Shown: positions 1 through 64,000 of the stretch, piece after piece | Layout: each line of letters begins with the position of its first letter | Position numbering within the stretch: position 1 is the first letter of the stretch | Source of the DNA: Haloferax sp. Atlit-12N | GTDB lineage: Archaea; Halobacteriota; Halobacteria; Halobacteriales; Haloferacaceae | DNA: 64,000 nt | Direction of reading: 5' to 3' | Assembly (NCBI RefSeq): GCF_003383095.1 | Contig: NZ_PSYW01000001.1 | Coordinates: 186,001-250,000, forward strand | Program-made: the position numbers and the translations under genes | Notes under the pieces: model-generated | Told to the model about the DNA's origin: nothing | Database searches by the model: none | What the model saw: the letters and a program-made list of their open reading frames with translations, nothing else

Positions 1-150
1 TTGCTCCCGCCTGTTGCCGTCGAACCGCGGCCCGGCTTCGAGGACGACGACTGTCGCTCCCGACTCGGCGAGTCGGTGGGCGACGAGGCCGCCGGCGGGC
101 CCGGCGCCGACGATGCACACGTCGGCGTCGGCGACGGGGATTCTATCCAT
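1..150 (-). CDS. GMC-type FAD-dependent oxidoreductase, N-terminal 50 residues only
   Basis: The gene runs off the left edge, so only the first 50 codons are visible. They encode a Rossmann dinucleotide-binding motif (VCIVGAGPAGG, then VVVLEAGPRF), which is the FAD-binding start of a glucose-methanol-choline family oxidoreductase. The ATG overlaps the 3' end of the upstream gene by 8 nt. That gene encodes a gluconate 2-dehydrogenase subunit 3-like protein, the usual partner of such flavoproteins, so the two probably form a membrane-side sugar or polyol dehydrogenase. The substrate cannot be read from this fragment. Confidence 0.8.
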   Translation of the reverse strand, partial: MDRIPVADADVCIVGAGPAGGLVAHRLAESGATVVVLEAGPRFDGNRREQ

Positions 151-757
151 CGCCCTCACCCCCGGAGTCGGTCGTCTCGGGGTCGTCCATCGTCGCCCGC
201 CGGTAGCTCTCGGCCCCGCCGGGGTGGCCGATAGGGTTCTCGATGCCGACGAGGCGGCCGCCGGTCGGCGAGGCGTAGAAGGCGTAGAGCAGTTCGTTCA
301 CGACGTGAAATCGGAGGCGCTCGGAGAGCGTCCCGTCCGGAATCGGGTCGGCCGCGTCGACGCCGAGTTCGCGGAGCAGGCGGTCGCGGTCGCCTTCGGG
401 AAGTTCGGCGAAGGCCGCACCCTCCCAGTCGCGGCCGATGTCGTCCAACTCGGTCGCGGCGTCGACCATCGCGGTCCGCCGCGAGTCGTCTCTCGCGCGC
501 CCGACGACGTAGGTCTCGACGAACTCCGAGACGCCCTCGGCCGCGCTCGGGTAGACGACCTCGGCCGCGGCGACCATCGTCTCGCGCACCGCGGTCGGCG
601 GGGTGTCGTCGCCGTCCGCTCCGTCCGCACCAGTCGACTCACCTGCCTCGTCGGTCGAATCGGCGGTCGGCGGGTCGAACTGCGTCAGCGACACGGCCCC
701 ACCGGTGACGCCGAGACCGGCGAGCACGGTCAGCGCGTCCCGTCGCGTCAGTCGCAT
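143..757 (-). CDS. Gluconate 2-dehydrogenase subunit 3-like Tat-exported protein
   Basis: A 204-residue protein with an N-terminal twin-arginine-like signal (MRLTRRDALTVLAGLGV) and a low-complexity Ser/Asp/Gly linker. The body carries helices typical of the gluconate dehydrogenase small (gamma) subunit, including FHVVNELLYAFYASPTGG and the conserved YRRA near the C terminus. In known complexes this subunit escorts the GMC flavoprotein through the Tat system and holds it at the membrane. Its stop codon overlaps the start of the GMC gene by 8 nt, so the pair is translationally coupled. The family is confident; the physiological substrate is unknown. Confidence 0.8.
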   Translation of the reverse strand: MRLTRRDALTVLAGLGVTGGAVSLTQFDPPTADSTDEAGESTGADGADGDDTPPTAVRETMVAAAEVVYPSAAEGVSEFVETYVVGRARDDSRRTAMVDAATELDDIGRDWEGAAFAELPEGDRDRLLRELGVDAADPIPDGTLSERLRFHVVNELLYAFYASPTGGRLVGIENPIGHPGGAESYRRATMDDPETTDSGGEGDG

Positions 758-798
758 TCGGCGGGAATTAGGCCAGCCTAATTATAGGGTTTGTCCTC

Positions 799-1191
799 TC
801 AGCCCGCGCGGTCGAGGACGACGGCGACGACGCCGAACGTGACGACCGCCGGGAGGACCGCGACGAACATGTCGAACCGCGCCCCGAGGTTGTATGCGAG
901 GACGAGCGCCTGCACGTACGCGAGGAACGTCGCCAGTATCGAGTCAAAGACGGGCGGGACGTTGGTTCCGCTTCCCGCAGCCCCGGCGAACCGGGTGACG
1001 AGGAGCGCGCCGAGGCCGATGACCGGGATGAGAAGCACGCCGAGCGGGGCGGCGACGAAAGAGTCGGGGTCGCCGCCGACGCCGAAGTGAATCGCAACCG
1101 AGGAGGGAAGTCGGGGGAGGGCCGCGACGCCCGCGACGGCGCTGAGTGCGAGTATCGCGACGCCGACGAGTGTCAATCGGGGGACACGCAT
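799..1191 (-). CDS. DUF1648-type small membrane protein
   Basis: A 130-residue protein with about four hydrophobic helices. The segment PSSVAIHFGVGGDPDSF, after the first helix, matches the DUF1648 signature (P..i.iHf...G.pD.w) found in SdpI-like immunity or signalling proteins and in many haloarchaeal membrane proteins. No catalytic motif is visible. It lies alone between the Tat subunit gene and the FAH gene on the same strand. Its function is unknown, and being SdpI-like does not by itself imply toxin immunity. Confidence 0.7.
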   Translation of the reverse strand: MRVPRLTLVGVAILALSAVAGVAALPRLPSSVAIHFGVGGDPDSFVAAPLGVLLIPVIGLGALLVTRFAGAAGSGTNVPPVFDSILATFLAYVQALVLAYNLGARFDMFVAVLPAVVTFGVVAVVLDRAG

Positions 1192-1239
1192 ACGGCCGGG
1201 TTGTGACTCGGCGATGAAAAAACGGGATGTCGGTCGCGC

Positions 1240-1971
1240 TCAGTCCTGTCGCACGTCGTGTTCGAGGACGCCGACGCCCTCGACTTCGACCGCGACGCGG
1301 TCGCCGTCTTCCAGCGGGCCGACGCCCTCGGGCGTTCCGGTCGAGATGATGTCGCCGGCTTCGAGCGTCATGTAGGACGTGATTTCAGCGACGAGGTCGG
1401 GAATCGAGAAGATGAGGTGTTCGATGCTGGAGTCCTGTCGCGTCTCGCCGTTCACGCGCAACGAGATGCTCGCGTCGTCGGGGAGGTGGTCGGGGTCGGC
1501 GAGGACCGGACCGAGCGGGGCAGAGCCGTCGAACGCCTTCCCGCGGACCCAGTTCGTCTCGATGTCCTGGTCGTCGCGGTTGGACACGTCGTTCATGACG
1601 GTGTAGCCCGCGATGACACCTTCGGCGTCCTCGGCCGCGACGTTCCGGCACTGCTCGCCGATGACGACCGCGAGTTCGGCCTCGTGTTCGACGTTCTTCT
1701 TGCCCGCGGGGAGCGTCACGGTGTCGCCGTGGCCGGCGACCGCGTTCGGCGGCTTGAGGAACAAAAGCGGCCGGTCGGGGACCTCCTCGTCGCGCTCCTC
1801 GGCGTGCTTGGCGTAGTTGCGGCCGATACAGACGATTTTCGACGGCTCGCACGGCGGGAGCACGTCGACCTCGTCGAGGTCGTAGTTCTCGCCGCCGAAA
1901 GAGACCGAATCGCCGTGCCACTCGCCGGTTCGAACTGCGCCCGCGGGGTCGCGGAATCGGACGTGATGCAT
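1240..1971 (-). CDS. Fumarylacetoacetate hydrolase (FAH) family protein
   Basis: A 243-residue protein with the short one-domain FAH fold. IVCIGRNYAKHAEE marks the N-terminal substrate region. EHEAELAVVIG supplies the metal-binding glutamates, NDVSNRDDQ follows, and STGTPEGVGPL is the conserved glycine-rich C-terminal loop. Members hydrolyse C-C bonds of acylpyruvates or decarboxylate oxaloacetate, usually with Mg2+. The substrate cannot be chosen from sequence alone, because this subgroup includes acylpyruvases and aromatic-degradation isomerases. It is monocistronic, with divergent DNA upstream. Confidence 0.85.
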   Translation of the reverse strand: MHHVRFRDPAGAVRTGEWHGDSVSFGGENYDLDEVDVLPPCEPSKIVCIGRNYAKHAEERDEEVPDRPLLFLKPPNAVAGHGDTVTLPAGKKNVEHEAELAVVIGEQCRNVAAEDAEGVIAGYTVMNDVSNRDDQDIETNWVRGKAFDGSAPLGPVLADPDHLPDDASISLRVNGETRQDSSIEHLIFSIPDLVAEITSYMTLEAGDIISTGTPEGVGPLEDGDRVAVEVEGVGVLEHDVRQD

Positions 1972-2278
1972 GCCCCACGCGTCGGCGGGGGGCGTGATAG
2001 GCTTTTACATCGCGCGGGTCGCCCGGTGACGTGGGACATTCTTGCACGATTCTCATCGCTTTTGTGGCCGTGGGATGACGGACGTGTATCGGCCGTCCCG
2101 GACAGTTCGTTCGAGTGGACTCGGGCGGCCGATTCTGCTGTCGAATTCGAGACGAGAGCGACTGTGCCGTCTCCCTAGCCGTCGCCGCGACTCACCGATG
2201 AGGGGGACCGCCGAAAAGCGGTCACACCGCCCCCTGCGAATAGCTTTTTGTGTATTTCGCCTGTAACAACCGAGTGCT
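1972..2278. other. Divergent intergenic region, 307 bp
   Basis: This gap lies between the FAH gene (minus) and the UPF0173 hydrolase gene (plus). Short open frames on both strands cross it, but none has a recognisable protein pattern or a convincing start. An AT-richer stretch near 2240-2262 may be the plus-strand promoter. I see no repeat or RNA gene in it. Confidence 0.5.
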
Positions 2279-2995
2279 ATGGAACTCACCTGGCACGGTC
2301 ACTCGACGTGGTACGTCACGGTCGGAGACACCTCGCTTCTCATCGACCCGTTCTTCGACAACCCCGCCACGTCTCTCGACCCGAGCGACGTGGAGACTCC
2401 CGACTACGTCCTGCTCACCCACGGGCACGCGGACCACATCGCCCACGCAGGCGAGTTCGACGGCGCGACGGTCGTCGGCACGCCCGAACTCACCGGCTAC
2501 GTCGAAGCCGAGATGGGCGTCGACGAGACCATCGGCATGAACATCGGCGGGACGGTCGAACTCGGCGACGCGTTCGTCACGATGGTCCGCGCCGACCATA
2601 CCAACGGCATCAACACCGGCTACGAGCACGAGGCCGGGATGCCCGGCGGCTACATGATTAGCGACACGCTGCCGACACAGGAGTCCGACGCCGACTCCAC
2701 GACGTTCTATCACGCGGGCGACACGGGACTCATGACCGACATGCGCGAGATTTTCGGCGCGTACTTCGAACCCGACGCGGCCGCGCTCCCGGTCGGTGAC
2801 CACTACACGATGGGTCCGTGGCAGGGCGCTATCGCCGCCGACTGGCTCGGCGTCGACCACGTGTTCCCGATGCACTACAACACGTTCCCAGCTATCGAAA
2901 TCGACGTGCGCGACTTCGAGCGCGAGGTGAAAGCCGCCGGCAGTCAGGCCGAGGTTCACGCCCTCGACGGCGACGAGTCGTTCACCCTCGAATAG
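2279..2995 (+). CDS. UPF0173-type metal-dependent hydrolase (metallo-beta-lactamase fold)
   Basis: A 238-residue protein of the MBL-like UPF0173 family. It begins [11 protein letters not shown], carries [10 protein letters not shown], and has the metal-binding HGHADH motif at about residues 59-64. Further histidines occur at ADHTNG and HAGDTG, and PMHYNT lies near the C terminus. These are the two-metal ligands of the family. The enzymes are uncharacterised hydrolases of the cytoplasm. A strong hairpin follows 18 nt after the stop. Confidence 0.85.
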
Positions 2996-3013
2996 CCTCT
3001 CACCTCGCTCGGT

Positions 3014-3034
3014 GACGACCCGTTTCGGGTCGTC
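3014..3034 (+). terminator. Hairpin downstream of the UPF0173 gene
   Basis: A perfect 9-bp inverted repeat (GACGACCCG, loop TTT, CGGGTCGTC) starts 18 nt after the stop codon. It could end or stabilise the upstream transcript. Haloarchaeal termination normally depends on T-rich runs more than on hairpins, and no long T-run follows here. Confidence 0.4.
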
Positions 3035-3058
3035 GCTTGTGCACACCGTTGTCCTATT

Positions 3059-3091
3059 GAGGAACTTTTAGGGTCGGTCGCTCCGTTCCTC
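3059..3091. promoter_or_regulatory. Inverted repeat just upstream of the OsmC start
   Basis: GAGGAAC (3059-3065) and GTTCCTC (3085-3091) form a 7-bp inverted repeat around a 19-nt spacer, ending 7 nt before the osmC-like ATG. It could be an operator or a weak 5' hairpin. This is pattern evidence only. Confidence 0.3.
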
Positions 3092-3098
3092 GGAATGA

Positions 3099-3497
3099 AT
3101 GTCCGACATCCAGACCTCTACTGTCAGCGAGGAAGGGTACGCATGCACGAGCCAGGTCGGCGACTTCGACCTCCAGATCGACGCCACCGACGAGACGGGT
3201 CCGAACCCGAACGCCGCGCTCGTCGCGACGTACGCCTCCTGTTTCCTCCCCGCCTTCCGCGTCGGCGGTCAGAAGACGGGCTTCGACGACCTCGGTAAGG
3301 TCCAGATCGACGCCGACGCCGACCTCGACGACGGCGACGACCTCACGAGCATCAGCTTCGACGTCTACGTGGAGTCCGACCTCTCGGACGACGAGTTCGC
3401 CGAAATCACGGAACTCGCCGAGGACATCTGCCACGTCCACGACGCGCTCCGCGACGAGCTGCAGGCCGACGTGACCGTCGTCGGCGACGCGTTCTAA
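3099..3497 (+). CDS. OsmC-family thiol peroxidase-like protein
   Basis: A 132-residue OsmC/Ohr-fold protein. The motif GPNPNAALVATYASC (Cys48) matches the family's helix with the peroxidatic cysteine, and the second conserved cysteine is Cys111 in AEDICHVHDAL. Members reduce organic hydroperoxides with thiols in the cytosol, although many OsmC-like proteins have no tested substrate. The ATG at 3099 is preferred over the out-of-frame ATG at 3095 because it opens the full family domain. Confidence 0.85.
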   Translation: MSDIQTSTVSEEGYACTSQVGDFDLQIDATDETGPNPNAALVATYASCFLPAFRVGGQKTGFDDLGKVQIDADADLDDGDDLTSISFDVYVESDLSDDEFAEITELAEDICHVHDALRDELQADVTVVGDAF

Positions 3498-3599
3498 GCG
3501 TCGCTCGCCACTCGCGCCGACACACACTCGCATTCTTTTCACAGAAATCGAAGCCGCCAGCGACGGGTGTCGCGGCGGACTCGGAGACGCCCCGCCGGG

Positions 3600-3734
3600 T
3601 CAGTAGCGGCGCTTCTTATAGCTTCGAAGACTCATAGCCTCGCCTTCCACGATGATAACCTCGCGGTCTTGGGGGTCCGATTCGACGACGTCGTCGACCT
3701 GTTCGCGGAAGTACGGGCTGTTCGGCTCTTCCAT
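3600..3734 (-). CDS. Small conserved haloarchaeal-type protein, 44 residues
   Basis: A short ORF with an acidic N-terminal half (MEEPNSPYFREQVDDVVES) and a basic C terminus (LRSYKKRRY). The central DREVIIVEGEAMSLR looks like a beta strand and turn. Codon use (G/C at third positions, Asp/Glu rich) resembles neighbouring genes. AT-rich DNA lies directly upstream (3744-3775), as expected for a haloarchaeal promoter. Its function is unknown. Confidence 0.6.
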   Translation of the reverse strand: MEEPNSPYFREQVDDVVESDPQDREVIIVEGEAMSLRSYKKRRY

Positions 3735-3812
3735 ACCACTCCCTTCGTCGCCCCTAATAAAAATCTTTGTCAGACATTCTCACACGCGATATCGTGTGAG
3801 CGGCTCGGCGAA

Positions 3813-4409
3813 TCAGTCGTCCGCGGCCGCTGCGGCCGGTTCGTGGCTGATTTCGGTGCCGAGTACGTCGAGGAACGCCGCCAGCCACTCGGGGTGGTCC
3901 GGCCACGCCTGCCCGGTGACGAGGTTGCCGTCGACGGTCACCTCGTCGACCCACGAGCAACCCGCGCGCTCGACTTCCGCGCGAACGGCGGGATAGGCGG
4001 TCATCTCGTAGCCGTCGAGGACGCCCGCGGCGGCGAGAATCTGCGGGCCGTGGCAGATTGCGGCGACCGGCTTCCCCTCGTCGAAGAAGTGCCGGACGGC
4101 GTCCAGCACTTCGTCGTAGCCGCGGAGATACTCCGGTGCGCGGCCGCCGGGGACGACGAGCGCGTCGTAGTCCGCGGGGTCGATATCGGCGAACGTCGCG
4201 TTCAGCGCGAAGTCGTGGCCACGGGTCTCCAGATACGTCTGGTCGCCGCGGAAGTCGTGGACGGCGGTCTTACACCGGTCGCCGTCCTCTTTTTCGGGAC
4301 ACACCGCGTGGACCTCGTGACCCACCATCTGTAGTGCCTGGAACGGTACCATAATCTCGTAGTCCTCGACGAAGTCGCCGGCGAGGAGCAGAATCTTCTT
4401 TCCGGACAT
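3813..4409 (-). CDS. DJ-1/PfpI family protein
   Basis: A 198-residue class I glutamine amidotransferase-like protein. It starts [18 protein letters not shown], where the glutamate is the conserved active-site acid, then [14 protein letters not shown]. The nucleophile elbow is [10 protein letters not shown] (Cys119, His120). Relatives are called intracellular proteases, deglycases or chaperones; the true activity here is not certain. An ATG 6 nt upstream and a GTG 9 nt upstream are in frame, but MSGKK gives the usual family start. Confidence 0.85.
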
Positions 4410-4517
4410 GGGCATCACCCGGTCGGTAGTTGTCGCGTCAGAACGATAATGATTGTGCAGGCGGGGTTATCGGCGGCTCGGAAGTCGACTCTCAACCACT
4501 TTCGCGGCCGAGAACGG

Positions 4518-4553
4518 CTATTTCGAGAGGATGTAACCTATTTCGAGAGGATG
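4518..4553. repeat. Direct repeat duplicating the last codons of the HAD gene
   Basis: The 16-mer ctatttcgagaggatg occurs at 4518-4533 and again at 4538-4553. The second copy is the C-terminal coding end of the HAD gene (RILSK plus stop, read on the minus strand). The first copy lies just beyond the stop, so the gene's tail has been duplicated in tandem with a 20-bp period. Confidence 0.8.
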
Positions 4554-5320
4554 CGACCGATGTCGCCGAGGCCGTCGAGGACGTGGTCGGGTTCGTACTC
4601 GCTCGCCGCGAGGGCCGCGTCGTCGGTCACGCCGGTTCGGACGAGCGCGGTCCCCATGCCCGCGTCGAGGCCGAACGCGATGTCGGTGTCGAGGCGGTCG
4701 CCGACGATGAGCACCTCCTCGGGCGGCAGGCCCAACTTGTCGAGGACGTACTCCTGGGCGACCTTCGAGGGTTTGCCGAGAATCGCGTCGGGGTCGCGCT
4801 CGGCGACGCCCGCGACGGCGTTGATAATCGCGCCCGACCCGGGGATATCGCCGTCGGCGGTCGGGATGATGACGTCGGGGTCGGTGCCGTAGAAGGCGGC
4901 CCCGGAGCGAAGCGCGCGGTTGGCGTCGCGGAGGTCGTCGTAGTGGAACTCGCGGTCGATGGCGACGACGACGACTTCGGGGTCGTCGGTGGAGCCGACG
5001 AGTTCGAGGCCGGCGTCGCGGAGTTGGTCGCGGAAGCCCGCCTCGCCGACGCAGAACGTCCGCGCGCCGGGATGTCGGTCGGCGAGGTACGCCGTGGTGG
5101 TCGTGCCGGAGGTTACCACCTCGTCGGCGGTCGCGTCGATGCCGGCCCCGCGGAGCCGCGCCTCGTAGGCGACGGGGGCCTTCGTCGGGTTGTTCGAGAC
5201 GAACAGTCGGTCGAGCCCGGCGGCGTCGACGGCGGCGAGCCCGTCGAGCGCGCCCGGAATCGCTTCGTCACCGCGGACCACGGTCCCGTCGACGTCGAGA
5301 ACGACACCTCGGTAGTTCAT
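4538..5320 (-). CDS. HAD superfamily IIA hydrolase (NagD/PGP-like phosphatase)
   Basis: A 260-residue phosphatase. Motif I is VLDVDGTVVRG (Asp9 nucleophile, Asp11 acid), motif II is FVSNNPTK, and the IIA cap domain runs from about residue 80 to 180. Motif III is GKPSK, and motif IV is IVGDRLDTDIAFG. Members dephosphorylate small phosphorylated metabolites such as phosphoglycolate, glycerol phosphate or nucleotides in the cytosol. The family is certain; the substrate is unknown. Its 3' end has been partly duplicated just downstream. Confidence 0.88.
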   Translation of the reverse strand: MNYRGVVLDVDGTVVRGDEAIPGALDGLAAVDAAGLDRLFVSNNPTKAPVAYEARLRGAGIDATADEVVTSGTTTTAYLADRHPGARTFCVGEAGFRDQLRDAGLELVGSTDDPEVVVVAIDREFHYDDLRDANRALRSGAAFYGTDPDVIIPTADGDIPGSGAIINAVAGVAERDPDAILGKPSKVAQEYVLDKLGLPPEEVLIVGDRLDTDIAFGLDAGMGTALVRTGVTDDAALAASEYEPDHVLDGLGDIGRILSK

Positions 5321-5398
5321 CGTCCTCGGTAGGGAGCCGGGGCTGTTGAACGTTCGCCCGAGAGAACCATTATGTTCATTGGTGACATATGTCGTCGT

Positions 5399-5653
5399 AT
5401 GGGTGTCTCTTCGAAGCGGTTGGTCGGGTGGCTTCGCGGGCCGGCGACCGGCAACAGCGCCATGGGCGTGTACGGCCTCGTGACCGCGATGGTCGCGCTG
5501 TTTTTGACCTACTCCATCGTGGCCACGTTCTCCGTCGTCCTCCCGCTGTTGTCGACGACGGCCATCGTCCTCACGGCGCTCGCCGTGTGGGTGCTGACGT
5601 GGGCGGTCCTCGACGTGGTCGCCAGCCGGACGATTCGCGATTCGTCGGCCTGA
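5399..5653 (+). CDS. Small two-helix membrane protein
   Basis: An 84-residue protein starting MGVSSKRLVGWLRGP. Two hydrophobic helices span about residues 22-47 and 49-73, and a short charged tail follows. An upstream in-frame ATG at 5372 exists, but it lies in AT-richer DNA that looks like promoter. No family was recognised. Confidence 0.6.
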   Translation: MGVSSKRLVGWLRGPATGNSAMGVYGLVTAMVALFLTYSIVATFSVVLPLLSTTAIVLTALAVWVLTWAVLDVVASRTIRDSSA

Positions 5654-5830
5654 GGGCTCTCACCCTCGCCGTCGTGGGCCTCATCGCCGTCAGCGAGCGC
5701 GGCGTGGCGCGTCCACGCTGGCGGTGAGCATGCCGCAAGCGTTGCGAGCGTCGGGTGCGTCGGTTCCGAGGTTGCGGCGGGACCGTCACAGAACCAAAGA
5801 CCAATATGCGCGTCGCCCTACTCGTCTACC

Positions 5831-6616
5831 GTGACGAACACGCAGCTGACACTCGTCCAAATCGACAACTACGGGCCGTGGACGGTCACTCCGGACCCGC
5901 GGCGGGAGATGGACCTCCAGACGCTCCAGTCGCGGCTCTTCGCCGACTTGGCCCAGTTCGTCGGCTCTCGCGACGGGTACGCGTTTTTTACCCGGTTCGA
6001 CAACATGGTCGCGGTCACGAACGGGCTCGACCGCGACGACCACGAACTGCTGCAGGAGTCTATCGGAAACCGCTATCCCGTAACGCTCAGTCTCGGTATC
6101 GGCGCCGACCGGTCGCCTGCAGTCGCGCTCGAACGCGCCACCGACCGCATCCAGCGCGCCGGCAGCGCGCAGGACGGCGACCGCCGCGAGGTGCTCTCCG
6201 GTGAGACCCTCGCGGACGCCGACCGCTCGGACACCGACCTCCAAATCGCGCACTTCGACGTGAACGACGCGACGGGCAAGTACACCGACCGCCTCAACGA
6301 GTTCGACACGTTCATCCACATCGAACAGGGCTACGCGTCGCTCATGCGCCACCTGCGCGAGGAACACGGTGCGCTGTCGTTCTTCGTCGGCGGCGACAAC
6401 ATCATCTCGGTCACGCCCGACCTCACCGAAGACCAGTACCGTAACGCCATCGACCACGTCGAGGCCGAGGCGGACGTGGAACTCAAAGTCGGCGTCGGCA
6501 CGGCTTCGAACGCCCACGAGGCCGGCTTCGCGGCCAAGCACGCGCTCGAAGACTGCCGCCACCGCGGCACGACCGTCGAGTTCGCCGACGCGGCCGTCGA
6601 GACCGCAGACGACTGA
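5831..6616 (+). CDS. arfA: GTP cyclohydrolase III (GTP cyclohydrolase IIa)
   Basis: A 261-residue archaeal GCH III, made of two copies of a nucleotidyl-cyclase-like domain. The first contains FTRFDNMVAVTNG and the second FFVGGDNIISVTP, with the GD and ND metal-binding aspartates. The enzyme converts GTP to the formamidopyrimidine FAPy nucleotide, the first step of archaeal riboflavin and F420 synthesis. It does not make dihydroneopterin triphosphate. The start is GTG; it gives the family N terminus TNTQLTLVQIDNYGPWT. The next gene begins 3 nt after the stop, and the operon continues through the PTPS-like and glycosyltransferase genes. Confidence 0.93.
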   Translation: MTNTQLTLVQIDNYGPWTVTPDPRREMDLQTLQSRLFADLAQFVGSRDGYAFFTRFDNMVAVTNGLDRDDHELLQESIGNRYPVTLSLGIGADRSPAVALERATDRIQRAGSAQDGDRREVLSGETLADADRSDTDLQIAHFDVNDATGKYTDRLNEFDTFIHIEQGYASLMRHLREEHGALSFFVGGDNIISVTPDLTEDQYRNAIDHVEAEADVELKVGVGTASNAHEAGFAAKHALEDCRHRGTTVEFADAAVETADD

Positions 6617-6619
6617 ACG

Positions 6620-7618
6620 ATGGAGGGTCGCGCGGTCTACTTCGTGGCCCCCGAACGCGTCGAGGTCCGCGACCGCGACGTGCCCGCTCCCGGCCCCGGT
6701 GAGGTTCGCGTCCGCACCCTGACCTCCGCCGTGAGTTCCGGCACCGAGCGACTCGTCTACCGCGGCGAGGCCCCGACCGACCTCGCCGCCGACGAGTCCA
6801 TCGCGGCGCTCGACGGCGACCTCTCGTTTCCGCTCCGCTACGGCTACGCCGCCGTCGGCGAAATCGAGGCCGTCGGCGACGACGTGCCCGGCTCGCGGCT
6901 CGGAAGCCGCGTCTTCGCGTTCAACCCCCACGAGAGCCGATTTCTGGCGTCCCCCTCGGAACTCATCTCCATCCCCGACGACGTGACCGACGAGCGCGCC
7001 GCGCTCTTGCCGACGATGGAGACCGCGCTCAACTTCGTGATGGACGGACGGCCGCTCATCGGCGAGCACGTCGTCGTCTTCGGACAGGGCGTCGTCGGCC
7101 TCGTGACCACCGCGCTCCTCGCGCAGTTCCCGCTCGGGAGCCTGACCGCGGTCGACTGCGTGGCCGAGCGCCGGGCCATCGCCGAGGCGCTCGGTGCCGA
7201 CGAGGCCGTCCATCCCGAGTCGCTGGACGCGCCCGCCGACGGGGCCGACCTGACGCTCGAACTCTCGGGCGACCCCGACGCCCTCGACGACGCCCTGTCG
7301 GTGACGCGGTACGACGGCCGGGTCGTCGTCGGGTCGTGGTACGGAACCAAGCCCGCCACCCTCGACCTCGGCGGGCGGTTCCACCGCTCGCGCATCAGCG
7401 TCGAGAGCAGTCAAGTCAGCACCATCGACCCCGACCTCCGGGGGCGCTGGGACGCCGACCGCCGCTTTTCCTTGGCGTGGGACCACCTCGAAGACCTCCC
7501 GCTGGACCCGCTCGTGACCCACCGAATGGGTGTCGAGTCCGCCGCGCGCGCCTACCGACTCCTCGAAGACGCCCCCGACGAGGCCGTCCAAATCCTCTTT
7601 ACCTACCGGAACGCTTGA
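6620..7618 (+). CDS. MDR-family dehydrogenase/reductase lacking zinc ligands
   Basis: A 332-residue medium-chain dehydrogenase/reductase. The N-terminal GroES-like part holds SSGTERLVYRGEAP where ADHs carry the catalytic-zinc Cys, and RYGYAAVGEIEAVG where they carry GHE, so the metal site is absent. The Rossmann part starts at VVVFGQGVVGLVTTALL. This pattern resembles the BchC-like branch (SGTERLL, then YGYE.VG). It probably uses NAD(P)H on a ring or side-chain carbonyl. It is sandwiched between arfA and a PTPS-like gene, so a pterin or flavin precursor is a reasonable substrate guess, but only a guess. Confidence 0.8.
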   Translation: MEGRAVYFVAPERVEVRDRDVPAPGPGEVRVRTLTSAVSSGTERLVYRGEAPTDLAADESIAALDGDLSFPLRYGYAAVGEIEAVGDDVPGSRLGSRVFAFNPHESRFLASPSELISIPDDVTDERAALLPTMETALNFVMDGRPLIGEHVVVFGQGVVGLVTTALLAQFPLGSLTAVDCVAERRAIAEALGADEAVHPESLDAPADGADLTLELSGDPDALDDALSVTRYDGRVVVGSWYGTKPATLDLGGRFHRSRISVESSQVSTIDPDLRGRWDADRRFSLAWDHLEDLPLDPLVTHRMGVESAARAYRLLEDAPDEAVQILFTYRNA

Positions 7619-7624
7619 CAGTTC

Positions 7625-8002
7625 ATGTACCGCGTCTCGGTTCGCAGGGACCTCATCGCCCAGCACTACCTGACGGTTCCGAACCCCGGACCGGAAGGTG
7701 AGCTTCACTCCCACGCGTTCACCGTCGAGGTCGAACTCTCGGGCCCGGAACTCGACGAGTACGGCTATCTCGTCGATATCGACGACGTAAAGGCCGCGCT
7801 GGACGCGACGCTGTCTCGCTACCGCGACGAGACCATGAACGAACTCGTCGAGTTCGCCGGGCAGAACCCGAGCGTCGAGCGGTTCGCCCGCGAGGTGTGC
7901 GAACAGTTCGTCGAGGCGGCGTCACTTGAGGCGCCCCAGCACGTCTCCGTTCGCATCTGGGAGGACGACGTCGCGAGCGCGACCTACGAGACGCCGCTCT
8001 GA
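7625..8002 (+). CDS. 6-pyruvoyl-tetrahydropterin synthase/QueD-like protein, Cys-less active site
   Basis: A 125-residue T-fold protein. The zinc histidines are readable as His14 and His28-x-His30 (LHSHAF), and VDIDDVK and the PSVERFARE helix (usual PT.E..A) are present. The catalytic Cys of QueD, four residues before the first His of HxH, is Glu24. The usual Asp-His pair (LDH..LN) is replaced by a DETMN segment. Glu for Cys is a hallmark of PTPS-III proteins, which release 6-hydroxymethyl-dihydropterin. So this is probably not a normal QueD. It starts 6 nt after the MDR gene. Confidence 0.85.
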   Translation: MYRVSVRRDLIAQHYLTVPNPGPEGELHSHAFTVEVELSGPELDEYGYLVDIDDVKAALDATLSRYRDETMNELVEFAGQNPSVERFAREVCEQFVEAASLEAPQHVSVRIWEDDVASATYETPL

Positions 8003-8003
8003 C

Positions 8004-9101
8004 GTGCGGGTCGGAATCGTCGTCTACGGCCCGCTCGACGCCCGTTCGGGCGGCTATCGCTACGACTCAGAACTCGTCGATGGGCTCCGCGCCGCCGGCG
8101 ACGACGTGACCGTCGTCTCGCTCCCCGAGCGGTCGTACCGAAAGCGACTCCGAGACAACGTCTCCGCCGCGCGTCGCCTCCGCGGCCTCGACGTGGACGT
8201 GCTCTTGCAAGACGAACTGTGTCACCCCTCGCTCGCCGGCACGAACGCCGCGCTCGACGACGACATCCCGGTCGTCTCTGTCGTCCACCACCTCAACTCG
8301 CTGGAACAGTTCCGTGCGTGGCGACGACACGCCAGACGCGCCGTCGAGAGTCGGTATCTCCGCTCCGCGGACGCGTTCGTGTTCAACAGCGAGACGACGA
8401 AAGAGACGGTCGCGGCCGTCACCGACCCCGAACCGAGCGTCGTGGCGTACCCCGCCGGCGACCGCTTTTCGTCGTTCGGCGCGCCCCTCGGCGACGACGA
8501 GATACGGGCGCGAGCCACCGACGGGCCGCTCCGGGTCGTCACGGTCTGCAACCTCGAACCGCGGAAGAACGTCGACGGCCTGCTCCGTGGCCTCTCCCGC
8601 GTCTGCGGCGACTGGGAGTTGAGGGTCGTCGGTGCGGCGGTCGACACCGACTACGCCGACTCCCTTTCAGACCTCGCCGTCGCCCGCGGCATCGACGACC
8701 GCGTGACTTTCGCGGGCCGGCTTTCGGACGCCGACCTCGCCGCGACGCTCCGGGAGTCGCACCTGTTCGCGCTCCCCTCACACTACGAGGGGTTCGGCAT
8801 CGCGGCGGTCGAGGCGATGGGGTTCGGCCTGCCGGCGCTCGTCTCGTCGGCCGGCGGCGCGAGCGAACTCGTCACGCACCGCGAGGACGGCTTCCTCGTC
8901 GACCCGACGGACTCGGCCGAAATCACCGACGCCGTGGCTCCGCTGTGTCGGAACCGTCGACGACTGCAGTCGCTCTCGCTTTCCGCCCGCGACCGTTTTC
9001 TCGCGCACCCGACGTGGGACGAGACGGCGGCGACGGTTCGCTCGTTCCTGTTGGACCTCGTCGATGCCGACAACACGGGGTCGTCCCCGAACCGGAAGTA
9101 G
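8004..9101 (+). CDS. GT4-type glycosyltransferase
   Basis: A 365-residue GT-B fold glycosyltransferase. The GTG start at 8004 follows the PTPS-like stop by one nucleotide and yields VRVGIVVYGPLDARSGGYRYD. The C-terminal donor domain contains VVTVCNLEPRKNVDGLL, VTFAGRLSDADL and the signature FALPSHYEGFGIAAVEAMGFG with the E-x7-E motif. Such enzymes transfer sugar from a nucleotide or phosphosugar donor. No membrane segment is visible. As the last gene of the arfA-MDR-PTPS block, it may glycosylate a small molecule rather than a cell-surface glycan; that is inference. Confidence 0.88.
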   Translation: MRVGIVVYGPLDARSGGYRYDSELVDGLRAAGDDVTVVSLPERSYRKRLRDNVSAARRLRGLDVDVLLQDELCHPSLAGTNAALDDDIPVVSVVHHLNSLEQFRAWRRHARRAVESRYLRSADAFVFNSETTKETVAAVTDPEPSVVAYPAGDRFSSFGAPLGDDEIRARATDGPLRVVTVCNLEPRKNVDGLLRGLSRVCGDWELRVVGAAVDTDYADSLSDLAVARGIDDRVTFAGRLSDADLAATLRESHLFALPSHYEGFGIAAVEAMGFGLPALVSSAGGASELVTHREDGFLVDPTDSAEITDAVAPLCRNRRRLQSLSLSARDRFLAHPTWDETAATVRSFLLDLVDADNTGSSPNRK

Positions 9102-9122
9102 CCGCGGGTCGCCGCTGCGGTC

Positions 9123-9608
9123 TCAGTCGCGGGCGACGCGGACCCACTCTTGGAGCGTGAAGCCCTCGTAGTCGGTCTCCGAGTCGAGTTCCCACTCGTC
9201 GTCGTCCCACTCGGGGTAGAACGTGTCGCCCTCGTACTCGCCGGGAACGCGACTCAGCATCATCCGGTCGAGGTGTGGTTGGAACAGCGCGTAGATGGCG
9301 GCCCCGCCGATGACGTAAGCGGTCTCCGCGCCCAGCGATTCCGCGATTTCGACCGCCTCCTCGACGCTCGCCGCGCGGTGAGCCGTGTCGACCGAAAACG
9401 ACCGCTCGCTTCGGCTCATGACGATTTGGGCGCTCCCCGGCAGGTCGTCGAGCATCGACTCGAACGTCGTCCGGCCGAGCACCACCGGGTCGTCGGCGAT
9501 GCGGTTTCGGTACTGCTCCTTGTCGGCGGGGATGCTCGGCCACGGGAGTTCGCCGTCGCGGCCGATGACACGGTTCTCGGCGAGCGCGGCGACAGAGACG
9601 AGTTCCAT
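9123..9608 (-). CDS. hdrA: Dihydrofolate reductase HdrA
   Basis: A 161-residue [44 protein letters not shown], the NADPH-binding YVIGGAAIY and the FYPEWD end. The sequence is very close to H. volcanii HdrA as I remember it. The enzyme reduces dihydrofolate to tetrahydrofolate using NADPH. The ATG at 9606-9608 is the family start; upstream in-frame GTG codons would add three residues. It converges with the glycosyltransferase gene, whose operon carries pterin-type genes. Confidence 0.95.
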
Positions 9609-9660
9609 CACTCTCACGTCGGGCGCGCGCGAGAAAATCGTTGTGCAGCGCGGTCATCGT

Positions 9661-9690
9661 CCCGGGTCGTCCCGGGTCGTCCCGGGTCGT
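9661..9690. repeat. Three tandem copies of a 10-mer (cccgggtcgt)
   Basis: Three perfect head-to-tail copies of cccgggtcgt lie in the 111-bp gap upstream of hdrA. Each copy holds the palindrome CCCGGG. It is probably a slippage-generated minisatellite, so copy number may vary between strains. Confidence 0.9.
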
Positions 9691-9719
9691 CGGACCGTCG
9701 ACGACCAACGGGCCGACGC

Positions 9720-10100
9720 TCAGCCGCTCCGGTCGACGATTCGCCGACAGTCCTCGATGAACTGGAGGAGGTCCGTCCCGGCGTCGGTCCCGATGCTGAT
9801 GATGATTCGCTCCGCCCCGGAGAAAGGAAACTGCAGGACGAACGCGTTCTCGTAGTAGTGGACGACGGCGCGGCGTTCACCGATGGGATGGGTGTCGATT
9901 CCGGTGGTCGAAAACGGCGTCTCGACGCGGAGGTCGGAGACGACTTCAGTCAACGTTCCTTTCGTGTATTGCTCCGAGAGGTCGTCGCGGAGATACTCCA
10001 GTTCGTACCCGTCGTCGTCGGCGATGACTACCGTCCGGAGTCCGTCGCCGAGTCGCCTGCTGAGGTACTCGGCGAGTCGGCGCGCTGTGTCCCGTACCAT
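9720..10100 (-). CDS. Conserved haloarchaeal protein (DUF7522-like)
   Basis: A 126-residue soluble protein starting MVRDTARRLAEYLSRRLGDGLRTVVIADDDGYELEYLRDD. The pattern of a strand, an acidic turn and YL.DD, ending LLQFIEDCRRIVDRSG, recurs in a haloarchaeal family that I recall as DUF7522. No catalytic motif is seen. The start at 10100 is preferred because a TATA-like AATAAACTATAG (minus strand, near 10121-10134) would place transcription about at the ATG, giving a leaderless mRNA. Confidence 0.7.
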   Translation of the reverse strand: MVRDTARRLAEYLSRRLGDGLRTVVIADDDGYELEYLRDDLSEQYTKGTLTEVVSDLRVETPFSTTGIDTHPIGERRAVVHYYENAFVLQFPFSGAERIIISIGTDAGTDLLQFIEDCRRIVDRSG

Positions 10101-10204
10101 ACCGCGCCGTCGCTCCAAGCGCCTATAGTTTATTGGTATCTTTGTGGTATTCTCTCCGACCCGAACGCCAATAGTTTTCAAACGAGCGACAACAACTGCG
10201 GGGT

Positions 10205-10462
10205 ATGGAGAAGCAACCGCGGGACGTCCGGCGCGACGGTGCGCTAGTCCTCCTCGGATTCGCGGGGTTGGTCGCGCTCCGGGTGTTGGTCCCCCCGGAC
10301 TCGGTCACGGGCGTTGCCGAGGTGTTTCGGGGGGCCCTCTTCGGCGGGTCCGTCTCGGTGATGGCGGCGGGCGTCTTCCGCGTGCCCGACGAGCAGGCGT
10401 TTCGGTTGACGGCCGCGGTGGCCGCGGGGTTCGCGCTGGGCACCCTCGAATTTCTACTGTGA
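10205..10462 (+). CDS. Small haloarchaeal membrane protein
   Basis: An 85-residue protein with a charged N terminus (MEKQPRDVRRDG) and about three hydrophobic segments: ALVLLGFAGLVALRVLV, AEVFRGALFGGSVSVMAAGVF and LTAAVAAGFALGTLEFLL. It is transcribed divergently from the preceding gene. Family and function were not recognised. Confidence 0.65.
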   Translation: MEKQPRDVRRDGALVLLGFAGLVALRVLVPPDSVTGVAEVFRGALFGGSVSVMAAGVFRVPDEQAFRLTAAVAAGFALGTLEFLL

Positions 10463-10525
10463 GGGCGGTTTCGTGGCTCTCGCGGAAGAACTCTGGTGGA
10501 GAATCGCTCACGGAGAACGCACCTC

Positions 10526-10544
10526 CCGGTTTTTGCTAAACCGG
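10526..10544. terminator. Hairpin between the small membrane gene and tRNA-Trp
   Basis: CCGGTTT (10526-10532), a 5-nt loop and AAACCGG (10538-10544) form a perfect 7-bp stem. It lies beyond the 3' ends of both the plus-strand gene and the minus-strand tRNA, so it could separate the two convergent transcripts. On the minus strand the tRNA is also followed by a T-rich run (GGGTTTTATTTAG, about 10563-10575). Confidence 0.4.
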
Positions 10545-10598
10545 CGATTCAGCGCCTCTGCTACTAAATAAAACCCTACGAAAGGATTAAGGTTAGAA

Positions 10599-10775
10599 TG
10601 GGGCCGGAGGGATTTGAACCCCCGATCGACTGATATCTCCGGTGGGCACCTCGGAACTCCAGAGGGTCGTCAACACGACCGATGATCAGTCGGCCGCTCA
10701 GTATATCAGCTGGAGTGTCGTCCCGGGCGCCAAGCCTCTGGAGTCAGTCGCCATGCCGGGCTTGGCCACAGCCCC
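10599..10775 (-). tRNA. trnW: tRNA-Trp (CCA) with a 103-nt intron
   Basis: The exons are 10775-10738 (GGGGCTGTGG to the anticodon loop CTCCAG) and 10634-10599. Spliced, they give a 74-nt tRNA with anticodon CCA, a 7-bp acceptor stem, a TTCAAAT T-loop and discriminator A; CCA is not encoded. The intron (10737-10635) sits after position 37, within a bulge-helix-bulge. In H. volcanii the same intron is known to act as a box C/D guide RNA for 2'-O-methylation of C34 and U39 of its own precursor. The length and sequence here agree with that RNA as I remember it. A TATA-like CTTTAAGAAA lies near 10811-10820. Confidence 0.97.
10635..10737 (-). ncRNA. Box C/D-type guide RNA intron of pre-tRNA-Trp
   Basis: This is the 103-nt intron excised from tRNA-Trp. 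It contains CTGA-type (box D) elements, for example in GATATACTGAGC and GACTGATC, and a segment (CTCTGGAGTT) complementary to the anticodon region (CTCCAGAG). This agrees with the known role of the haloarchaeal tRNA-Trp intron in guiding methylation at positions 34 and 39. The exact C and D' boxes were not assigned with confidence. Confidence 0.8.
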
Positions 10776-10831
10776 GATTCGTGCTGTCTGCACTCTCTCG
10801 TATGGCGATTTTTCTTAAAGGGGTTTCGATT

Positions 10832-11059
10832 CTACTCGTCGCGGTCGTCGTCGGCCCAGTCGCACTCCTGACACTTGTAGGCCGTCACGAACTCCGTCAC
10901 GCTCGGCATGTAGCCCACCTGGATGACGTTCTCGCCGCACTCCGGGCAGTCGAAGTCGGCGTCCTGAATCGGCTCGGCGTCCATCGGGCGCTCACCCTCG
11001 ACGAGTTCGGCGAGCGTCTCGGGCGTGACCATCCGTCCTTGTACGACGCGGTTGCTCAT
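10832..11059 (-). CDS. Small zinc-ribbon protein (DUF5795-like)
   Basis: A 75-residue protein starting MSNRVVQGRMVTPETLAELVEGERP. One zinc ribbon is formed by CPECGE and KCQECDW, with acidic residues at the C terminus. Archaeal proteins of this type often bind RNA polymerase, ribosomes or nucleic acid, but nothing specific can be said. I recall it as DUF5795. A DUF5794-like gene lies two genes upstream on the same strand, and the two may be co-inherited. Confidence 0.75.
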   Translation of the reverse strand: MSNRVVQGRMVTPETLAELVEGERPMDAEPIQDADFDCPECGENVIQVGYMPSVTEFVTAYKCQECDWADDDRDE

Positions 11060-11161
11060 ACCCGTGCAACCGTCCCGAAGTAAGTAAGCCCTCCGCCAGC
11101 GGTCGGCCTCGCCCACGGTTTCGATGCACTCGGCGTCCGCGAGGCCGCACCGCAGACCGGT

Positions 11162-11548
11162 TCAGGGCGTCGCCACCGTCACGGTCCGGGTGCGCGGGCC
11201 GTCGCACTCCACGAGGAGGACGGACTGCCACCGACCGAGGTCGAGGTCGCCGCTCGCGACCGGTATCGAGACGCCGTTGCCGACGAGGAGTGCCCGGAGG
11301 TGCGAGTCGGCGTTGCCGTCGAGTTCGTCGTGGTCCCAGCCGTCGTCGGGGACCGCCTCGGCGAGCATCGACTCGATATCACCGAGCAGTCGGGGTTCGG
11401 CCTCGTTGACACAGACGCCGGCGGTGGTGTGTTTCGAGAAAACCGTACAGACGCCGTCGGAGTCGGCGGGTATCGCGTCCGCGACTTCGTCCGTCACGTC
11501 GATGACCTGAAGCCGGCGCTCGGTTCGAACGTCGAAGGTCCGTCGCAT
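11162..11548 (-). CDS. YjbQ/UPF0047 family protein
   Basis: A 128-residue protein of the UPF0047 fold. It contains VFSKHTTAGVCVNE, the DHDELDGNADSHLRALLVG histidine region and the C-terminal W-x-S-V-L-L-V-E-C-DGPR. Some relatives have thiamine-phosphate-synthase-like activity, and the fold binds a metal through the conserved histidines. The function in this archaeon is untested. It probably stands in a loose operon with the neighbouring minus-strand genes. Confidence 0.85.
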   Translation of the reverse strand: MRRTFDVRTERRLQVIDVTDEVADAIPADSDGVCTVFSKHTTAGVCVNEAEPRLLGDIESMLAEAVPDDGWDHDELDGNADSHLRALLVGNGVSIPVASGDLDLGRWQSVLLVECDGPRTRTVTVATP

Positions 11549-11590
11549 GCGACGGGGTTCGTCGGCTGGGAGAAAAAGTCGCCCGGCGGG

Positions 11591-12568
11591 TTACAGCCAG
11601 GGCGCGCGGGACTCCTCTTCGCCGGGGTAGCCGTACCCCGGTTCGGAGTCGTCGTCGGTGTCGTTCGCGTCTCCGTCGACCAACGCCTCGTAGTCCTCTG
11701 ACGACTCGACGTCGTCGCCGCCGTCTGCGACCGGCCCGGCCGCGGCCGCGCCGTTCGCGTTCGGCGTGGCCGATTCGGAGTCGGACGCGTCGTCGACGAA
11801 CTCGTCGAGGTCCGCGTCGTCGGAGCCGGGGTCGAACGCGAACAGCGCGGTGACGCCGAGGACGCCGAGGGCGACGGGGGCCTGCGTCGGCATCAGGCCG
11901 AGCACTTCGAGCGCCAGCATGCCGAGGGCGACCGAGCTACCGAAGCGGAACAGGTCGATGTCGACGTTGCCGCGGAGCCGCGGGGCGAACAGCGCGATGG
12001 CACCGGCGAAGCCGACGCCCGTGCCGGCCGCTGCGCCGGCGCTGAGCAGGCGCATCGGGTCGGGGGTGACGATGAGTTCGAAGCCGGAGGGCTCGAAGCT
12101 CGCGACGAGGCCGAGGCCGATGATGATGCTCGGCGAGGGGAGATACTCACCGACCTTCGAGGACGCCGTCTTCGCCGCCACGGCCAGGATGACGAGGCCG
12201 GCGAAGCGGTGGAACACCTCGAAGTTCAGGAGCGTCTCGATGGTCTCCGCGACGGCGGCCTCGGCGACCGCGACCGGGATGAGCAGCACGCCGAGCAGGA
12301 GGATAGACGTGAGCTGTTCGCGGCGCGTGCCGTCCATCTCGGCGAGGATGACCGCGACCGTCGCGGAGCCGCCGAAGATGAGCAGGCCGGTCTGGAGGAT
12401 GCCCGTGACCGAGGGGTCGCCCGTGGCGGTCGTCAGCGCCCCCGCGATGATGAGCGCTGGGAAGATGCCGTCGATGAGGGGAAGCCCCATGACGGTTGCG
12501 AGCAGACGGGTGGCACCCCCTACCTGTTGCTCGAGGCGAAGGGCGACCGGGTGGCGTGAGACACTCAT
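11591..12568 (-). CDS. Polytopic membrane protein (DUF5794-like)
   Basis: A 325-residue protein with about eight hydrophobic helices between residues 20 and 250, and a long, very acidic, disordered tail from about 253 onward ending GYGYPGEEESRAPWL. No transporter signature was found. I recall the family as DUF5794, restricted to haloarchaea. The short RLEQQVGGATRLLATVMGLPLIDGIFPALI start is amphipathic. Function unknown. Confidence 0.75.
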   Translation of the reverse strand: MSVSRHPVALRLEQQVGGATRLLATVMGLPLIDGIFPALIIAGALTTATGDPSVTGILQTGLLIFGGSATVAVILAEMDGTRREQLTSILLLGVLLIPVAVAEAAVAETIETLLNFEVFHRFAGLVILAVAAKTASSKVGEYLPSPSIIIGLGLVASFEPSGFELIVTPDPMRLLSAGAAAGTGVGFAGAIALFAPRLRGNVDIDLFRFGSSVALGMLALEVLGLMPTQAPVALGVLGVTALFAFDPGSDDADLDEFVDDASDSESATPNANGAAAAGPVADGGDDVESSEDYEALVDGDANDTDDDSEPGYGYPGEEESRAPWL

Positions 12569-13168
12569 TCGATGTTACTGGCCGTCACCATGGCCCAAGC
12601 GGCGATACGAACGCAATTCGGACAGGGGCGTGCTGGCGCTCTGCACGCGAAGCCCATTTCGTCCGAAATTGAACTCCCGTTTAAATGTCTGCCACATCGC
12701 TGTAAAGAGAATGCCGGAGTCGGAGGTCGTTTGACCGGCAATGCGCGATGCGGCGGGACACGTGGAGTCCATACAGGATTACATTAGGACAGGAGTATTA
12801 AACGTTGTGTGGGATACGACCGCATGGGACACAGGTATTTCTGGCTCGCTTATAAAAGTCACTGAAGATTCGTCGGATATGAGTTGAAATCTCGAAGATA
12901 CTGTGTTACAAGTTCATGAATATGGTGATTATTCACGACGGTCTTGCGGTTCGGTACTCCGTGACGAGGGGACGAACGCCCTCGAGTGGTCGCGGCCGAC
13001 GGCGTCCGTCGCACGCGGGTGTCGTCACGTGTTCTGGTGGTCGTCTCGGTCCGCCGGCGATGCGAAGAATACTCACGCACATGTATAAATCCCCGAACTG
13101 GTTTGCGATACATCGACACGCCCGTGCTATCTCGCAACCCTTTTGTCGTCGCCGCAACCACGCTTGAT
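12569..13168. other. Long intergenic region before guaB, 600 bp
   Basis: This is the largest gene-free stretch of the window. The middle (12780-12935) is AT-richer than its surroundings. TATA-like elements occur at 12849-12858 (cttataaaag) and 13083-13089 (tataaat). The second is placed to drive guaB with a leader of roughly 60 nt. The first has no supported ORF behind it and could start a small RNA or an unrecognised short gene. Open frames here have no recognisable protein pattern. Confidence 0.5.
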
Positions 13169-14665
13169 ATGGCGAACGACGTTCCTGACCGAGAACCCTT
13201 CACCGAGAAGCTACGGGTGCCCGAATCCCTCACATTCGACGACGTGCTGCTCCGCCCGATGGAGAGCCGCGTCGAACCCGACGACGCCGACGTGTCGACG
13301 CGCGTCTCGAAGAACGTCGAACTCAACATTCCCATCCTCTCCGCGGCGATGGACACCGTCACCGAGAGCGGGATGGCTATCGGGATGGCCCGCGAGGGCG
13401 GTCTCGGCGTGCTCCACCGCAATATGAACGCCGAGCAGATGGTCCGCGAAATCGAGCGCGTCAAGCGCGCCGACGAGCTCGTCATCCGCCGCGAAGACGT
13501 GGTCACGGCCAACCCCGGCCAGACCATCAGCGAGGTCGACGAGATGATGGAGCGCGCCGGCGTCTCGGGCGCGCCCGTCGTCGACGACGACGACGTGGTC
13601 CTCGGCATCATCTCCGGCACCGACATCCGCCCGTACCTCGAAGTCGGCGAGTCCGACAAGGTCAGCGAGGCCATGACCGACGAGGTCATCACGGCCGAGC
13701 GCGACGTGACCGCCCGCGACGCGCTCGAACTCATGTACGACCACAAGATAGAGCGCGTCCCCATCATCGACGACAAGAGCCACCTCGTCGGCCTCGTGAC
13801 GATGCAGGGTATTCTCCAGCGCCGCGAGTACGAGAACGCCGCCCGCGACGACGACGGCCGCCTCGTCTGCGGCGTTGCGGTCGGTCCGTTCGACGACGAG
13901 CGCGCGCAGATGGCCGACGACGCCGGCGTTGACGTCATCTTCATCGACTGCGCCCACGCGCACAACCTCAACGTCATCGACACCGCCCGCGACATCAAGG
14001 AGTCCGTCGAGGCGGACGTCGTCGTCGGGAACGTCGGCACGCGCGAGGCCGCGGCCGAACTCGTCGACTTCGCGGACGGCATCAAGGTCGGCATCGGCCC
14101 CGGTTCCATCTGTACGACCCGCGTCGTCTCCGGCTCCGGCATGCCTCAGATTTCGGCCGTCGCGGAGGTCGCCGACGTCGCCGCCGAGTACGATATCCCC
14201 GTCATCGCCGACGGCGGCATCCGCTACTCCGGCGACGCCATCAAGGCGGTCGCCGCCGGAGCCGACGCCGTCATGCTCGGTTCCTACTTCGCCGGCACCG
14301 ACGAGGCTCCCGGCCGCGTCATCACGATGAACGGCAAGAAGTACAAGCAGTACCGCGGCATGGGCTCCGTCGGCGCGATGCAGTCCGGCGGTGCCGACCG
14401 CTACCTCAAGGAGGACAACGAGGACGAGGAGTACGTCCCCGAGGGCGTCGAGGCCGCGACGCCGTACAAGGGCTCGCTCGCGTCCGAGCTTCACCAGCTC
14501 GTCGGCGGCATGCAGTCCGGCATGGGCTACGTCGGCGCCGAGACCATCCCCGAGGTCAAAGAGCGCGCCCGCTTCGTCCGCGTCTCCGCCGCCGGCCAGA
14601 CCGAGGGTCACCCCCACGACGTGATGATTACCGACGAAGCGCCGAACTACAGCCCGAGCGAGTAA
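13169..14665 (+). CDS. guaB: IMP dehydrogenase
   Basis: A 498-residue IMPDH. The TIM barrel begins SLTFDDVLLRP and is interrupted by two CBS domains at about residues 108-222 (EDVVTANPGQT; VITAERDVTARDALELM). The catalytic loop is GIGPGSICTTR with Cys315. IADGGIRYSGD and the flap region KYKQYRGMGSVGAM follow. It oxidises IMP to XMP with NAD+, the committed step to GMP. The CBS pair senses adenine/guanine nucleotides in relatives. Length and motifs are complete. It appears monocistronic, with a TATA box near 13083. Confidence 0.97.
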   Translation: MANDVPDREPFTEKLRVPESLTFDDVLLRPMESRVEPDDADVSTRVSKNVELNIPILSAAMDTVTESGMAIGMAREGGLGVLHRNMNAEQMVREIERVKRADELVIRREDVVTANPGQTISEVDEMMERAGVSGAPVVDDDDVVLGIISGTDIRPYLEVGESDKVSEAMTDEVITAERDVTARDALELMYDHKIERVPIIDDKSHLVGLVTMQGILQRREYENAARDDDGRLVCGVAVGPFDDERAQMADDAGVDVIFIDCAHAHNLNVIDTARDIKESVEADVVVGNVGTREAAAELVDFADGIKVGIGPGSICTTRVVSGSGMPQISAVAEVADVAAEYDIPVIADGGIRYSGDAIKAVAAGADAVMLGSYFAGTDEAPGRVITMNGKKYKQYRGMGSVGAMQSGGADRYLKEDNEDEEYVPEGVEAATPYKGSLASELHQLVGGMQSGMGYVGAETIPEVKERARFVRVSAAGQTEGHPHDVMITDEAPNYSPSE

Positions 14666-14791
14666 CGCGTTCTCCCACTCCCCGGTTTCGTCCCGCCCGA
14701 ATTAGTTCCCGACGCGCCCCGCTTTGCCGGTCGCCACTCCGCTGTTCTTTCTCTCGCCGCACGCTCCGACTCCGTCTGCGGCCTCCTACCT

Positions 14792-14807
14792 GTCACGCGA
14801 GCGTGAC
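14792..14807. promoter_or_regulatory. Palindromic candidate operator upstream of the TrmB-family gene
   Basis: GTCACGC-GA-GCGTGAC is a 7-bp perfect inverted repeat with a 2-nt centre. It lies about 10 bp upstream of the TATA-like ataattaat (14818-14826), where archaeal activators or repressors usually bind. It could be an autoregulatory site. Confidence 0.45.
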
Positions 14808-14855
14808 GAGGACATGGGATAATTAATACGGATGTATGTCGTGCATCTACAAGCG

Positions 14856-15944
14856 ATGGATACCGCGGAGCTACGGACCGCACTTCGGAACGCCGGGTTG
14901 TCACAGTATCAGGCGGAGGCTTACGTCGCGCTGCTGCAGCTCGGCGCGGCGAGTGCGACCGAACTCGCCGATGCCTGCGCCGTGCCGACCGCCCGTATCT
15001 ACGATGTTCTCCGCGACCTCGAGGCCAAAGGCTACATCGAGACCTACGAACAGGACAGTTTGCACGCGCGGGCGTGCGACCCGAAGTCGGTGATGGAGGA
15101 CCTCAAGAGCCGCGCCGTCCAACTCGACGAGGCGGCGGAAGAAATCGAGACGCGCTGGCAGCAGCCCGCGGTCGACCGACACATGTTGAGCATCGTCAAG
15201 CGCTTCGAGACGGTGTTCAACCGAGCGGAGGAGATGATTCGGGAGGCGGACGGCGAGGTACAACTGTCCGTCACCCCCGAGCAGTTCGACGAACTCAAGC
15301 CGGCGCTCTCGGAGGCGTACGAGAACGGCGCGCTGGTGAAGGTCGTGTTGCACCCCGAGCGGACCGACGAACTCGAACCGCTCGCAGAACAGGAGTACGA
15401 GGAGGTCGCCACGGAGGTCAGACACCGCACCCTCCCGACGCCGTTCGTCGCTATCGTCGACCGGACCGGAGCGTGTTTCGCGCCGCACGACAGCTCGATG
15501 AACCAGTACGGCGTCCTCGTCGACGACTACACGCTGGCGTACGTCTTCCACTGGTACTTCCAGACGGCGCTGTGGGAGGTCTGGGAAGTCGTCTACGACG
15601 CACAGACGGACGAACCCCCGTTCGTGTACTCAGACATCAGACACTTCGTACAGGACACGGAGCCACTCATCCGCGACGGAAAGCGCATCGTCGCCCACAT
15701 CAAGGGGTACGAGACCGACGAGCGTGACCCGGTCGAGTTCACCGGCGAGGTGACAGACCTGTACTACACGGCGGTCTCCGCGCCGACTGACACGCTGTCG
15801 TTTTCCGAACTCGCGGGACAGGTCTGTCTGACCGTCGAGACCGACGAGGGAACCTACACCGTCGGCGGGTGGGGCGCGGTCTTGGAGGACGTCGAGGCGA
15901 ACCGAATCACCGTCGAAGAGATATCAGAGACATCTGACAGGTGA
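14856..15944 (+). CDS. TrmB-family transcriptional regulator
   Basis: A 362-residue protein. The N-terminal winged helix (about 1-80: LRNAGLSQYQAEAYVALLQLGAASATELADACAVPTARIYDVLRDLEAKGYIETY) is the TrmB domain. A coiled helix follows (80-110), then a sugar-sensing-type domain ending in a beta-rich tail. TrmB proteins bind sugars and control sugar uptake, gluconeogenesis and related genes. ATG 14856 is preferred because the TATA-like site at 14818-14826 would start transcription beyond the upstream ATG at 14832. A perfect inverted repeat upstream suggests autoregulation. Confidence 0.88.
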   Translation: MDTAELRTALRNAGLSQYQAEAYVALLQLGAASATELADACAVPTARIYDVLRDLEAKGYIETYEQDSLHARACDPKSVMEDLKSRAVQLDEAAEEIETRWQQPAVDRHMLSIVKRFETVFNRAEEMIREADGEVQLSVTPEQFDELKPALSEAYENGALVKVVLHPERTDELEPLAEQEYEEVATEVRHRTLPTPFVAIVDRTGACFAPHDSSMNQYGVLVDDYTLAYVFHWYFQTALWEVWEVVYDAQTDEPPFVYSDIRHFVQDTEPLIRDGKRIVAHIKGYETDERDPVEFTGEVTDLYYTAVSAPTDTLSFSELAGQVCLTVETDEGTYTVGGWGAVLEDVEANRITVEEISETSDR

Positions 15945-16097
15945 AATCTGTTCGATTCGCCGGAATGTATAACAACTCCGGGGGGCAATTAGTGCGCACA
16001 AGCGCAGTTTCGGCCGGCGTTAGACAAGAGGTATTTTGATATACCACTGCACGACATTGAGTTTCGTGAGCGTCCCCGGAACACCCCTACACTACCA

Positions 16098-16688
16098 ATG
16101 AGCGCAGAACAGCCACTGGTGCTCATCGTTGAAGATGAGCCTGACCTCGCCGATCTGTACGCAACCTGGCTTAGGAACGACTACAGCGTTCGTGTCGCCT
16201 ACGGCGGCCGCGAGGCGCTGGATAAGCTCGACGACGAGGTTGACGTTGTTCTCCTCGACCGTCGAATGCCCGACCTCTCGGGCGACGAAGCGCTCTCGGA
16301 GATACGGGATCGCGGCTTCGAGTGCCGCGTCGCGATGGTGACCGCGGTCGAACCCGACTTCGACATCATCGCCATGGGCTTCGACGACTACCTCGTCAAG
16401 CCCGTCTCGCGCGAAGCGCTGACTGACACCGTCTCTAACCTCATCCTGCGAAACGCTTACGACGTCGGGATTCAGGACCTGTTTTCTCTCGCGTCGAAGA
16501 AGGCGCTCTTAGAGTCCGAAAAAGACGAAGCGGCGCTCGAAGATAACGAGGAGTATCAACAGCTCACCGCCCGGTTGACCGAACTCCGGCGCGAACTCGA
16601 CGAGACGCTCGGTCAACTCGACGAGACCGAGGGAATCTCCGCAGTCTACCGAGACATCGGCGGCGAAGTCGATATCGACAGCTCCTAA
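16098..16688 (+). CDS. HalX-type response regulator
   Basis: A 196-residue protein. The receiver domain (about 5-115) has the acidic pair ED at 12-13, phospho-acceptor Asp54 (VVLLDRRMP), Thr82 and Lys101 (YLVKP). A C-terminal helical HalX domain follows at about 126-190 (LFSLASKKALLESEKD, then a Leu/Arg/Glu coiled coil). HalX regulators are haloarchaeal two-component proteins without a classical DNA-binding domain. No histidine kinase gene is adjacent, so the partner is elsewhere. A TATA-like tattttgatata lies near 16031. Confidence 0.9.
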   Translation: MSAEQPLVLIVEDEPDLADLYATWLRNDYSVRVAYGGREALDKLDDEVDVVLLDRRMPDLSGDEALSEIRDRGFECRVAMVTAVEPDFDIIAMGFDDYLVKPVSREALTDTVSNLILRNAYDVGIQDLFSLASKKALLESEKDEAALEDNEEYQQLTARLTELRRELDETLGQLDETEGISAVYRDIGGEVDIDSS

Positions 16689-16792
16689 TCGGGTGCGAGC
16701 GTTCCGGACGCCGACCCTTTCATCTCTCTTTCCCGCTTTCGCGCGTCCACAGCGCTGTTTGCGACGTCGATGATTACTTGCGACACGTGTTC

Positions 16793-16804
16793 ACTTAATT
16801 AAGT
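16793..16804. promoter_or_regulatory. 12-bp palindrome in the promoter of the 46-residue peptide gene
   Basis: ACTTAATTAAGT is a perfect 12-bp palindrome within an AT-rich block (about 16793-16842) that also contains a TATA-like aaattatatttcg (16830-16842). It lies directly upstream of the probable promoter of the small membrane peptide gene and could be an operator. Confidence 0.4.
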
Positions 16805-16867
16805 TATTTTCATATCAGATATACACGAAAAATTATATTTCGCGCTCGCTCCTTGGGGTAAGTGCAC

Positions 16868-17008
16868 ATGTCCGACGACAGCAACCAGATGGTCGCGTAC
16901 CTCCGTCAGAACCCCCGCATGATGGGCGTCCTGTTCACGCTCACGCTCCTGCTCTCACAGGCCGGAAGCGTGGCCGCCGGAAACACCAGTATCATCTACG
17001 GCCCATAA
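16868..17008 (+). CDS. 46-residue single-helix membrane peptide (DUF7503-like)
   Basis: This short gene has an acidic/polar N terminus (MSDDSNQMVAYLRQNPRMM), one hydrophobic helix (GVLFTLTLLLSQAGSVAAG) and the tail NTSIIYGP. The pattern R-M-x-G-V-L-F-T, then L-L-x-Q-A-G, with a GP end is shared by a haloarchaeal peptide family that I recall as DUF7503. Its TAA directly abuts the stop codon of the convergent CHAT protease gene, without any gap. A strong AT-rich promoter lies upstream. Function unknown; the context suggests a partner or substrate of the CHAT protein. Confidence 0.75.
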   Translation: MSDDSNQMVAYLRQNPRMMGVLFTLTLLLSQAGSVAAGNTSIIYGP

Positions 17009-19111
17009 TCACGAGAGAAATTCGCAGTCCCAATAGACCGTATCGTCGTAAACGACCGGAACCTGTTCTAGCGCGAGGAAGTCTCGGAGTTCCTCCTCGG
17101 TGAGTTCGATATTCTGGAGTGCACCCGAGGAGAGATGGTAACCGTAGTCTCCAGGTAGTGCTGGCCTAATTAGGAACCCTAACCCACTCCGCGATGTCGG
17201 GTACGCGTTGTACGACAGTTCGTAAGTGTCCGAGTCAATGTGCTCGACCTCGCAGAGTATCGCGACTCCACTTTCGGCTTGGACTACAGAGAGGCTCCCG
17301 TCCCCGACCACGCCGTACTGGTGGGCGATGTCGCTGTCGGTTCGGACCACGTCGAGGGACGCCTGCAGCGGGAACCCGCCGTTAAGCAACCGGGCCAACG
17401 TGCGTCCCACGCCGACCGCCTGACTGTTGATGACCTCGCTGAACGTGACGATGCCGCCGATAGCGCCGGCCTCGACGAGCGCGAGTCCCTGGTCGTACGA
17501 CTGGCACGCGTTGAGGAAGAACGCGCCCGTCCCGACGCGGTCGAGCGTCTCGGCGTCGACCCGACCGTCGCGGCACTGGAACCCCTCGTCGTCGATGTGG
17601 CCGATGTAGTGGAGGAAGTCAGTCGGCTCGGCGAGTAGCTCCCGAAGCTCCGCTCGGCTGAGGTCGTAGTGCGCGTCCACGTCGAACGACAGCCCGTCGC
17701 GCGAGCCGTACACCTCGTCGACGATGTCCGTCTCGGCGAGCATCTCGGGGTCGTTACAGACGACCGTGATGCCGATATCTCCCTGCGTCGGCTTGCGCTG
17801 GAGGCGGTTCCGGTAGGCGGCGGGCGTGGTCTTGCTCGCACCGACCGGCGTTCCGTCGCTTATCCACGCCTGCTCGACCGAGTCGGTCGAACTGGGCTTG
17901 ACGTACGTCTCGTTCGGTGTCGTCGTGCCCGCGCTCCTGACGATGTCGTCGCGGAGGAAATCGTCGACGACGGCGGCTTGCACCTCCGAGTGGGAGACTT
18001 CGGTCCCCGTCGGCGTCCTGACGACCGCGAGGTCGTTCGTGATGAACGGCAGGAGTTCGATGTTGTCGGTCTGCGGCGCGACGTGCGTCGTCAGCTTCCA
18101 CTCCGGAACGAGGTCGGCGATGTGCTCGTAGGGTATCTCGAAATACGCCGAGAGCTGCTCGCCGAGCGACGCGTCGTACAGCCGCTCGACGTCGATGTCC
18201 GTCCGCGACTCGACCGTCTGACGCTCGTGGAGCGGCACGTCGTAGATGCCCTCCGTCCGCACGACGCAGTCGAGGAAGAACGTCCGTTTGAGCGCGCGCG
18301 CGACCGACTCCTCGAAGCCATGGGGGCCGTCGAAGTCGTGGACGAACCCGTCTTCGGCGACGAGTCGGGGCGCGTCACCGGGGACGAGTCTCGCGCCGAG
18401 GTAGTACGCCAGCGGCGTCGCCACGAAGATGTGACTCAGCGTCGGCGGGAGTTCGATTCGGACGCCGGTGTCGGGGACGTGGAGTCCCTCGGGGATATCG
18501 AGTTCATCACCCAGTTCGAGGAGCGGCGGGTGACCTCGGAGCGTGGGGTACGACCGCTCGACGCTCGTGGTCTTGAGCGCGGAGCTGAACGCCGAGACGG
18601 CCTCCATCACGTCCAGTGGGTCGTCGGTCGTCGTGACCGTCGTCGCGGGGCTCTCGTGTGACGACCGTGCACCGACGTACACCGTCTGCGGCTTCTCGAA
18701 CGAGAGGACGGTTTCGAGCGGCTTCGCGTCGACGGTCAGCGGTCCCTCGACTCGGAGATACGTCTTGACCGCACCGAAGAGCTCGATGCTGTAGGTTTCC
18801 GCACCGAGTTCCTCGTGTCCCTGCTGGTCGACCTGCGCGAGCATCGACCCCGCCTCGTCGCGGACGCAGACGACCGTGTTCGCCGCCAGCCCGATACGGT
18901 CGGTCTCGATGCCGACCGCCGCGTCCGTCGGGAGCGAGAACCGATGCCGGTCGGCCGGCTCGGGCGCGACCGGCGACGGCGTGCGAAGCATGAACTGGTG
19001 GCGTTCGACGTTGTCCCGAACGACCAACCCCGCGCCTTCCGAAGGGAGCGAAAAGCCGACTTCCAGCGTGGAAGACGCGTCAGTCCGCTTGCCCTGCCCG
19101 GACGATTCCAT
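17009..19111 (-). CDS. CHAT-domain (caspase-like) protease
   Basis: A 700-residue protein. The C-terminal CHAT domain (about 460-620) has the catalytic pair His505 (FLHYIGHIDDEG) and Cys536 (FFLNACQSYDQG). The first 440 residues form an apparently haloarchaea-specific, beta-rich region with no recognisable domain. There is no signal peptide, so it acts in the cytoplasm. CHAT proteases are separase/caspase relatives used in cell-death and defence modules such as those with gasdermins or type III-E CRISPR. The gene follows the P-loop-less RecA-like gene by 50 bp on the same strand and converges on a tiny membrane peptide gene. Confidence 0.88.
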   Translation of the reverse strand: MESSGQGKRTDASSTLEVGFSLPSEGAGLVVRDNVERHQFMLRTPSPVAPEPADRHRFSLPTDAAVGIETDRIGLAANTVVCVRDEAGSMLAQVDQQGHEELGAETYSIELFGAVKTYLRVEGPLTVDAKPLETVLSFEKPQTVYVGARSSHESPATTVTTTDDPLDVMEAVSAFSSALKTTSVERSYPTLRGHPPLLELGDELDIPEGLHVPDTGVRIELPPTLSHIFVATPLAYYLGARLVPGDAPRLVAEDGFVHDFDGPHGFEESVARALKRTFFLDCVVRTEGIYDVPLHERQTVESRTDIDVERLYDASLGEQLSAYFEIPYEHIADLVPEWKLTTHVAPQTDNIELLPFITNDLAVVRTPTGTEVSHSEVQAAVVDDFLRDDIVRSAGTTTPNETYVKPSSTDSVEQAWISDGTPVGASKTTPAAYRNRLQRKPTQGDIGITVVCNDPEMLAETDIVDEVYGSRDGLSFDVDAHYDLSRAELRELLAEPTDFLHYIGHIDDEGFQCRDGRVDAETLDRVGTGAFFLNACQSYDQGLALVEAGAIGGIVTFSEVINSQAVGVGRTLARLLNGGFPLQASLDVVRTDSDIAHQYGVVGDGSLSVVQAESGVAILCEVEHIDSDTYELSYNAYPTSRSGLGFLIRPALPGDYGYHLSSGALQNIELTEEELRDFLALEQVPVVYDDTVYWDCEFLS

Positions 19112-19161
19112 TGAGTCTATGTGACACGATTAGGGTAAAAAACGTATTGGTCGTGAGAAGT

Positions 19162-19878
19162 TCACGGTTCCAACGGGAACCAGCCGGACGAGACCTCCTT
19201 CCCACGGAGGTGCCAGCGTTGGCGAGCCTCCGCGCCCTCGACGTCGAGTTCGACGACGGCGTCGAACAGCGGTTCGAGCATCCGGTTTATTTCGTCCTCG
19301 CGGTCGCCGGGAGACCAGACGTGGACCATCCCGTTTCGCGCGCGGACGTGAGACGTCATGACGTGAAGAAACCGAAACACGTGGTCCCGCTCGTACCGCG
19401 AGAGGAGCGACGGCAGACAGTCGAACGCGACGCGGAGTTCGGCCGGAGAGAGCCCCCCGGCGAGGCTGTCGAACTCGGTCACGTCGGTCGCGAGTTCCGC
19501 GCCGAGTTGGCCGAGGCCACCGCTCACCCGGCGTTCGCAGGTCTCGACCGCAGTCGGGACGGCGGCCGACGGTGACGACGACGCCGTCGCACTCCGTTCG
19601 AGCGTCGAGTACCGCACCACGCGGGTCCACTCCTTCGAGCGCTGGATATCGGCGTCGAGACGGGTGTCGAGCGGCGTCGAGTCGTTGAGAACTAACAGGC
19701 GGCGTCGCGGCTCGTCGGGAGCGCCGAGCATCTGCTTGGACGCACGCGAGTAGAGTTCCGTCGGAACCGACCCGACGACGAGGAGCGCGCTCCCTCGTCG
19801 CTTGAGGTCGTCCAGCCCGAGTTGGAACGTGGACGTGTCCTCCGTCACAGCGATGTCCGTGTCACCTCCCGAAGCCAT
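19162..19878 (-). CDS. RecA/KaiC-like protein without a P-loop (DUF7504-like)
   Basis: A 238-residue protein with the strand order of a small RecA-like fold: ALLVVGSVPTELYSRA, RRRLLVLNDST, then LPSLLSRYERDHVFRFLHVMTSHVRARNGMVHVWSPGD. The latter resembles the KaiC-type FD.LS.LL....V..FLH....RVR. region. Where a Walker A should be, GSVPTELYSRASKQ lacks GK[ST], so ATP hydrolysis is unlikely. A TATA-like box at 19901-19909 sits about 27 bp before the ATG, predicting a leaderless transcript. It probably leads the CHAT gene in one operon and may be its regulatory or adaptor subunit. Confidence 0.75.
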   Translation of the reverse strand: MASGGDTDIAVTEDTSTFQLGLDDLKRRGSALLVVGSVPTELYSRASKQMLGAPDEPRRRLLVLNDSTPLDTRLDADIQRSKEWTRVVRYSTLERSATASSSPSAAVPTAVETCERRVSGGLGQLGAELATDVTEFDSLAGGLSPAELRVAFDCLPSLLSRYERDHVFRFLHVMTSHVRARNGMVHVWSPGDREDEINRMLEPLFDAVVELDVEGAEARQRWHLRGKEVSSGWFPLEP

Positions 19879-19900
19879 TCGTGTTGCACGAGGAAACCAT

Positions 19901-19909
19901 ATTTAATAA
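19901..19909 (-). promoter_or_regulatory. TATA box of the CHAT module operon
   Basis: On the minus strand the sequence reads TTATTAAAT, centred 27 bp upstream of the ATG at 19878. This spacing is standard for haloarchaeal core promoters and implies a leaderless mRNA. Confidence 0.65.
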
Positions 19910-20017
19910 TACTTTGCGTGTTGGTCTCTCGAAATGTGCCATCATGTGTCATTATCGATGGTGCACTCTGAGTGGGGCGTGGTCGGCCGCTTCGGCCACC
20001 CGAGACGGCCGAGTCGA

Positions 20018-20443
20018 CTACCCCGTCGCCCGGACCGTCAGCACGGGCACCGGCGCGGTCCGGACGACGCGCTCGGTGACGCTCCCGAGGAGCACGCGTT
20101 CGACGCCCGTCCGGCCGTGCGTCGCCATCGCGATGACCTCCGCGCCGTGTTCCGTGGCGTAGTCGAGAATGGTTTCGTGGGGCGCGCCCCGCCGCACGGC
20201 CCCGACCGTCTCGATGCCGCGGCTCTCGCCGCGTTCGACGACCTCGTCGACGACGCGTTGGCCCTCCTGCTCCAGCGTTTCGAGGACCGTCCCGCTGATG
20301 ATACCCGCGTTGTCTCGCGTCGTGTTCACGACGAACAACACGTGTACCGTCGCGTCGTACCGCTCCGCGAGGTCGAACACGTGCGGTATCGCCTGTTCGG
20401 CCGCCGGACTCCCGTCGACGGGGAGCAGGATTTCGTCGTACAT
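20018..20443 (-). CDS. Universal stress protein (UspA family)
   Basis: A 141-residue single-domain Usp. It starts MYDEILLPVDGSPAAEQA, and the C-terminal ATP-binding signature is MATHGRTGVERVLLGSVTERVV (G-x2-G-x9-G-S), followed by PVPVLTVRA. It probably binds ATP and modulates stress responses in the cytosol; haloarchaea carry many paralogues. The start codon lies inside a perfect 8-bp inverted repeat, which could control its translation. Confidence 0.92.
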   Translation of the reverse strand: MYDEILLPVDGSPAAEQAIPHVFDLAERYDATVHVLFVVNTTRDNAGIISGTVLETLEQEGQRVVDEVVERGESRGIETVGAVRRGAPHETILDYATEHGAEVIAMATHGRTGVERVLLGSVTERVVRTAPVPVLTVRATG

Positions 20444-20456
20444 CGCTGGATGTACG
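20437..20456 (-). promoter_or_regulatory. Start-codon hairpin of the UspA gene
   Basis: CGTACATC and GATGTACG form a perfect 8-bp inverted repeat around a 4-nt loop. The usp start codon (20441-20443) lies in one arm. In the mRNA this would fold the AUG into a stem; as DNA it could be a 20-bp operator. Confidence 0.55.
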
Positions 20457-20539
20457 CGCCCGAAGTGTGTGAATGCTTCGCATACTCACGAAACTCGCTC
20501 GTTCGAGAAAAAGCGGGTTCCGGGTGTGGTCCGGTCGGC

Positions 20540-21691
20540 TCAGTCGCTGACGTACGCCTCGATACGGTCCATCGCCTCGCGGAGTTCGCGCATCCCCGTC
20601 GCATAAGAGACCCGAAGGTGGCCCTCGCCGCCCTCGCCGAAGACGCTCCCCGGGACGAGCGCGACGTTCTGTTCTTCGAGGAGGCCCTCGGCGAACGCCT
20701 CGTCGTCGCCGTCGGGAGCCTCCGGGAAGACGTAGAACGCCCCTTTCGCCTCGAAGCAGTCGAGTCCCATCTCCTCGAAGCGGGCGAGGACGAACCGCCG
20801 GCGGCGGTCGTATTCGCGGCGCATCTCGTCGACGGAGTCGTCGCACGACCGCAGGGCTTCGAGCGCCGCGTACTGCGCCGTCGTGGGCGCCGAAAGCATC
20901 GCGTACTGGTGGACCTTGTTCATCGCGTCGATGGCTCCGGCCGGCCCCATGGCGTAGCCGAGGCGCAGGCCGGTCATGGCGTAGGCCTTCGAGAAGCCGT
21001 TGAACACGATGGTTCGCTCGCGCATGCCGGGGTGGGTGGCGATGGAGGCGTGGTCGTCCTCGTACCGGAGGTCCGAGTAGATTTCGTCGGAGAGCACGAC
21101 GAGGTCGTGGTCCCTGACGAACGAGGCCACGTCGGCGAGTTCGTCGTCGGTCATCACCGCGCCGGTCGGGTTGTTCGGGTAGCAGAGCACCAACACGTCG
21201 GCCTCGTCGGCCCCGGCGGCTTCGAGCGCCTCAGGCGTGAGTTTGAACTCGTCTTCGGCGCGGGTCGGCACCGGGAGCGGTTCGCCGCCGGCGAAGATGG
21301 CTCCCGGCGTGTACGAGATGTACGACGGCTGGGGAATCGCCACCACGTCGCCGGGGTCGACGAACGCCCGGAACGCGAGGTCGACCGCCTCGCTCGCGCC
21401 CGTCGTGACGATAATCTCGTCTTCGGGGTCGTACTCCTGTCCGTAGCGGGTGACGCGCTCCGAGATGGCCTCGCGGAGTTCGCGCATCCCGCGGTTCGAC
21501 GTGTAGGAGGTCTTGCCGCGTTCGAGCGAGTCGATGGCGGCGGTCCGGGCAGCCCACGGCGCGGAGAAGTCGGGTTCGCCGACGCCGAGGGAGATGACGT
21601 CGTCGACCTCCTCGGCGAGTTCGAAGAACTTCCGAATCCCCGACGGCGGCACCTGTTTGACGCGGTCCGAAAGCTGGTCGCCGAGCGTCAT
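20540..21691 (-). CDS. PLP-dependent class I/II aminotransferase
   Basis: A 383-residue fold-type I aminotransferase of the aspartate/aromatic group. It shows VISLGVGEPDFSAP, YTSNRGMRELREAI, CYPNNPTGAV, VVLSDEIYSDLRY, the PLP-binding NGFSKAYAMTGLRLGY (Lys235) and the terminal LRVSYA. It transfers amino groups between an amino acid and 2-oxoglutarate or a similar acceptor. The exact amino acid is not decided by sequence. Its start overlaps the stop of the upstream Lrp-type regulator gene by 4 nt (ATGA), so the two are co-translated and the regulator probably senses an amino acid in the same pathway. Confidence 0.92.
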   Translation of the reverse strand: MTLGDQLSDRVKQVPPSGIRKFFELAEEVDDVISLGVGEPDFSAPWAARTAAIDSLERGKTSYTSNRGMRELREAISERVTRYGQEYDPEDEIIVTTGASEAVDLAFRAFVDPGDVVAIPQPSYISYTPGAIFAGGEPLPVPTRAEDEFKLTPEALEAAGADEADVLVLCYPNNPTGAVMTDDELADVASFVRDHDLVVLSDEIYSDLRYEDDHASIATHPGMRERTIVFNGFSKAYAMTGLRLGYAMGPAGAIDAMNKVHQYAMLSAPTTAQYAALEALRSCDDSVDEMRREYDRRRRFVLARFEEMGLDCFEAKGAFYVFPEAPDGDDEAFAEGLLEEQNVALVPGSVFGEGGEGHLRVSYATGMRELREAMDRIEAYVSD

Positions 21692-22173
21692 GGCGACACG
21701 GAGAGCCGGTCGTCGTCGTCGCCGTCGCCGAGTTCGATGCCCTCCTCCTTGTAGGAGTCCATCACGAAGTGCGTGACCGTCTTCGTGACCTCGGGGATGG
21801 GGGCGATGCGCTCGGAGACGAAGTTCGAGACGGCGTGCATCGACGCGCCCTCGACCTCGATGAAGAAGTCGTAGTCGCCGGAGACGAGTCGCAGCGTGGC
21901 GACCTCGGGGAACCGCGCGATGCGGCGGGCGATCTCCTCGTAGCCCGTCTCGCGGTCGAGTTCGACGTCGACTTCGACCTGCGCCCGGACGTGCTCCTCG
22001 TCGACGTTGTTCCAGTCGACGACCGCCTGGTAGCCGCGGATGACCCCGTCGTCTTCGAGTTCCTCGAGCGCTGCTGCCACTGCTTCGGCGTCTGCGCCCA
22101 GTTGGCGGGCGATGTCATCTACGCTCTCGCGAGCGTCGTGACGCAGCAAGTCGAGCAGTGACTGCTTGTCCAT
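21688..22173 (-). CDS. Lrp/AsnC-family transcriptional regulator
   Basis: A 161-residue regulator. The N-terminal helix-turn-helix is MDKQSLLDLLRHDARESVDDIARQLG..., with GVIRGYQAVVDW as the linker. The C-terminal RAM domain holds VRAQVEVDVE, VATLRLVSGDYDFFIEVEG and THFVMDSYKE. Such proteins form octamers that bind amino acids. It is the first gene of a two-gene operon with the aminotransferase, overlapping it by 4 nt, so it likely controls this operon. Confidence 0.92.
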   Translation of the reverse strand: MDKQSLLDLLRHDARESVDDIARQLGADAEAVAAALEELEDDGVIRGYQAVVDWNNVDEEHVRAQVEVDVELDRETGYEEIARRIARFPEVATLRLVSGDYDFFIEVEGASMHAVSNFVSERIAPIPEVTKTVTHFVMDSYKEEGIELGDGDDDDRLSVSP

Positions 22174-22312
22174 GGACAGTCCGTTGCGGGCATCCGTAAA
22201 ATGGTTTGCCCAACCGGGCGGAATTGTCGTGTTACACGGTAGCAGTAGTCACAAATGACGACGGTCCCGCCCGGCGGAACACTATTCCACCGTCGGCGGA
22301 AACGTGTCCGGC

Positions 22313-22942
22313 ATGAACGCCGAGTTCGATTGGCTCACTCTCGACGACGACGAAGAGGTGCTCTGGGCCGACACCCCGCATCCCTACAGCCTCGTGCCCT
22401 CCTTCATCGTCGGCGTCCCGCTCTCGCTCGTCCTCGTGGGCATCCCGCTCCTCGTCGGGTCGTACCTCTCGCACAAGAACACGAACTACGTCGTCACCTC
22501 CGACGCGCTCTATCGGAAGACGGGCGTCCTCTCCCGGAGCGTCCAGCGCATCGAGTTCGACAAGGTACAGGACACCTCCTACAGTCAGACGTTCCTCGGC
22601 GCGCAGTTCGGCTACGGCTCCGTCAACATCAGCACCGCCGGTGGAAGCGGCATCGAGATGAGTTTCCAGAACGTCGCCGACCCGCAGTCGCTCCAGACGC
22701 TCGTCAACGAGCGAATCAAGCGCCGCTCCGGGCCGGAGACCGACGCGGAGGGGAAGGCCGCCGTCCTCGACGACATCCTGACCGAACTCCGCGCGATTCG
22801 GCAGGCCGTCGAAGGCGATGAAGCCGCCACCCCGGGCGACGATGGTCCCGACGAGGTCGGAACCGAGTCCGCCTCCGACGCGTCGGCCGACGCGCTCGAA
22901 CCGAGCGACTTCGAGTTCGACGCGACGACAGACGAGCGATGA
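22313..22942 (+). CDS. PH-domain (bPH2) membrane protein, first of a pair
   Basis: A 209-residue protein: acidic N terminus (MNAEFDWLTLDDDEEVLWADTPHP), two adjacent hydrophobic helices (about 25-53), then a bacterial-type PH domain (YVVTSDALYRKTGVLSRSVQRIEFDKVQDTSYSQ, GSVNISTAGG). A variable acidic tail follows. bPH2 proteins sit at the membrane and are mostly uncharacterised. ATG 22313 is chosen over the GTG 9 nt upstream. The last 4 nt overlap the second PH gene. Confidence 0.85.
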   Translation: MNAEFDWLTLDDDEEVLWADTPHPYSLVPSFIVGVPLSLVLVGIPLLVGSYLSHKNTNYVVTSDALYRKTGVLSRSVQRIEFDKVQDTSYSQTFLGAQFGYGSVNISTAGGSGIEMSFQNVADPQSLQTLVNERIKRRSGPETDAEGKAAVLDDILTELRAIRQAVEGDEAATPGDDGPDEVGTESASDASADALEPSDFEFDATTDER

Positions 22943-23514
22943 CGACCGACTCAGCGACCGACTCGGAGACAGTCGCGGCCATCGACGACTGGCTTGCCCG
23001 CGGCGACGACGAGACCGTCCGCTGGGAGGGTCGGCCGCGGATACAGACCGTCATCCCCGCCGCAGTCGTGGGCCTCTTCATCCTCGTCGCCGTGGCCGTC
23101 GCGGCCGCCGCGAACGGCGTGCCCGAACTCGCGGTCGTCGGCCTCGTCGGACTCCTCCTGCCGGCGTGGTCGTACCTCCGCGTCACCAACACGCGCTTCG
23201 TCGTCACCGACAGGGCGCTCTACCGGAAGACGGGCGTCCTCTCTCGGACCGTCCAGCGGGTCTCCCTCGACCGCGTCCAGAACAGTGGGCTCTCGCAAGG
23301 CGTTACGGGGTCGCTGTTCGGCTACGGGACCGTCTCGGTCGAGGCCGCTGGCGGCGGCGCAATCAGCTTCGAGGACGTTGACGACCCCGGTGCCGTCCGC
23401 GACCGAATCGAGGGCCGGAACGACCGCGATGGCGACGAGATTCCCGGCACGGTCGAGCAGTGGGTCGCCGTCCGCGACGAGGTGCGGGCGCTCAGGGCGG
23501 CGTTAGAGCGGTAA
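22939..23514 (+). CDS. PH-domain (bPH2) membrane protein, second of a pair
   Basis: A 191-residue paralogue of the preceding protein with the same plan: charged N terminus (ARGDDETVRWEGRPRIQTV), two hydrophobic helices (about 38-76), then RFVVTDRALYRKTGVLSRTVQRVSLDRVQNSGLSQ and YGTVSVEAAGG. The string LYRKTGVLSR is shared exactly with the first copy, so they arose by tandem duplication. The 4-nt ATGA overlap means coupled translation, and they probably assemble as a heteromer at the cytoplasmic membrane. Confidence 0.85.
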   Translation: MTTDSATDSETVAAIDDWLARGDDETVRWEGRPRIQTVIPAAVVGLFILVAVAVAAAANGVPELAVVGLVGLLLPAWSYLRVTNTRFVVTDRALYRKTGVLSRTVQRVSLDRVQNSGLSQGVTGSLFGYGTVSVEAAGGGAISFEDVDDPGAVRDRIEGRNDRDGDEIPGTVEQWVAVRDEVRALRAALER

Positions 23515-23558
23515 GGAAAAACGGTAGTTTTCGGTTTGCGGCGCGGGTTCGCGTCGCG

Positions 23559-25016
23559 TCAGTCGTCGTCCGCCGCCGGAGCGGCGGGACCGGGCTGTGC
23601 CGTGCTGTTCCCCGAGAAGCCGACGCCCGCGAGGACGAAGGCGAACAGCACGAGCGGCGAGAGGTAGCCGAAGAAGTAGTACCACATGTAGTCGAACGTC
23701 GCCACACCCAAGACACCGGCCATGTACGCGCCGCCGGCGTGCCACGGGAGGAGCGCGCCGGTCGGCGTCCCGGCGGACTCGATGGCCTGCGAGAGGTCCG
23801 AACTGTCGAGGCCGAACTCGTCGTAGGTGTCGCGGAGCGTCATGCCGGGGACGACGATGCTCATGTACTGCTGGGCGGTGAGCGCGTTGGTCAGCATCGC
23901 CGAGAGACCGGTGGAGGCGACGAGCAGGCGCGGGCTCCGAATACCGCGCTGGAGGCGGTGGGCGAGGACGGCGAGCACGCCTGTCTGTTCGAGCAGGCCG
24001 CCGAGCGTCAGCGCCGCGACGACGACGGCGATGGTCCACGCGGAACCGGAGACGCCGCCGGAGGCGAGCAGGCTGTTGACGAGTTCGGACCCGGTCTCCG
24101 GGCCGGTGCCGCTCATGAACGTCTGCCACGCCGTGACGAACGACGCGCCCTGCACGAGGATGCTCGTGAACGCGCCGGCGAACGCGCCCGCGAGGAGGAC
24201 CGTCAGCGCGGGGTAGCCCGCCGCGGCGAGGCCGAACGTGACCGCGAGCGGCAGGAACGCGAGGAGCGTGATGTCGTACGAGGAGGCGAGGGCGGTCTGA
24301 ATCTCGGCGATTTGGCCGGCCGGAATCGCGCCGGTGATGCCGAGGCTGAGGACGACGAAGCCGACGAGCGAGAGGCCGAACGCGACGGCCGTCCCGTTCC
24401 GCATCGCGTGGATGTGGTCGTAGAGGTCAGTGTTCGTGACGGCGGCTGCGAGGTTCGTCGTGTCGGACAGCGGCGACTGCTTGTCGCCCGCGTACGCGCC
24501 GGAGAGAATCGCACCGGCGGTCATCGGTTCGGGGACGCCGAGCCCGGAGCCGATGCCGATGAAGGCGACGCCGAGGGTGCCGACCGCGGTCCACGACGAA
24601 CCGATGGCGAAGGTGGCGATGCCGACGAGGAGCGCCGTCGCGGGCAGGAACACCTGCGGCGACAGCAGGTCGAGACCGTAGTACATCAGCGCCGGAATCG
24701 TCCCCGCGGCGACCCACGTCGAGACGACGCCGTAGATGACGAACAGAATGAGAATCGCCTGTAGTCCCATCGCCAGGCTGCGTTCGATGCCCTCGTAGAG
24801 GTCCTCCCAGGTGTAGCCCCAGACGAAGCGACCGAGGAGGCCGACCAGTGCGATACTCCAGATGAGCGGGATGTGCGGGTCGAGTCCCAGCCACGCCGAC
24901 CCGAGACCGAGGAAGGCGACGAGCCCGAGAACCGGAACGAGCGCCTGTTTGAGCGTCGGGCGCTGCTCCGGGGCGATGTCGTCGTACGACCGCGGTGTGT
25001 ACCTGTCAGTTCCCAT
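23559..25016 (-). CDS. nhaC: NhaC-family Na+/H+ antiporter
   Basis: A 485-residue transporter with about 11-12 helices. The family-typical motifs are FAIGSSWTAVGTLGVAFIGIG, AGAILSGAYAGDKQSPLSDTTNLA and, near the end, AIESAGTPTGALLPWHAGGAYMAGVLGV. It exchanges Na+ for H+ (or malate/lactate in some relatives) across the cell membrane, fitting a halophile. On the minus strand an AT-rich block right before the ATG (25020-25055, AATTTTATGC) predicts a leaderless transcript. Confidence 0.92.
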   Translation of the reverse strand: MGTDRYTPRSYDDIAPEQRPTLKQALVPVLGLVAFLGLGSAWLGLDPHIPLIWSIALVGLLGRFVWGYTWEDLYEGIERSLAMGLQAILILFVIYGVVSTWVAAGTIPALMYYGLDLLSPQVFLPATALLVGIATFAIGSSWTAVGTLGVAFIGIGSGLGVPEPMTAGAILSGAYAGDKQSPLSDTTNLAAAVTNTDLYDHIHAMRNGTAVAFGLSLVGFVVLSLGITGAIPAGQIAEIQTALASSYDITLLAFLPLAVTFGLAAAGYPALTVLLAGAFAGAFTSILVQGASFVTAWQTFMSGTGPETGSELVNSLLASGGVSGSAWTIAVVVAALTLGGLLEQTGVLAVLAHRLQRGIRSPRLLVASTGLSAMLTNALTAQQYMSIVVPGMTLRDTYDEFGLDSSDLSQAIESAGTPTGALLPWHAGGAYMAGVLGVATFDYMWYYFFGYLSPLVLFAFVLAGVGFSGNSTAQPGPAAPAADDD

Positions 25017-25246
25017 CGTAGCTCAATAAATAACTTTAGAGCATAAAATTGTGTCGTGTTATGCTTCAAGTGCATTGTTATGCAATGACGTACTTTTGTT
25101 TGACAATATGATGCCTGTCAGTAATTCATCGAGCGAGTGGCCCCGAGCAGTTGCGCCGAACGTTCAATTATTCCGATAGGTCGATATTTCGGAACGTGTC
25201 AACGAATAGGGAAACAGCCATACCGGAGGCGCGCCACGGGTCGGGC

Positions 25247-27043
25247 ATGGCCCTCGACGAGTTCTTCTTGTTTCCCCTCGGGTTGGTCGCCCTCTTGGGA
25301 GCGGTCCCCCTCGTCATCCTCTATCTGTTGCGGCCGGAGCCGGTCCGGCGCACCCTTCCGACCTTCCGGTTCCTCGCGGACTCGGCGGGGCGAAACGCGT
25401 CGAACCCCATCTTCGATCGCCTGCTTCGGAGCCTGCTCCTCCTCATCCAACTGCTCGCGCTCGTCGCGCTCGTCGGCTCGCTGGCGACGCCGTACCTGAT
25501 GGTTCCCGAGTCGGAGACGGTCCAAGAGACCGTCCTCGTCGTGGACACGAGCGCGAGCATGGGCGTCCGCGACGGCGGGGGAACCCGATTCGACAGCACC
25601 CTCGCCGCGGCACGAGACGAGGTCTCCGGCACGACCTCAGTCGTCGCGGCGGGGTCGAACGCGAACGTGGTGCTCCGCCGGGGGAGCGCGACCGAAGCCC
25701 GCGCCGCCCTCGACGACCTGCGCGCGAGTGCGGCACCCGGCGACCTCCGCTCCGCGATTACTGCCGCCGCCTCCATCGCCGGCGAGGACGCCCGCGTCGT
25801 CGTTCTGAGCGACTTCGCGGACGACTCGCCGTGGAGCGACGCGGTCCGCGAGGCCCGCGCCCGCGGCCTCGTGGTCGAACTCCAGCAGTTCGCGGGCGGC
25901 GGACAAGGCAACGTCGGCATCGTCGACCGGCGCTTCTCCGGCGCGAACGTCACCGTGACGGTGAAGAACTACGGCGACTCGGCGGCGACGCGGACGCTCT
26001 CGCTCGCCGGAGCCACCCGAGAGGTTCGTATGGACCCCGGCGACGTGGCGACCGCGACGCTCCCCGTTCCCGCGGGCGGCGGGCGCGCCGAACTCTCGCC
26101 GGGCGACGCCTTCCCGACCGACGACGCGCTGTACGTCGCGGCCCCCGAGGACGCCTCGGTGGACGTGCTCGTCCTCACGAACGACGAGAACCGCTACCTG
26201 ACGGCCGCGCTGTCGGTCATTCCCGAGGTGTCGCTGACCGTGGACAACCCGCCGACGGCCGTCTCGACGAACTACGACGTGATTATCTACAGCAACGTCA
26301 ACCCCGGTCGCCTGCTCTCGGGCAACGTCGAGGCCGGCCGCGAGGTCGTCGCCGACGGCGGCGGCGTGGCGATTCAGGCCCAAGAGGAGTCGCCGAGCTA
26401 CGGCGACCTCCAGCTCGTCTCGCAGGCGAGCATCGAGACGAACCCGACCATCGGGACCGTCGAGAGCCACGAGATAACCCGCGACATCACCTTCCCGCCG
26501 CCGACCGAGTACGTTGCCGGCGACCTTCGGTCGGGTCAGTCGCTCGTGACCACGACCGGCGGCACCTCGCTCGTCGCCGTCGAGCGCCGCGGGGCCGGGC
26601 GCGTCCTCTACTACGGCTTCATGGAGGACAGCTCGGCGTTCAAATACAACTACCAGTACCCCGTGTTCTGGAAGCGCTCGGTGTTCTACCTCGCCGGGCG
26701 CTCGACGCTCTCCGAGCTGAACCGGGCGACCGGCGGGTCGCTCGCGGCGGGCGCGAATCAGACCGTCGAGACGCCCGCGGGCGAGGCGACCGGCCCGGAG
26801 GTCCGCCTCGCCGACGCCGGCTTCTACCGCGTCGGCGACGAGCGGTTCGCGGCGTCGCTCCTCAGCGAGGCCGAGTCCGACGTGGTCGCCGCCTCGCTGG
26901 ACGGCGAGTCGGCCCCCTCGGACTACCCGACGCGGGTCGAAGAGCGCGAGGTTCCGGACCCGCTCATCGAGTGGGCCGCGTTAGTCGCGCTCGCGGCGAC
27001 GATGGTCGAGTTAGCCTACCTGCGCCGGCGGGGTGACCTCTGA
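25247..27043 (+). CDS. BatA-like vWA membrane protein
   Basis: A 598-residue protein. The N-terminal BatA domain has two helices (about 7-28 and 60-82) around RRTLPTFRFLADSAGRN. A von Willebrand A domain follows, with a MIDAS motif at Asp100 (VVDTSASMG). Extracytoplasmic beta-rich regions come next, then a C-terminal helix (LIEWAALVALAATMVELAYL). It is the first gene of a six-gene operon with MoxR and DUF58 proteins. In relatives (Bat/Cox/APE systems) such proteins help assemble or activate envelope complexes. ATG 25247 fits the family start; a longer upstream frame is not needed. Confidence 0.85.
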   Translation: MALDEFFLFPLGLVALLGAVPLVILYLLRPEPVRRTLPTFRFLADSAGRNASNPIFDRLLRSLLLLIQLLALVALVGSLATPYLMVPESETVQETVLVVDTSASMGVRDGGGTRFDSTLAAARDEVSGTTSVVAAGSNANVVLRRGSATEARAALDDLRASAAPGDLRSAITAAASIAGEDARVVVLSDFADDSPWSDAVREARARGLVVELQQFAGGGQGNVGIVDRRFSGANVTVTVKNYGDSAATRTLSLAGATREVRMDPGDVATATLPVPAGGGRAELSPGDAFPTDDALYVAAPEDASVDVLVLTNDENRYLTAALSVIPEVSLTVDNPPTAVSTNYDVIIYSNVNPGRLLSGNVEAGREVVADGGGVAIQAQEESPSYGDLQLVSQASIETNPTIGTVESHEITRDITFPPPTEYVAGDLRSGQSLVTTTGGTSLVAVERRGAGRVLYYGFMEDSSAFKYNYQYPVFWKRSVFYLAGRSTLSELNRATGGSLAAGANQTVETPAGEATGPEVRLADAGFYRVGDERFAASLLSEAESDVVAASLDGESAPSDYPTRVEEREVPDPLIEWAALVALAATMVELAYLRRRGDL

Positions 27044-29499
27044 TGGCGGCGCTCGGGTCGGCGTTGGCCGCGCTGACAGCGCTCGACGCTGTCGCCGCCA
27101 CGGCTCCCGCCGCCGCGACGACGCCCCTCGCGTGGACGGTCGAGGCCGCCGGTCGGACAATCGGCGTGCAGCGCCCGCTGTTCCTCGTCGCGCTCCCAGT
27201 GGCCGCGCTCCTCGCGTGGGCACTCATCTTCCGCGGGGCGGAGGGGACTGCCGGCGGGCGCTCCCGGCGACTCCTGTTCGCGTCCCGATTCCTCGTCGTC
27301 CTGTGCCTGGTCGTCGCGGCTGCGGGACCGTACACCGTCACGACGCGGATGTCTGACGGCGACCCGCAGGTGACACTCCTCGTCGACGACTCCGACAGTG
27401 CGGCCGTCACCGAGGACGTGGCGTCGCAGCTCGCGGCGGACATCGAAGCCGAGGGCGTCCCCGTCACGACTTCGACGGTCGCCCGCGGCGAGGAGTCGCC
27501 TATCGGCGACGCCGTCGCGGCCAATCTCAGGCCCAACGGAACGGTCGTCCTCGTCTCGGACGGGCGGGTCACCTCGGGGCGGAGCCTCGCGTCCGCGACG
27601 ACGCTCGCTCGCGACCTCAACGCGACCGTGAGCGCGGTCGCGCTCGAACCGACCGACACCGAACACTACGTCACCGTCAGCGGCCCGTCGAAGACCAGCG
27701 TCGGCGTCGAGAACGCGTTCCTCGCGCAGGTCGACGGAGTCGTCTCCGAGGACGCCGAGGGCGCAACCGTCGAACTCGTCGTGGAGGTCGACGGCGAGGA
27801 GGTCGCCCGCGAGACGGTCAACACGACCGGCAGCGTCGAGTTCTCCCAGACGTTCGAGACCACCGGGACCCACCGCGTCACCGCCCGTATCGAGAGCGAC
27901 GACCGCTTCCAGACGAACGACGTGTTCCGCAAGACGGTCCGCGTGGTCGAGCCGCCGCGGGTGCTGTACGTCTCCCGCGGCGACTACCCGTTCCGCGACT
28001 ACCTCTCGGAGCTGTACGACGTGGAGACCGCCGAGGCCGTCCCCGCGGACCTCTCGTCGTACCACGCCGTCGTCTTACAGGACCTCCGGGCCGAGGACGT
28101 CGGTAACACAGAGTCGCTCCAACGGTTCGTCATCGACGGGGGAGGTCTCCTGACCGTCGGCGGGCGGAACTCGTTCGAAAACGGCGGCTACGACGGGTCG
28201 AGCCTCGCGTCGATGCTCCCGGTCACGACCGGCGAGGGCGCGTCCCAGCAGACGAACCTCGTGTTCGCCATCGACGTCTCCGGCAGCGCGGAAAGCGGCA
28301 TGCGCGTCCAGAAGTCGGTCGCGCTCGACGCGCTCGACCAGCTCGGCGACGAGAATCAGGTCGGCATCGTCGGCTTCAACTACCGCGCCTACGAGGTCTC
28401 GCCGCTCCGCCCGCTCGGGCCGAACCGCGAGTCGACTGCCGACCTCATCCGCCGGCTTCAGTCCGGCGGTGCGACCGACATCTCCGTCGGCCTCGAGGGC
28501 GCGGCCCAGCAACTCGGCGACAGGCGCGGGACGATTATCCTCATCAGCGACGGACACGACCGGTTCCAGGACGCCGCGAGGGTCGCGGACCAACTCGGCC
28601 GCGACGGGGTCCGCGTCATCACCATCGGGACCGGCCCGAGCCCGAACGAACAGACCCTCCGGACCATCGCGCGGGCGTCCGGCGGGAACTACCTCAGGGC
28701 CAGCGAGACCGACCGGCTCCGCATCCTCTTCGGCGGGTCGAACCGCCAGTACGCCGGCGACGGCCTCACGGTCGTCGACCAGAACGACTTCGTCACCGCC
28801 GGCGTCGAACTGACCGCGAACCCCGGCAGCGTCAACGACGTGTCGGTCAGGAGCGGCGCGAACTTCCTCGTCGCGGCCGACGACGGAACCCCCGCGGTCG
28901 CCTCGTGGCGCTACGGCCTCGGCCGCGTCGCCACCATCACGACGTACGCAGGCGATGGCACGCTCGACGGCCTGCTCCAGAGCCCCGACTCGCTCCTGCT
29001 CACGAAGTCCACGAACTACGTCATCGGCGACCCGGAGCGGAAGGCGACCGGCGTCGCCGAGGTGGCGGACACCCGCGTCGACCAGCCGACGACCGTCGTC
29101 TACCGCGGTGGCGAGCGCCCGCGGGGCGTCGAGGGGCTGTCCTTCTCGGCGGTCGACTCCGGCGTCTACGAGGCGACGGTCGTCCCCACCGAGACGGGCT
29201 ATCGGGACGTGCTCGACACCGCCTTCGCGGTGAACTACCCCGCCGAGTACGCCGGGTTCGGCCGGTCGGCCGCGCTCGAAGCCGCCGTCTCCGACAGCGG
29301 CGGGACGATGTACGACCCCGAGGACGCGACCGAAATCGCCGCCTCCGCCCGCGACAACGCCGCCGGTGTCCAACCCGTCCGCGACGACTGGGCGGCCGCG
29401 TTCGTCGCCGTCGCGTTCCTCCTCTACCTCGCCGAGGTGCTCGTCCGGCGTCTTCAAGTGTATCGGGGTCGAACGCAAAGTGAAGGTGGTTTGATATGA
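27043..29499 (+). CDS. Large membrane protein with two vWA-like domains and a GATase1-like region
   Basis: An 818-residue protein. Two helices at the N terminus (about 43-62 and 80-98) precede a first vWA-like segment with a DxSxS pattern at Asp115 (LLVDDSDSA). An Ig-like region follows, then a glutamine-amidotransferase-like part (VLYVSRGDYPFRDYLSEL, VIDGGGLLTVGG). A clear vWA domain has Asp411 (AIDVSGSAESG), and a last helix lies near 780-800. It overlaps the BatA-like gene by one base (TGATG). It is probably an envelope sensor or scaffold of the MoxR system. Confidence 0.82.
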   Translation: MAALGSALAALTALDAVAATAPAAATTPLAWTVEAAGRTIGVQRPLFLVALPVAALLAWALIFRGAEGTAGGRSRRLLFASRFLVVLCLVVAAAGPYTVTTRMSDGDPQVTLLVDDSDSAAVTEDVASQLAADIEAEGVPVTTSTVARGEESPIGDAVAANLRPNGTVVLVSDGRVTSGRSLASATTLARDLNATVSAVALEPTDTEHYVTVSGPSKTSVGVENAFLAQVDGVVSEDAEGATVELVVEVDGEEVARETVNTTGSVEFSQTFETTGTHRVTARIESDDRFQTNDVFRKTVRVVEPPRVLYVSRGDYPFRDYLSELYDVETAEAVPADLSSYHAVVLQDLRAEDVGNTESLQRFVIDGGGLLTVGGRNSFENGGYDGSSLASMLPVTTGEGASQQTNLVFAIDVSGSAESGMRVQKSVALDALDQLGDENQVGIVGFNYRAYEVSPLRPLGPNRESTADLIRRLQSGGATDISVGLEGAAQQLGDRRGTIILISDGHDRFQDAARVADQLGRDGVRVITIGTGPSPNEQTLRTIARASGGNYLRASETDRLRILFGGSNRQYAGDGLTVVDQNDFVTAGVELTANPGSVNDVSVRSGANFLVAADDGTPAVASWRYGLGRVATITTYAGDGTLDGLLQSPDSLLLTKSTNYVIGDPERKATGVAEVADTRVDQPTTVVYRGGERPRGVEGLSFSAVDSGVYEATVVPTETGYRDVLDTAFAVNYPAEYAGFGRSAALEAAVSDSGGTMYDPEDATEIAASARDNAAGVQPVRDDWAAAFVAVAFLLYLAEVLVRRLQVYRGRTQSEGGLI

Positions 29500-30119
29500 G
29501 CGCCCTGGGTCGGTCCCTGAACCTCGGTCTCGTCCTCGTCATCGTCCTCCTCACTGCCGGAACCGTCGGCGCGACGATGTTCTACCAGTACTCGGTCGAT
29601 TCGCTCGACCAGCAAAACGAGCAACTGCGCGAGCGAAACGAGGCGCTGGAACAGGACCTCTCGCAAACCCGACAGAACCTGTCGGCGACGCAGGCGGAGC
29701 TACAGGAGCTGAACAGCAGCCTCGAACGCACCCGCGGCGACGTCTCGCAGGTCGCGAACAACCTCGAAGACACGGAGTCACAGCTCGAATCGACCCAAAG
29801 CGAGCTGTCGTCGACCCGGAGTGAACTCCAAGAGACCGAAAGCAATCTCCGAGACGCCCGCAACCGTATCAGCGAACTCACGGCGACGCTCGACGAACTC
29901 GAAGAACAGCGCAACCAGCTCGAAAACCAGATAGACGACCTCGAAACGGATAACGAGGAACTGGAGGAGACGAACGCCGAACTGGAGACCCAGATAGAGA
30001 CGCTCCAGTCCGACATCGCCGACCTCGAAGACCAGGTCGACGACCTCGAAGCCGACCTCCGGCGGGCCTGTTCCGAGTTCGAAGACGGCAACGAACCGGC
30101 GGTGTGCGATGGTGTCTGA
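29496..30119 (+). CDS. Membrane-anchored coiled-coil protein
   Basis: A 207-residue protein. One N-terminal helix (LNLGLVLVIVLLTAGTVGATMFY) is followed by about 160 residues of continuous heptads rich in Glu, Gln, Leu and Asn (QQNEQLRERNEALEQDL and similar). It ends in a short tail with two Cys (RRACSEF, AVCDGV). It is predicted to project a long rod from the membrane. The 4-nt overlap with the upstream gene and 11-nt overlap with the next place it firmly in the MoxR operon, where it may be a spacer or scaffold. Its specific function is unknown. Confidence 0.8.
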   Translation: MSALGRSLNLGLVLVIVLLTAGTVGATMFYQYSVDSLDQQNEQLRERNEALEQDLSQTRQNLSATQAELQELNSSLERTRGDVSQVANNLEDTESQLESTQSELSSTRSELQETESNLRDARNRISELTATLDELEEQRNQLENQIDDLETDNEELEETNAELETQIETLQSDIADLEDQVDDLEADLRRACSEFEDGNEPAVCDGV

Positions 30120-31056
30120 AACACCCTCGTCCGAACCGGGCACCGACGACGCACCTGACACATCCGACGCGACCGCCTCGGCCGCCGACTCGGACGCGGG
30201 AACCGCCCGCCGCGAGGCGATGGCCGACGCCGTCAGCGAAGTTCGCCGGGAGGCCGCGAAGGCCGCCGTCGTCTCCAGCGTCGTCGACGCCGCGGTCGCG
30301 ACGCTGTTGGCGAACATCGCGTTCCGGGTCGTCGAGTTACCCGTCCAGTCGGCGGTGTCGCTCGGCTTCCTCCCGCGGGTCGACCCGGCCGTCTCGGTCC
30401 ACGTCGCCGTCCCAATCGCCCTCGCGGTGGGCCTCCTCGTCGGCGTCGCGGAGTACCTCATCCTGATGCGGGTACCGCCGGTCGAGCAGTTCGAGGCGGT
30501 GAACCCCTCGATCGCCGAGGCGCTTCGGACTGCCCGCGACCTCGTCGCCGACGAGGGGAACCCGAACCGCGATTCGCGCATGTCGGTCGCGCTCTACGAC
30601 GACGTGCTGTCCCGCCTGCGGGAGTCGTCGTCGGTGGAGTTGCTCCCGACCCGGCGTATCGTCGGCGCGCTCCTCGTCGCCCTGCTCCTCTCGGCGGGGA
30701 GCATCCAAGTCGCCGTCTCGGACATCCAGTTCGATGGGCTCGCCGGCGACGGCGGACCGGCGGGCGACAGCCTCGACCAATCTGACGAGGAGGCGGAGCT
30801 CCAGAACGGGAGTTCGATTCTCGGCGACCCCGAGGACGTGGCCGCCGGCTCGGAGCAGTTGAACGCCACCGTCGCCGGGACCGGCGGGAGCGGTGACGGA
30901 CCGGGGTCGTCGGCTGCGGCCTACGACTCGACCGGCTACGGCGGCGACAGCGCCGTCGAGAGCCAGCGCGCCGGCTACCTCGCCGACGACACGCTCGAAG
31001 AGGCTGACCTGATTCGCGACTACACCCTGAAGATACGAGAGAACGAAGATGAGTGA
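30109..31056 (+). CDS. Haloarchaeal membrane protein of the MoxR operon (DUF7502-like)
   Basis: A 315-residue protein. A disordered acidic N terminus (about 1-40) is followed by helices near 50-80 and 95-125, a soluble segment (FEAVNPSIAEALRTARDLVADEGNPNRDSRMSVALYDDVLSRLR) and another helix at 185-205. The outer region is Gly/Ser/Asp rich. No catalytic motif was found; I recall the family as DUF7502. It overlaps the coiled-coil gene by 11 nt and the MoxR gene by 8 nt, so it is a structural member of this system. Confidence 0.72.
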   Translation: MVSETPSSEPGTDDAPDTSDATASAADSDAGTARREAMADAVSEVRREAAKAAVVSSVVDAAVATLLANIAFRVVELPVQSAVSLGFLPRVDPAVSVHVAVPIALAVGLLVGVAEYLILMRVPPVEQFEAVNPSIAEALRTARDLVADEGNPNRDSRMSVALYDDVLSRLRESSSVELLPTRRIVGALLVALLLSAGSIQVAVSDIQFDGLAGDGGPAGDSLDQSDEEAELQNGSSILGDPEDVAAGSEQLNATVAGTGGSGDGPGSSAAAYDSTGYGGDSAVESQRAGYLADDTLEEADLIRDYTLKIRENEDE

Positions 31057-32071
31057 CAAACGAGACTGGCTCGGCGACGACGGACAGCAGACCGCGGCTG
31101 AAGGCGATATCGCGGTCGAGACAGACGACGACCTCGACCTCAGCATCGAGGACCTCCAAGCGAGCGTCGCGGCGGTCAAAGACGAGGTCGGAAAGCGCAT
31201 CATCGGCCAACACGACGTGGTCGAGCGACTGCTCGTCTGCGTCCTCTGCGACGGCAACGCGCTGCTCGAATCGAACCCCGGACTGGGGAAGACGACGCTC
31301 GTGCGCGCCCTCTCGGACGCGACGGACCTGCAGTTCTCGCGGGTGCAGAACACGCCCGACCTGATGCCCTCGGACATCACGGGCACCGAAATCATCCGCG
31401 AGACGCCGGACGGTCGGGACTTCGTGTTCGAGCGCGGCCCCATCTTCTCCAACGTCGTCCTCGCCGACGAGATAAACCGGGCGACGCCGAAGACGCAGGC
31501 CGCGCTCCTCGAAGCCATGCAGGAAAAGCAGGTGACCGCCGCGGGCGAGACCTACGAGCTTCCGGACCCCTTCTTCGTCCTCGCGACGCAGAACCCCATC
31601 GACCAGGGCGGCACCTACCCGCTCCCCGAGGCGCAGACCGACCGCTTCCTGATGAAGATTCTCGTCGACTACCCCGAGTTCGACGAGGAGCGGACTATCG
31701 TCAAGCAGTACGCCGAGGGCGGCGCGTCGCCCGAAGTCGAGCGCGTCCTGCCACGGACGCACCTGCTCGCGGCCCAACGACTCGTGCGGCAGGTCCCCAT
31801 CTCCGACGACATCCGCGACCGGACCATCGAACTGGTCCGCAGGACCCGCGAAGACGAGCAGGTCGAGTTCGGCGCGAGTCCCCGCGCGAGCATGGCGCTC
31901 GTCCTCGCCGCGAAGGCGCGGGCGTTCGTCCACGGGCGCACCCACGTCTCGTGGGAGGACGTGGTCGAGATGGCCCCGCCGGTCATCAGACACCGCATCA
32001 TCCTCGACTTCCGGGCGGAGCGCGAGGGGCTCGACCCCGACGACGTGATTGCGCGGCTGTTGAACGAGTGA
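31049..32071 (+). CDS. MoxR-family AAA+ ATPase
   Basis: A 340-residue AAA+ ATPase. Walker A is NPGLGKTTLVRAL, Walker B is NVVLADEINRATPKTQAALLEAMQE, sensor 1 is FFVLATQNPIDQGGTYPLPEAQTDRF, and a lid domain follows near ASPRASMALVLAAKARAF. MoxR proteins act as chaperones that remodel or load metals into vWA-linked complexes. The gene is embedded between the membrane protein gene (8-nt overlap) and the DUF58 gene (7-nt gap), the classic MoxR-DUF58-vWA arrangement. Confidence 0.93.
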   Translation: MSDKRDWLGDDGQQTAAEGDIAVETDDDLDLSIEDLQASVAAVKDEVGKRIIGQHDVVERLLVCVLCDGNALLESNPGLGKTTLVRALSDATDLQFSRVQNTPDLMPSDITGTEIIRETPDGRDFVFERGPIFSNVVLADEINRATPKTQAALLEAMQEKQVTAAGETYELPDPFFVLATQNPIDQGGTYPLPEAQTDRFLMKILVDYPEFDEERTIVKQYAEGGASPEVERVLPRTHLLAAQRLVRQVPISDDIRDRTIELVRRTREDEQVEFGASPRASMALVLAAKARAFVHGRTHVSWEDVVEMAPPVIRHRIILDFRAEREGLDPDDVIARLLNE

Positions 32072-32078
32072 CGGACCG

Positions 32079-32969
32079 ATGATAGACCCCGGCTTCCTCG
32101 ACGAACTCGACCGCTTCGACACCTCGCTGAAGCGTGTCTCGAACGCCCGACTGCAGGGCGACCAAGAGTCGCCGGACGTGGGCGAGGGACTCACCTTCAG
32201 CGACCACCGGCGGTACGCCGCCGGCGACGACCCGCGGCTCATCGACTGGAAGGTGTACGCCCGGACCGAAGAGCTGTTCATCAAGCGGTTCGAGGCCGAG
32301 CGGAACCTGACGGTCCACGTCCTCCTCGACACCTCGGCCTCGATGGACTTCGGCGAGGGCGACACGAACAAGTTCGAGTACGGCGCGAAGCTCGGCCTCG
32401 GTTTCTGCCACCTCACCGCCGAGGAGAACAACGACTTCCGCTTTTCGCTCCTCGGTGACCTGCCCGACCGCATCGACACCGACGCGTCGAGCCGCGGCGA
32501 AGTGCTCCGGCTCGTCGAGCGACTCAACGAGACGACGCCCGGCGGCGACGGCGATATCACGGCCGCGCTCTCGACCTACGCCGAGACCATCCGCTCGCGG
32601 TCGCTCGTGGTGGTCGTGAGCGACCTGCTTTTCGACCCCGACGACGTCGCTTCCGGCCTCGCCGCACTCGCGCGAAACGACGTGCTCGTCGCGCAGGTGC
32701 TCACTCCCGAGGAACTCGGTCCGGAGGCGACGGGCGACGCCATCTTCGAGGACCCCGAGTCCGAGGCGACGCGCCGGACCTACTTCGGGGGGTCGGCGGC
32801 GCGACAGTACACCGACCGGCTCCAGAGCCACCTCGCGGCGGTCGACGAGCGGTGTCAGGCGCTCGGCATCGAGCGCGAACTCGTCGACACCGGTGAGGAC
32901 TTCTTCGACACGTTCGCCGACCTCTGGCTCGGCGCGCGGCTCGGCGGGGAACGTCGCGGCCGCGGCTAA
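32079..32969 (+). CDS. DUF58 protein of the MoxR operon
   Basis: A 296-residue DUF58 protein. The signature is GLTFSDHRRYAAGDDPRLIDWKVYARTEELFIKRFEAE, followed by a vWA-like LLDTSASMDFGEG. No membrane helix is present, unlike many bacterial DUF58 proteins. It is probably the cytoplasmic partner through which MoxR acts on the vWA membrane proteins. It is the last gene of the operon; the next gene (MFS) begins 66 nt later with its own likely start region. Confidence 0.9.
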   Translation: MIDPGFLDELDRFDTSLKRVSNARLQGDQESPDVGEGLTFSDHRRYAAGDDPRLIDWKVYARTEELFIKRFEAERNLTVHVLLDTSASMDFGEGDTNKFEYGAKLGLGFCHLTAEENNDFRFSLLGDLPDRIDTDASSRGEVLRLVERLNETTPGGDGDITAALSTYAETIRSRSLVVVVSDLLFDPDDVASGLAALARNDVLVAQVLTPEELGPEATGDAIFEDPESEATRRTYFGGSAARQYTDRLQSHLAAVDERCQALGIERELVDTGEDFFDTFADLWLGARLGGERRGRG

Positions 32970-33035
32970 CCCGACTCCCGACCCAACATCGCCGCGGACC
33001 GCGAGCTTTTCACGAATCACCCCCCATTGGCCGGT

Positions 33036-34274
33036 GTGACGGAGACACAGGAGCGCCGCGTAGTCGGCCTCGTCGCGGGCTCACACGTCGTCAACCACGC
33101 CTACCTCGTCGCGCTCGCGCCCGTCATCGGCCTCGTCGCCGACGACTTCGGCGTGAGTATCGCCGCCGTCGGCCTCGCCATCGGCGTCCAAGGCGGGGTC
33201 GTGACGCTCCTGCAACTCCCCTTCGGCTACCTCTCGGACGCGCGGAGTCGGACGCTCGTCCTCGCTATCTCGCTCGTCGCCGGCGCGGCGGGTATCGTCG
33301 CCACCGCGCTCGCGCCCTCGTACCTGTGGCTTCTCGCCTCACAGACGCTCCTCGGCGTCGGCATCGCGGGCCACCACCCCGCGCACTACCCGCTGTTGGC
33401 GACCGCCTCCTCGGAGACGAACCGCGGGCGGGCGTACTCGCTGCACGCCCTCGGTGGCTCGCTCGGCTTCGCCGTCTCGTACGCCATCGCCGCCGGCGTC
33501 GGCGCGCTCGGCTTCGGCTGGCGCTGGACCATCGCGGCCATCGCCGTCTTCGGCGCGGCGTTCACGCTCGTCGCGCTCCCGGTCGCCCGCGGGTTCCCCG
33601 AGCGAATCCGGAAGCCGGCCGCGGAGGACCGCCCGACTGCTCGCCCCACGCTCGCGGGGATTCGGCGGGGCGCGTCGGCACTCCTCTCGTCGTCGGGGCT
33701 GATGGGGCTCGCGCTCCTCTCGTTTCTCACCTCGGCGGCCGCGTGGTGCATCCGGACGTACTCGCCGCAACTGCTCACCGCCGGCTACGGCCTCGCGTCG
33801 GGCACGGCGAACCTCCTCGTCTCGGGGATGCTCGTCGTCGGCGCGGGGACGATTCTCGTCGGCGGCGCGCTCACCGACCGCGTCGGCCCCGGAACCGTCG
33901 CCCTCGTCGGCTACGCCGCGCTCGCTGGACTGGCGGCGCTCCTGGCGAGCGGGTCGCTCCCGCTCGCGCTCGTCGTGTTGATTCTCCCCTTCAGCGGGAC
34001 CATCAGCGTCTCCCGGCCCGCGCGCTCGACGCTTGCGGACCGCCTCTCCGAGCGCGCCGACCTCGGGAAGAACTTCGCCGTCGTCACCATCGGCATCTCC
34101 CTCGGCGGGGCCGTCGCGCCCCCGGCGTTCGGGGCGCTCATCGACCTCGCCGGCGTGCGCGTCACCTTCGGCGTCGTCGCCGTCCTCGGCCTACTCTCGT
34201 TCGGGCTGACCCGGTGGCTCCTCCGCCGGGTGGACGGGTCGGCGCGTCAACCGCAGGCGGCCCCGAGCGACTGA
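33036..34274 (+). CDS. MFS transporter
   Basis: A 412-residue major facilitator with 12 predicted helices. The loop 2-3 motif is FGYLSDARSRTLVLAIS, and GVGIAGHHPAHYPLLATASSETNRGRAYSLHALGG is typical of the FSR/fosmidomycin-resistance-like and haloarchaeal drug-efflux branch. Substrate unknown. The start is a GTG at 33036; a TTG at 33027 is the alternative. It lies after the MoxR operon on the same strand. Confidence 0.85.
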   Translation: MTETQERRVVGLVAGSHVVNHAYLVALAPVIGLVADDFGVSIAAVGLAIGVQGGVVTLLQLPFGYLSDARSRTLVLAISLVAGAAGIVATALAPSYLWLLASQTLLGVGIAGHHPAHYPLLATASSETNRGRAYSLHALGGSLGFAVSYAIAAGVGALGFGWRWTIAAIAVFGAAFTLVALPVARGFPERIRKPAAEDRPTARPTLAGIRRGASALLSSSGLMGLALLSFLTSAAAWCIRTYSPQLLTAGYGLASGTANLLVSGMLVVGAGTILVGGALTDRVGPGTVALVGYAALAGLAALLASGSLPLALVVLILPFSGTISVSRPARSTLADRLSERADLGKNFAVVTIGISLGGAVAPPAFGALIDLAGVRVTFGVVAVLGLLSFGLTRWLLRRVDGSARQPQAAPSD

Positions 34275-34316
34275 CGGCGGCGCGTTCACGCTCCCGGTCG
34301 CCCCGGTGCTTCGCGC

Positions 34317-34469
34317 TCAGAACTCGTCTCCTCGACCCACGAGTACCCCGAGTGCGATGCCGACGACCGCGCCGAACCCGGCACCGAACGGCCCCAGAAA
34401 CGCGAACCCCGCGCCGCCGAAGACGAGCGCCGGAATGAACACCGAAATCGGCGAGACAGCAGCGGACAT
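34317..34469 (-). CDS. Small Gly/Ala-rich membrane protein, 50 residues
   Basis: A short gene: MSAAVSPISVFIPALVFGG opens the first hydrophobic stretch, then FGAGFGAVVGIALGVLVGRG, and it ends GDEF. Two short glycine-rich helices separated by GPFGAG suggest a hairpin in the membrane. Its third-position GC and the AT-rich DNA just upstream (34495-34520) support it as a real gene. No family was recognised. Confidence 0.6.
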   Translation of the reverse strand: MSAAVSPISVFIPALVFGGAGFAFLGPFGAGFGAVVGIALGVLVGRGDEF

Positions 34470-34617
34470 GCCCCACGATTCCGCCCCACAAAGTTGAATC
34501 TATTGACACTTATTAGTCACGGGTGCCCGAATCTTGATTCCCTTCTCCGGGCACGTTCATGATGACAACAATTCATAACTAAGCGGCCGTCGCGCGTCTC
34601 TCCGAACGGTGGTGGAC

Positions 34618-35064
34618 ATGGCAGCAACATCCGAGAAAGAACAACAGCACCGAGACTCGTTCATGCGCGTGGCGGACGAACTGTGGAACAAACGCGAGTA
34701 CGAGGTCATCAGAGAGGAGTACGACCCGCTGGTCGAGGTCCACGCCTTCTCTGACCCCGACGGCATCATCGGGACCGACGCGGTCGAGGAGTGGGCGCGG
34801 CGGTACCACGACGCCTTCTCCGACTTCCACGTGGAACTGTTCGACGTGGCGGCGCGAGACGACAGCGTGTACGCCCGGTATCACCTGACCGGCACCCACG
34901 ACGGGACGCTCCGAAGCGCTCGCGGCGACATCCCGGCGACCCACCGCAAGATGGACACGTGGGGTATCGTGCAGGCGCGCTACGAGGGCGGCTTGTGCGT
35001 CGAAGAGTGGAACAGCACCGACATCATGACCATGCTGTCGCAACTCGGCGTCGCTCCCGAGTGA
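34618..35064 (+). CDS. SnoaL-like/ester cyclase family protein
   Basis: A 148-residue NTF2-fold protein. It has HRDSFMRVADELWNKREYEVIREEYDPLVEVHAF, WARRYHDAFSDFHVELFDVAARDDSVYARYHLTGTHDG and KMDTWGIVQARYEGGLCVEEWNSTD, the pattern of SnoaL-like polyketide cyclases. In archaea these act on unknown small molecules. The ATG at 34618 follows GTG codons in the same frame (34609); an AT-rich ttcataacta (about 34570) is a likely TATA region. Confidence 0.8.
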   Translation: MAATSEKEQQHRDSFMRVADELWNKREYEVIREEYDPLVEVHAFSDPDGIIGTDAVEEWARRYHDAFSDFHVELFDVAARDDSVYARYHLTGTHDGTLRSARGDIPATHRKMDTWGIVQARYEGGLCVEEWNSTDIMTMLSQLGVAPE

Positions 35065-35100
35065 ACCGACCGAGTCGCGAAAAACAACCGTTTTTGGTCG

Positions 35101-35298
35101 CTATCCGGACCACTCGCCGCGAACGTCGTCGGCGACCGCATCGCGCCACATGCCGAACCCCTGTTGACAGATGGGGCTCTCTTCGAGGTGGTCCATGAAC
35201 CCCTCTCCTTCGCTCTCCAGTTCGTCGAGGCAGAACGGGCACCGAGTCGGGTCGTCCCACGTGTGTGCGATGACCGAGGGTTGTACTTCCTGGGACAT
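35101..35298 (-). CDS. Small zinc-finger-like protein (DUF7501-like)
   Basis: A 65-residue protein. MSQEVQPSVIAHTWDDPTRCPFCLDELESEGEGFMDHLEESPIC shows a C-P-F-C pair and a later H-x5-C, compatible with a one-zinc C2HC site. The C terminus is FGMWRDAVADDVRGEWSG. I recall the family as DUF7501. Such haloarchaeal micro-proteins are often regulators, but the function is unknown. An upstream in-frame start would add three residues. Confidence 0.72.
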   Translation of the reverse strand: MSQEVQPSVIAHTWDDPTRCPFCLDELESEGEGFMDHLEESPICQQGFGMWRDAVADDVRGEWSG

Positions 35299-35494
35299 AC
35301 CCACCAATACGCGATAATACTTGATAAAATTTGGTCGTTGGCGACATCTTGCACCACTTGTCTATCCACACCGAGTCATTGTACTCGATTCTAAACTGAG
35401 TCACATCCCGCTGTCACCGTGTTATCGTGGCTCGCTCGCGTCGGCGTGCCGCCGAATCGTAACCCTATACACGACTCGGGGCCGCGTTCTATCC

Positions 35495-35920
35495 GTGAAC
35501 TACATCTCGTGGGCGGTCGTCGCGCTCGGGGCCTACTCGCTCGTCGCGCCGCTGATGAAAGTGGCGACGACGGGACAGGGGAAGATTCCGAGCGACGTGG
35601 CCGCGCTGGTCGCCAACACCGTGCTCGTCGTGGGAACCGTCGGGGTCATCGTCGTCTCCGGGCAGAGCGTCACGGACTCGGTCGTGAGTTCGAAACTCCC
35701 CTACGTCCTCGCCGCCGGTGCCTGTCTCGCGGTCGGCATCCTCTCGTACTACCGGGCGCTCGCGCTCGGCCCCGTCTCCATCGTCGCCCCCATCTTCGGG
35801 ATGTTCCTCGCGATTTCGTCGGTCGTCGGCATCGTCGCGCTCGGCGAGCCGCTGACGGTGCGCAAGGTGGCCGGTATCGCCTTCGCCGTCCTCGCAATCG
35901 CCCTCGTCTCCATCGACTGA
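35495..35920 (+). CDS. Single-repeat EamA-like transporter
   Basis: A 141-residue protein with about five hydrophobic helices. LSYYRALALGPVSIVAPIFGMFLAISSVVGIVALGEPLTVRKVAGIAFAVLAIALVSID is the classic end of an EamA (DMT superfamily) repeat. With one repeat it must dimerise, as small multidrug exporters do. Start codon GTG at 35495 gives VNYISWAVVALGAYS. Substrate unknown. Confidence 0.8.
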   Translation: MNYISWAVVALGAYSLVAPLMKVATTGQGKIPSDVAALVANTVLVVGTVGVIVVSGQSVTDSVVSSKLPYVLAAGACLAVGILSYYRALALGPVSIVAPIFGMFLAISSVVGIVALGEPLTVRKVAGIAFAVLAIALVSID

Positions 35921-36002
35921 GCAGTCATCTCGGAGCCGCCGAAGGCGACGCGGAACTGCCGCGGGCCAACCGCTTTTGACGCTCGCGGGCCAACGTGGCG
36001 AC

Positions 36003-36566
36003 ATGGTACTCCTGGAATCCGACTCCGAACTCGAACGCGGCGACGCCGCCCCCGACTTCGAACTCCCCGGCACCGACGGCGAGACGTACTCCCTCTCGTC
36101 GTTCGACGACTCCGACGCGCTCCTCCTCGTCTTCACCTGCAACCACTGTCCGTACGCGAAGGCGAAGTTCGAGGAACTGAACCACCTCGCGAGCGCCTAC
36201 GACGACCTCGCGGTCGTCGGCATCAACCCCAACGACGCCGAGGACCGCCCCGAAGACTCCTTCGAGAAGATGCAGGAACTCGTCGAGGACGGCACGATTG
36301 GGTACACTGCCTACCTCCGCGACGAGTCGCAGGCGGTCGCCGCCGAGTACGGCGCGGTCTGTACGCCCGACCCGTTCCTCTTCGAGAACACCGGCGATGG
36401 CTTCGAACTCGCGTTCCACTCCCGCATCGACGACGCGATGAGCCCCGACGACGAGGTGTCCGACTACGAGATGCGGACGGCCGTCGAGGCGCTCCTCGCC
36501 GGCGACGACATCCCCGTCGAGGAGTACCCCTCGCAGGGCTGTTCCATCAAGTGGAAAGACCAGTAA
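36003..36566 (+). CDS. Thioredoxin-fold peroxiredoxin-like protein
   Basis: A 187-residue AhpC/TSA-type thioredoxin-fold protein. It has GDAAPDFELPGTDGETYSLSSF, and FTCNHCPYAKAKFEEL is the redox-active region with two cysteines in CNHC. GINPNDAEDRPEDSFEKM and VCTPDPFLFE are typical of the thioredoxin-family protein group that lacks the normal peroxiredoxin TP-x-C. It probably acts as a cytosolic thiol oxidoreductase or peroxidase. Confidence 0.85.
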   Translation: MVLLESDSELERGDAAPDFELPGTDGETYSLSSFDDSDALLLVFTCNHCPYAKAKFEELNHLASAYDDLAVVGINPNDAEDRPEDSFEKMQELVEDGTIGYTAYLRDESQAVAAEYGAVCTPDPFLFENTGDGFELAFHSRIDDAMSPDDEVSDYEMRTAVEALLAGDDIPVEEYPSQGCSIKWKDQ

Positions 36567-36608
36567 AATAGCGCAATCGGAAGCGATTCGACCGGCTCGC
36601 GGGCGGCT

Positions 36609-37037
36609 CTACTCGTCGCCCAGGAGGGCGTCGCGGGCGTTCTCCACCGCGGCTTCTTTCTTCGCCGGGTAGGCCTCGACTTTCGCGCGGAGCGTGAGCC
36701 CCCCGCCGCGACGGGCCTCGCCCTTGAACGCGGCCTGTTTGTCCAGTCGCAGGAAGAACTCCGTGTTGTCCGTGACGCGCTGGTCGAGTTCGTCGAGGAG
36801 CGTCTCGAAGTCGGGGAGGTCGCGAATCTTGGCGAGGACGTGCCGCACGTCGTTGGCGCGCTCGACGCGCGCGGAGAAGACGATGATGCGGTCGCCGTGG
36901 TGGCCGGTGCTCTCGACGCGATCGACGTCGAACTCGTCGGGGAGGAACGTCCGAAGCGCCTCCTCGACCCGTTTTTCGTCTTCCGTCTCGTAGCAGAACG
37001 TCCGGAGGTCGATGTAGTGGAAGGGAACGCGTGGCAT
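36609..37037 (-). CDS. RNA-binding protein (exosome-associated family, COG1325)
   Basis: A 142-residue protein. MPRVPFHYIDLRTFCYETEDEKRVEEALRTFLP and STGHHGDRIIVFSARVERANDVRHVLAKI match the archaeal RNA-binding family linked by genome context to the exosome. FFLRLDKQAAFKGEARRGGG near residue 100 is the second conserved patch. It probably binds RNA or ribosome-related structures; the precise role is unknown. Confidence 0.85.
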   Translation of the reverse strand: MPRVPFHYIDLRTFCYETEDEKRVEEALRTFLPDEFDVDRVESTGHHGDRIIVFSARVERANDVRHVLAKIRDLPDFETLLDELDQRVTDNTEFFLRLDKQAAFKGEARRGGGLTLRAKVEAYPAKKEAAVENARDALLGDE

Positions 37038-37073
37038 AGTGGGTCAGGGAGGCGTCGGTCGGTCGTCAGTCGA

Positions 37074-37283
37074 TTACTCTTCGTCGGCTTCGTCTTCGTC
37101 GTCGCCGTCGGCGGCTTCGAGCTGGTCCTGCGCGATGCCGACTTCCTGGCCCTCGTCGAAACTGATGGTGTAGGTCGGCTCGCCGAACATGCTCTCGATG
37201 ACCTGCGTGACCGTGCCGGTCTCGCCGTCGTACTCGCTGTGCTTGTCGTGCAGAACGACCTTGTCGTCTTTCTCGAAGCTCAT
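37074..37283 (-). CDS. Small SH3/KOW-like protein with an acidic tail
   Basis: A 69-residue protein. MSFEKDDKVVLHDKHSEYDGETGTVTQVIESMFGEPTYTISFDEGQEVGIAQDQLE has the beta pattern of a KOW/SH3-type barrel (V.L.D..S...G..G.V). It ends in a run of Asp/Glu. Proteins of this sort bind nucleic acid or ribosomes. It lies 36 nt downstream of nothing but its own promoter region and reads in the same direction as the RNA-binding gene next to it, possibly as one transcript. Confidence 0.75.
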   Translation of the reverse strand: MSFEKDDKVVLHDKHSEYDGETGTVTQVIESMFGEPTYTISFDEGQEVGIAQDQLEAADGDDEDEADEE

Positions 37284-37444
37284 ACGCACAGGTTCCGCGT
37301 CACCGGATAAAAGAGCGATGATTGGCCGCGAAGTCGCCGGCTCCGCCTCGCGACGACGCGTGTCGAAGCCGATTTGTGGAGTCGCGCCGAACCGTGAGCT
37401 ATGCCGAGTCGCCCGCTCGCACATCGACCGCCGGACGCGCGCCG

Positions 37445-38023
37445 ATGACGGTCGACGACCTGTGGTTCCTCGCCGACGAGGCGCGACAGCGCGCCGAGCA
37501 GGCCTACCATCGCCTGCGCCGGAGCCACGCCGACGCCGACTACCTCGAACCGGTCCACACCCGCCGCGTCTCCCGCCCGCGGTTTCGGACGCTCGCCTCC
37601 CGAGTGAAGTCCACGGGGACGCCCTACGGCGTCCACACCGTCGTCCGCCGCCGCGACGACGAGATACTGCTCGTCCGCCACGAGGGCGTCGACCTCTGGG
37701 TCCTCCCCGGCGGCGGCGTCGACGACGGAGATGAGGGGTTCACCGAGGCCGCCCGGCGCGAACTCGCCGAGGAGGCCGGTATCACCGCCGACTACGGCGG
37801 CCTCGCGATGGCCACCCGAATCGACATCCGCTGCGACGGCCACCAGACGTGGGGCGTGATGCCCGTCTACCGCGCCCGCGCCGACGGGACCGCGGAACTC
37901 AGCGTGAACGACCCCGACGAAGAAATCTCGGCCGCGCGGTGGTTCCGCGTCTCGGAACTCCCGGCGGACACCCGCGACCGCGACGACCTGCTGTCGTGGT
38001 ACGACCACGTCGCCGGCGACTGA
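37445..38023 (+). CDS. NUDIX hydrolase
   Basis: A 192-residue protein. An N-terminal helical extension (MTVDDLWFLADEARQRAEQAYHRLRR) precedes the Nudix domain, whose box reads GGGVDDGDEGFTEAARRELAEEAGI and fully fits G-x5-E-x7-R-E-x2-E-E-x-G. It hydrolyses a nucleoside diphosphate linked to another moiety using Mg2+. Substrate unknown. ATG 37445 gives the family start; upstream in-frame sequence is not conserved-looking. Confidence 0.9.
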   Translation: MTVDDLWFLADEARQRAEQAYHRLRRSHADADYLEPVHTRRVSRPRFRTLASRVKSTGTPYGVHTVVRRRDDEILLVRHEGVDLWVLPGGGVDDGDEGFTEAARRELAEEAGITADYGGLAMATRIDIRCDGHQTWGVMPVYRARADGTAELSVNDPDEEISAARWFRVSELPADTRDRDDLLSWYDHVAGD

Positions 38024-38035
38024 CCGGGTCCCGGT

Positions 38036-38431
38036 TCAGCCGGTCGGTTCTTGCGTGTCTTGCACGTCTTCCGCGTCCTTCGCGTCCTTCGCGTCCTTCG
38101 CTTCGTCACCGTCGCCCTCGACGTGTTGGCCCCAGAATCCGGGGTACTTCTCCACCCAGAGGTCGCCGAGGACGACCGTTTGGCACGCCAGTCGGAGCCC
38201 CGAGTCGGGGTCGTGCGGCGGGAACCGGAGTCGGCGGCGCTCCTTTTTGGTCCGGTAGGTCACGGGGCCGCGAATCCGGACGGCGCAGGTACCGCACGAG
38301 CCGCCCCCGTGGCAGTTGAACCACGATGAGTGACCGTTGTGCGGCGGTTCGCCGGCCGCTCGAAGCACGTCGCGGAGCACGTCCCCGCGGTCGCACTCGA
38401 TTTCCCGGCCGCGAAAGTGGACGGTTGGCAC
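38036..38431 (-). CDS. [2Fe-2S] ferredoxin with a KDA-repeat tail
   Basis: A 131-residue plant-type ferredoxin. The cluster ligands are Cys40, Cys46, Cys49 (FNCHGGGSCGTC) and Cys83 (RLACQT). The domain ends near residue 105 and is followed by a charged tail with KDAKDAKDAED, encoded by a 9-bp tandem repeat. It transfers single electrons in the cytosol. It is divergently placed from a DsbA-like lipoprotein gene at the edge of the redox cluster. Confidence 0.88.
   Translation of the reverse strand: MPTVHFRGREIECDRGDVLRDVLRAAGEPPHNGHSSWFNCHGGGSCGTCAVRIRGPVTYRTKKERRRLRFPPHDPDSGLRLACQTVVLGDLWVEKYPGFWGQHVEGDGDEAKDAKDAKDAEDVQDTQEPTG
38075..38101. repeat. Three tandem copies of a 9-mer inside the ferredoxin gene
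   Basis: The unit gtccttcgc occurs three times in a row and encodes the repeated Lys-Asp-Ala of the ferredoxin tail. It is in-frame, so copy number can change without destroying the gene. Confidence 0.85.
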
Positions 38432-38624
38432 GTGTCGGGTGACGCCACGCGAGGGTTAAGCGGTGTCGTTCGAGCGGCGACAGGAAAGGGCCGGCAAGGG
38501 GTCGGTAACCATCGACCGCCGCGTCGCCACAGTTCCCGAATCGAACCACGAAAAGCGGCAAGGGCGTCCGAAACCCCGCGATTCGCCTCGGAGAATCTAA
38601 GTTCGTCCGTCCCCGACCCCGACC

Positions 38625-39308
38625 ATGCGCAACACACGACGCGCGTACCTCGCCGCCACGGCGGGTGCGCTGACGCTGGGCACCGCCGGCTGTCTCGGCG
38701 GCGGAAGCGGCGGTTCCGGCGACGACGCCGTCGCCGCCATCGGTTGCGAGGTTCCCGAGCGCGACACGGTCAGCTCCCTCCCCACGCCCGTCATCGGGTC
38801 CGAGGACGCGAGCGTCGTCGTCGACGTCTGGGAGGACTTCGCCTGTCCCCACTGCGCGACCTTCGCGGTCGAGGTCGCACCGCAACTCCGGTCCGAGTAC
38901 GTCTCGGAGGGCATCGTCCGCTACCGCCACCACGATTTCCCGATTCCGGTCGACGACTGGTGGTCGTGGAAGGGCGCTTCGGCGGCCCGCGCCGTCCAGG
39001 ACGAGGCCGACGACGAGACCTTCTTCGACTTCGCCCACACGCTCTACGAGAACCAATCGGAGTTCACCGGCGGCGACGCCGAGGGCTCGCTGTCGACGCT
39101 CCAGTCGCTCGCGAACGACGCCGACCTCGACGGCTGTTCGGTCGCCGCGGCCGCCTCCCGCGAGCGCTACCGTCCCCTCGTCGAGGCCGAGCGAACCGAG
39201 GCCGTCGACGAACGCGGGTTCCAGGGAACGCCGACCGTCCTCGTCGACGGCGAACAGGTCGCCCCGCGGTGGTCCGACCTCCAGAGCGCCGTCGAGAACG
39301 CCCGGTAA
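38625..39308 (+). CDS. DsbA-like thioredoxin-fold lipoprotein
   Basis: A 227-residue protein with a Tat/lipoprotein start (MRNTRRAYLAATAGALTLGTAGC, lipid Cys23) and a DsbA/DSBA-like thioredoxin fold with the active site CPHC (Cys74, Cys77) in EDFACPHCATF. Near the end, GFQGTPTVLVDG holds the cis-proline. It is anchored on the outer face of the membrane and makes or shuffles disulfides. It is followed by a TlpA-like lipoprotein and CcdA, which could supply electrons. Confidence 0.9.
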   Translation: MRNTRRAYLAATAGALTLGTAGCLGGGSGGSGDDAVAAIGCEVPERDTVSSLPTPVIGSEDASVVVDVWEDFACPHCATFAVEVAPQLRSEYVSEGIVRYRHHDFPIPVDDWWSWKGASAARAVQDEADDETFFDFAHTLYENQSEFTGGDAEGSLSTLQSLANDADLDGCSVAAAASRERYRPLVEAERTEAVDERGFQGTPTVLVDGEQVAPRWSDLQSAVENAR

Positions 39309-39441
39309 TCGGATTCGACTCGCACACTACCTCTCGCGCGGGATTCGCGCACGACACCAGCGACTCTTTACGGAGAGATTCACTAGCCACGAGTATGCAC
39401 GCGACGCGACCGCTCCGTCGACTCCGACGAGGTGACGCCCG

Positions 39442-40020
39442 GTGAGACGACGCGCCCTCCTCTCTCTTCTCGCGGGCGCGGGCGTCGCCGGCCTCGCTGG
39501 CTGTCTCGGCGACGGTGCGGCCTCCGAGGGGTCAGCCGAGACGACCGCGGACGACAGCGCCGGAACTGCCTCGGCAACCGCGTCGCCCGACTCCGGCGAC
39601 CTCCCGCTCGTCGTCGACACCGTGGAGGCACAGGGGTCGTCGGCCGGCGAGGCGCAAATCCCCGTGGCGGGGACGCCGACCGTCCTCGACCTCTTCGCGA
39701 CGTGGTGTGCGCCCTGCGTCGCCCAGATGGAGTCGCTTCGGACGCTCCACGATGAGTTCGGCGACGACGTGGCGTTCGTCTCGGTGACGAACGAGCGCCT
39801 CGGCGGCGGCCTCACGATGGACGACATCCGCGATTGGTGGGCCGAACACGACGGGAACTGGACGGTCGGCCACGACCCCGACAGTAACCTGATGCGCGCG
39901 GTCCGCGCGAACGGTCTCCCGTACCTCGTCGTCTTCGACGCCGACGGGTCGATAACGTGGACCCACCGCGGCCTCGCCAGCGAGGAGAACCTCCGCGCCG
40001 CCGTCGAGGACGTCGCCTGA
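39442..40020 (+). CDS. TlpA/ResA-like thioredoxin lipoprotein
   Basis: A 192-residue protein: RRRALLSLLAGAGVAGLAGC lipobox (Cys21), a Ser/Thr/Asp-rich linker (25-55), then a TlpA-type thioredoxin domain with LFATWCAPC (Cys89, Cys92) and NGLPYLVVFDADG. It is an outer-face thiol reductase, often for cytochrome or copper-site maturation. The start is GTG at 39442. Its stop overlaps the ccdA-like ATG (TGATG), so it is likely reduced by that membrane protein. Confidence 0.9.
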   Translation: MRRRALLSLLAGAGVAGLAGCLGDGAASEGSAETTADDSAGTASATASPDSGDLPLVVDTVEAQGSSAGEAQIPVAGTPTVLDLFATWCAPCVAQMESLRTLHDEFGDDVAFVSVTNERLGGGLTMDDIRDWWAEHDGNWTVGHDPDSNLMRAVRANGLPYLVVFDADGSITWTHRGLASEENLRAAVEDVA

Positions 40021-40712
40021 TGCCCGGGTTCGGTCTCGGTCCCGTGCTGGGACTCGACCCCGCGTTCGCCGGCACGCTCGCGTTCGCCGTCAGCGCGGGC
40101 GTCGCCACCTTCTTCGCGCCTTGCGCCTACCCGCTTCTCCCGGGCTACGTCGGTTACTACCTCTCCCGCGAGGAGGCCGACCTCGGCGGCGCGGTCGTCC
40201 GTGGGTCGGTCGCGTCGCTCGCCGCGCTGGTCGTCCTCGGGGCTATCGGGAGCGCGCTCGCGGTCGTCGGCGGCCGAATCGCCTCGCACCTCGCGCTCCT
40301 CGAACCGCTCGTCGGCGCGGCGCTCGTCGGCTTCGGCGTCCTCATGTTCACCGGGCGCGCGCCGAGCCTCCACGTCGTCCTCCCGGAGTACCGGTCGTCC
40401 GTGACCGGCTTCGCCGTCTTCGGCGGGGTGTACGGCCTCGCTGCCGCCGGCTGTGTCGTCCCGATTTTCCTCGGCGTGGTCACCCAGTCGCTCGCGCTCC
40501 CGACCGCGCAGGCGGTCGTCTCGCTCGGGGCCTACGCCGCGGCCGCGGCGCTCCCGCTCGCTCTCGTGACCGTCGCGGCCGCGCTCGGCGGCGACCGAAT
40601 CCGGTCGCTATCGGGCTACGTCGGCTCGGTCCAGAAAGCCGCCGCGGTCGTGATGATACTGGCCGGCCTCTGGCAGATTTGGCTGGCGCTGTCGTTCTTG
40701 GGACACGTCTGA
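40020..40712 (+). CDS. ccdA: CcdA/DsbD-type membrane thiol transporter
   Basis: A 230-residue protein with six helices. The two redox cysteines sit in FFAPCAYPLLPGY (helix 1) and AAGCVVPIFLGV (helix 4), as in CcdA. It passes electrons from cytoplasmic thioredoxin to extracytoplasmic thioredoxin-like proteins, such as the co-transcribed TlpA-like lipoprotein. Its start overlaps that gene's stop by one base. Confidence 0.92.
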   Translation: MPGFGLGPVLGLDPAFAGTLAFAVSAGVATFFAPCAYPLLPGYVGYYLSREEADLGGAVVRGSVASLAALVVLGAIGSALAVVGGRIASHLALLEPLVGAALVGFGVLMFTGRAPSLHVVLPEYRSSVTGFAVFGGVYGLAAAGCVVPIFLGVVTQSLALPTAQAVVSLGAYAAAAALPLALVTVAAALGGDRIRSLSGYVGSVQKAAAVVMILAGLWQIWLALSFLGHV

Positions 40713-40754
40713 GGGCGCGGGCGGTCGGCTGCCCGATAGCTCGCGGCGGCCGAC

Positions 40755-42053
40755 TCAGCCGTCCAATCCCGGCACCTCGCCGGTCGGCGTCGGTAACGAC
40801 CGAATCTCCCGCGGCGGCACGAGGAAGTTGCCGCGGCGCTTGACGAAGATGTACTCTAAAATGCCGTTGTTGACGCGCTGGCGGACGGTCGGCACGTCGG
40901 TCAGGTCGGTTCCGTTCATCGCCTCGCGGACCTCCTCGAACGCCGAGATGCCGCGCTGGAGCGACGGGAAGTGCAGGCTCGCCACGCCGTCGTCGGCCGA
41001 CTCGAAGTGCCTGCGGAGGAGTCTGACGTTCCCTTCCTCGTCGCGGTTGGCGCGGGCGGCCTTCTGGGCGTGGCCGACGTGCCCGAACTCGAAGGCGTCG
41101 TCGCGGAGGCGGTCCAGCATCGCGTCGATACCGCTGTCGTCGCCGAGGTTGTCGCCGACGCCTTCGACGAGGTTCTGCTCGGCGTGGGCGGGCGAAAACA
41201 GTTTCATGACCCGATGGTAGCGGTCTTCCTCGTCGTACCAGTCCGAGAGGCGCTGGCGGACGTTCGCCACGTGCTTCGTGGTCGCACCCGCGAACGGCCC
41301 CTCGTCGATGGTGACGTACTCCTCCGTGGCCTGATTCTTGGCGAACCCCGCTTTGAACCCCATGAACAGCGGCGACGCCTCGGGGACGGGGTTCCCGTCG
41401 GGGATACCGTTCAGGTCGGACTGGTGTTCCGCCGGGAGTCCGGCCCCGACGAACCCCGTCCGCCGGGAGGCGACCGAGAAGACGCCCGAGAGGTCGGCAT
41501 CGACGGCGACGCCGTTGGCCTCGTCGGTCTCGCCGAGAAGCGCTTGTTCGGCTTCGAGAACTGCGTCGGCGCGGTCGGACGCGAGGTGGACGAGCGCGTC
41601 CTGCCGGTCGAACTCGGGCGTTTCGAAGGGCGACAGCGCCCGCGGTTCGGGCAGGTCCACACTGTCGGGAAGCGGGTCGTCGAAGCGGTCGAAGTACCGC
41701 GGCGAGTAGGCGGCCGACCAGATGACGCCCTCGTGGCTCCGCTCGTAGGCGCGGTCGAGGACCCGGAAGGCGCTCTCGACGGTCTCGCGGTCGGCCTCGT
41801 CGGGCGGCCCCTCACCGTCGAGGTCGAGATAGAGAAGCACTTGATGGCGGGGAATCTCGACGTTGCCGTGGTCGTCTTCCCGGCAGAACTCGTTCCACGC
41901 GTGCTGCCGACTCGGGAGCGTCTCGAACGCGTCGGTTCCCGCCGGGACAGGGTCGTCCGGTGCCCTGTCGAGGCAGGCGGAGAGCGCCGCCGCGCCGCCG
42001 ACGGCGACCGCGGCCTTCAGGAACTCCCGGCGGGACGGAGACCCGTCGAACAT
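40755..42053 (-). CDS. DyP/EfeB-like peroxidase-related Tat lipoprotein
   Basis: A 432-residue protein. The signal is SRREFLKAAVAVGGAAALSAC (Tat-type, lipid Cys27). The body resembles dye-decolorising peroxidases: a GxxDG motif (GIPDG, 216-220), a candidate proximal His328 (GHVGHAQKAARAN), then RLLRRHFE and SLHFPSLQRGISAFEEV, matching the DyP C-terminal half. It could bind heme and take part in iron release, as EfeB does. I recall haloarchaeal annotations only as an uncharacterised Tat protein (DUF7405). It is divergent from the SCO1-like gene. Confidence 0.7.
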   Translation of the reverse strand: MFDGSPSRREFLKAAVAVGGAAALSACLDRAPDDPVPAGTDAFETLPSRQHAWNEFCREDDHGNVEIPRHQVLLYLDLDGEGPPDEADRETVESAFRVLDRAYERSHEGVIWSAAYSPRYFDRFDDPLPDSVDLPEPRALSPFETPEFDRQDALVHLASDRADAVLEAEQALLGETDEANGVAVDADLSGVFSVASRRTGFVGAGLPAEHQSDLNGIPDGNPVPEASPLFMGFKAGFAKNQATEEYVTIDEGPFAGATTKHVANVRQRLSDWYDEEDRYHRVMKLFSPAHAEQNLVEGVGDNLGDDSGIDAMLDRLRDDAFEFGHVGHAQKAARANRDEEGNVRLLRRHFESADDGVASLHFPSLQRGISAFEEVREAMNGTDLTDVPTVRQRVNNGILEYIFVKRRGNFLVPPREIRSLPTPTGEVPGLDG

Positions 42054-42198
42054 ACGCCCGGCTAGGGACCTCGCGGGGAAGTCCGTTCTGGTGTGTGCGT
42101 CGAAGATTTCGCGTCGGTCGTGCGGGACGAGAACACGCGCGCTGGCGTTCGAAACGCACACCAAACGGCATTTGAGTATCGGGCCGCTAGCGAGGGTA

Positions 42199-42870
42199 AT
42201 GAAACGACGCACGTATCTCCGCGCCGCCGGGGCGGGCGCGGCGCTCGGTCTCGCTGGCTGTCTCGGCGGCGGCGACGCCAATCCGAACGTCTCGCTGTCG
42301 AAGCCCGACCGCGAGAACGACGTGTCCAGTGAGGACCTCCCCTACCCGGCGTGGGGCCAGCAGGTTCCCGACGTGACGCTTTCGGACCCCATCGCGGGAA
42401 GCGAGGTGTCGGTCCGCGACATCGACGTGCCGCACTTCCACACGTACTTTTTCACCAACTGCATGACCGTCTGTCCGGTCCTCATCAGCGCGCTCCGCGA
42501 GGTCCAGATTCACTCGGTCAGCGAGGGCTACGCCGACGAGGTGTCGTTCTACCCCATCACGTTCGACCCCGCCCGCGACGACGCCGACGCCTTCCGCGCG
42601 GAGGCCGACCAGATGAACGTGGACATGGACGCGGGCAACTGGCACTTCCTCCGGCCCGCCGACGAGGCCGAGGCGAAATCCGTCGTCGAAGACCAGTTCG
42701 GCGTCTTCTTCCAGAAGAACGAGCCGAACGACGAGGGCAACTACATGTTCACTCACCTCGGCCTCGTCTCGCTCGTCAACGGCGACGGCTACGTCGAGCG
42801 GACCTACCGCGGCAACCAACCGGACGAACAGACGCTCATCGACGACCTCACCGCGCTCCGGGAGGCATGA
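42199..42870 (+). CDS. SCO1/SenC-like copper chaperone lipoprotein
   Basis: A 223-residue protein: MKRRTYLRAAGAGAALGLAGC (lipid Cys21), then a thioredoxin-fold SCO domain. The copper ligands are visible as TNCMTVCP (Cys88, Cys92) and His186 (YMFTHLGLV). SCO proteins deliver copper to CuA-type oxidases or act as thiol reductases. The 3' end overlaps the P19-like gene by 4 nt. Confidence 0.9.
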   Translation: MKRRTYLRAAGAGAALGLAGCLGGGDANPNVSLSKPDRENDVSSEDLPYPAWGQQVPDVTLSDPIAGSEVSVRDIDVPHFHTYFFTNCMTVCPVLISALREVQIHSVSEGYADEVSFYPITFDPARDDADAFRAEADQMNVDMDAGNWHFLRPADEAEAKSVVEDQFGVFFQKNEPNDEGNYMFTHLGLVSLVNGDGYVERTYRGNQPDEQTLIDDLTALREA

Positions 42871-43937
42871 CGAGTCGGCGTCGCTTCCTCGCGGCGAGCG
42901 GGACCGTCGCGGCCGCGGGCCTCTCCGGCTGTCTCGCCGAACTCGGTCGGCTCTACACCTCGAACGAACCGCCGGTCGTCTCGAACCGCCCCGACGAGGT
43001 GTACGTCCCGACCCACACCGAGGGGATGCGCATGGTCGGGAGCGCGGACGCCGGCGACCTCCGCGTGGGCGTCTTCTACAGCTATCCCCACCGGTTCTGG
43101 GTCATGTCCGACGAGAGCGACGGCTTCGACACGTCGAAACTGTCGGTCGGGGCCGGCGACGACGTGCATCTCATGGCCGCCGTCTGGGACGCCGAGACTG
43201 GCGTCGTCGTCCCCGACACCGGCCTCTCGCTCGAAATCGCCCGCGACGGCGACCTCGTGAGCGAGGAGGTCGTCTACGCGATGCTCTCCCAGCGGATGGG
43301 CTTTCACTACGGCTCGAACTTCGGCCTCGACGGCGACGGGAGCTACGAGGTGACGGTGGACGTGGGCGCGCCCTCTCTGCGCCTGTTCGGCGACCTCGCC
43401 GGCCGGTTCGAGTCGCCCGCGACCGCGACGCTCGACTTCGAGTACAGTAGCCGCGACCGCGACGACATCCCGTACACGATGCTCGACGACCAGCAGGGCG
43501 ACCCCGGCGCGGTCAAGCCGATGGAGATGGACGGGCTTCCGCTCGGTTGCGCTCCCGAGACGCTTCCGGGGACGGCGCTCGGGGAGGCGACGACGGGAAG
43601 CCTCCGACTCGTCGGCACCGTCCTCGACGCCGACCGCTTCGGCGACGACCCGTACCTCGCCGTCTCGCCGCAGACACCCTACAACCGCCTGCTCGTCCCG
43701 CGACTGGGACTCACCGCGACCGTCGCGTCCGGTGGGTCTGGCGGGGCGACCCGCTTCGACGGCCGACTCGAACCCGGCCTCGACGCCGACCTCGGCTTCC
43801 ACTATGGCGCGTCGGTTCCGGGGCTCGCCGCCGACGATGCGACCGCGGACCTCACGGTTGACGTGCCGCCACAGGTCGCCCGTCACGAGGGCTACGAGAC
43901 GGCCTTCCTCGAATTCGACCCCGTTCGTCTCGGGTAA
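42867..43937 (+). CDS. P19/Tpd-like iron- or copper-binding lipoprotein
   Basis: A 356-residue protein: SRRRFLAASGTVAAAGLSGC (lipid Cys22). A P19/Tpd-like beta domain follows, with YVPTHTEGMRMVGSADAGDLRVGVFYSYPHRFWVM and, around 150, MLSQRMGFHYGSNFGLDGDGSYEVTVDVG. The Met/His-rich stretches (HTEGMRMV, MGFHYG) match the metal site of periplasmic iron-transport proteins. A second repeat-like C-terminal domain (about 220-356) is beta-rich and contains GFHYGA. I recall haloarchaeal proteins of this type as iron transporter or DUF7350. It is coupled to the SCO gene. Confidence 0.75.
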   Translation: MTSRRRFLAASGTVAAAGLSGCLAELGRLYTSNEPPVVSNRPDEVYVPTHTEGMRMVGSADAGDLRVGVFYSYPHRFWVMSDESDGFDTSKLSVGAGDDVHLMAAVWDAETGVVVPDTGLSLEIARDGDLVSEEVVYAMLSQRMGFHYGSNFGLDGDGSYEVTVDVGAPSLRLFGDLAGRFESPATATLDFEYSSRDRDDIPYTMLDDQQGDPGAVKPMEMDGLPLGCAPETLPGTALGEATTGSLRLVGTVLDADRFGDDPYLAVSPQTPYNRLLVPRLGLTATVASGGSGGATRFDGRLEPGLDADLGFHYGASVPGLAADDATADLTVDVPPQVARHEGYETAFLEFDPVRLG

Positions 43938-43993
43938 CGGCAACCGAATCGAACAAGGACAGGGCTATTTTCGTCCGGGCCGACCGACCCCGT

Positions 43994-45211
43994 ATGGACT
44001 CGACGCGCCGCGAACGCGCGACACTCGCCCTCGCCGTCTGGGGCGTCCTCGTCTCGCAGGTCCTCCTCTACCCCGGCGTCTCCGACCTCGTGACCGCCCT
44101 CGGCGGCGGGCAGGGGGAGTACGACCTCTCGGCGGGGATGCTGTTTCTCGTCGCCGAGTTCGCCTCGTTCGTCGCCTTCTCCAGCGTCTGGGGCGCGCTC
44201 TCGGACACGCTCGGCCGACGGACGTGGCTCATCGTCGCGGGCGCGCTCGGGGGCGCGGCCAGCTACGTCGCGCTCATCGCGCTCGCCACGGTCCCGTGGC
44301 TCGACGCGACCTTCGGCGCGGTCCTCGCCGTCCGCTTCGTCGGCGGCGCGATGACTATCGGCGCGTTCTCGCTGTCGATTACGATGCTCGCGGACCTCTC
44401 GGGAGGCAACGGCCGAAACATGGGCGCGGCGGGCATCGCCATCGGCCTCGGCGCGGCGCTCGGCTCGGTCGTCGGCGGCCAACTCACCACCATCGACCCG
44501 CTCGCGCCACTGTACGCGTCCGCCGCGTCGCTCACCGCCGTCGCCCTTCTCGTCACGACCGTCACCGACCGGACGCCCGACTCGACCCGCGTCGGCGTCG
44601 GTGTCGTCCTCCGAAAACTCGCCTCGCGACCGGCGTTCGCGGTCCCGTACGCCTTCGGATTCATCGACCGCATGACCGCCGGCTTCTTCGCCCTCGTCGG
44701 AGTGTACTACTTCCGCGAGGCGTTCGGCGTGAACGCCGCCGTCGCCGGCGGGGTGCTCGCGCTCTTTTTCGTCCCCTTCGCGCTCCTGCAGTACCCCCTC
44801 GGCTCGCTGTCCGACCGCATCGGCCGGTTCGTCCCCGTCGTCGCGGGGTCGATGCTCTACGGCGTCGCAATCGTCGCCGTCGGCGTCGCTCCGGCCTTCG
44901 AACTCGCGGCCGCCCTGATGGTCGTCGTCGGCGTCTTCGGCGCGCTCGTCGCGCCCGCGACGATGGCGCTCGTGACCGACCTCGCCGAGTCGGGCGAGCG
45001 CGGGGCGGCCCTCGGCGGCTTCAACGTCTTCGGGAGTCTCGGCTTCCTCGCCGGCTTCCTCATCGGGGGCGTCGTCGCCGACGCGGTCGGCTACCTCCCG
45101 TCGTTCCTCGTCGTCGGCTTCGCCGAGGTCGCTATCGCCATCGTCGCGCTCCGGGCGGTGAAGCGACTCGACGGCATCGACGCGACTCAGACGCCGTCGA
45201 GCGCCGACTGA
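43994..45211 (+). CDS. MFS transporter next to the metal-redox cluster
   Basis: A 405-residue 12-helix MFS protein. It has ALSDTLGRRTWLIVAGALGG (loop 2-3 motif), RFVGGAMTIGAFSLSITMLADLSGGNGRNMGAAG and PLGSLSDRIGRFVPVVAGSMLYG. It belongs to the drug/sugar:H+ efflux type; substrate not predictable. Its 3' end overlaps the 3' end of the following convergent gene by 25 nt. Confidence 0.87.
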   Translation: MDSTRRERATLALAVWGVLVSQVLLYPGVSDLVTALGGGQGEYDLSAGMLFLVAEFASFVAFSSVWGALSDTLGRRTWLIVAGALGGAASYVALIALATVPWLDATFGAVLAVRFVGGAMTIGAFSLSITMLADLSGGNGRNMGAAGIAIGLGAALGSVVGGQLTTIDPLAPLYASAASLTAVALLVTTVTDRTPDSTRVGVGVVLRKLASRPAFAVPYAFGFIDRMTAGFFALVGVYYFREAFGVNAAVAGGVLALFFVPFALLQYPLGSLSDRIGRFVPVVAGSMLYGVAIVAVGVAPAFELAAALMVVVGVFGALVAPATMALVTDLAESGERGAALGGFNVFGSLGFLAGFLIGGVVADAVGYLPSFLVVGFAEVAIAIVALRAVKRLDGIDATQTPSSAD

Positions 45212-45681
45212 AGTTCGGCGTTCACGACGAGCCACATCCCGCGGAGGCAGACGACGACGGCGAGGCCGACGCCCGCGAGGACGAACGCCAAGAACAGGCC
45301 GACGAAGACGCCACCGCCCCGCGGGTCGGGGACAGTCGCCGCAAACTCGCCGAGTTGGACCGCGAACGCGACGATACCGGCGACGAGGAACGCGAGCAGC
45401 AGTTCGAGGAGCCGCCAGAACGTCTCGATTCGCAGGCCGCCGCGGCCGGTGAGGAGGAGAGCGATTCGCCGCGACGCGGCCAGAAGCGAGACGGCCGTGA
45501 GCAAAAGCGTCGCGGCGGCCGCGAGCCCGAAGCCGACATCGGCGAGCGGGAGCGACGACGCGAGCGGCGAGACGAGCGTCAGCGCGACGCCGAGGAGGAC
45601 GGCGGCCGCGAGGAGCGACTCGACACCGAGAATCGCCGTCTCCGGCTCGTCGCGGGCGATTCGAGCGAGTGTCCCGTGCAC
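45187..45681 (-). CDS. Four-helix membrane protein of unknown function
   Basis: A 164-residue protein with helices at about 16-42, 48-68, 90-112 and 122-148, and the end LRGMWLVVNAELQSALDGV. The arrangement suggests a DUF-type membrane protein with no enzymatic motif. It converges on the MFS gene with a 25-nt overlap of the 3' ends. Confidence 0.65.
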   Translation of the reverse strand: MHGTLARIARDEPETAILGVESLLAAAVLLGVALTLVSPLASSLPLADVGFGLAAAATLLLTAVSLLAASRRIALLLTGRGGLRIETFWRLLELLLAFLVAGIVAFAVQLGEFAATVPDPRGGGVFVGLFLAFVLAGVGLAVVVCLRGMWLVVNAELQSALDGV

Positions 45682-45724
45682 GGCCGACTCTCTCGGCGGG
45701 CGCTCAAGGCTGTTTCCCTTAGCC

Positions 45725-46699
45725 TTAGTCGTGTCCGGAGACGCGGACCGGCTGGTAGGGTTCTTCGAGGTAGTCGATGTCGGAGGCCGAGAGCTTGATG
45801 TCGAGGGCCTCGACCGCGTCTTCGAGGTGTTCGATACTGCTCGTGCCGACGATGGGCGCGTCCACCCAGTCCTTGTGGAGCACCCACGAGAGCGCGAGCT
45901 GCGCCATCTTGACGCCTTTCTCGTCGGCGAGTTCCTCGACGCGCTCGTTCACCTCGCGGCCGCCGCCCTCGAAGTACGGGTGGCCCTTGGCGTGTTCGTC
46001 GGTCTGGCCGCGGGTCGTCGCCTCGAACTCCTCGTGGGGGCGGGTGAGGTAGCCGCGGGCGAGCGGCGACCACGGCATGACGCCGACGCCCTGCTTCTCG
46101 CAGAGGGGGAGCATCTCGCGTTCCTCCTCGCGGTAGAGCAGGTTGTAGTGGTTCTGCATCGTAGCGAAGCGGTCCAGCCCGAGCGAGTCGGCGGTGTACT
46201 GCGCCTCGGCGAACTGATGGGCCCACATCGACGACGCGCCGACGTAGCGGGTCTTGCCGCGGCGGACCGCGTCGTCGAGCGCCCGCATCGTCGTCTCGAT
46301 GGGCGTGTCGTAATCGTAGCGGTGAATCTGCAGCAGGTCGAGGCTGTCCATCCCGAGGCGGGAAAGCGAGTTGTCGAGTTCCTGCTCGATGGCCTTCCGC
46401 GAGAGACCGCCGGAGTTCGGGTCGTTTTCGTCCATCTGGAAGTACACCTTCGAGGCGACGACGGCCTCGTCGCGGCGGCCCTCCAGCGCCTTCCCGAGGA
46501 CGCGCTCGGACTCGCCGTTCGAGTACATGTTCGCGGTGTCGAAGAAGTTGATACCGAGTTCGATGGCGCGGTCGACCAGTTCGAGGCCCGCCTCCTCCTC
46601 TAAGACCCACTCGCGCCACTCCGGCGTGCCGAAGCTCATACAGCCGAGACAGATGCGGGAGACCTCCATGCCGGTGTCTCCGAGCGTCGTGTACTCCAT
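45725..46699 (-). CDS. Aldo/keto reductase
   Basis: A 324-residue AKR of the YajO/perakine-reductase-like group. MEYTTLGDTGMEVSRICLGCMSFGTPEWREWVLEEE opens it. The catalytic tetrad is Asp54 and Tyr59 (FFDTANMYSNGESE), Lys84 (ASKVYF) and His126 (LLQIHRYD). It reduces aldehydes or ketones with NADPH in the cytosol. ATG 46699 begins the family consensus. Confidence 0.92.
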   Translation of the reverse strand: MEYTTLGDTGMEVSRICLGCMSFGTPEWREWVLEEEAGLELVDRAIELGINFFDTANMYSNGESERVLGKALEGRRDEAVVASKVYFQMDENDPNSGGLSRKAIEQELDNSLSRLGMDSLDLLQIHRYDYDTPIETTMRALDDAVRRGKTRYVGASSMWAHQFAEAQYTADSLGLDRFATMQNHYNLLYREEEREMLPLCEKQGVGVMPWSPLARGYLTRPHEEFEATTRGQTDEHAKGHPYFEGGGREVNERVEELADEKGVKMAQLALSWVLHKDWVDAPIVGTSSIEHLEDAVEALDIKLSASDIDYLEEPYQPVRVSGHD

Positions 46700-46892
46700 G
46701 TGCGAACATCCCCGCGAGTCGGCAAAAAGATGGACCAAGCGGTAGCCGCGGCGGGAAATCCGCCGACTGTCTGGGGAGGTCCGCGGAATCGCCCGGCCGG
46801 TCAGCGAGCCGAGACAGTCGGCCCAAACGGCCGTTTCTCGGCGTTTGAAACCGTCTCTCTCGGTTTATGCTTCCCGGAGTCGTATCAGTGAC

Positions 46893-46909
46893 CCGAGGCG
46901 TAGCCTCGG
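46893..46909 (+). promoter_or_regulatory. Hairpin just before the bactofilin-like start codon
   Basis: CCGAGGC (46893-46899), a GTA loop and GCCTCGG (46903-46909) form a perfect 7-bp stem ending 8 nt before the preferred ATG (46918). If transcription starts near 46890 the hairpin would sit at the very 5' end of the mRNA. Confidence 0.45.
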
Positions 46910-46917
46910 TGATTCCG

Positions 46918-48039
46918 ATGTTCACAACCAACCAACTGGCCGCAGTCCTCCTGAGCCTCCTCGTAGTGGGGTCGCTCGCGGGCGTTGCGGTCGCACAACA
47001 AGGGCCAGCGGCTGGCGGTGCCGTCGTCGTCGACGAGGGCGAGACCTTCGACGGCGACCTCGACGCGGTCGGCGGCACGGTCGTCATCGCCGGGACGGTA
47101 ACCGGCGACGTGTCGGCGACGGCCGGGACCGTCCTCGTGGCGGAGACGGGCGTCATCAACGGTAATCTCGATGCGGTCGCGGGCTCCGTGACCCTCGAAG
47201 GGACCGTCGGCGGCGACGTGAGTCTCGCTGGCGGCGCGGTGTTCGTCCGCGACACCGCCGACGTCGGCGGGTCGTTAGACGCCGCGGGCGACACCGTCCA
47301 ACTCGATGGCGCGGTTGCCGGAACCGTCCGCGTCGGTGCCAACGAACTTGCGGTCGGCCCGACCGCTCGGGTCGGCGGCTCGCTCGAATACGACGCGGCG
47401 ACCGCGACCGTCGACTCCGCGGCCGCCGTCGACAGCGGCGTGCGGCAGGTGGACGGCCTCGTGGTCGCCACCCCCGTCGTCGCCGGGACGCCGTTCCAGT
47501 TCGGCCAGTTCGAAGGCCCGGTCATCCCCGACTGGGTGGTCTCGGGCTACTGGCTGCTCGCCAACTTCGTCGTCGGCGCGATTATCGTCCTCGTCGCTCC
47601 CGACTTCGCCCGCCGCGTGACGGGCCTCGGGACGAAGAAAGCCGTTCGCAGCGGCGGTGTCGGTCTCCTCGCCATCGTCGCGGTGCCCATCGTCCTGCTG
47701 CTCCTGCTGTTGACCATCGTGGGCATCCCGCTCTCGCTGGCCGGTGGGGTCGGCTTCCTGCTCGCCCTCTGGGTCGCGGGCATCTACGGCGCGCTCGTCC
47801 TCGGGACGTGGCTCCTGTCGCTCGCGGACTACGACAACCGCTGGGTCGCGCTGTTCGCCGGCCTGTTCGTCCTCGCCGTGCTCGACTTCGTCCCCCTCGG
47901 GGGCGTCCTCGAGTTCGTCGTCCTCCTCGTCGGTCTCGGCGCGTTCGCGCTGGCGCTCCGCGGGGAGTCCGCCAACGACGGCGACGAGAGCGTGAGCGCG
48001 CCCGACGAGGGCCCGCAGGAAGGCTCGCCGATGGCCTGA
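46918..48039 (+). CDS. Bactofilin-like polymer-forming membrane protein
   Basis: A 373-residue protein: signal peptide (MFTTNQLAAVLLSLLVVGSLAGVAVAQ), a beta-helical region of short repeats (GDLDAVGGTVVIAGTVTGDV, GNLDAVAGSVTLEGTV; about 30-180) as in bactofilins, then four helices in the C-terminal half. Secreted bactofilin-like proteins of archaea may scaffold the cell surface. An in-frame ATG at 46867 is possible, but it lengthens the N terminus with a non-signal-like segment. Confidence 0.82.
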   Translation: MFTTNQLAAVLLSLLVVGSLAGVAVAQQGPAAGGAVVVDEGETFDGDLDAVGGTVVIAGTVTGDVSATAGTVLVAETGVINGNLDAVAGSVTLEGTVGGDVSLAGGAVFVRDTADVGGSLDAAGDTVQLDGAVAGTVRVGANELAVGPTARVGGSLEYDAATATVDSAAAVDSGVRQVDGLVVATPVVAGTPFQFGQFEGPVIPDWVVSGYWLLANFVVGAIIVLVAPDFARRVTGLGTKKAVRSGGVGLLAIVAVPIVLLLLLLTIVGIPLSLAGGVGFLLALWVAGIYGALVLGTWLLSLADYDNRWVALFAGLFVLAVLDFVPLGGVLEFVVLLVGLGAFALALRGESANDGDESVSAPDEGPQEGSPMA

Positions 48040-48102
48040 CGGCGCGGCGCTCTCGCACAATCCAGACGAACAATTATTATGGTCTGTTCTGTCTGTCGAG
48101 CC

Positions 48103-49710
48103 ATGGCAGTCGAGTACGAGGCCGAGTCGGAATCGTTCGAGTGGGACATCCCCGAGGAGTACAACATCCCCGCGGTCATCGAATCGCACGCCGACGCCTT
48201 CGGCGACCGCGTCGCCCTGAAGTTCCGCGACGCCGACGGCGGCCGCGCGGAGCGGACCTACGGCGACCTCCGCGACGACATGAACCGCTTCGCCAACGCG
48301 CTCGAATCTATGGGCGTCGGGAAGGGCGACCGACTCATCCATCTCCTCCCCCGCGACCCCGACGTGTTCGCCGTCCAACTCGGCGCGCTCAAGCGCGGCG
48401 CGCTGCTCGTCCCCAGTTCCTCGATGCTCAAACCCAAGGACATCGCGTTCCGCGCGAACGACTGCGAGGCGACGACGGCCGTCGTCCACGAGTCCCTCGT
48501 CGGCATGGTCGACGAGGTGCGCGACGAGACGCCGCTTTCGAACTTCGTCGTCCTCGGCGGCGACGCCGACGGCTGGACCTCGTTTTCGAACCTCGTCGCC
48601 GACGAGTCCACCGCGCACGACGGCCCCGACCTCCGGGCCGAAGACCCGATGTCCATCAACTACACGTCGGGGACGACCGGCCAGCCCAAGCCGGTCCGCC
48701 ACCGCCACCGCTGGATGCGCTGTTTCGAACTCGTCAACGCCCCCTACTGGTGGGGCGTCACGGCCGACGACGACCTCTCGGACGAACTGCTCTGGGCGAC
48801 GACCGGCACCGGCTGGGCCAAGTGGTTCTGGAGCCCCGTCGGCGTCGGCCTGACGACCGGCGCGACCCAGTTCGTCTACCGCGGCGACTTCGAACCGGAC
48901 ACGTTTCTCGACATCATGGAAGAGGAGGGCGTCACCCGCCTCTGTGCCGTCCCGACCCAGTACCGGATGTTCGCCCAGCGCGACCTCGGCTCGTACGACC
49001 TCCGACTGAAAGAGGCGCTGTCGGCGGGCGAACCGCTCAACCGCGAACCCATCGAGGCGTTCCGCGAGGCGTTCGACGTCATCCCGCGAGACGGCTACGG
49101 CCAGACCGAGACGGTCGCGCTCCTCACGAACTACCCCGGCATCGACGTGAAACCCGGCAGCATGGGCAAGCCGACGCCCGGCCTCGGCACGACCATCATC
49201 GACGAGAACGAGGAGGAGGTCGGCGTCGACGAAATCGGCGAAATCGCCGTCCCGGTCGGCTGTCCCGGTATCTTCGACGGCTACTACGAGAAGCCGAACC
49301 TCGACGAGAAGACGTTCTCGGGCGACTACTACCGCACCGGCGACCTCGCCTCCCGCGACGAGGACGGCTACTTCTTCTTCGAGGGCCGCGCCGACGACAT
49401 CATCATCTCGGCGGGCTACCGCATCGGCCCCTTCGAGGTCGAAGACGCGCTCGTCTCCCACGAGGCGGTCGCCGAGGCCGCCGCGGTCGCCAGCCCCCAC
49501 GAGGAACGCGGCAGCATCGTCAAGGCGTTCGTCGTCCTCACCGACGGCTACGAGGGCTCTGACGACCTCGTCGACGAACTCCAGTCGTTCATGAAAGCGC
49601 AGACGGCCCCGTACAAGTATCCGCGCGAAATCGAGTTCGTCGCGGAACTGCCGAAAACCTCCTCGGGGAAGATTCGCCGCATCGAACTGCGGTCACAAGA
49701 GCGGGACTGA
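48103..49710 (+). CDS. Acyl-CoA/AMP-forming acyl-CoA synthetase
   Basis: A 535-residue adenylate-forming enzyme. The ATP/AMP signature is INYTSGTTGQPKPVRHRHRW; GYGQTETVALLTNYPG, SGDYYRTGDLASRDEDGYFFFEGRADDIIISAGYRIGPFEVE and the catalytic lysine near PKTSSGKIRRIEL follow. It makes acyl-CoA from a fatty or branched acid; the medium-chain type fits best. The upstream ATG at 48079 is rejected because AVEYEAESESFEWDIPEEYNIP is the family's start. Confidence 0.92.
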   Translation: MAVEYEAESESFEWDIPEEYNIPAVIESHADAFGDRVALKFRDADGGRAERTYGDLRDDMNRFANALESMGVGKGDRLIHLLPRDPDVFAVQLGALKRGALLVPSSSMLKPKDIAFRANDCEATTAVVHESLVGMVDEVRDETPLSNFVVLGGDADGWTSFSNLVADESTAHDGPDLRAEDPMSINYTSGTTGQPKPVRHRHRWMRCFELVNAPYWWGVTADDDLSDELLWATTGTGWAKWFWSPVGVGLTTGATQFVYRGDFEPDTFLDIMEEEGVTRLCAVPTQYRMFAQRDLGSYDLRLKEALSAGEPLNREPIEAFREAFDVIPRDGYGQTETVALLTNYPGIDVKPGSMGKPTPGLGTTIIDENEEEVGVDEIGEIAVPVGCPGIFDGYYEKPNLDEKTFSGDYYRTGDLASRDEDGYFFFEGRADDIIISAGYRIGPFEVEDALVSHEAVAEAAAVASPHEERGSIVKAFVVLTDGYEGSDDLVDELQSFMKAQTAPYKYPREIEFVAELPKTSSGKIRRIELRSQERD

Positions 49711-49779
49711 GCCGCGTCTCCCGGGGAACCCATTTCCCCTTTGTCACCTTTCTTTAGGCGTCGTCGCTTGGTGACGCCC

Positions 49780-50574
49780 ATGTACATCGCGGACCAGACG
49801 TGGCCCGAACTCGGCGACTACGTGGCCGAATCGTCGCTCGCGGTCGTCCCCCTCGGCTCGACGGAACAGCACGGCCCGCACCTCCCGCTCGCCACCGACC
49901 ACCTCATCGCGGAGGCGTTGGCCCGCGAGGCGGCCGACCGGACCGGCTACCTCTGTACGCCGACCGTCAACGTGGGCGTCAGCCCCCATCACCGCCAGTT
50001 CCACGGGACGATGTGGGTGGACGCGCCGCAGTTCCGCGACTACGTGGAGTCGATGACGCGCAACCTCGCGTACCACGGCATCGACCGGGTCGTGTTCGTC
50101 AACGCCCACGGCGGCAACGTCCAGCACCTCCGGGAGGTCGGCCGCCGCCTCCGCGACGACGGCACCATGTACGCTATCGAGTGGATGTGGGACGAGTCGA
50201 TTCCGGACCTCGTGACCGACCTGTTCGACCACCCCGGCCCCCACGGCGGGCCGAAGGAGACCTCGATGATACTGCACATCGCCCGCGACCTCGTCCGCGA
50301 GGGCGAACTCGACTCGGCCCGCGACGGCGGCGTCGTGGATCTGAGCGACGACCACCTCCGCGAACACGGCGCTCGGACGTTCTACGACGCCATCGAGAAC
50401 TCCGAAAACGGCGTCTTCGGCGACCAGACCGACGCGTCGCCCGAGGCCGGCGAGGAACTGTTCGAGGCCGCGACCGACCAGCTCGTCCACCTGCTGTCGT
50501 GGCTCGACGACCAGCCGATCGAGGACTTGCTCGCGCCCGCGCACGTCGACCCGCAACCGGGCTCGCGTCGCTGA
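49780..50574 (+). CDS. arfB: Creatininase-family protein, candidate FAPy deformylase (ArfB)
   Basis: A 264-residue creatininase-fold protein. The metal ligands are visible as Glu29 and His31 (STEQHGPHLPLATDH), Asp40, His110 (VFVNAHGGN) and Glu160 (GGPKETS). In archaea this family includes ArfB, which removes formate from the FAPy nucleotide made by ArfA in riboflavin/F420 synthesis. I recall the Haloferax ortholog in this genomic position being proposed as arfB. Creatinine hydrolysis is unlikely. The next gene is a flavin-dependent photolyase-like protein. Confidence 0.75.
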   Translation: MYIADQTWPELGDYVAESSLAVVPLGSTEQHGPHLPLATDHLIAEALAREAADRTGYLCTPTVNVGVSPHHRQFHGTMWVDAPQFRDYVESMTRNLAYHGIDRVVFVNAHGGNVQHLREVGRRLRDDGTMYAIEWMWDESIPDLVTDLFDHPGPHGGPKETSMILHIARDLVREGELDSARDGGVVDLSDDHLREHGARTFYDAIENSENGVFGDQTDASPEAGEELFEAATDQLVHLLSWLDDQPIEDLLAPAHVDPQPGSRR

Positions 50575-50623
50575 CCCATCGACTGGCCGACACGCTCTTT
50601 TCTCCGCCGCCGAAGGGACGCCT

Positions 50624-52120
50624 ATGACCGTCTGGGTCCTCGGCGACCAACTCGACCCGTCGGCCGCGCCGCTCCAGTCCGACGACCGCGTGCTGATGAT
50701 AGAGGCGCACGCCTTCGGCGACCGACTGCCGTACCACCCCCAGAAGCTCGCGCTCGTCTTCTCGGCGATGCGGCACTTCCGCGACGACCTCCGCGAGCGC
50801 GGCTACGAGGTGACGTACGTCGAAGCCGAGACGTTCGGCGAGGGACTCGACCGCTACTTCGACGCCGCGCCCGGCGACGACCTCGTCGTGATGGACCCGC
50901 CGACCCACAGGGCGGGCGAGCGGCTTCGGGAACTCGTCGCCGCCCGCGGCGGGTCGCTCACGCTCGTCGAGAACGACCTGTTTCTCACGACGCCCGCCGA
51001 CTTCGACGACTGGGCCGGCGACGCCGACACCTACCGACAGGAACACTGGTACCGGCACGTCCGCCGGAAGACGGGCGTCCTGATGGACGGCGACGACCCC
51101 GTCGGCGGCGAGTGGAACTACGACGACCAGAACCGCGAGACGCCGCCGGAGGGGTGGACACCGCCCGAGACGCCGCGGTTCGACCCGGACGAGACGACGC
51201 GCGAGGTCATCGAGTTCGTCCGCGAGCGCTACCCCGACGCGTGGGGGTCGCCCGAGCCGTTCGTCTGGCCGGTGACCCGCGAGGAGGCGAGACAGGCGCT
51301 GTCGCACTTCGTCGAGGTCCGCCTCCCCGAGTTCGGCCCGTATCAAGACGCGATGGTCGACGGCGAGTGGGCGCTCTGTCACTCCCTGCTGTCGGCGGCC
51401 ATCAACCTCGGCCTGCTCCACCCGCGCGAGGCGGTCGAGGCGGTCGAGGAGGCCTACGAGGCGGGCGACGCCCCGCTCAACAGCGCCGAGGGGTTCGTCC
51501 GGCAGGTCCTCGGCTGGCGGGAGTTCGTGCGGCACGTCTACCGGCGGTCGATGCCCGAGTTGGCCGAAGCGAACCAACTCGACCAGACCGAACCGCTCCC
51601 GGAGGCCTACTGGACCGGCGAGACGGACATGCGCTGTCTCTCAGAGGCCGTGGGCCACGTCCGCGACCGCGGCTACGCCCACCACATCGAGCGCCTGATG
51701 GTGCTTTCGAACTTCGCGCTCGTCTACGGCGTCGACCCGGCGGAACTCGACCGCTGGTTCCATCTCGGTTTCGTCGACGCGTACCACTGGGTGACGACGC
51801 CGAACGTGGTCGCCATGGGGTCGTTCGCCACCGACGTGCTCTCGTCGAAGCCCTACGCCTCGTCGGGGAACTACGTGAACAAGATGTCCGACTACTGCTC
51901 GTCGTGTCCCTACGCGGTGTCGAAGACGACCGGCGAGAACGCCTGCCCGTTCAACGCGCTCTACTGGGACTTCCTGAAGGAAAACGAAGAACGTCTCCGG
52001 GGGACGGGCCGGATGGGGCTCATGTACTCTCACGTCGACCGGAAGGACGACGAGGAGTGGGACGCCATCCGGGCGCGGGCCGACGAGATTCGGCGGATGG
52101 GCCGGGCGGGGACGCTCTGA
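50624..52120 (+). CDS. FeS cryptochrome/(6-4) photolyase-like protein
   Basis: A 498-residue protein of the FeS-BCP group. Four cluster cysteines are Cys338 (DMRCLSEAV), Cys425 and Cys428 (YCSSCPY) and Cys441 (ENACPFN), with the same 3- and 13-residue spacing as in Agrobacterium PhrB. The N terminus (MTVWVLGDQLDP) is the antenna-type Rossmann domain, and the FAD-binding region lies around WREFVRHVYRRSM and RWFHLGFVDAYHWVTTPNVVAMGSFAT. It likely repairs (6-4) photoproducts or senses light. A flavin enzyme beside candidate arfB is suggestive but may be chance. Confidence 0.9.
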   Translation: MTVWVLGDQLDPSAAPLQSDDRVLMIEAHAFGDRLPYHPQKLALVFSAMRHFRDDLRERGYEVTYVEAETFGEGLDRYFDAAPGDDLVVMDPPTHRAGERLRELVAARGGSLTLVENDLFLTTPADFDDWAGDADTYRQEHWYRHVRRKTGVLMDGDDPVGGEWNYDDQNRETPPEGWTPPETPRFDPDETTREVIEFVRERYPDAWGSPEPFVWPVTREEARQALSHFVEVRLPEFGPYQDAMVDGEWALCHSLLSAAINLGLLHPREAVEAVEEAYEAGDAPLNSAEGFVRQVLGWREFVRHVYRRSMPELAEANQLDQTEPLPEAYWTGETDMRCLSEAVGHVRDRGYAHHIERLMVLSNFALVYGVDPAELDRWFHLGFVDAYHWVTTPNVVAMGSFATDVLSSKPYASSGNYVNKMSDYCSSCPYAVSKTTGENACPFNALYWDFLKENEERLRGTGRMGLMYSHVDRKDDEEWDAIRARADEIRRMGRAGTL

Positions 52121-52248
52121 GAGAGTGCGAGGAGCGGCCACGACCCACCTGAAACCGGCGACCGCGGGGCGCGAGCGCCGCGGCTCGGCGGGTGATAATG
52201 CAGAACGCTGTTTGCTATCGAGTCATCGCCGGTCGGAACGCGTCGGAC

Positions 52249-52443
52249 TCAGAGTCGCGTGACGTTCGTCGCCCGCGGGCCTTTGTCGGCCTCCTCGATG
52301 TCGAACTCCACTTCCTGACCCTCTTCGAGGTCGGGGCCCTCGATGTCCTCCATGTGGAAGAACACGTCGTCGTCGTGGTCTTCGGTCTCGATGAAGCCGT
52401 ATCCGCCGGAGGACTTGAAGAATGCAACCTTACCTTTCGCCAT
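52249..52443 (-). CDS. cspA: Cold-shock protein
   Basis: A 64-residue CSD protein: MAKGKVAFFKSSGGYGFIETEDHDDDVFFHMEDIEGPDLEEGQEVEFDIEE. RNP1 (GGYGFIE) and RNP2 (DVFFHM) are complete. It binds single-stranded RNA/DNA as an RNA chaperone. The start at 52443 gives the exact family N terminus; longer upstream frames are spurious. Confidence 0.96.
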   Translation of the reverse strand: MAKGKVAFFKSSGGYGFIETEDHDDDVFFHMEDIEGPDLEEGQEVEFDIEEADKGPRATNVTRL

Positions 52444-52527
52444 TGCGTGTCGAAACTCATCGGTCGGCGGCATAAGGATTCCGCCGATTGCTACCACTGA
52501 CCGTGGTACTGTTTACTCTCTCACGAG

Positions 52528-53109
52528 TCAGTCGTCGCGCGGCTCTCGGCCGAGCGTGTGGAACTCCTCGTTCGGTCGCATATCCGCGAACATCGCCATG
52601 CGGTTGCTGAGGTTGAAGAAGGCCGTGACCGCGCCGATGTCCCATATCGCCTCCTCGGAGAAGCCGGCGTCGCGGAGTCGCTGCAGGTCGTCCTCGCCGA
52701 CCTCGACGGGCGACTCGGTGAGTTTGACCGCCACGTCCAGCATCGTCTTGTGTTTCTCGGGGATATCGGCGGTGCGGTAGTTGGCGACCAGTTGGTCCGC
52801 GAGCAGCGGGTCTTTCGCGTAGATGCGGACCAGCGCCCCGTGGGCGACGTTGCAGTAGTGACAGTGGTTGACGCCGGAGACGGCCACGATTATCATCTCC
52901 ACCTCGTGGCGTTCGAGGTCGGTGTCCTCGACGAGGGCGTCGTGGTACTCGAAAAAGGGGCGGAAGTGCGAGGGCTTGTACGCGAAGGCGGCGAAGACGT
53001 TCGGCGTGAAGCCGGCGCGCTCGGTCTCGTCGTCGATGCGCTCGCGCAGGTCGTCCGGGAGGTCGTCGCGGTCGGGCACCGGGAACCGGCGCATAGCGTC
53101 GTCGTCCAT
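52528..53109 (-). CDS. AhpD-like peroxidase-related enzyme
   Basis: A 193-residue carboxymuconolactone decarboxylase-fold protein. The catalytic motif is SGVNHCHYCNVAHG, with Cys83, Cys86, His90 and Glu71 upstream, as in AhpD. It reduces peroxides through its own CxxC and may work with other thiol systems in the cytosol. Upstream, the start MDDDAMRRFPVPDRDDLP is typical. It reads opposite to the photolyase gene. Confidence 0.88.
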   Translation of the reverse strand: MDDDAMRRFPVPDRDDLPDDLRERIDDETERAGFTPNVFAAFAYKPSHFRPFFEYHDALVEDTDLERHEVEMIIVAVSGVNHCHYCNVAHGALVRIYAKDPLLADQLVANYRTADIPEKHKTMLDVAVKLTESPVEVGEDDLQRLRDAGFSEEAIWDIGAVTAFFNLSNRMAMFADMRPNEEFHTLGREPRDD

Positions 53110-53186
53110 GCGTCTCCGGTCTCTCGGATAGACCTTAACGATTCCTCAGGTTCGAGGGGTGCTCGCCGTCCCGACTTCGGGGGCGC

Positions 53187-53681
53187 TCAGAGCGCGACCG
53201 AGAGGTACGCCGCCGCGGCCACCGCGAACACGCCGACGGCGAACAGGCCGTAGTTGGCGACGGTGTTGTCCGCGGTCCACAGCGAGAGCGTGAACTTCCG
53301 GGACGAAAGCGGCCACAGGGGGCGGATGCCGGCCGGCGTGAGCACGTCGGCCAAGAGGTGTGCGAGGATGGTGAGCGCGCCCACGGCGAAGCCGAACGCG
53401 CCGAGCGCCGTCGCCGCGGCCTCGGGTTGGCCCGCGTTGCTGGCGAGGAGGTACGCGCCACCGCCGCCGACGCCGCCGACGAGGGCGGCAAAGAGGACGG
53501 TGTGGGTCGGCCCGCGGTGGGAGATACCGGGGACGCGCATGTCGTAGTCGGGGAGCATCGCCAGCCAACACATCGCCGCGCCGGCGACGAAGGCGAGTTC
53601 GGGACGGCCGGCCTGCACGAGTGCGAAGCCGAGCGGGGCGAACACGAGGAGCGAGACGCCCCAGTGACCGAATCGGTACAT
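53187..53681 (-). CDS. YdjM/DUF457-type membrane-bound metal-dependent hydrolase
   Basis: A 164-residue protein with about four helices. LAMLPDYDMRVPGISHRGPTHTVLFA and ILAHLLADVLTPAGIRPLWPL carry the Asp/His metal-ligand pattern of the LexA-regulated YdjM family. Substrate unknown. The start MYRFGHWGVSLLVFAPLG is the first good membrane start; the longer frame upstream is the reverse of the MscS gene. Confidence 0.85.
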   Translation of the reverse strand: MYRFGHWGVSLLVFAPLGFALVQAGRPELAFVAGAAMCWLAMLPDYDMRVPGISHRGPTHTVLFAALVGGVGGGGAYLLASNAGQPEAAATALGAFGFAVGALTILAHLLADVLTPAGIRPLWPLSSRKFTLSLWTADNTVANYGLFAVGVFAVAAAAYLSVAL

Positions 53682-53777
53682 CTGGTGTGCCCTCGCGCCC
53701 GCGGCGAACAAAACCTTTCGGCCTCCGCGACCGTCAGGGGAGCAATCGTTATCCCCGGTGGCCGCGATTTTTGTCGC

Positions 53778-54998
53778 ATGAGCCAACACCTCTCGTCGTT
53801 TCTCTCGGGCCTGTCGGCGCTTGAGGTGACGGCCCTCGTGCTTCTCATCTCGGTCGGCGGCGCGTTCGTCATGGAGATGGTGGTCATCCGCCTCCTGTTT
53901 CAGTACACCAGCCGAACCGAGACCTCGCTCGACAACATCGTCGTCCAAGAGCTTCGGTGGCCCATCGTCGTCACCGTCTCGTTGACCGGCATCTTCCTGT
54001 TTTCGAGAGCCCCGGCGGTCGCCGAGGCGCTCGTCGTCGACGCGGCGACGCTCAACGACTTCTTCGGCCTGCCGTCGCTGTCCGTCGGCATCGTCGTCTG
54101 GGCGTGGGCGCTCAACCGCCTCGTCAACCGCCTCGTCGACGCGGTCAAAGACAAGGGCAGTCGCTACGACTTCGCGCCCGTCTTCTCGAACGTCTGGACC
54201 ATCGTCGTCTCCGTCGGCACTATCGGCGCGCTCTTGTACATCTGGGGCATCGAAATCACGCCGCTTTTCGCCGGCGCGGGCATCGCCGGCATCGCCGTCG
54301 GCTTCGCCGCCAAAGACACCGTCGCCAACTTCTTCGGCGGCATCGCGCTGTACTTCGACGACACCTACAAAATCGGCGACTACGTCGTCCTCGACTCCGG
54401 CGAGGCGGGCACCGTCGTCAAGGTCGGCATCCGCTCGACCACGCTTCTCACCCGCGACGAACTGCTCGTGACGGTTCCGAACTCGGTGCTCAACGCCGCG
54501 AAAATCATCAACGAGTCCGCGCCGAACCGGCGGCGTCGGCTGAAAGTCCCGGTCGGCGTCGCCTACGGCACCGACGTGGACGAACTCGAAGAGCTCCTGA
54601 CCGATATCGCCCTCGACGAGCCGTTGGTCCTCGACAGCCCCCGCCCGCGGCCGCGGTTCCGCCGGTTCGGCCCCGACGCGCTGGAGTACGAACTCGTCTG
54701 TTGGGTCAACAGCCCGCTCAAGCGCGGGAAGGCGACGCACAACCTCAACCGCGAGATATACAAGCGCCTCAACGACGCGGGCATCGGGATACCGTTCCCC
54801 CAGCGGGACGTGCACGTCCACTCGGCCGACACCGAGGCGACCCGGCAGTCGCCCGCGGCCGGACTCTCGAACGGCGGTGTCCGGCACCCCGCTCGCGCCC
54901 GAGAGGCGACCGGCGAGGGGATGGCCGACGAAGTCGCGGACGCGGACGCGGACGTGGAAGCGGAAGCGGACGAAGACGACAGCGCCGACGACGAGTGA
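53778..54998 (+). CDS. MscS-family mechanosensitive channel
   Basis: A 406-residue protein with four N-terminal helices and the MscS pore-lining helix AGIAGIAVGFAAKDTVANFFGGIALYFD. The beta domain (YKIGDYVVLDSGEAGTVVKVGIRSTTLLTRDELLVTVPNS) and alpha/beta C-terminal domain follow. The acidic low-complexity tail (VADADADVEAEADEDDSADDE) is unusual but typical of halophile extensions. It opens on membrane tension to release osmolytes. Confidence 0.93.
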   Translation: MSQHLSSFLSGLSALEVTALVLLISVGGAFVMEMVVIRLLFQYTSRTETSLDNIVVQELRWPIVVTVSLTGIFLFSRAPAVAEALVVDAATLNDFFGLPSLSVGIVVWAWALNRLVNRLVDAVKDKGSRYDFAPVFSNVWTIVVSVGTIGALLYIWGIEITPLFAGAGIAGIAVGFAAKDTVANFFGGIALYFDDTYKIGDYVVLDSGEAGTVVKVGIRSTTLLTRDELLVTVPNSVLNAAKIINESAPNRRRRLKVPVGVAYGTDVDELEELLTDIALDEPLVLDSPRPRPRFRRFGPDALEYELVCWVNSPLKRGKATHNLNREIYKRLNDAGIGIPFPQRDVHVHSADTEATRQSPAAGLSNGGVRHPARAREATGEGMADEVADADADVEAEADEDDSADDE

Positions 54999-55078
54999 GC
55001 GCCCGGAGCGGCCCGCCGTGGACGCTCCGGGGCGACCCTCGCCGGGAACGTTAACCGCGGCGCGGCCGTGGCTCGGAT

Positions 55079-55216
55079 ATGCTCCAACTCGGTCCCGTGG
55101 ACGGACTCATCGAGACGTTCGGTCCCTTCGCGATTCCGGTCTTGCTGTTCGCCGCCGGGTTCGTCGGCTACCTCGTGCTCGTCGCGCTCGGGCGGACCGG
55201 CCGCGACGAGAGCTGA
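55079..55216 (+). CDS. Small single-helix membrane protein, 45 residues
   Basis: A short gene: MLQLGPVDGLIETFGPFAIP followed by the helix VLLFAAGFVGYLVLVALG and the tail RTGRDES. It lies 80 nt after the MscS stop. Codon use fits the genome. No family recognised; it may be a small membrane effector. Confidence 0.6.
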   Translation: MLQLGPVDGLIETFGPFAIPVLLFAAGFVGYLVLVALGRTGRDES

Positions 55217-55237
55217 GCGTGCTCCTCGACGACGATT

Positions 55238-55345
55238 TTACTCTTCGACGACGATAGTGCCCGTCATGCCGTCGGCCTCGTGGGGCACGCAGTAGTACGC
55301 GTGTTCGCCGGCCGTCTCGAAGGTGTGGCTGTAGGACTGGCCAGA
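55238..55345 (-). pseudogene. Truncated cupredoxin (halocyanin/plastocyanin-like) remnant
   Basis: The last 35 residues of a blue-copper domain are intact: SGQSYSHTFETAGEHAYYC and then VPHEADGMTGTIVVEE, with the Cys, His and Met ligands of the type 1 site (YYCVPHEADGM). Upstream, the frame changes into unrelated sequence, and the NCS2 permease gene begins 69 bp further on. The first ligand His, the rest of the barrel and the signal peptide are missing. It is a broken copper-protein gene. Confidence 0.75.
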
Positions 55346-55413
55346 GTAGACCTGCCTGGTTATCGCAGAGAACCCGATTTCACGCGGGACAAAAAGGACT
55401 CGCGGCGCCCGCT

Positions 55414-57006
55414 TCAGTCGGCCGTCGCCGACTCGTCGCCGCGGAAGCGGTCCAGCGCCGACTCGAAGTCGCCGTCGTCTTCGACGGTGTCTTCCCACTC
55501 TTCGAGGCCGCGCTCGGCGCGGGTCCCCGCGATGGTGTTGTCGAAGAAGAAGGCGATGAGGCCGCCAACCGCCATACCGGTCGAACCGATGACGAAGACG
55601 GTGTCGGCGACGAGTTGGGTTCCGAGGACGGGGCCGACGAGCGCGACCTGCCGCATCCCCTCGCGGAACGCCGCCGCGCTCCCGACGTTGCCCATGTAGG
55701 CGGGGACGGCGAGGCCGGCGAACATGGCGACGCCGACGATGAACACGTTACGGGATGAATCGAGGTCGACGTACTTCAGGTTCGAGAGGCCAACGGCGAC
55801 GATTTGGCCGAACATGGCGACGTAGAGGCCACCGACGATGGGGTCGGGTATCGTCGCGATGAGTTGGCCGAAGTAGCCGACGAAGCCCATGATGAGCATC
55901 ACGACGGCACCGACCTGCACGACGTAGCGGGAGGCCACGCCCGTGAGACCGATTGCGCCGATGTTCTCGGAGTAGGAGGTCGAGCCGCTACCGCCCATGA
56001 CGGCCGAGAAGACGTTCATCACGCCCTCCATGCCGATGCCGTGGTTGATGCGGCGCTCGGAGGGCGCGCCGACGCCCGAGAGCCGGGCGACGGCGTGGTA
56101 GTCGCCGAAGGACTCGACCATCGAGGCCGCGACGCCCGCGAGCATCCCGATGATGAACGAGGTGGTGAACTGCGGGATGCCGAAGGCGACCGAGCCCACG
56201 ACGGGGAGCGCGACGGTCGTCGTCCCCGCGCCGCCCGCGAAGCCCCACTGCAGGGGGTAGATGGGCATGAGCGCCGGGGCCTCGATGACCGTCTGGAGGT
56301 TCACGTAGCCCGCCGCGCCGGGGGCGATGACGCCCGCGACCGAGAGGCCGGCGGCGACGACGTACGAGACGATGACGCCGAGCAGCACCGGGAACAGCTT
56401 GAACGCCGGGTGCGCGGTGTCGAGGTACTGCGAGAACAGGACGATGAGCGCGAGCGTCAGGCCGAGGAGCCACCAGTTGTTGGTCGCCGACGCGACCTGC
56501 GGGGCATTGAAAAGCGACAGCCCGATGAGCGCGATGGTCGGCGCGATGACGACCGGCGAGATGAACTTCCGAAGGCGTCCGAGCAGGCCGAAGTAGCCGA
56601 CGAACACCTCGACGACGGCCGCGACGATAATCGCACCCTGCAGTTGCAGGAGCGCGCTCTGCCACGCGACGCCCGACTGGTCAGTCGCCGTCGCCACGCC
56701 GATGACGGCGAGCGCCGGCGCGAGCATCGAGAAGGGCGCGCCCTGCACGATGGGGTAGCGGTTCCCGAACGTCGTCTGCATCAGCGTCGCGATGCCGGAG
56801 ACGACGAAGAACGTCCCGACGAACCGCGGAATCACGTCGGCGGGCATGCCGAGGGCTCCGGCGAGGATGAGGGGGACGGCGATGTTCGCGCCCACCATGG
56901 TGAGGTAGTGTTGGGCGCCGAGAAGGAGAGCGGTTGGAAGGGGTGGTTTGTCGTCGATACCGTACTGCACGAACGAGGAGGAAGAGGAGTCGTCCGTCAC
57001 GACCAT
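55414..57006 (-). CDS. NCS2-family nucleobase (uracil/xanthine) permease
   Basis: A 530-residue transporter with about 13-14 helices. ALLLGAQHYLTMVGANIAVPLILAGALG is helix 1, and the QGAPFSMLAPAL and SMVESFGDYHAVARLSGVGAPSERRINHGIGMEG motifs hold the conserved E and D of the xanthine/uracil branch. It carries uracil or purines with H+ or Na+. The C-terminal acidic tail is cytosolic. A TATA-like stretch (57060-57070) lies upstream on the opposite strand side. Confidence 0.9.
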   Translation of the reverse strand: MVVTDDSSSSSFVQYGIDDKPPLPTALLLGAQHYLTMVGANIAVPLILAGALGMPADVIPRFVGTFFVVSGIATLMQTTFGNRYPIVQGAPFSMLAPALAVIGVATATDQSGVAWQSALLQLQGAIIVAAVVEVFVGYFGLLGRLRKFISPVVIAPTIALIGLSLFNAPQVASATNNWWLLGLTLALIVLFSQYLDTAHPAFKLFPVLLGVIVSYVVAAGLSVAGVIAPGAAGYVNLQTVIEAPALMPIYPLQWGFAGGAGTTTVALPVVGSVAFGIPQFTTSFIIGMLAGVAASMVESFGDYHAVARLSGVGAPSERRINHGIGMEGVMNVFSAVMGGSGSTSYSENIGAIGLTGVASRYVVQVGAVVMLIMGFVGYFGQLIATIPDPIVGGLYVAMFGQIVAVGLSNLKYVDLDSSRNVFIVGVAMFAGLAVPAYMGNVGSAAAFREGMRQVALVGPVLGTQLVADTVFVIGSTGMAVGGLIAFFFDNTIAGTRAERGLEEWEDTVEDDGDFESALDRFRGDESATAD

Positions 57007-57133
57007 CCCCCCGTATGTGGTGGTTCGCTCCCGAGCATGGTTGTCCGAGGATTTTGTTCAGACTATATATGTCCTGCTTTTCGCGCGCCTTCGCGGAGTA
57101 ACGACTTTGTTTCACCGGTTTGACTCGTGACGT

Positions 57134-58483
57134 GTGACCGACCGACACGGGCGTTCGAAGACGGGGAACCGCGACCGATGGCTGTTCGGCTGGGCGCTGG
57201 GCTACGCCGCGGTGGGCGCGTCGTCGCTCGTCGTCCCGCTGTACGCCATCGAACTGGGAGCGAGCGCGCTGTTCGTCGGCCTCATCGCCGCGACCGCCGC
57301 CTTCGCCGGCGCGCCGGGCGCGGTGCTCTGGGGCCGACTGGCCGCCCGCGCGAAGCGCAGGCGACCCTTCATCCTCGTCGCGCTCGTGGCGACCGCGGGC
57401 GCGCTCTTCCTCACGGCCACCGTGTCGTCGCCGGCCGCGGTCCTCGTCGCCAACGCCCTGTTGTGGTTCGTCGTCGCCGCGGCCGCGCCGGTGTTGAACC
57501 TCATCGTCGTCGAGGGCGTCCCGTCGAAGGAGTGGGACCGTCGCTTCGGCGTCCTCAACCACTACCAGGGGTACGGCTGGCTCGGCGGCCTCGTCGTCGG
57601 TGCGGTCTGGTCGGCGCTGGCCCCGCGGCTGTTCGGCCTCGACGCGCTCGCGGTCCAGCGACGGTTCCTCGTCGCGGCCGCGGTCGCCGCCGCGCTCGGT
57701 GCCGTCCTCGTCCGCGTCTGGTACCCTGAGCGCTCGACGCTATCGGCGCGACGGTTCGCCCACATCTCGGCCAGTATCCGCCGGCAAAGCGGCCTCGTCG
57801 GGCGTTCGGTCCGCGCGGTCCCGTACGGCCCTTCGCGGCTCTACTGGGCGCTCCAGAGCCTCGACCTCGACGACCTCCGGACGCGGATGAGTCCCGAGCT
57901 CCTCCGGTACCTCGCGGCCGCGACGCTGTTTTTCGTCGGCTTCTCGGTCTTCTTCGGACCGCTGCCCGCGTACCTCGTCGGCTCCGGCCGGACCGCCGAC
58001 GAGGTGTTCGTCCTGTTCGTCCTGTCGAGTCTCGGGTCGGCGGTGAGCTACGCGAAGGTCGGCGCGTTCGCGGCGCGGCACGACCCCCGCCGCCTGCAGG
58101 CCGGGGCGCTGGCGACCCGCGGACTCGCCTTCCCGGCGGTGGCGGTCGTCGGCACGCAGTTCGCGGCGCTCGCCGCGCTCGTCACGCTCGGCGCGACGTT
58201 CCTCGTCATCGGCGTCACGTGGGCGGTCATCGCGGTGACGGCGACCGGGATGGTGACGCGACTCGCGCCCGACCGGATTCGCGGGGAGGCCCTCGGCGCG
58301 TACACGGCGCTTTCGAGCCTCGGCGGCGGGGTCGGCTCGGCGCTCGGCGGGTTCGTCGCCGACGCCGCCGGCTACGTCGCCGCGTTCGGCCTCGCGGGCG
58401 TCGTCGTGGGCTGTTCGCTCGTCGTGGTGTTACTCACCGACGGGCGGGGCGTCGCGGCGGGAGAGCAGTCGCTCGCCGATTAG
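57134..58483 (+). CDS. MFS transporter
   Basis: A 449-residue 12-helix protein. GALFVGLIAATAAFAGAPGAVLWGRLAARAKRRRPFILVALVATAG contains the loop 2-3 motif. A central cytoplasmic loop (about 200-260) and a second six-helix half (FFVGFSVFFGPLPAYLVGSG) follow. It starts at GTG. Efflux of a small molecule is likely, but the substrate is unknown. The tataTATGTCC region at about 57063 could be its promoter. Confidence 0.85.
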   Translation: MTDRHGRSKTGNRDRWLFGWALGYAAVGASSLVVPLYAIELGASALFVGLIAATAAFAGAPGAVLWGRLAARAKRRRPFILVALVATAGALFLTATVSSPAAVLVANALLWFVVAAAAPVLNLIVVEGVPSKEWDRRFGVLNHYQGYGWLGGLVVGAVWSALAPRLFGLDALAVQRRFLVAAAVAAALGAVLVRVWYPERSTLSARRFAHISASIRRQSGLVGRSVRAVPYGPSRLYWALQSLDLDDLRTRMSPELLRYLAAATLFFVGFSVFFGPLPAYLVGSGRTADEVFVLFVLSSLGSAVSYAKVGAFAARHDPRRLQAGALATRGLAFPAVAVVGTQFAALAALVTLGATFLVIGVTWAVIAVTATGMVTRLAPDRIRGEALGAYTALSSLGGGVGSALGGFVADAAGYVAAFGLAGVVVGCSLVVVLLTDGRGVAAGEQSLAD

Positions 58484-58522
58484 GGTCTCGAAAACGAAAG
58501 CGGGGCCGGTCGCAGAACGTCC

Positions 58523-58996
58523 CTACTCGATGGCGTGCACCGGCGAAATCCAGACGACGAGGTCGCCGTCGCGTTTGATGACGCCCTCGATGGAGTCGTC
58601 TTTTTCGAGCGGCGGGTCCTCCACGTCGTCCATCGAGACGCGCACGACCTGGTACACCTCGTCGACGAGCCAGCCGGTCGCCGCCTCGTCTTCGAACTTG
58701 TTGGGGTCGAAGATGACGATGCGCTTCGACTCGCCCTCCTCGTCGATGCTGAGAAGCGACTTCGGGTTGATGATGGACGTGGTCCGCCCGCGGAGGTCCA
58801 TCACGCCCTCGACGTAGTCCGGCGCGTTCGGCACCGCCGTGAGCTGGCCCTTGTCGACGATTTCGCTCACGTACTCGATATCGACGCAGTACGTCTCCGG
58901 GCCGAGTTGGAATTCCAGCACCTGTACTTCTTCGGCGGAGTCCTCCGCGTCGGTCTCGTCCGCGCTCATCTCGGTCGTGATTGCATCTTGTCGCAT
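58523..58996 (-). CDS. cheW: CheW coupling protein
   Basis: A 157-residue CheW domain protein. VLEFQLGPETYCVDIEYVSEIVDKGQLTAVPNAPDYVEGVMDLRGRTTSIINPKSLL is the classic SH3-like core, followed by RIVIFDP and the WLVDEVYQVV end. It couples chemoreceptors to CheA. An acidic N-terminal extension (DETDAEDSAEE) is halophile-typical. ATG 58996 is chosen; the ATG at 59002 adds two residues. It is divergent from the cheB-led operon. Confidence 0.95.
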   Translation of the reverse strand: MRQDAITTEMSADETDAEDSAEEVQVLEFQLGPETYCVDIEYVSEIVDKGQLTAVPNAPDYVEGVMDLRGRTTSIINPKSLLSIDEEGESKRIVIFDPNKFEDEAATGWLVDEVYQVVRVSMDDVEDPPLEKDDSIEGVIKRDGDLVVWISPVHAIE

Positions 58997-59105
58997 GGTC
59001 ATCCCCGGCGGCGACATCCGCCGCCACCTGTCTGCTTCAGAGTGGTGAGATTCAGCGTATAAAGATACGTACCCGATTATCAGCCGTGATTATCCTCGCC
59101 GAGTG

Positions 59106-59113
59106 TTTATATA
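59106..59113 (+). promoter_or_regulatory. TATA box of the cheB operon
   Basis: TTTATATA lies about 28 bp upstream of the ATG of a short leader ORF at 59139, the standard haloarchaeal spacing, so a leaderless start there is likely. The 9-mer tacccgatt occurs at 59070-59078 and 59112-59120, flanking the region, and could be an operator pair. Confidence 0.65.
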
Positions 59114-59138
59114 CCCGATTTCCGAACCACGGAGGTAG

Positions 59139-59249
59139 ATGAGCGGTCAACGAAACGGCACACTAACGAAGCCACCAAGCCCTCGGCGGGGGGGCCACTC
59201 GGCGTCGTCGAGTTCCCGCCGACCCGGAACCGCCGGGTGGGGACGATGA
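59139..59249 (+). CDS. Candidate 36-residue leader ORF overlapping the cheB start
   Basis: A short frame starts at ATG 59139, near the expected transcription start of the che operon. It encodes a basic Ser/Arg/Gly/Pro-rich peptide (MSGQRNGTLTKPPSPRRGG...) and ends with TGA overlapping the cheB ATG (ATGA, 59246-59249). There is a GGAGGT just before it. It has no known family and unusual composition for a haloarchaeal protein (basic). It may be a translated leader that couples translation into cheB, or just untranslated mRNA. Confidence 0.35.
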   Translation: MSGQRNGTLTKPPSPRRGGHSASSSSRRPGTAGWGR

Positions 59250-60346
59250 GCGCGTCCGCCGGCGCGGACCCGACTCGCGCGGTCGTCGTCGACGACTCGC
59301 GGTTCATGCGGACGCTGATTCGCACGCTCCTCGAGGACGCGGACGTCGAGGTCGTCGCCGAGGCAGCCGACGGCCGCGAGGCGATTTCGGTGGTCGAGGC
59401 GAACCGACCCGACGTGGTGACGATGGACATCGAGATGCCCGAGATGAACGGGCTCGACGCGGTCGAGGCCATCATGGAGGAGTGTCCGACGCCCGTCCTC
59501 ATGCTCTCGGCGCACGCCGAGGAGGACGCCGACGTGACGTTCGAGGCACTCGACCGGGGGGCGGTCGACTTCGTGACGAAACCGGGCGGCGAAGTCACCT
59601 CCGAGATGCCCCGCGTCAAGCGGGAACTGGTCGAGAAGATTCAGTCCGCCGCGGCGGTCGACCTCTCGGCGACGCGCAGGGGCTCTCGTCCGCCGAAGGC
59701 GGAGCCGAAGTCGGCGGCGACCGCGGGGTCGGCACCGTCGCGGTCGAGGTCGACCGAGTCGCTGCCGACCGAGGGCTCGACGCTGATTATCGGCGCGTCC
59801 ACGGGCGGGCCGAACGTCGTCGAGCGGTTGCTCGCGGCGCTCCCCGAGGAGGCCGGTCTCCGCGTGCTGGTCGTCCAGCACATGCCGGCCGGCTTCACGA
59901 AGCGCTTCGCGGCGCGGCTCGACGGTCGGTGTGACTACGAGGTCCGCGAGGCGAGCGACGGCGAGCGAATCGGCCCCGGACAGATTCGCATCGCGCCGGG
60001 CGGCTCGCACCTCCTCGTGACCGGCGACCGCGCCGGACGCCTCCGGCTCGAACTCTCCGACGACGAGCCGCTTCACGGCGTCAAACCGGCTATCGACCTC
60101 ACGATGGCGTCGGCCGCGGAGACGGTCGACGCGCCGCTGGCCGGCGTGCTCCTCACCGGCATGGGCCGCGACGGCGTCGAGGGGATGACCCGAATCAAGC
60201 GGGCGGGCGGCCACACGGTCGCACAAGACGAAGCGACCTCCGCGATCTTCGGAATGCCGAAGCGGGCCATCGAGGCCGGCTGTGTCGACACCGTCTCGGC
60301 CGACGGGCGAATCGCAGACGAAGCACTCAGCGGGCTCACTACCTGA
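59246..60346 (+). CDS. cheB: Chemotaxis methylesterase CheB
   Basis: A 366-residue protein. The receiver domain has Asp61 (VTMDIEMP), Ser/Thr in LSAH and Lys112 (FVTKP). A linker (about 140-175) leads to the methylesterase domain with Ser185 (IIGASTGGP), His212 (VVQHMPAGFT) and Asp309 (GMGRDG). It removes methyl groups from or deamidates receptors when phosphorylated by CheA. It begins in the ATGA overlap with a candidate leader ORF and is followed by cheA after 2 nt. Confidence 0.96.
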   Translation: MSASAGADPTRAVVVDDSRFMRTLIRTLLEDADVEVVAEAADGREAISVVEANRPDVVTMDIEMPEMNGLDAVEAIMEECPTPVLMLSAHAEEDADVTFEALDRGAVDFVTKPGGEVTSEMPRVKRELVEKIQSAAAVDLSATRRGSRPPKAEPKSAATAGSAPSRSRSTESLPTEGSTLIIGASTGGPNVVERLLAALPEEAGLRVLVVQHMPAGFTKRFAARLDGRCDYEVREASDGERIGPGQIRIAPGGSHLLVTGDRAGRLRLELSDDEPLHGVKPAIDLTMASAAETVDAPLAGVLLTGMGRDGVEGMTRIKRAGGHTVAQDEATSAIFGMPKRAIEAGCVDTVSADGRIADEALSGLTT

Positions 60347-60348
60347 CC

Positions 60349-62556
60349 ATGGACGAAGAACTCTACCAAGCATTCATCACCGAGAGCGAAGAGAGCATCA
60401 CGCAGTTGAACAACTCGCTGTTGTCGCTGGAGTCGAACCCGGACGACACCGAGGCCATCGACGACATCTTCCGGCAGGCCCACACGCTGAAGGGGAACTT
60501 CGGCGCGATGGGCTTCGACAACGCCGCGACCGTCGCCCACGCCGTCGAGGACCTCCTCGACGAGATTCGCCACGAGCGACTCGACGTGACGGCGGAACGG
60601 ATGGACCTCGTCTTCGACGGGATGGACCTCATCGTGGAAATCCTCCACGACATCGAGGAAAACGGCGAGTCCACTATCGACCCGACCGACACGGTCGAGG
60701 AGATTCGCGCCGCAGTCGAAGACGGAGGTGACGCGGGAAACTCGAACCCGGCGGCGCCTGACGAGGCCGACCGCGAGTCGGTCGACCTCGACTCTCTCGC
60801 CGCCGACTGCGTCGATACGGACGCCCTCGACGCGACCACGCTCACTCACGCCCACGTCGAACTCGACGCGGGACAGATGAAGGGCGTCGACGCCGGCATC
60901 TTCCTCAGTAGCATCCCCGAGGACCTCGACGTGGTCGGGGCGAACCCGAACCGCGACGCCATCGAAGACGGCGAGTACGGCGACGGTTTCGACCTGTTCG
61001 TCGCCGAGCTCGACGCCACCGTCGTCGAGAGCGAACTCGGCGGCCTCTGGAAGGTCTCGACGGTCGAGACCACCGACGTGTCCGACGCGCTCGCCGGCGG
61101 CGACGAGGCCGCGGACGCCGGCGACACACCGGCGGCCGAGTCGGAGGTTGACGCCCCGGCATCGGACGACTCCGAACAGTCCGTTGACGCTGACGGCGCT
61201 GTCGACGGTGACAGCGACGCGGTATCTGCCGACGCTCCCAGCGTTGACGACGGGAGCGAAGGAGACGCCGACGAGGCCGAGTCGACCGAGAGCGACGAAG
61301 AACCGGAGTCAGGCAACGAGAAGAAAAAGGAGGCCCGCTCCATCTCGGCGGTCAAGTCCGTCCGCGTGGACGTCGACCAACTCGACGAACTCCACGAACT
61401 CGTCGAGCAGTTGGTCACGAGCCGCATCAAGCTCAGAAACGCCATCGACGTAGGCCAGACGACCGCGCTCGACACGCTCGACGAACTGGACAAAATCTCG
61501 TCGAACCTCCAGAACACCGTGATGGACATGCGGCTCATCCCGCTGAAGAAGGTGTTCGACAAGTTCCCCCGACTGGTGCGCGACCTCGCTCGCGAACAGG
61601 ACAAACGCGTCTCGTTCAAGGTCGAGGGCGCGGACATCGAACTCGACCGCACCATCCTCGACGAGATTTCCGACCCGCTGATGCACGTCCTCCGGAACGC
61701 CGTCGACCACGGCATCGAAGACCCCGACGTGCGCGAGGCAAACGGCAAGTCCCGCACGGGGACCATCAGACTCTCCGCGCGCCGCCAACACGACACCGTC
61801 ATCGTGACCGTCGAGGACGACGGCGGCGGTATCAACGCCGACGCCGTCCGCGAGAAGGCGGTCGACAAGGGCGTGGCGACCCGCGAGGAGGTGAACCAGA
61901 TGCCCGACAGCGAGGTGTACGACTACATCTTCCACCCCGGCTTTTCGACCAACGACGAAATCACGGACGTGTCCGGCCGCGGCGTCGGCATGGACGTGGT
62001 GAAGACGACCGTCGAATCGCTCGACGGCTCGGTATCGGTCGAGAGCGAACCCGGCGAGGGAAGCACGTTCAACATCCGGCTGCCGGTGTCGGTCGCCATC
62101 ATCAAGGTGCTGTTCGTGCAGGTCGAAGACCGCGAGTTCGGCGTCCCCATCAAGTACATCGACGAGATAAGCCGCCGCGACCGCGTCCAGACGGTCAGCG
62201 GCGCGGAGGTCATCGTCCACGAGGAGACCATCTTCCCGCTGATTCGGCTCCGCGAGGCGCTCGAAATCGACTCGCCCGAGCCCGACGACGGCATGGTGGT
62301 CCGCATCCGTCCCGACGACAGGCAGGTCGCGCTCCACTGTGACGGCGTGACGAAACAGGAGGAAGTCGTCGTGACGCCACTGCAAGGACCGCTGTCGGGC
62401 GTCGGCGGGCTGTCGGGAACGGCCGTCATCGGCGACGGGAACGTCATTCCGATTCTGGACGTCTCGACGCTCGAACTCCCGGCTGACGGCGAGCAAGCGA
62501 TGCGCGAGTTCGACCCGAGCCAGCTCCCAGACACCGCCGAGGAGGCGGCCGACTGA
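60349..62556 (+). CDS. cheA: Chemotaxis histidine kinase CheA
   Basis: A 735-residue kinase. HPt domain with phospho-acceptor His45 (FRQAHTLKGNFGAMGF); response-regulator-binding P2-like region (about 160-250); an acidic linker (about 250-325); dimerisation helices (DELHELVEQLVTSRIKLRNAI); HATPase domain with MHVLRNAVDHGIEDP (N box), VEDDGGGIN (G1) and GRGVGMDVVK (G2); and a C-terminal CheW-like domain. It phosphorylates CheY and CheB. Its 3' end overlaps cheR by one base (TGATG). Confidence 0.97.
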   Translation: MDEELYQAFITESEESITQLNNSLLSLESNPDDTEAIDDIFRQAHTLKGNFGAMGFDNAATVAHAVEDLLDEIRHERLDVTAERMDLVFDGMDLIVEILHDIEENGESTIDPTDTVEEIRAAVEDGGDAGNSNPAAPDEADRESVDLDSLAADCVDTDALDATTLTHAHVELDAGQMKGVDAGIFLSSIPEDLDVVGANPNRDAIEDGEYGDGFDLFVAELDATVVESELGGLWKVSTVETTDVSDALAGGDEAADAGDTPAAESEVDAPASDDSEQSVDADGAVDGDSDAVSADAPSVDDGSEGDADEAESTESDEEPESGNEKKKEARSISAVKSVRVDVDQLDELHELVEQLVTSRIKLRNAIDVGQTTALDTLDELDKISSNLQNTVMDMRLIPLKKVFDKFPRLVRDLAREQDKRVSFKVEGADIELDRTILDEISDPLMHVLRNAVDHGIEDPDVREANGKSRTGTIRLSARRQHDTVIVTVEDDGGGINADAVREKAVDKGVATREEVNQMPDSEVYDYIFHPGFSTNDEITDVSGRGVGMDVVKTTVESLDGSVSVESEPGEGSTFNIRLPVSVAIIKVLFVQVEDREFGVPIKYIDEISRRDRVQTVSGAEVIVHEETIFPLIRLREALEIDSPEPDDGMVVRIRPDDRQVALHCDGVTKQEEVVVTPLQGPLSGVGGLSGTAVIGDGNVIPILDVSTLELPADGEQAMREFDPSQLPDTAEEAAD

Positions 62557-63398
62557 TGCCCTCGTCAGCGACCGACGACCCGGCGTTCGGCCGGCTCTTG
62601 GACTACATCGAAGACTCCCTGCAGTTCCAGACGAGTTCGTACAACGACGCCTATCTCGACCGCCGAGTCTCCGCGCGGATGCGGCGACGACGCGTCGACG
62701 ACTACGAGTCGTACCACGACCTCCTCACCGACGACGAGGAAGAACAGCAGGCGCTCCTCGACGCGCTGTCGGTTAACGTGACGAGCTTCTTCCGGAACCC
62801 CGAGGTGTGGGAGGCGCTCCGCGAGGTGCTCCGCGACCTGAGTTCGCGGGGGAGCCGTCACGACCCCATCAAGATATGGAGCGCGGCCTGCTCGGACGGC
62901 CGCGAGGCCTACTCGCTGGCGATGCTCGCCCACGACGACGACCGCGTCGACGAGCGACGCATCGAAATCGTCGGCACGGACATCAAACGCGAGATTCTCC
63001 GCGCCGCCAGAGCGGGCGAGTACCGCGCCTCCGAGACGAACGACGTGGCCGAGCAGCTCGACCCCATCGGCCGCTGGGAGCGCTTCGTCGACCGCGACGA
63101 CGACACCTTCCAGGTGAAAGACGCCGTCACCGACATGGTCCGATTCGAGCGGCGCGACCTCATCCGCGAGGAGCCGCCGGGGACGTTCGACCTCGTCGTC
63201 TGCCGGAACCTGTTCATCTACATCAACGCCGAGTCGAAGCGCGCCGTCTTCGAGACGCTCGGCTCCGCGCTGAAGCCGGACGGCTACCTCACCATCGGCA
63301 TGACAGAGACCATCCCGCCGACGTGTAGACAGCAGTTCGACCCCGTCGAGAAACGACTCCGCATCTACCGCGCGAGCGACGCCGCGGTCGGGAGGTGA
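62556..63398 (+). CDS. cheR: Chemoreceptor methyltransferase CheR
   Basis: A 280-residue SAM-dependent methyltransferase. N-terminal helical domain (LLDYIEDSLQFQTSSYNDAYLDRRVSARMRRRRVDDYESY), VNVTSFFRNPEVWEAL, then the SAM-binding KIWSAACSDGREAYSLAML and LVVCRNLFIYIN. It methylates receptor glutamates, opposing CheB. A GGAGGTGA at its stop codon probably serves as the ribosome-binding site of the next gene. Confidence 0.96.
   Translation: MPSSATDDPAFGRLLDYIEDSLQFQTSSYNDAYLDRRVSARMRRRRVDDYESYHDLLTDDEEEQQALLDALSVNVTSFFRNPEVWEALREVLRDLSSRGSRHDPIKIWSAACSDGREAYSLAMLAHDDDRVDERRIEIVGTDIKREILRAARAGEYRASETNDVAEQLDPIGRWERFVDRDDDTFQVKDAVTDMVRFERRDLIREEPPGTFDLVVCRNLFIYINAESKRAVFETLGSALKPDGYLTIGMTETIPPTCRQQFDPVEKRLRIYRASDAAVGR
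63391..63398 (+). promoter_or_regulatory. Shine-Dalgarno sequence overlapping the cheR stop, for cheF
   Basis: GGAGGTGA sits 3 nt before the cheF ATG and includes the cheR TGA. It is the complement of the 16S 3' end in haloarchaea. Because most haloarchaeal genes are leaderless, such a strong SD inside an operon indicates coupled re-initiation. Confidence 0.7.
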
Positions 63399-63401
63399 GC
63401 C

Positions 63402-64000
63402 ATGAAGCCCGGTGAGCAAAAACTCGGAGACACCCGCGGGCGGTTCCTCCAAGTCATCAAGAACGGCCGGGAGATTCACGACGTCGACTGGACGAGCGGC
63501 CGAATCCTGCTTTCGAACAGACGACTCATCCTCGCGGGCACGGGCGGCAAGCGAACGATTCAGCTCTCGAAGATAGAGGAGTTCGGCGGCCGGTACGACG
63601 TGAACCAGCGCATCGCGACTGTCTCCGACTACTTCAGCGTCCACATCCCGTCGGGCGTTGTCCTGCTCGCACCCGTCGACTACGACGAGTTCGAGACGGA
63701 CTTCTTCGGGGCGCTCCTCAACACCGAGCAGTTCCTCGCACGACATCCCGCGGTCGCCGGCGGCGTCGTCCAGAACACCGAGTGGGAGAAGTCCCGGCTC
63801 AAAGTCGAAGACGAGGCCGTGAGCATGGCGACCGTCGGCGGCAAGTTCGTCGAGATACGGCTCGACGACATCGGCGACGTGAAGACCGGCGAGCGGACCA
63901 TCGTCGACGAACACCGGAGCGTCATCGAGGTCGAACACTCCGACGACGAAGGGACGAGCCTCCAGACGTACATCTCCGGCTCCGACCGCGCCGTCAGTTT
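63402..64000 (+). CDS. cheF: CheF-family archaeal chemotaxis protein (runs off the right edge)
   Basis: The first 199 codons are present. The sequence (MKPGEQKLGDTRGRFLQVIKNGREIHDVDWTSGRILLSNRRLILAG, then TIQLSKIEEFGGRYDVNQRIATVSDY) matches the archaeal CheF family, which links CheY and other Che proteins to the archaellum. It follows cheR by 3 nt with a GGAGGTGA just upstream, so it belongs to the che operon. Archaellum genes would be expected to the right of the window. Confidence 0.85.
   Translation, partial: MKPGEQKLGDTRGRFLQVIKNGREIHDVDWTSGRILLSNRRLILAGTGGKRTIQLSKIEEFGGRYDVNQRIATVSDYFSVHIPSGVVLLAPVDYDEFETDFFGALLNTEQFLARHPAVAGGVVQNTEWEKSRLKVEDEAVSMATVGGKFVEIRLDDIGDVKTGERTIVDEHRSVIEVEHSDDEGTSLQTYISGSDRAVS

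Follow-up and report, generated by a model that had tools for sequence, protein, structure and literature searches.

A GTP cyclohydrolase operon in Haloferax as the possible front half of a dedicated pathway common to haloarchaea and diverse bacteria

The four-gene operon and its neighbour

What does a GTP cyclohydrolase do in one operon with an oxidoreductase, a PTPS-like protein and a glycosyltransferase? The question is raised by a stretch of 64,000 nucleotides from Haloferax sp. Atlit-12N (hereafter the window), in which four plus-strand genes, separated by intergenic gaps of 3, 6 and 1 nt, converge with a dihydrofolate reductase (DHFR) gene:

5831..6616, plus strand: arfA, GTP cyclohydrolase III/IIa of canonical type (PF05165, 4e-86; NF002587, 4e-124)
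6620..7618, plus strand: zinc-less MDR oxidoreductase, weakly BchC/polyol-dehydrogenase-like (PF00107, 4.5e-11)
7625..8002, plus strand: PTPS-like T-fold protein, grouping with the SCO6650 clade (PF01242, 1e-24)
8004..9101, plus strand: GT4 retaining glycosyltransferase, GTG start (PF00534, 2e-34)
9123..9617, or to 9608 with an ATG start, minus strand: DHFR (hdrA), convergent (NF041386 HdrA, 2e-84)

Coordinates and Pfam and NCBI family matches agree with the original prediction of this arrangement. Its naming of arfA as GTP cyclohydrolase III is borne out by the GTP cyclohydrolase IIa family model NF002587 (413.4 bits, curated cut-off 306), while the DHFR scores slightly below the HdrA cut-off (281 bits against 300). 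The window genome holds a single arfA copy by genome-wide match count, and this copy therefore probably also feeds riboflavin synthesis. As arfA is needed for riboflavin in H. volcanii (PMC8305020) and is single-copy here, its placement in the operon alone proves little.

A gene set kept or lost together

Four marker genes, those for the PTPS-like protein, the MDR, a SAM-methyltransferase and a CDP-alcohol phosphatidyltransferase (presence thresholds 1e-5, 1e-50, 1e-15 and 1e-20, respectively), were all found in 106 of 194 haloarchaeal genomes, none of them in 79, and a mixture in nine. The PTPS-like gene occurs in 114 of these genomes and is absent from 80. Its most constant partner, the MDR gene, was found in 111, and the CDP-alcohol transferase gene in 108 of the 114 PTPS-positive genomes versus one of the 80 PTPS-negative ones; because the species are related, Fisher values overstate the significance of such counts. 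One genome (G077) carries the PTPS-like gene without the other three. An MDR miss in G163 is a contig-end artefact, with a partial match at the end of its locus (L063), and G072 was also scored as an MDR miss.

Neither the methyltransferase, nor the CDP-alcohol transferase, nor the distribution across domains had been noted in the original prediction. In the window genome the two genes lie together, about 133 kb from the operon. The transferase matches PF01066 (6e-19) and belongs to its family by the CDP-alcohol phosphatidyltransferase motif, DGx2ARx8Gx3Dx3D, whose residues are invariant in all seven aligned sequences.

Sixty haloarchaeal loci of 15 kb each, hand-picked for spread across 59 genomes (G038 twice), contained the MDR in 56, always on the same strand as the PTPS-like gene, the methyltransferase in 49, GT4 in 45, the CDP-alcohol transferase in 41 and arfA in 22, as counted with profiles built partly from the same loci. 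The expectation that the operon genes co-occur thus stands for the MDR, the PTPS-like gene and usually GT4, which form a conserved unit, though for arfA it holds in no more than those 22 loci. GT4 is missing from 15 of the 60 loci, including six of the eight fetched loci with a distinct ArfA (see below), so the sugar may be dispensable. The folate link once read from hdrA is not supported, and this gene was dropped as a cluster partner: it appears in one of the 60 loci, that of a congener, the other fetched congener having no hdrA there, and its adjacency in the window looks incidental.

Bacteria of several phyla, actinomycetes and proteobacteria among them, have this set too, its members being picked out by the haloarchaeal profiles; it often includes RibA (GTP cyclohydrolase II, unrelated to ArfA), a RibD limited to its reductase part or a protein of the creatininase family. 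Of 574 bacterial relatives the best 80 were retained, and 59 loci extend at least 6 kb to either side; they contain the MDR and the methyltransferase (59 each), GT4 (58), the CDP-alcohol transferase (55), a flippase-like LPG_synthase_TM protein (48), RibA (41), RibD (35) and the creatininase-family protein (35), with at least one of the last three in 56. The five cluster RibD proteins tested against Pfam, all proteobacterial, have RibD_C and no deaminase domain. Sulfatase-like proteins also recur in cluster loci. GTP cyclohydrolase I is not among the ten most recurrent families of this sample (eleven others, in 6-11 loci each, lie outside that count). Cytochrome b561 was considered as a member and rejected, being present in only three of 84 loci.

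A riboflavin-type GTP cyclohydrolase is linked to the set in both domains. In bacteria, the best RibA match lies within 6 kb in 40 loci and farther away in one (best 80 of 574 relatives). At least two GTP_cyclohydro2 genes score over the cut-off in every tested genome whose RibA is cluster-linked (18, drawn from the 48 RibA-bearing loci), and in three of six cluster genomes whose locus is without RibA. In haloarchaea other than Haloferax sp. Atlit-12N, the ArfA tree sets nine cluster-linked proteins apart from 33 of canonical type with support of 100/99, a separation that carries a long-branch warning; the window arfA falls with the canonical group. Among the five sampled genomes of one genus (g40), the lone ArfA match lies inside the cluster of genome G050. 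Since bacterial-type RibA occurs in all five, and RibH and RibD_C are also present, we rejected riboflavin auxotrophy, which makes the cluster ArfA of G050 more telling. The distinct ArfA is not an extra copy everywhere: in genome G014 it is the sole ArfA match and RibA is missing, so that it presumably also supports riboflavin synthesis there. Genomes with two arfA copies are mildly in excess among the PTPS-positive haloarchaea (19 of 114, versus four of 80 PTPS-negative ones). Taken together, RibA in bacteria and the distinct ArfA in haloarchaea suggest repeated origins of the link, which looks functional.

A set kept or lost as a whole in haloarchaea and clustered in several bacterial phyla points to a real and fairly common metabolite, and one that has no name in the searchable literature: full-text searches returned no description or product of the gene set and, on halopterins, listed one paper that mentions solfapterin once.

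Active sites of the PTPS-like protein, MDR and GT4

The PTPS-like protein shares with QueD/PTPS-I the T-fold, the three histidines of the metal site (H14, H28 and H30) and E113, the pterin-anchoring glutamate, and differs from it in gene neighbourhood and catalytic residues. In an alignment, QueD residues Cys27, Asp70 and His71 correspond to Glu24, Arg67 and Asp68. In 75 haloarchaeal rows, no genome being duplicated, Glu24 is kept in 74, Arg67 in 62 and Asp68 in 72, which upholds the earlier observation that the QueD cysteine is missing. E113, E85 and H14 are present in all 75 haloarchaeal and all 59 bacterial rows. The bacterial proteins have HGA in place of the haloarchaeal HSH (59/59), with the loss of one metal ligand, and the family of SCO6650 has Ala at the Glu24 position; haloarchaea and bacteria may therefore differ in chemistry, or the protein may serve for binding alone.

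The motifs listed in PMC5041015 are CxxxHGH for PTPS-I/QueD, CxxxxxHGH for PTPS-II and ExxHGH for PTPS-III. The motif here reads ExxxHSH, position 29 being Ser in 73 of 75 haloarchaeal rows, and each of the three identities was rejected. For PTPS-I/QueD, the catalytic Cys, Asp and His are replaced and CxxxHGH is absent; at the PTPS-II cysteine position stands Gly22 in 64 of 75 rows, Cys not being among the three commonest residues; and position 25 is Gly in 68, Ala in six and Ser in one, never Glu. The label "PTPS-III-like" given originally is thus inappropriate, the glutamate lying at the QueD cysteine position and the PTPS-III glutamate position being Gly25.

An AlphaFold2 model of the protein (pLDDT 92.6) finds as its best structural match SCO6650 of Streptomyces coelicolor (PDB 3d7j; Z 18.8, rmsd 1.9 Å), an uncharacterised PTPS homologue with 26-27% identity to it; QueD, with the T-fold in common, follows at Z 16.0. 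A profile that includes close bacterial relatives likewise retrieved SCO6650 best among solved structures (6e-62). GTP cyclohydrolase I and dihydroneopterin aldolase are also among the structural matches (Z 8-10), a likeness of shared fold only. SCO6650 is reported in its structure paper to be without zinc and without PTPS activity. A relative of it, 95% identical over 100 residues, sits inside the same MDR-PTPS-GT4-methyltransferase set. In an unrooted tree in which SCO6650 is represented by its close relative L093, and PTPS-II and PTPS-III are left out, 21 haloarchaeal and 20 bacterial rows stand apart from 12 QueD rows (98/90), which places the protein in a SCO6650-like clade. The neighbours of this clade, MDR, GT4 and methyltransferase, are those of the window protein, the methyltransferase of the window genome lying elsewhere. 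The SCO6650-like group could equal PTPS-IV or PTPS-V under another name.

In the MDR, alignment places Ser40 at the position of the zinc-binding Cys and Tyr76 at the His of "GHE", in agreement with the original description of the protein as zinc-ligand-free. No row has Cys at position 40: all 70 haloarchaeal ones show Pro, Ala or Ser there and all 57 bacterial ones Arg, with Tyr76 throughout (127 rows); a zinc-dependent MDR alcohol dehydrogenase was rejected on this basis. Comparison with MDRs from three bacterial clusters gave identities of 33-40% to the window MDR, and family search and alignment liken it to polyol and threonine dehydrogenases. Retaining GT4 glycosyltransferases carry an E-x7-E motif in the C-terminal domain; here it is E262-x7-E270, and both glutamates are kept in every row, haloarchaeal (58 of 58) and bacterial (57 of 57), in agreement with the glycosyltransferase first proposed.

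Proposed pathway and alternatives

Based on these observations, we suggest a dedicated pathway, common to haloarchaea and diverse bacteria, of which the operon forms the front half. That such a pathway exists is well supported and very probable, and its substrate is probably a GTP-derived pyrimidine. The complete scheme below has about an even chance of being right, and a product in the form of a lipid or phosphodiester conjugate seems to us slightly short of that. From the gene content we infer a glycosylated, methylated and possibly lipid-anchored pterin-like conjugate derived from a 2-amino-4-oxo-pyrimidine.

ArfA (here) or RibA (in bacteria) would open GTP to a 2,5-diamino- or formylamino-4-oxo-pyrimidine with ribose phosphate. 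Two enzymes of ArfB/ArfC type, a deformylase of the creatininase family and a reductase-only RibD, would convert this to a ribityl compound, which would retain its 2-amino group since the tested cluster RibD proteins have no deaminase domain; these enzymes are encoded in the cluster in many bacteria and presumably by housekeeping copies in the window genome. Through E113 the PTPS-like protein would then hold the 2-amino-4-oxo ring, and together with the MDR it would remodel the side chain, plausibly to a pterin. GT4 would add a sugar and the methyltransferase a methyl group, and the CDP-alcohol phosphatidyltransferase would couple a polyol phosphate to a CDP-lipid, in archaea CDP-archaeol. In bacteria, the flippase-like protein would finally carry the product outward.

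The front end resembles the archaeal ArfA-ArfB-ArfC pathway to riboflavin and F420, and the bacterial RibA, creatininase-family protein and reductase-only RibD could yield the same pyrimidine. Unlike that route, the set includes the MDR, PTPS-like, GT4, methyltransferase and CDP-alcohol transferase genes, which are not riboflavin genes, and its cluster-linked ArfA group is set apart from the canonical ArfA. Limipterin and cyanopterin pathways also bring together a PTPS homologue, a reductase and a glycosyltransferase; compared by description only, they differ in reductase class and from the present set in its riboflavin-type cyclohydrolase, CDP-alcohol transferase and methyltransferase.

A more daring version, which fits the sequences but extrapolates from them at every chemical step, and which we consider quite unlikely, is a pterin route bypassing GTP cyclohydrolase I that would, in haloarchaea and bacteria alike, feed glyco-pterins anchored in lipid. 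Ribityl-diaminopyrimidine would come from RibA or ArfA together with the RibD-type reductase; oxidation of its ribityl 2'-hydroxyl by the MDR, in the manner of a polyol dehydrogenase, would yield the same keto intermediate that GTP cyclohydrolase I forms; and ring closure to dihydroneopterin phosphate would fall to the T-fold protein, whose fold is related to that of this enzyme. The CDP-alcohol transferase, GT4 and methyltransferase would then complete a membrane lipid whose head group is a pterin.

Whichever form the proposed pathway takes, the gene set would give context to the orphan structure SCO6650, to extra copies of RibA and ArfA and to many proteins now annotated as QueD. The lipid reading, if true, would mean a new class of membrane pterin or pyrimidine, and Haloferax is a tractable host for finding the product.

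A soluble glycosylated reduced pterin, similar to limipterin, cyanopterin or halopterins and made by the PTPS-like protein, MDR and GT4, is the product originally suggested and, in our view, an unlikely alternative. The MDR would stand in for sepiapterin reductase, and the CDP-alcohol transferase would give a soluble phosphodiester or belong elsewhere. A reductase and a GT4 with conserved E-x7-E beside a PTPS homologue follow the logic of pterin glycoside operons; the CDP-alcohol transferase, however, has its motif intact in 7/7 aligned sequences and accompanies the PTPS-like gene too closely in haloarchaea (108/114 versus 1/80) and, with the flippase-like protein, in bacteria (55/59 and 48/59 loci among the best 80 of 574 relatives), where GTP cyclohydrolase I is not among the ten most recurrent families.

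Those same proteins, together with GT4 and the sulfatase-like proteins, would suit an unusual glycophospholipid with a polyol or inositol head group, in which case the cyclohydrolase would be linked to the set as a matter of convenience or to supply flavin, and the T-fold protein would have drifted to another role. The likeness of the MDR to polyol and threonine dehydrogenases fits this reading, as does a protein in 17 of 60 haloarchaeal loci in which an aldo-keto reductase is fused to a Gfo/Idh domain weakly like IolG (37 bits, cut-off 355). We regard this reading as rather improbable, given that the set is linked to cyclohydrolases of two unrelated classes, to a distinct clade of ArfA and to genes for RibD_C and creatininase-family proteins, and that the pterin-anchoring glutamate is invariant.

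Haloarchaea, most of which produce F420, and actinomycetes both make this compound, and CofD scores above cut-off in all eight actinobacterial cluster genomes tested. Among the other 16 cluster-bearing bacterial genomes, however, CofD is over the cut-off in one, below it in one and without a match in 14; six of the 16 come from metagenomes or uncultured organisms, where absence is weaker evidence, and nine of the remaining ten have no match. The PTPS-like gene is moreover absent from 80 of 194 haloarchaea. A role in F420 synthesis, for which PTPS-IV is named in an unpublished remark in section 7 of PMC5041015, is accordingly very improbable, and we rejected it with CofD unmatched in 14 of 24 cluster-bearing bacterial genomes.

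Finally, an ordinary QueD of tRNA archaeosine synthesis or a PTPS-III folate enzyme beside arfA and hdrA, suggested by the NCBI name 6-carboxytetrahydropterin synthase and by the adjoining hdrA, is scarcely credible in view of the lost catalytic Cys, His and Asp, the separate tree group (98/90), a TIGR03367 QueD score of 42.6 bits against a cut-off of 89.25, hdrA at one of 60 loci, and a second PTPS-family gene in the window genome that has CxxxHGH and is followed by an ORF reading like QueE.

A gene set around the Haloferax operon

We propose that the operon in the window is part of a dedicated pathway acting on the diaminopyrimidine made by a riboflavin-type GTP cyclohydrolase. The existence of such a pathway is argued from the co-occurrence of its genes in bacterial loci, a split in the ArfA tree, the make-up of haloarchaeal loci and an all-or-none distribution among genomes. 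Four plus-strand genes lie where the original prediction placed them (at C1:193625 of the Haloferax sp. Atlit-12N genome, G000), with gaps of 3, 6 and 1 nt and convergent with the DHFR gene. Pfam and NCBIfam families are GTP cyclohydrolase III, MDR dehydrogenase, PTPS family and GT4 glycosyltransferase, followed by the HdrA-type DHFR. Two further members of the set, a SAM methyltransferase and a CDP-alcohol phosphatidyltransferase, are found in all ten sampled genomes of the genus; in G000 the set is split, and these two genes are divergent neighbours some 133 kb away from the operon:

G000:C1:326481-327167, CDP-alcohol phosphatidyltransferase
G000:C1:327213-328085, SAM methyltransferase

We take the window's MDR, PTPS-like and GT4 genes to match those adjoining HVO_1284. 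This gene is H. volcanii arfA, and its deletion causes riboflavin auxotrophy (PMC8305020); HVO_1281 to HVO_1283 go unmentioned in the main text of that report. We found no description of the gene set in the open-licence full-text literature, and an earlier mention is possible.

The T-fold protein

As predicted, the MDR protein is without catalytic zinc ligands and the QueD cysteine is replaced in the PTPS-like protein, by Glu24. His14, His28, His30 and the ring-anchoring Glu113 are kept, and Arg67-Asp68 stand in for the QueD Asp-His pair. The label "PTPS-III-like" has to be dropped, as the PTPS-III motif described in PMC5041015 is missing, and the motifs described there also rule out PTPS-I and PTPS-II. 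An AlphaFold2 model from 28 aligned rows is a confident T-fold (mean pLDDT 92.6) whose top solved-structure match is SCO6650, a PTPS homologue of Streptomyces coelicolor (Foldseek 1.7e-11; Z 18.8), with QueD and other PTPS next at Z of about 16. An unrooted tree that left out PTPS-II and PTPS-III set 41 cluster proteins apart from 12 QueD rows (98/90). Across 75 haloarchaeal and 59 bacterial rows, counted over unique genomes, His14, Glu85 and Glu113 are invariant in both domains and His28 and Asp51 almost so; the third metal ligand is Ala in 59/59 bacterial rows.

G000 also carries another gene of the PTPS family. It has the QueD motif, and the ORF next to it reads like QueE. Nearly all annotated records of the PTPS-like group (H1-H8, H41-H45) are named 6-carboxytetrahydropterin synthase, and most of those examined bear a queuosine GO term, despite lacking the QueD catalytic residues.

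Distribution in haloarchaea and bacteria

Among 194 sampled Halobacteria genomes, orthologues were found in 114 (PTPS-like), 111 (MDR), 113 (methyltransferase) and 109 (CDP-alcohol transferase); 106 genomes have all four, 79 none and 9 a mixture. The methyltransferase is present in 113/114 PTPS-positive versus 0/80 PTPS-negative genomes. Of 60 hand-picked 15-kb loci from 59 genomes, 56 hold the MDR gene, always on the PTPS-like strand (56/56). Counts for other families in these loci are 49 (methyltransferase), 45 (GT4), 41 (CDP-alcohol transferase), 38 (DUF7475), 22 (arfA) and 13 (a sulfatase-like protein). A Gfo/Idh-aldo-keto reductase fusion, its Gfo/Idh domain weakly inositol-dehydrogenase-like, is present in 17/60 (e.g., L033:8760-10757). 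On a Haloarcula halophila plasmid, genes for Gfo/Idh, CDP-alcohol transferase, GTP cyclohydrolase IIa, MDR, PTPS-like protein and methyltransferase are consecutive.

Some copies are irregular. Genome G038 (loci L035, L079) has PTPS-like, MDR and methyltransferase genes in two copies each, one PTPS-like frame being split; G154 (L078) has a stop inside this frame, and matches to the PTPS-like copies of two plasmid records from Haloarcula marismortui are broken into two pieces. In G077 (L068; C1:2721104-2721472) the MDR, methyltransferase and CDP-alcohol transferase were not found genome-wide at the thresholds used, and its PTPS-like gene is an orphan or a remnant.

The haloarchaeal arrangement recurs around bacterial relatives of SCO6650 on Streptomyces, Methylosinus, Thiodictyon and Agrobacterium plasmids, where annotated neighbours are GTP cyclohydrolase II, creatininase-family and/or RibD-family proteins. 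Record titles of the best 80 of 574 loci in a bacterial genome scan include actinomycetes, several proteobacteria, Acidobacteria, a Longimicrobiales member and a Nannocystaceae member, groups to which we presume the named genera belong. Fifty-nine loci, the four plasmid loci among them, have 6 kb or more of sequence on both sides; MDR and methyltransferase occur in all 59, GT4 in 58, CDP-alcohol transferase in 55, an LPG_synthase_TM-like flippase in 48 and a sulfatase in 17. RibA (41), RibD (35) and creatininase (35) are also frequent, at least one being present in 56/59. The position of the best RibA match served as an internal control: in 40 loci it is no more than 6 kb away from the PTPS gene, and in one it is farther off. 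Between the window MDR and three bacterial MDRs, sequence identity is 33-40% (E 1e-38 to 1e-57). In 84 bacterial loci, profiles from haloarchaeal genes recover every gene that gene calling had placed in five families: PTPS (74), GT4 (67), MDR (62), CDP-alcohol transferase (52) and methyltransferase (44). A bacterial-type cluster on L127 (PWMF01000113.1), a MAG contig labelled Natrialbaceae archaeon, has a PTPS-like protein 64% identical to that of Thiodictyon, reflecting either transfer or mis-binning.

GTP cyclohydrolases and the proposed chemistry

ArfA and RibA are unrelated families, and each is tied to the PTPS-like/MDR gene set. Among 42 ArfA proteins, an unrooted tree that carries a long-branch warning separates 9 cluster-linked proteins from 33 others, including the window's (100/99). 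Eight of these nine distinct proteins come from sampled genomes, with a further ArfA match in six and none in G050 and G014. In G014 no RibA was found, and its sole, cluster-linked ArfA presumably serves riboflavin too. G050 belongs to a haloarchaeal genus (g40; also G079, G089, G140, G145) with a bacterial-type RibA adjoining RibH in 5/5 genomes and no ArfA match outside the G050 cluster; the archaeal riboflavin entry enzyme seems to have been replaced there. Canonical ArfA adjoins the cluster in the window's lineage and at L039, L044 and L045, whose genomes have two arfA matches each. Two-copy arfA is only mildly enriched (19/114 PTPS-positive vs 4/80 PTPS-negative genomes). At least two GTP_cyclohydro2 genes occur in 18/18 tested bacterial genomes with cluster-linked RibA and in 3/6 cluster genomes without RibA at the locus.

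From the enzyme families we infer a substrate, an order of steps and a product. The cyclohydrolase would supply the diaminopyrimidine, and the T-fold and MDR proteins would remodel it, probably to a pterin-type compound. This may then receive a sugar and a methyl group, and the CDP-alcohol transferase may add a phospholipid or phosphodiester. Cluster RibD has a reductase domain and no deaminase domain in 5/5 tested, all proteobacterial; the 2-amino group would thus stay, which suits a ring of the pterin type and not a flavin. Counting against the proposed pathway, some loci lack cyclohydrolase or RibD genes, GT4 is absent from 15/60 haloarchaeal loci and a metal ligand is lost in the bacterial T-fold protein.

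According to PMC5041015, PTPS-IV is linked to F420 (unpublished) and the role of PTPS-V is unclear. The distribution of CofD indicates that F420 is not what the clusters have in common as a purpose: in 24 cluster-bearing bacterial genomes, some of them metagenome assemblies, CofD is absent from 14, below cut-off in one and over it in nine.

Follow-up and report, generated by a model that had tools for sequence, protein, structure and literature searches.

The protein encoded at positions 7625-8002 of the window, the whole 64,000-nucleotide stretch of Haloferax DNA analysed here, is probably a T-fold member of an uncharacterised pathway common to haloarchaea and several bacterial groups, whose precursor would be either FAPy (2-amino-5-formylamino-6-ribosylamino-pyrimidinone 5'-phosphate) or its deformylated derivative, DARoPP. 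The residue changes, the family, the gene linkage, the co-occurrence and the cross-domain synteny are observed directly; from them, we infer that the genes recurring around it form one pathway fed by this precursor. If this is true, a whole conserved pathway without a known product is present in around 60% of the haloarchaea sampled, as well as in Streptomyces, Agrobacterium and methanotrophs, and the PTPS fold is able to do without the Cys-Asp-His chemistry and, among the bacterial members, without one zinc ligand. In databases, such proteins carry the name '6-carboxytetrahydropterin synthase' and, in most cases, a queuosine GO term; the present evidence contradicts this assignment.

Table 1. 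Genes of the PTPS locus in the window and of the second Haloferax locus
Feature	Coordinates	Strand	Evidence and remarks
GTP cyclohydrolase III (GCH III; ArfA, FAPy-forming family)	5831..6616	+	PF05165 4.1e-86; NF002587 4e-124; first gene of the operon, only GCH III of the genome
MDR-type ('zinc-binding alcohol') dehydrogenase (ADH)	6620..7618	+	Nearest curated model BchC, well below cut-off; 35-40% identity to dehydrogenases beside bacterial PTPS
PTPS/T-fold protein, 125 aa	7625..8002	+	Intact ORF; motif AQH14...GPE24GxxH28SH30; Arg67-Asp68; NPSxE 81-85; Glu113
GT4 glycosyltransferase	8004..9101	+	PF00534 2.3e-34; GTG start at 8004 inferred from frame; conserved beside PTPS
Dihydrofolate reductase HdrA	9123..9617	-	NF041386 2.2e-84, 281 bits against a cut-off of 300; convergent to GT4
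CDP-alcohol phosphatidyltransferase and SAM methyltransferase (second locus, outside the window)	G000:C1:326316-328109 (L190 6317-8110)		Convergent, directly adjacent

The 7625-8002 protein is a variant within the known PTPS superfamily (COG0720, PF01242), to which it is assigned both by its Pfam score (E 1e-24, 87.3 bits against a gathering score of 22.4) and by its T-fold structure, the AlphaFold2 model built from 23 haloarchaeal homologues being a confident T-fold (pLDDT 94.3). Its best solved match is SCO6650 of S. coelicolor (PDB 3d7j), an uncharacterised PTPS homologue whose structure has been available since 2008, where it is listed only as a homologue; the profile match is full length (E 1.4e-15), and the structures superpose with a Z of 18.0 (2.0 A over 125 residues). 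Behind it, the Foldseek/VIA structure matches are QueD and PTPS proteins, with Z around 16, and Plasmodium PTPS, with Z of 15.0 and below. Among curated models, the protein falls in the PTPS/QueD family, under every cut-off, the nearest being that of QueD, TIGR03367 (42.6 bits against an equivalog cut-off of 89.25). This miss is not decisive, because the QueD of the same organism, with 73.8 bits, also stays under 89.25. A protein 99% identical to that of the window is found in H. prahovense. In 2012, Phillips et al. reportedly defined the classes PTPS-IV and PTPS-V by signature motifs, and that classification may already contain the present subfamily as one of the two. As the superfamily itself is known, a relative of the protein has a solved structure and its class may have been defined in 2012, the main finding is the pathway around Glu24, and not Glu24 itself.

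The first-pass annotation had described the three zinc histidines as kept and a Glu at position 24 in the place of the QueD Cys, and both observations are borne out. His14, His28 and His30, the putative zinc ligands, are all seen in the ORF; His14 and His30 are kept in 69/69 haloarchaeal homologues and His28 in 66, the other three having Asn (the NSH proteins of L070, L087 and L088, natural zinc-site variants). In the alignment with the QueD of the same organism (KCNRPHGH), Glu24 falls on the catalytic Cys, and its presence is not due to chance, because it is kept in 68 of the 69 homologues, the remaining one carrying Asp. The Asp-His pair had been considered unrecognisable, with DETMN at its site. 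The pair is indeed absent, but DETMN had been misread as the site: when the protein is aligned by profile with E. coli QueD (RLDHHYLND in QueD, RYRDETMNE here), the QueD Asp and His correspond to Arg67 and Asp68, which are conserved in 58/69 and 66/69 haloarchaeal homologues, respectively. Judging from these alignments, conserved residues have taken the place of all three members of the Cys-Asp-His triad. Glu113, by contrast, which we take from established family knowledge to be the pterin-anchoring Glu, is retained; this residue is invariant across the 69 homologues, as are Asn72, Asn81-Pro82-Ser83 and Glu85, and Glu26 is a variable position. Other PTPS genes read from the phylum keep CxxxHGH and DH.

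In the tree of PTPS proteins, the archaeal and bacterial members form one clade (support 100/98) that contains the 7625-8002 protein and SCO6650-type proteins, apart from the archaeal QueDs and with long branches, a result that agrees with the placement outside queuosine and archaeosine enzymes made earlier. SCO6650 (around 24-27% identity) differs from the haloarchaeal protein in having Ala for Glu24, Ala for the zinc ligand His30 (HGA instead of HSH) and other residues at 67-68. The same changes (Ala at 24, the third zinc His replaced by Ala, and differences at 67-68) are found in the bacterial members, and with Glu24 and the third zinc His lost there, the two clades may catalyse different reactions. 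Such divergence of catalytic-site residues, together with the lost bacterial His and the three haloarchaeal Asn28, would also be compatible with a non-catalytic T-fold protein that binds a pterin or nucleotide, or that serves as an assembly partner of the dehydrogenase or of the glycosyltransferase. However, Glu24, His14, His30, Asn72, Asn81, Glu85 and Glu113 show little or no variation in haloarchaea, a pattern typical of an active site, and we regard a purely binding or assembly role as unlikely.

It had also been proposed that the replacement at position 24 is the same Cys-to-Glu change as that of the PTPS-III enzymes and that the protein could be of folate type, in which case Glu24 would act as a base in the cleavage of the side chain of dihydroneopterin (or its phosphate), giving 6-hydroxymethyl-dihydropterin. 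PTPS-III proteins, which serve folate synthesis in Plasmodium, bacteria and some archaea, do share with the 7625-8002 protein the fold (Z 15.0 and below), the three zinc histidines and a Glu by the zinc site instead of the catalytic Cys; Plasmodium PTPS is among the fold matches, its PDB entries call Glu37 catalytic, and a dihydrofolate reductase gene lies next door. Nevertheless, the two Glu are not equivalent. The PTPS-III motif is ExxHGH, with Glu three residues before the first His, while that of QueD is CxxxHGH, with Cys four residues before, and that of PTPS-II CxxxxxHGH (PMC5041015). The window protein reads E24xxxHSH, so that its Glu occupies the QueD Cys position, more distant by one residue from the two His than the Glu of PTPS-III, and the PTPS-III position is taken by Gly25 (Gly in 64/69 haloarchaeal homologues); the motif ends in HSH, the Asp-His pair is lost, and the absence of any Cys in the stretch ahead of His28 likewise separates the protein from the PTPS-II enzymes of BH4 synthesis.

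Nor does the genomic context resemble that of a folate gene, since the PTPS gene is linked to those of GCH III, ADH, GT4 and a SAM methyltransferase (MTase) and not to folate genes. HdrA is not among the conserved PTPS neighbours in other haloarchaeal genera, and its proximity in Haloferax is therefore probably coincidental. Moreover, the PTPS gene is found in 88/145 haloarchaeal genomes (around 60%) and absent from the other 57. All 145 genomes, by contrast, have a Pterin_bind (DHPS-type) gene and also CofG, a gene of F420 synthesis. Judging from this distribution, the protein would not be generally required for the synthesis of folate, F420 or archaeosine. A folate role was thus rejected on the basis of motif and distribution, and we consider it very improbable.

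A third explanation would make the gene part of riboflavin or F420 synthesis, the protein carrying out a missing step after FAPy in haloarchaea. GCH III produces the formylamino intermediate FAPy, which is deformylated by ArfB, while GCH II carries out both steps (PMC9478397), and the deletion of HVO_1284 (arfA) in Haloferax results in riboflavin auxotrophy (PMC8305020). The PTPS gene adjoins precisely such an arfA, and a 2016 review mentions, as unpublished, a 'PTPS-IV' in F420 synthesis (PMC5041015). A further likeness to the ArfA/ArfB route is the creatininase-family protein of the Streptomyces block described below. However, ADH, PTPS, GT4, MTase and CDP-alcohol phosphatidyltransferase are not riboflavin genes, PTPS and MTase are missing in around 40% of haloarchaea, and the 88/145 genomes with PTPS are to be compared with 145/145 for CofG and 141/145 for GCH III.

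The clearest case is that of genus g39, probably Halorhabdus, in which all four genomes (G050, G079, G089 and G140) have a bacterial-type RibA adjoining RibH, the latter with a much higher score than its haloarchaeal counterparts. GCH III has been lost from three of these genomes; in the fourth, which alone carries PTPS, one copy is left, and it lies within the PTPS block (L047). Thus, GCH III is kept for the block in a genome whose riboflavin synthesis seems not to depend on it any longer. These data and the distribution disfavour a riboflavin or F420 step, which we regard as hardly more probable than a folate role. A similar tie is observed in the genomes with two GCH III genes (18/145), 16 of which have PTPS (hypergeometric P 0.006), in all 16 cases with one GCH III copy within around 4 kb of it. 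The other two, G086 and G110, have two GCH III genes and lack PTPS. Haloferax, with its one GCH III, probably uses the enzyme for both riboflavin synthesis and the PTPS pathway, a dual role that fits the auxotrophy reported for the HVO_1284 mutant.

Finally, that the protein is a QueD which, despite having Glu in the place of Cys, would still supply archaeosine synthesis with 6-carboxytetrahydropterin is scarcely credible: it resembles QueD and PTPS-I in fold (Z around 16), in its three zinc histidines, Glu113 anchor, Asn72 and NPxxE stretch, its nearest curated model is that of QueD and E. coli QueD is among its nearest structures, but Cys, Asp and His are Glu24, Arg67 and Asp68 here, HSH stands for HGH, the protein belongs to a separate, long-stemmed clade, its conserved neighbours (GCH III, ADH, GT4 and MTase) include no queC, queE or archaeosine genes, a normal QueD (CxxxHGH) is encoded elsewhere in the genome just ahead of queE, with queC around 1 kb further on, and four of ten haloarchaea sampled have PTPS but lack both QueD and a strong QueC match. 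A role in queuosine or archaeosine synthesis was discarded on the basis of the separate QueD-queE pair and of these four genomes.

With respect to the locus itself, the genes of GCH III, ADH, PTPS and GT4 are separated by only 3, 6 and 1 nt, the last figure depending on the inferred GT4 start. The order ADH - PTPS - (GT4) - SAM methyltransferase recurs in haloarchaea, GT4 being missing beside PTPS in many loci, and the block is often joined by GCH III (near PTPS in only 39/80 haloarchaeal loci, around half), a CDP-alcohol phosphatidyltransferase and a Gfo/Idh-AKR protein. The patchy linkage of GT4 and of GCH III, an enzyme that also serves riboflavin synthesis, speaks against the proposed pathway. 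In Haloferax, the phosphatidyltransferase and the methyltransferase lie together at the second locus (Table 1), a pairing that is repeated in several relatives. The methyltransferase family is present in 87/88 genomes with PTPS and in 0/57 without it (Fisher P 5e-40, a statistic that ignores phylogeny), a co-occurrence that also holds where the two genes are unlinked, as in Haloferax. The sole genome with PTPS and without the methyltransferase, G077, also lacks the other linked genes; its orphan PTPS (L052), without the usual neighbours, is the Asp24 carrier mentioned above, a copy that is probably decaying or repurposed.

The bacterial evidence comes from plasmid records searched with SCO6650, whose homologues were found in Streptomyces, Thiodictyon, Methylosinus, rhizobia, Agrobacterium, Rhodobacteraceae, Arthrobacter and Microbacterium. 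Most bacterial loci inspected have the order ADH - PTPS - GT4 - SAM methyltransferase, shared by the SCO6650 clade with the Haloferax-type loci, with a CDP-alcohol phosphatidyltransferase, a RibD-family protein and/or a GTP cyclohydrolase II (RibA) nearby; blocks of this order are present in Streptomyces, Thiodictyon, Methylosinus, Peteryoungia, Agrobacterium and Microbacterium. A relative 92% identical to SCO6650 lies in a block made up of CDP-alcohol phosphatidyltransferase, ADH-PTPS-GT4-MTase, creatininase-family protein and RibA. These proteins are homologous across the two domains; where BLAST aligns them, identities are roughly 30-40% for ADH, 23-34% for PTPS, 27-33% for GT4, 23-32% for the methyltransferase and 30-35% for the CDP-alcohol phosphatidyltransferase, whose catalytic motif is intact in all those checked. 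The shared gene order supports the cross-domain PTPS clade independently of the long-branched tree. Three MAG contigs labelled Bacteroidetes/Rhodothermaceae (L136, L137 and L159) carry the haloarchaeal block, with flanks like those of the haloarchaeal MAG L162; they are probably mis-binned, and were left out of the bacterial examples.

The GTP cyclohydrolases, by contrast, are unrelated between the two domains, GCH III being found in archaea and GCH II in bacteria. In SCO6655, a homologue of GCH II from S. coelicolor, a Tyr is replaced by Met, and the enzyme therefore goes no further than FAPy. The RibA of the Streptomyces block has Met, which in the S. fungicidicus protein we take to be at the Met-for-Tyr position of SCO6655, whereas those of Agrobacterium and Peteryoungia have Tyr there. 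Only the Streptomyces RibA is accompanied by the creatininase-family protein, a weak match to the ArfB model (E 3e-9), none being found with the Agrobacterium or Peteryoungia RibA; this is as expected if the Streptomyces enzyme stops at FAPy. As far as can be judged from these sequences, both arrangements, a Met RibA with a creatininase-family partner and a Tyr RibA alone, would deliver DARoPP.

Based on these observations, a pathway can be proposed in which a riboflavin-type GTP cyclohydrolase, GCH III in archaea and GCH II in bacteria, would act first on GTP. Since the cyclohydrolases are of riboflavin type, dihydroneopterin triphosphate is probably not the PTPS substrate. The idea of a novel pterin enzyme, advanced in the first-pass annotation, thus survives as membership of an uncharacterised pathway, in an altered form that ties it to riboflavin-type cyclohydrolases. 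With Ala24 and the third zinc His lost in bacteria, the zinc-dependent side-chain chemistry of PTPS-I, PTPS-II and PTPS-III is an unlikely candidate for the step that both domains share. Instead, the PTPS protein would most likely hold the 2-amino-4-oxo-pyrimidine or pterin ring by the conserved Glu113 and could catalyse an acid-base isomerisation or ring closure, for instance, an Amadori rearrangement and cyclisation of DARoPP to dihydroneopterin phosphate. This reaction, analogous to the second half of that of GTP cyclohydrolase I, would be the most economical idea, a speculative one that we hold to be rather doubtful. If the RibD-type reductases found in bacterial blocks act first, the sugar would already be ribityl, and an Amadori closure would be ruled out.

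Further core enzymes of the pathway would be the MDR dehydrogenase, the GT4 glycosyltransferase, the SAM methyltransferase and the CDP-alcohol phosphatidyltransferase. Together they suggest, speculatively, that the product is a pterin or pyrimidine with sugar and methyl groups and probably a lipid link, the pathway also including glycosylation, methylation and, probably, the attachment of a phospholipid or another phosphodiester group. As a whole, it is conceivable, though somewhat short of probable, that FAPy/DARoPP is diverted by a rebuilt PTPS-fold enzyme into a new molecule of this kind, be it a cofactor, a pigment or a membrane component, with GCH III and GCH II having been recruited independently. 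Older work described the 'halopterins', glycosylated or phosphorylated pterins of haloarchaea. Literature searches on the gene cluster, the Haloferax locus tags and haloarchaeal 'halopterins' returned no description of the cross-domain block.

Some additional copies of the gene deserve mention. In two plasmid records of Haloarcula marismortui (NZ_CP039137.1 and NC_006395.1, hits H29/H30), the PTPS homologue is in two pieces with no annotated gene, which suggests that the copy is frameshifted in this strain, and genome G038 has a second PTPS copy, also in two pieces, near a second methyltransferase. On two Streptomyces plasmids (L180 and L181), a solitary SCO6650-type PTPS lies near genes for MEKHLA-domain, cupin and MBL-fold proteins, possibly representing a further function of the clade.
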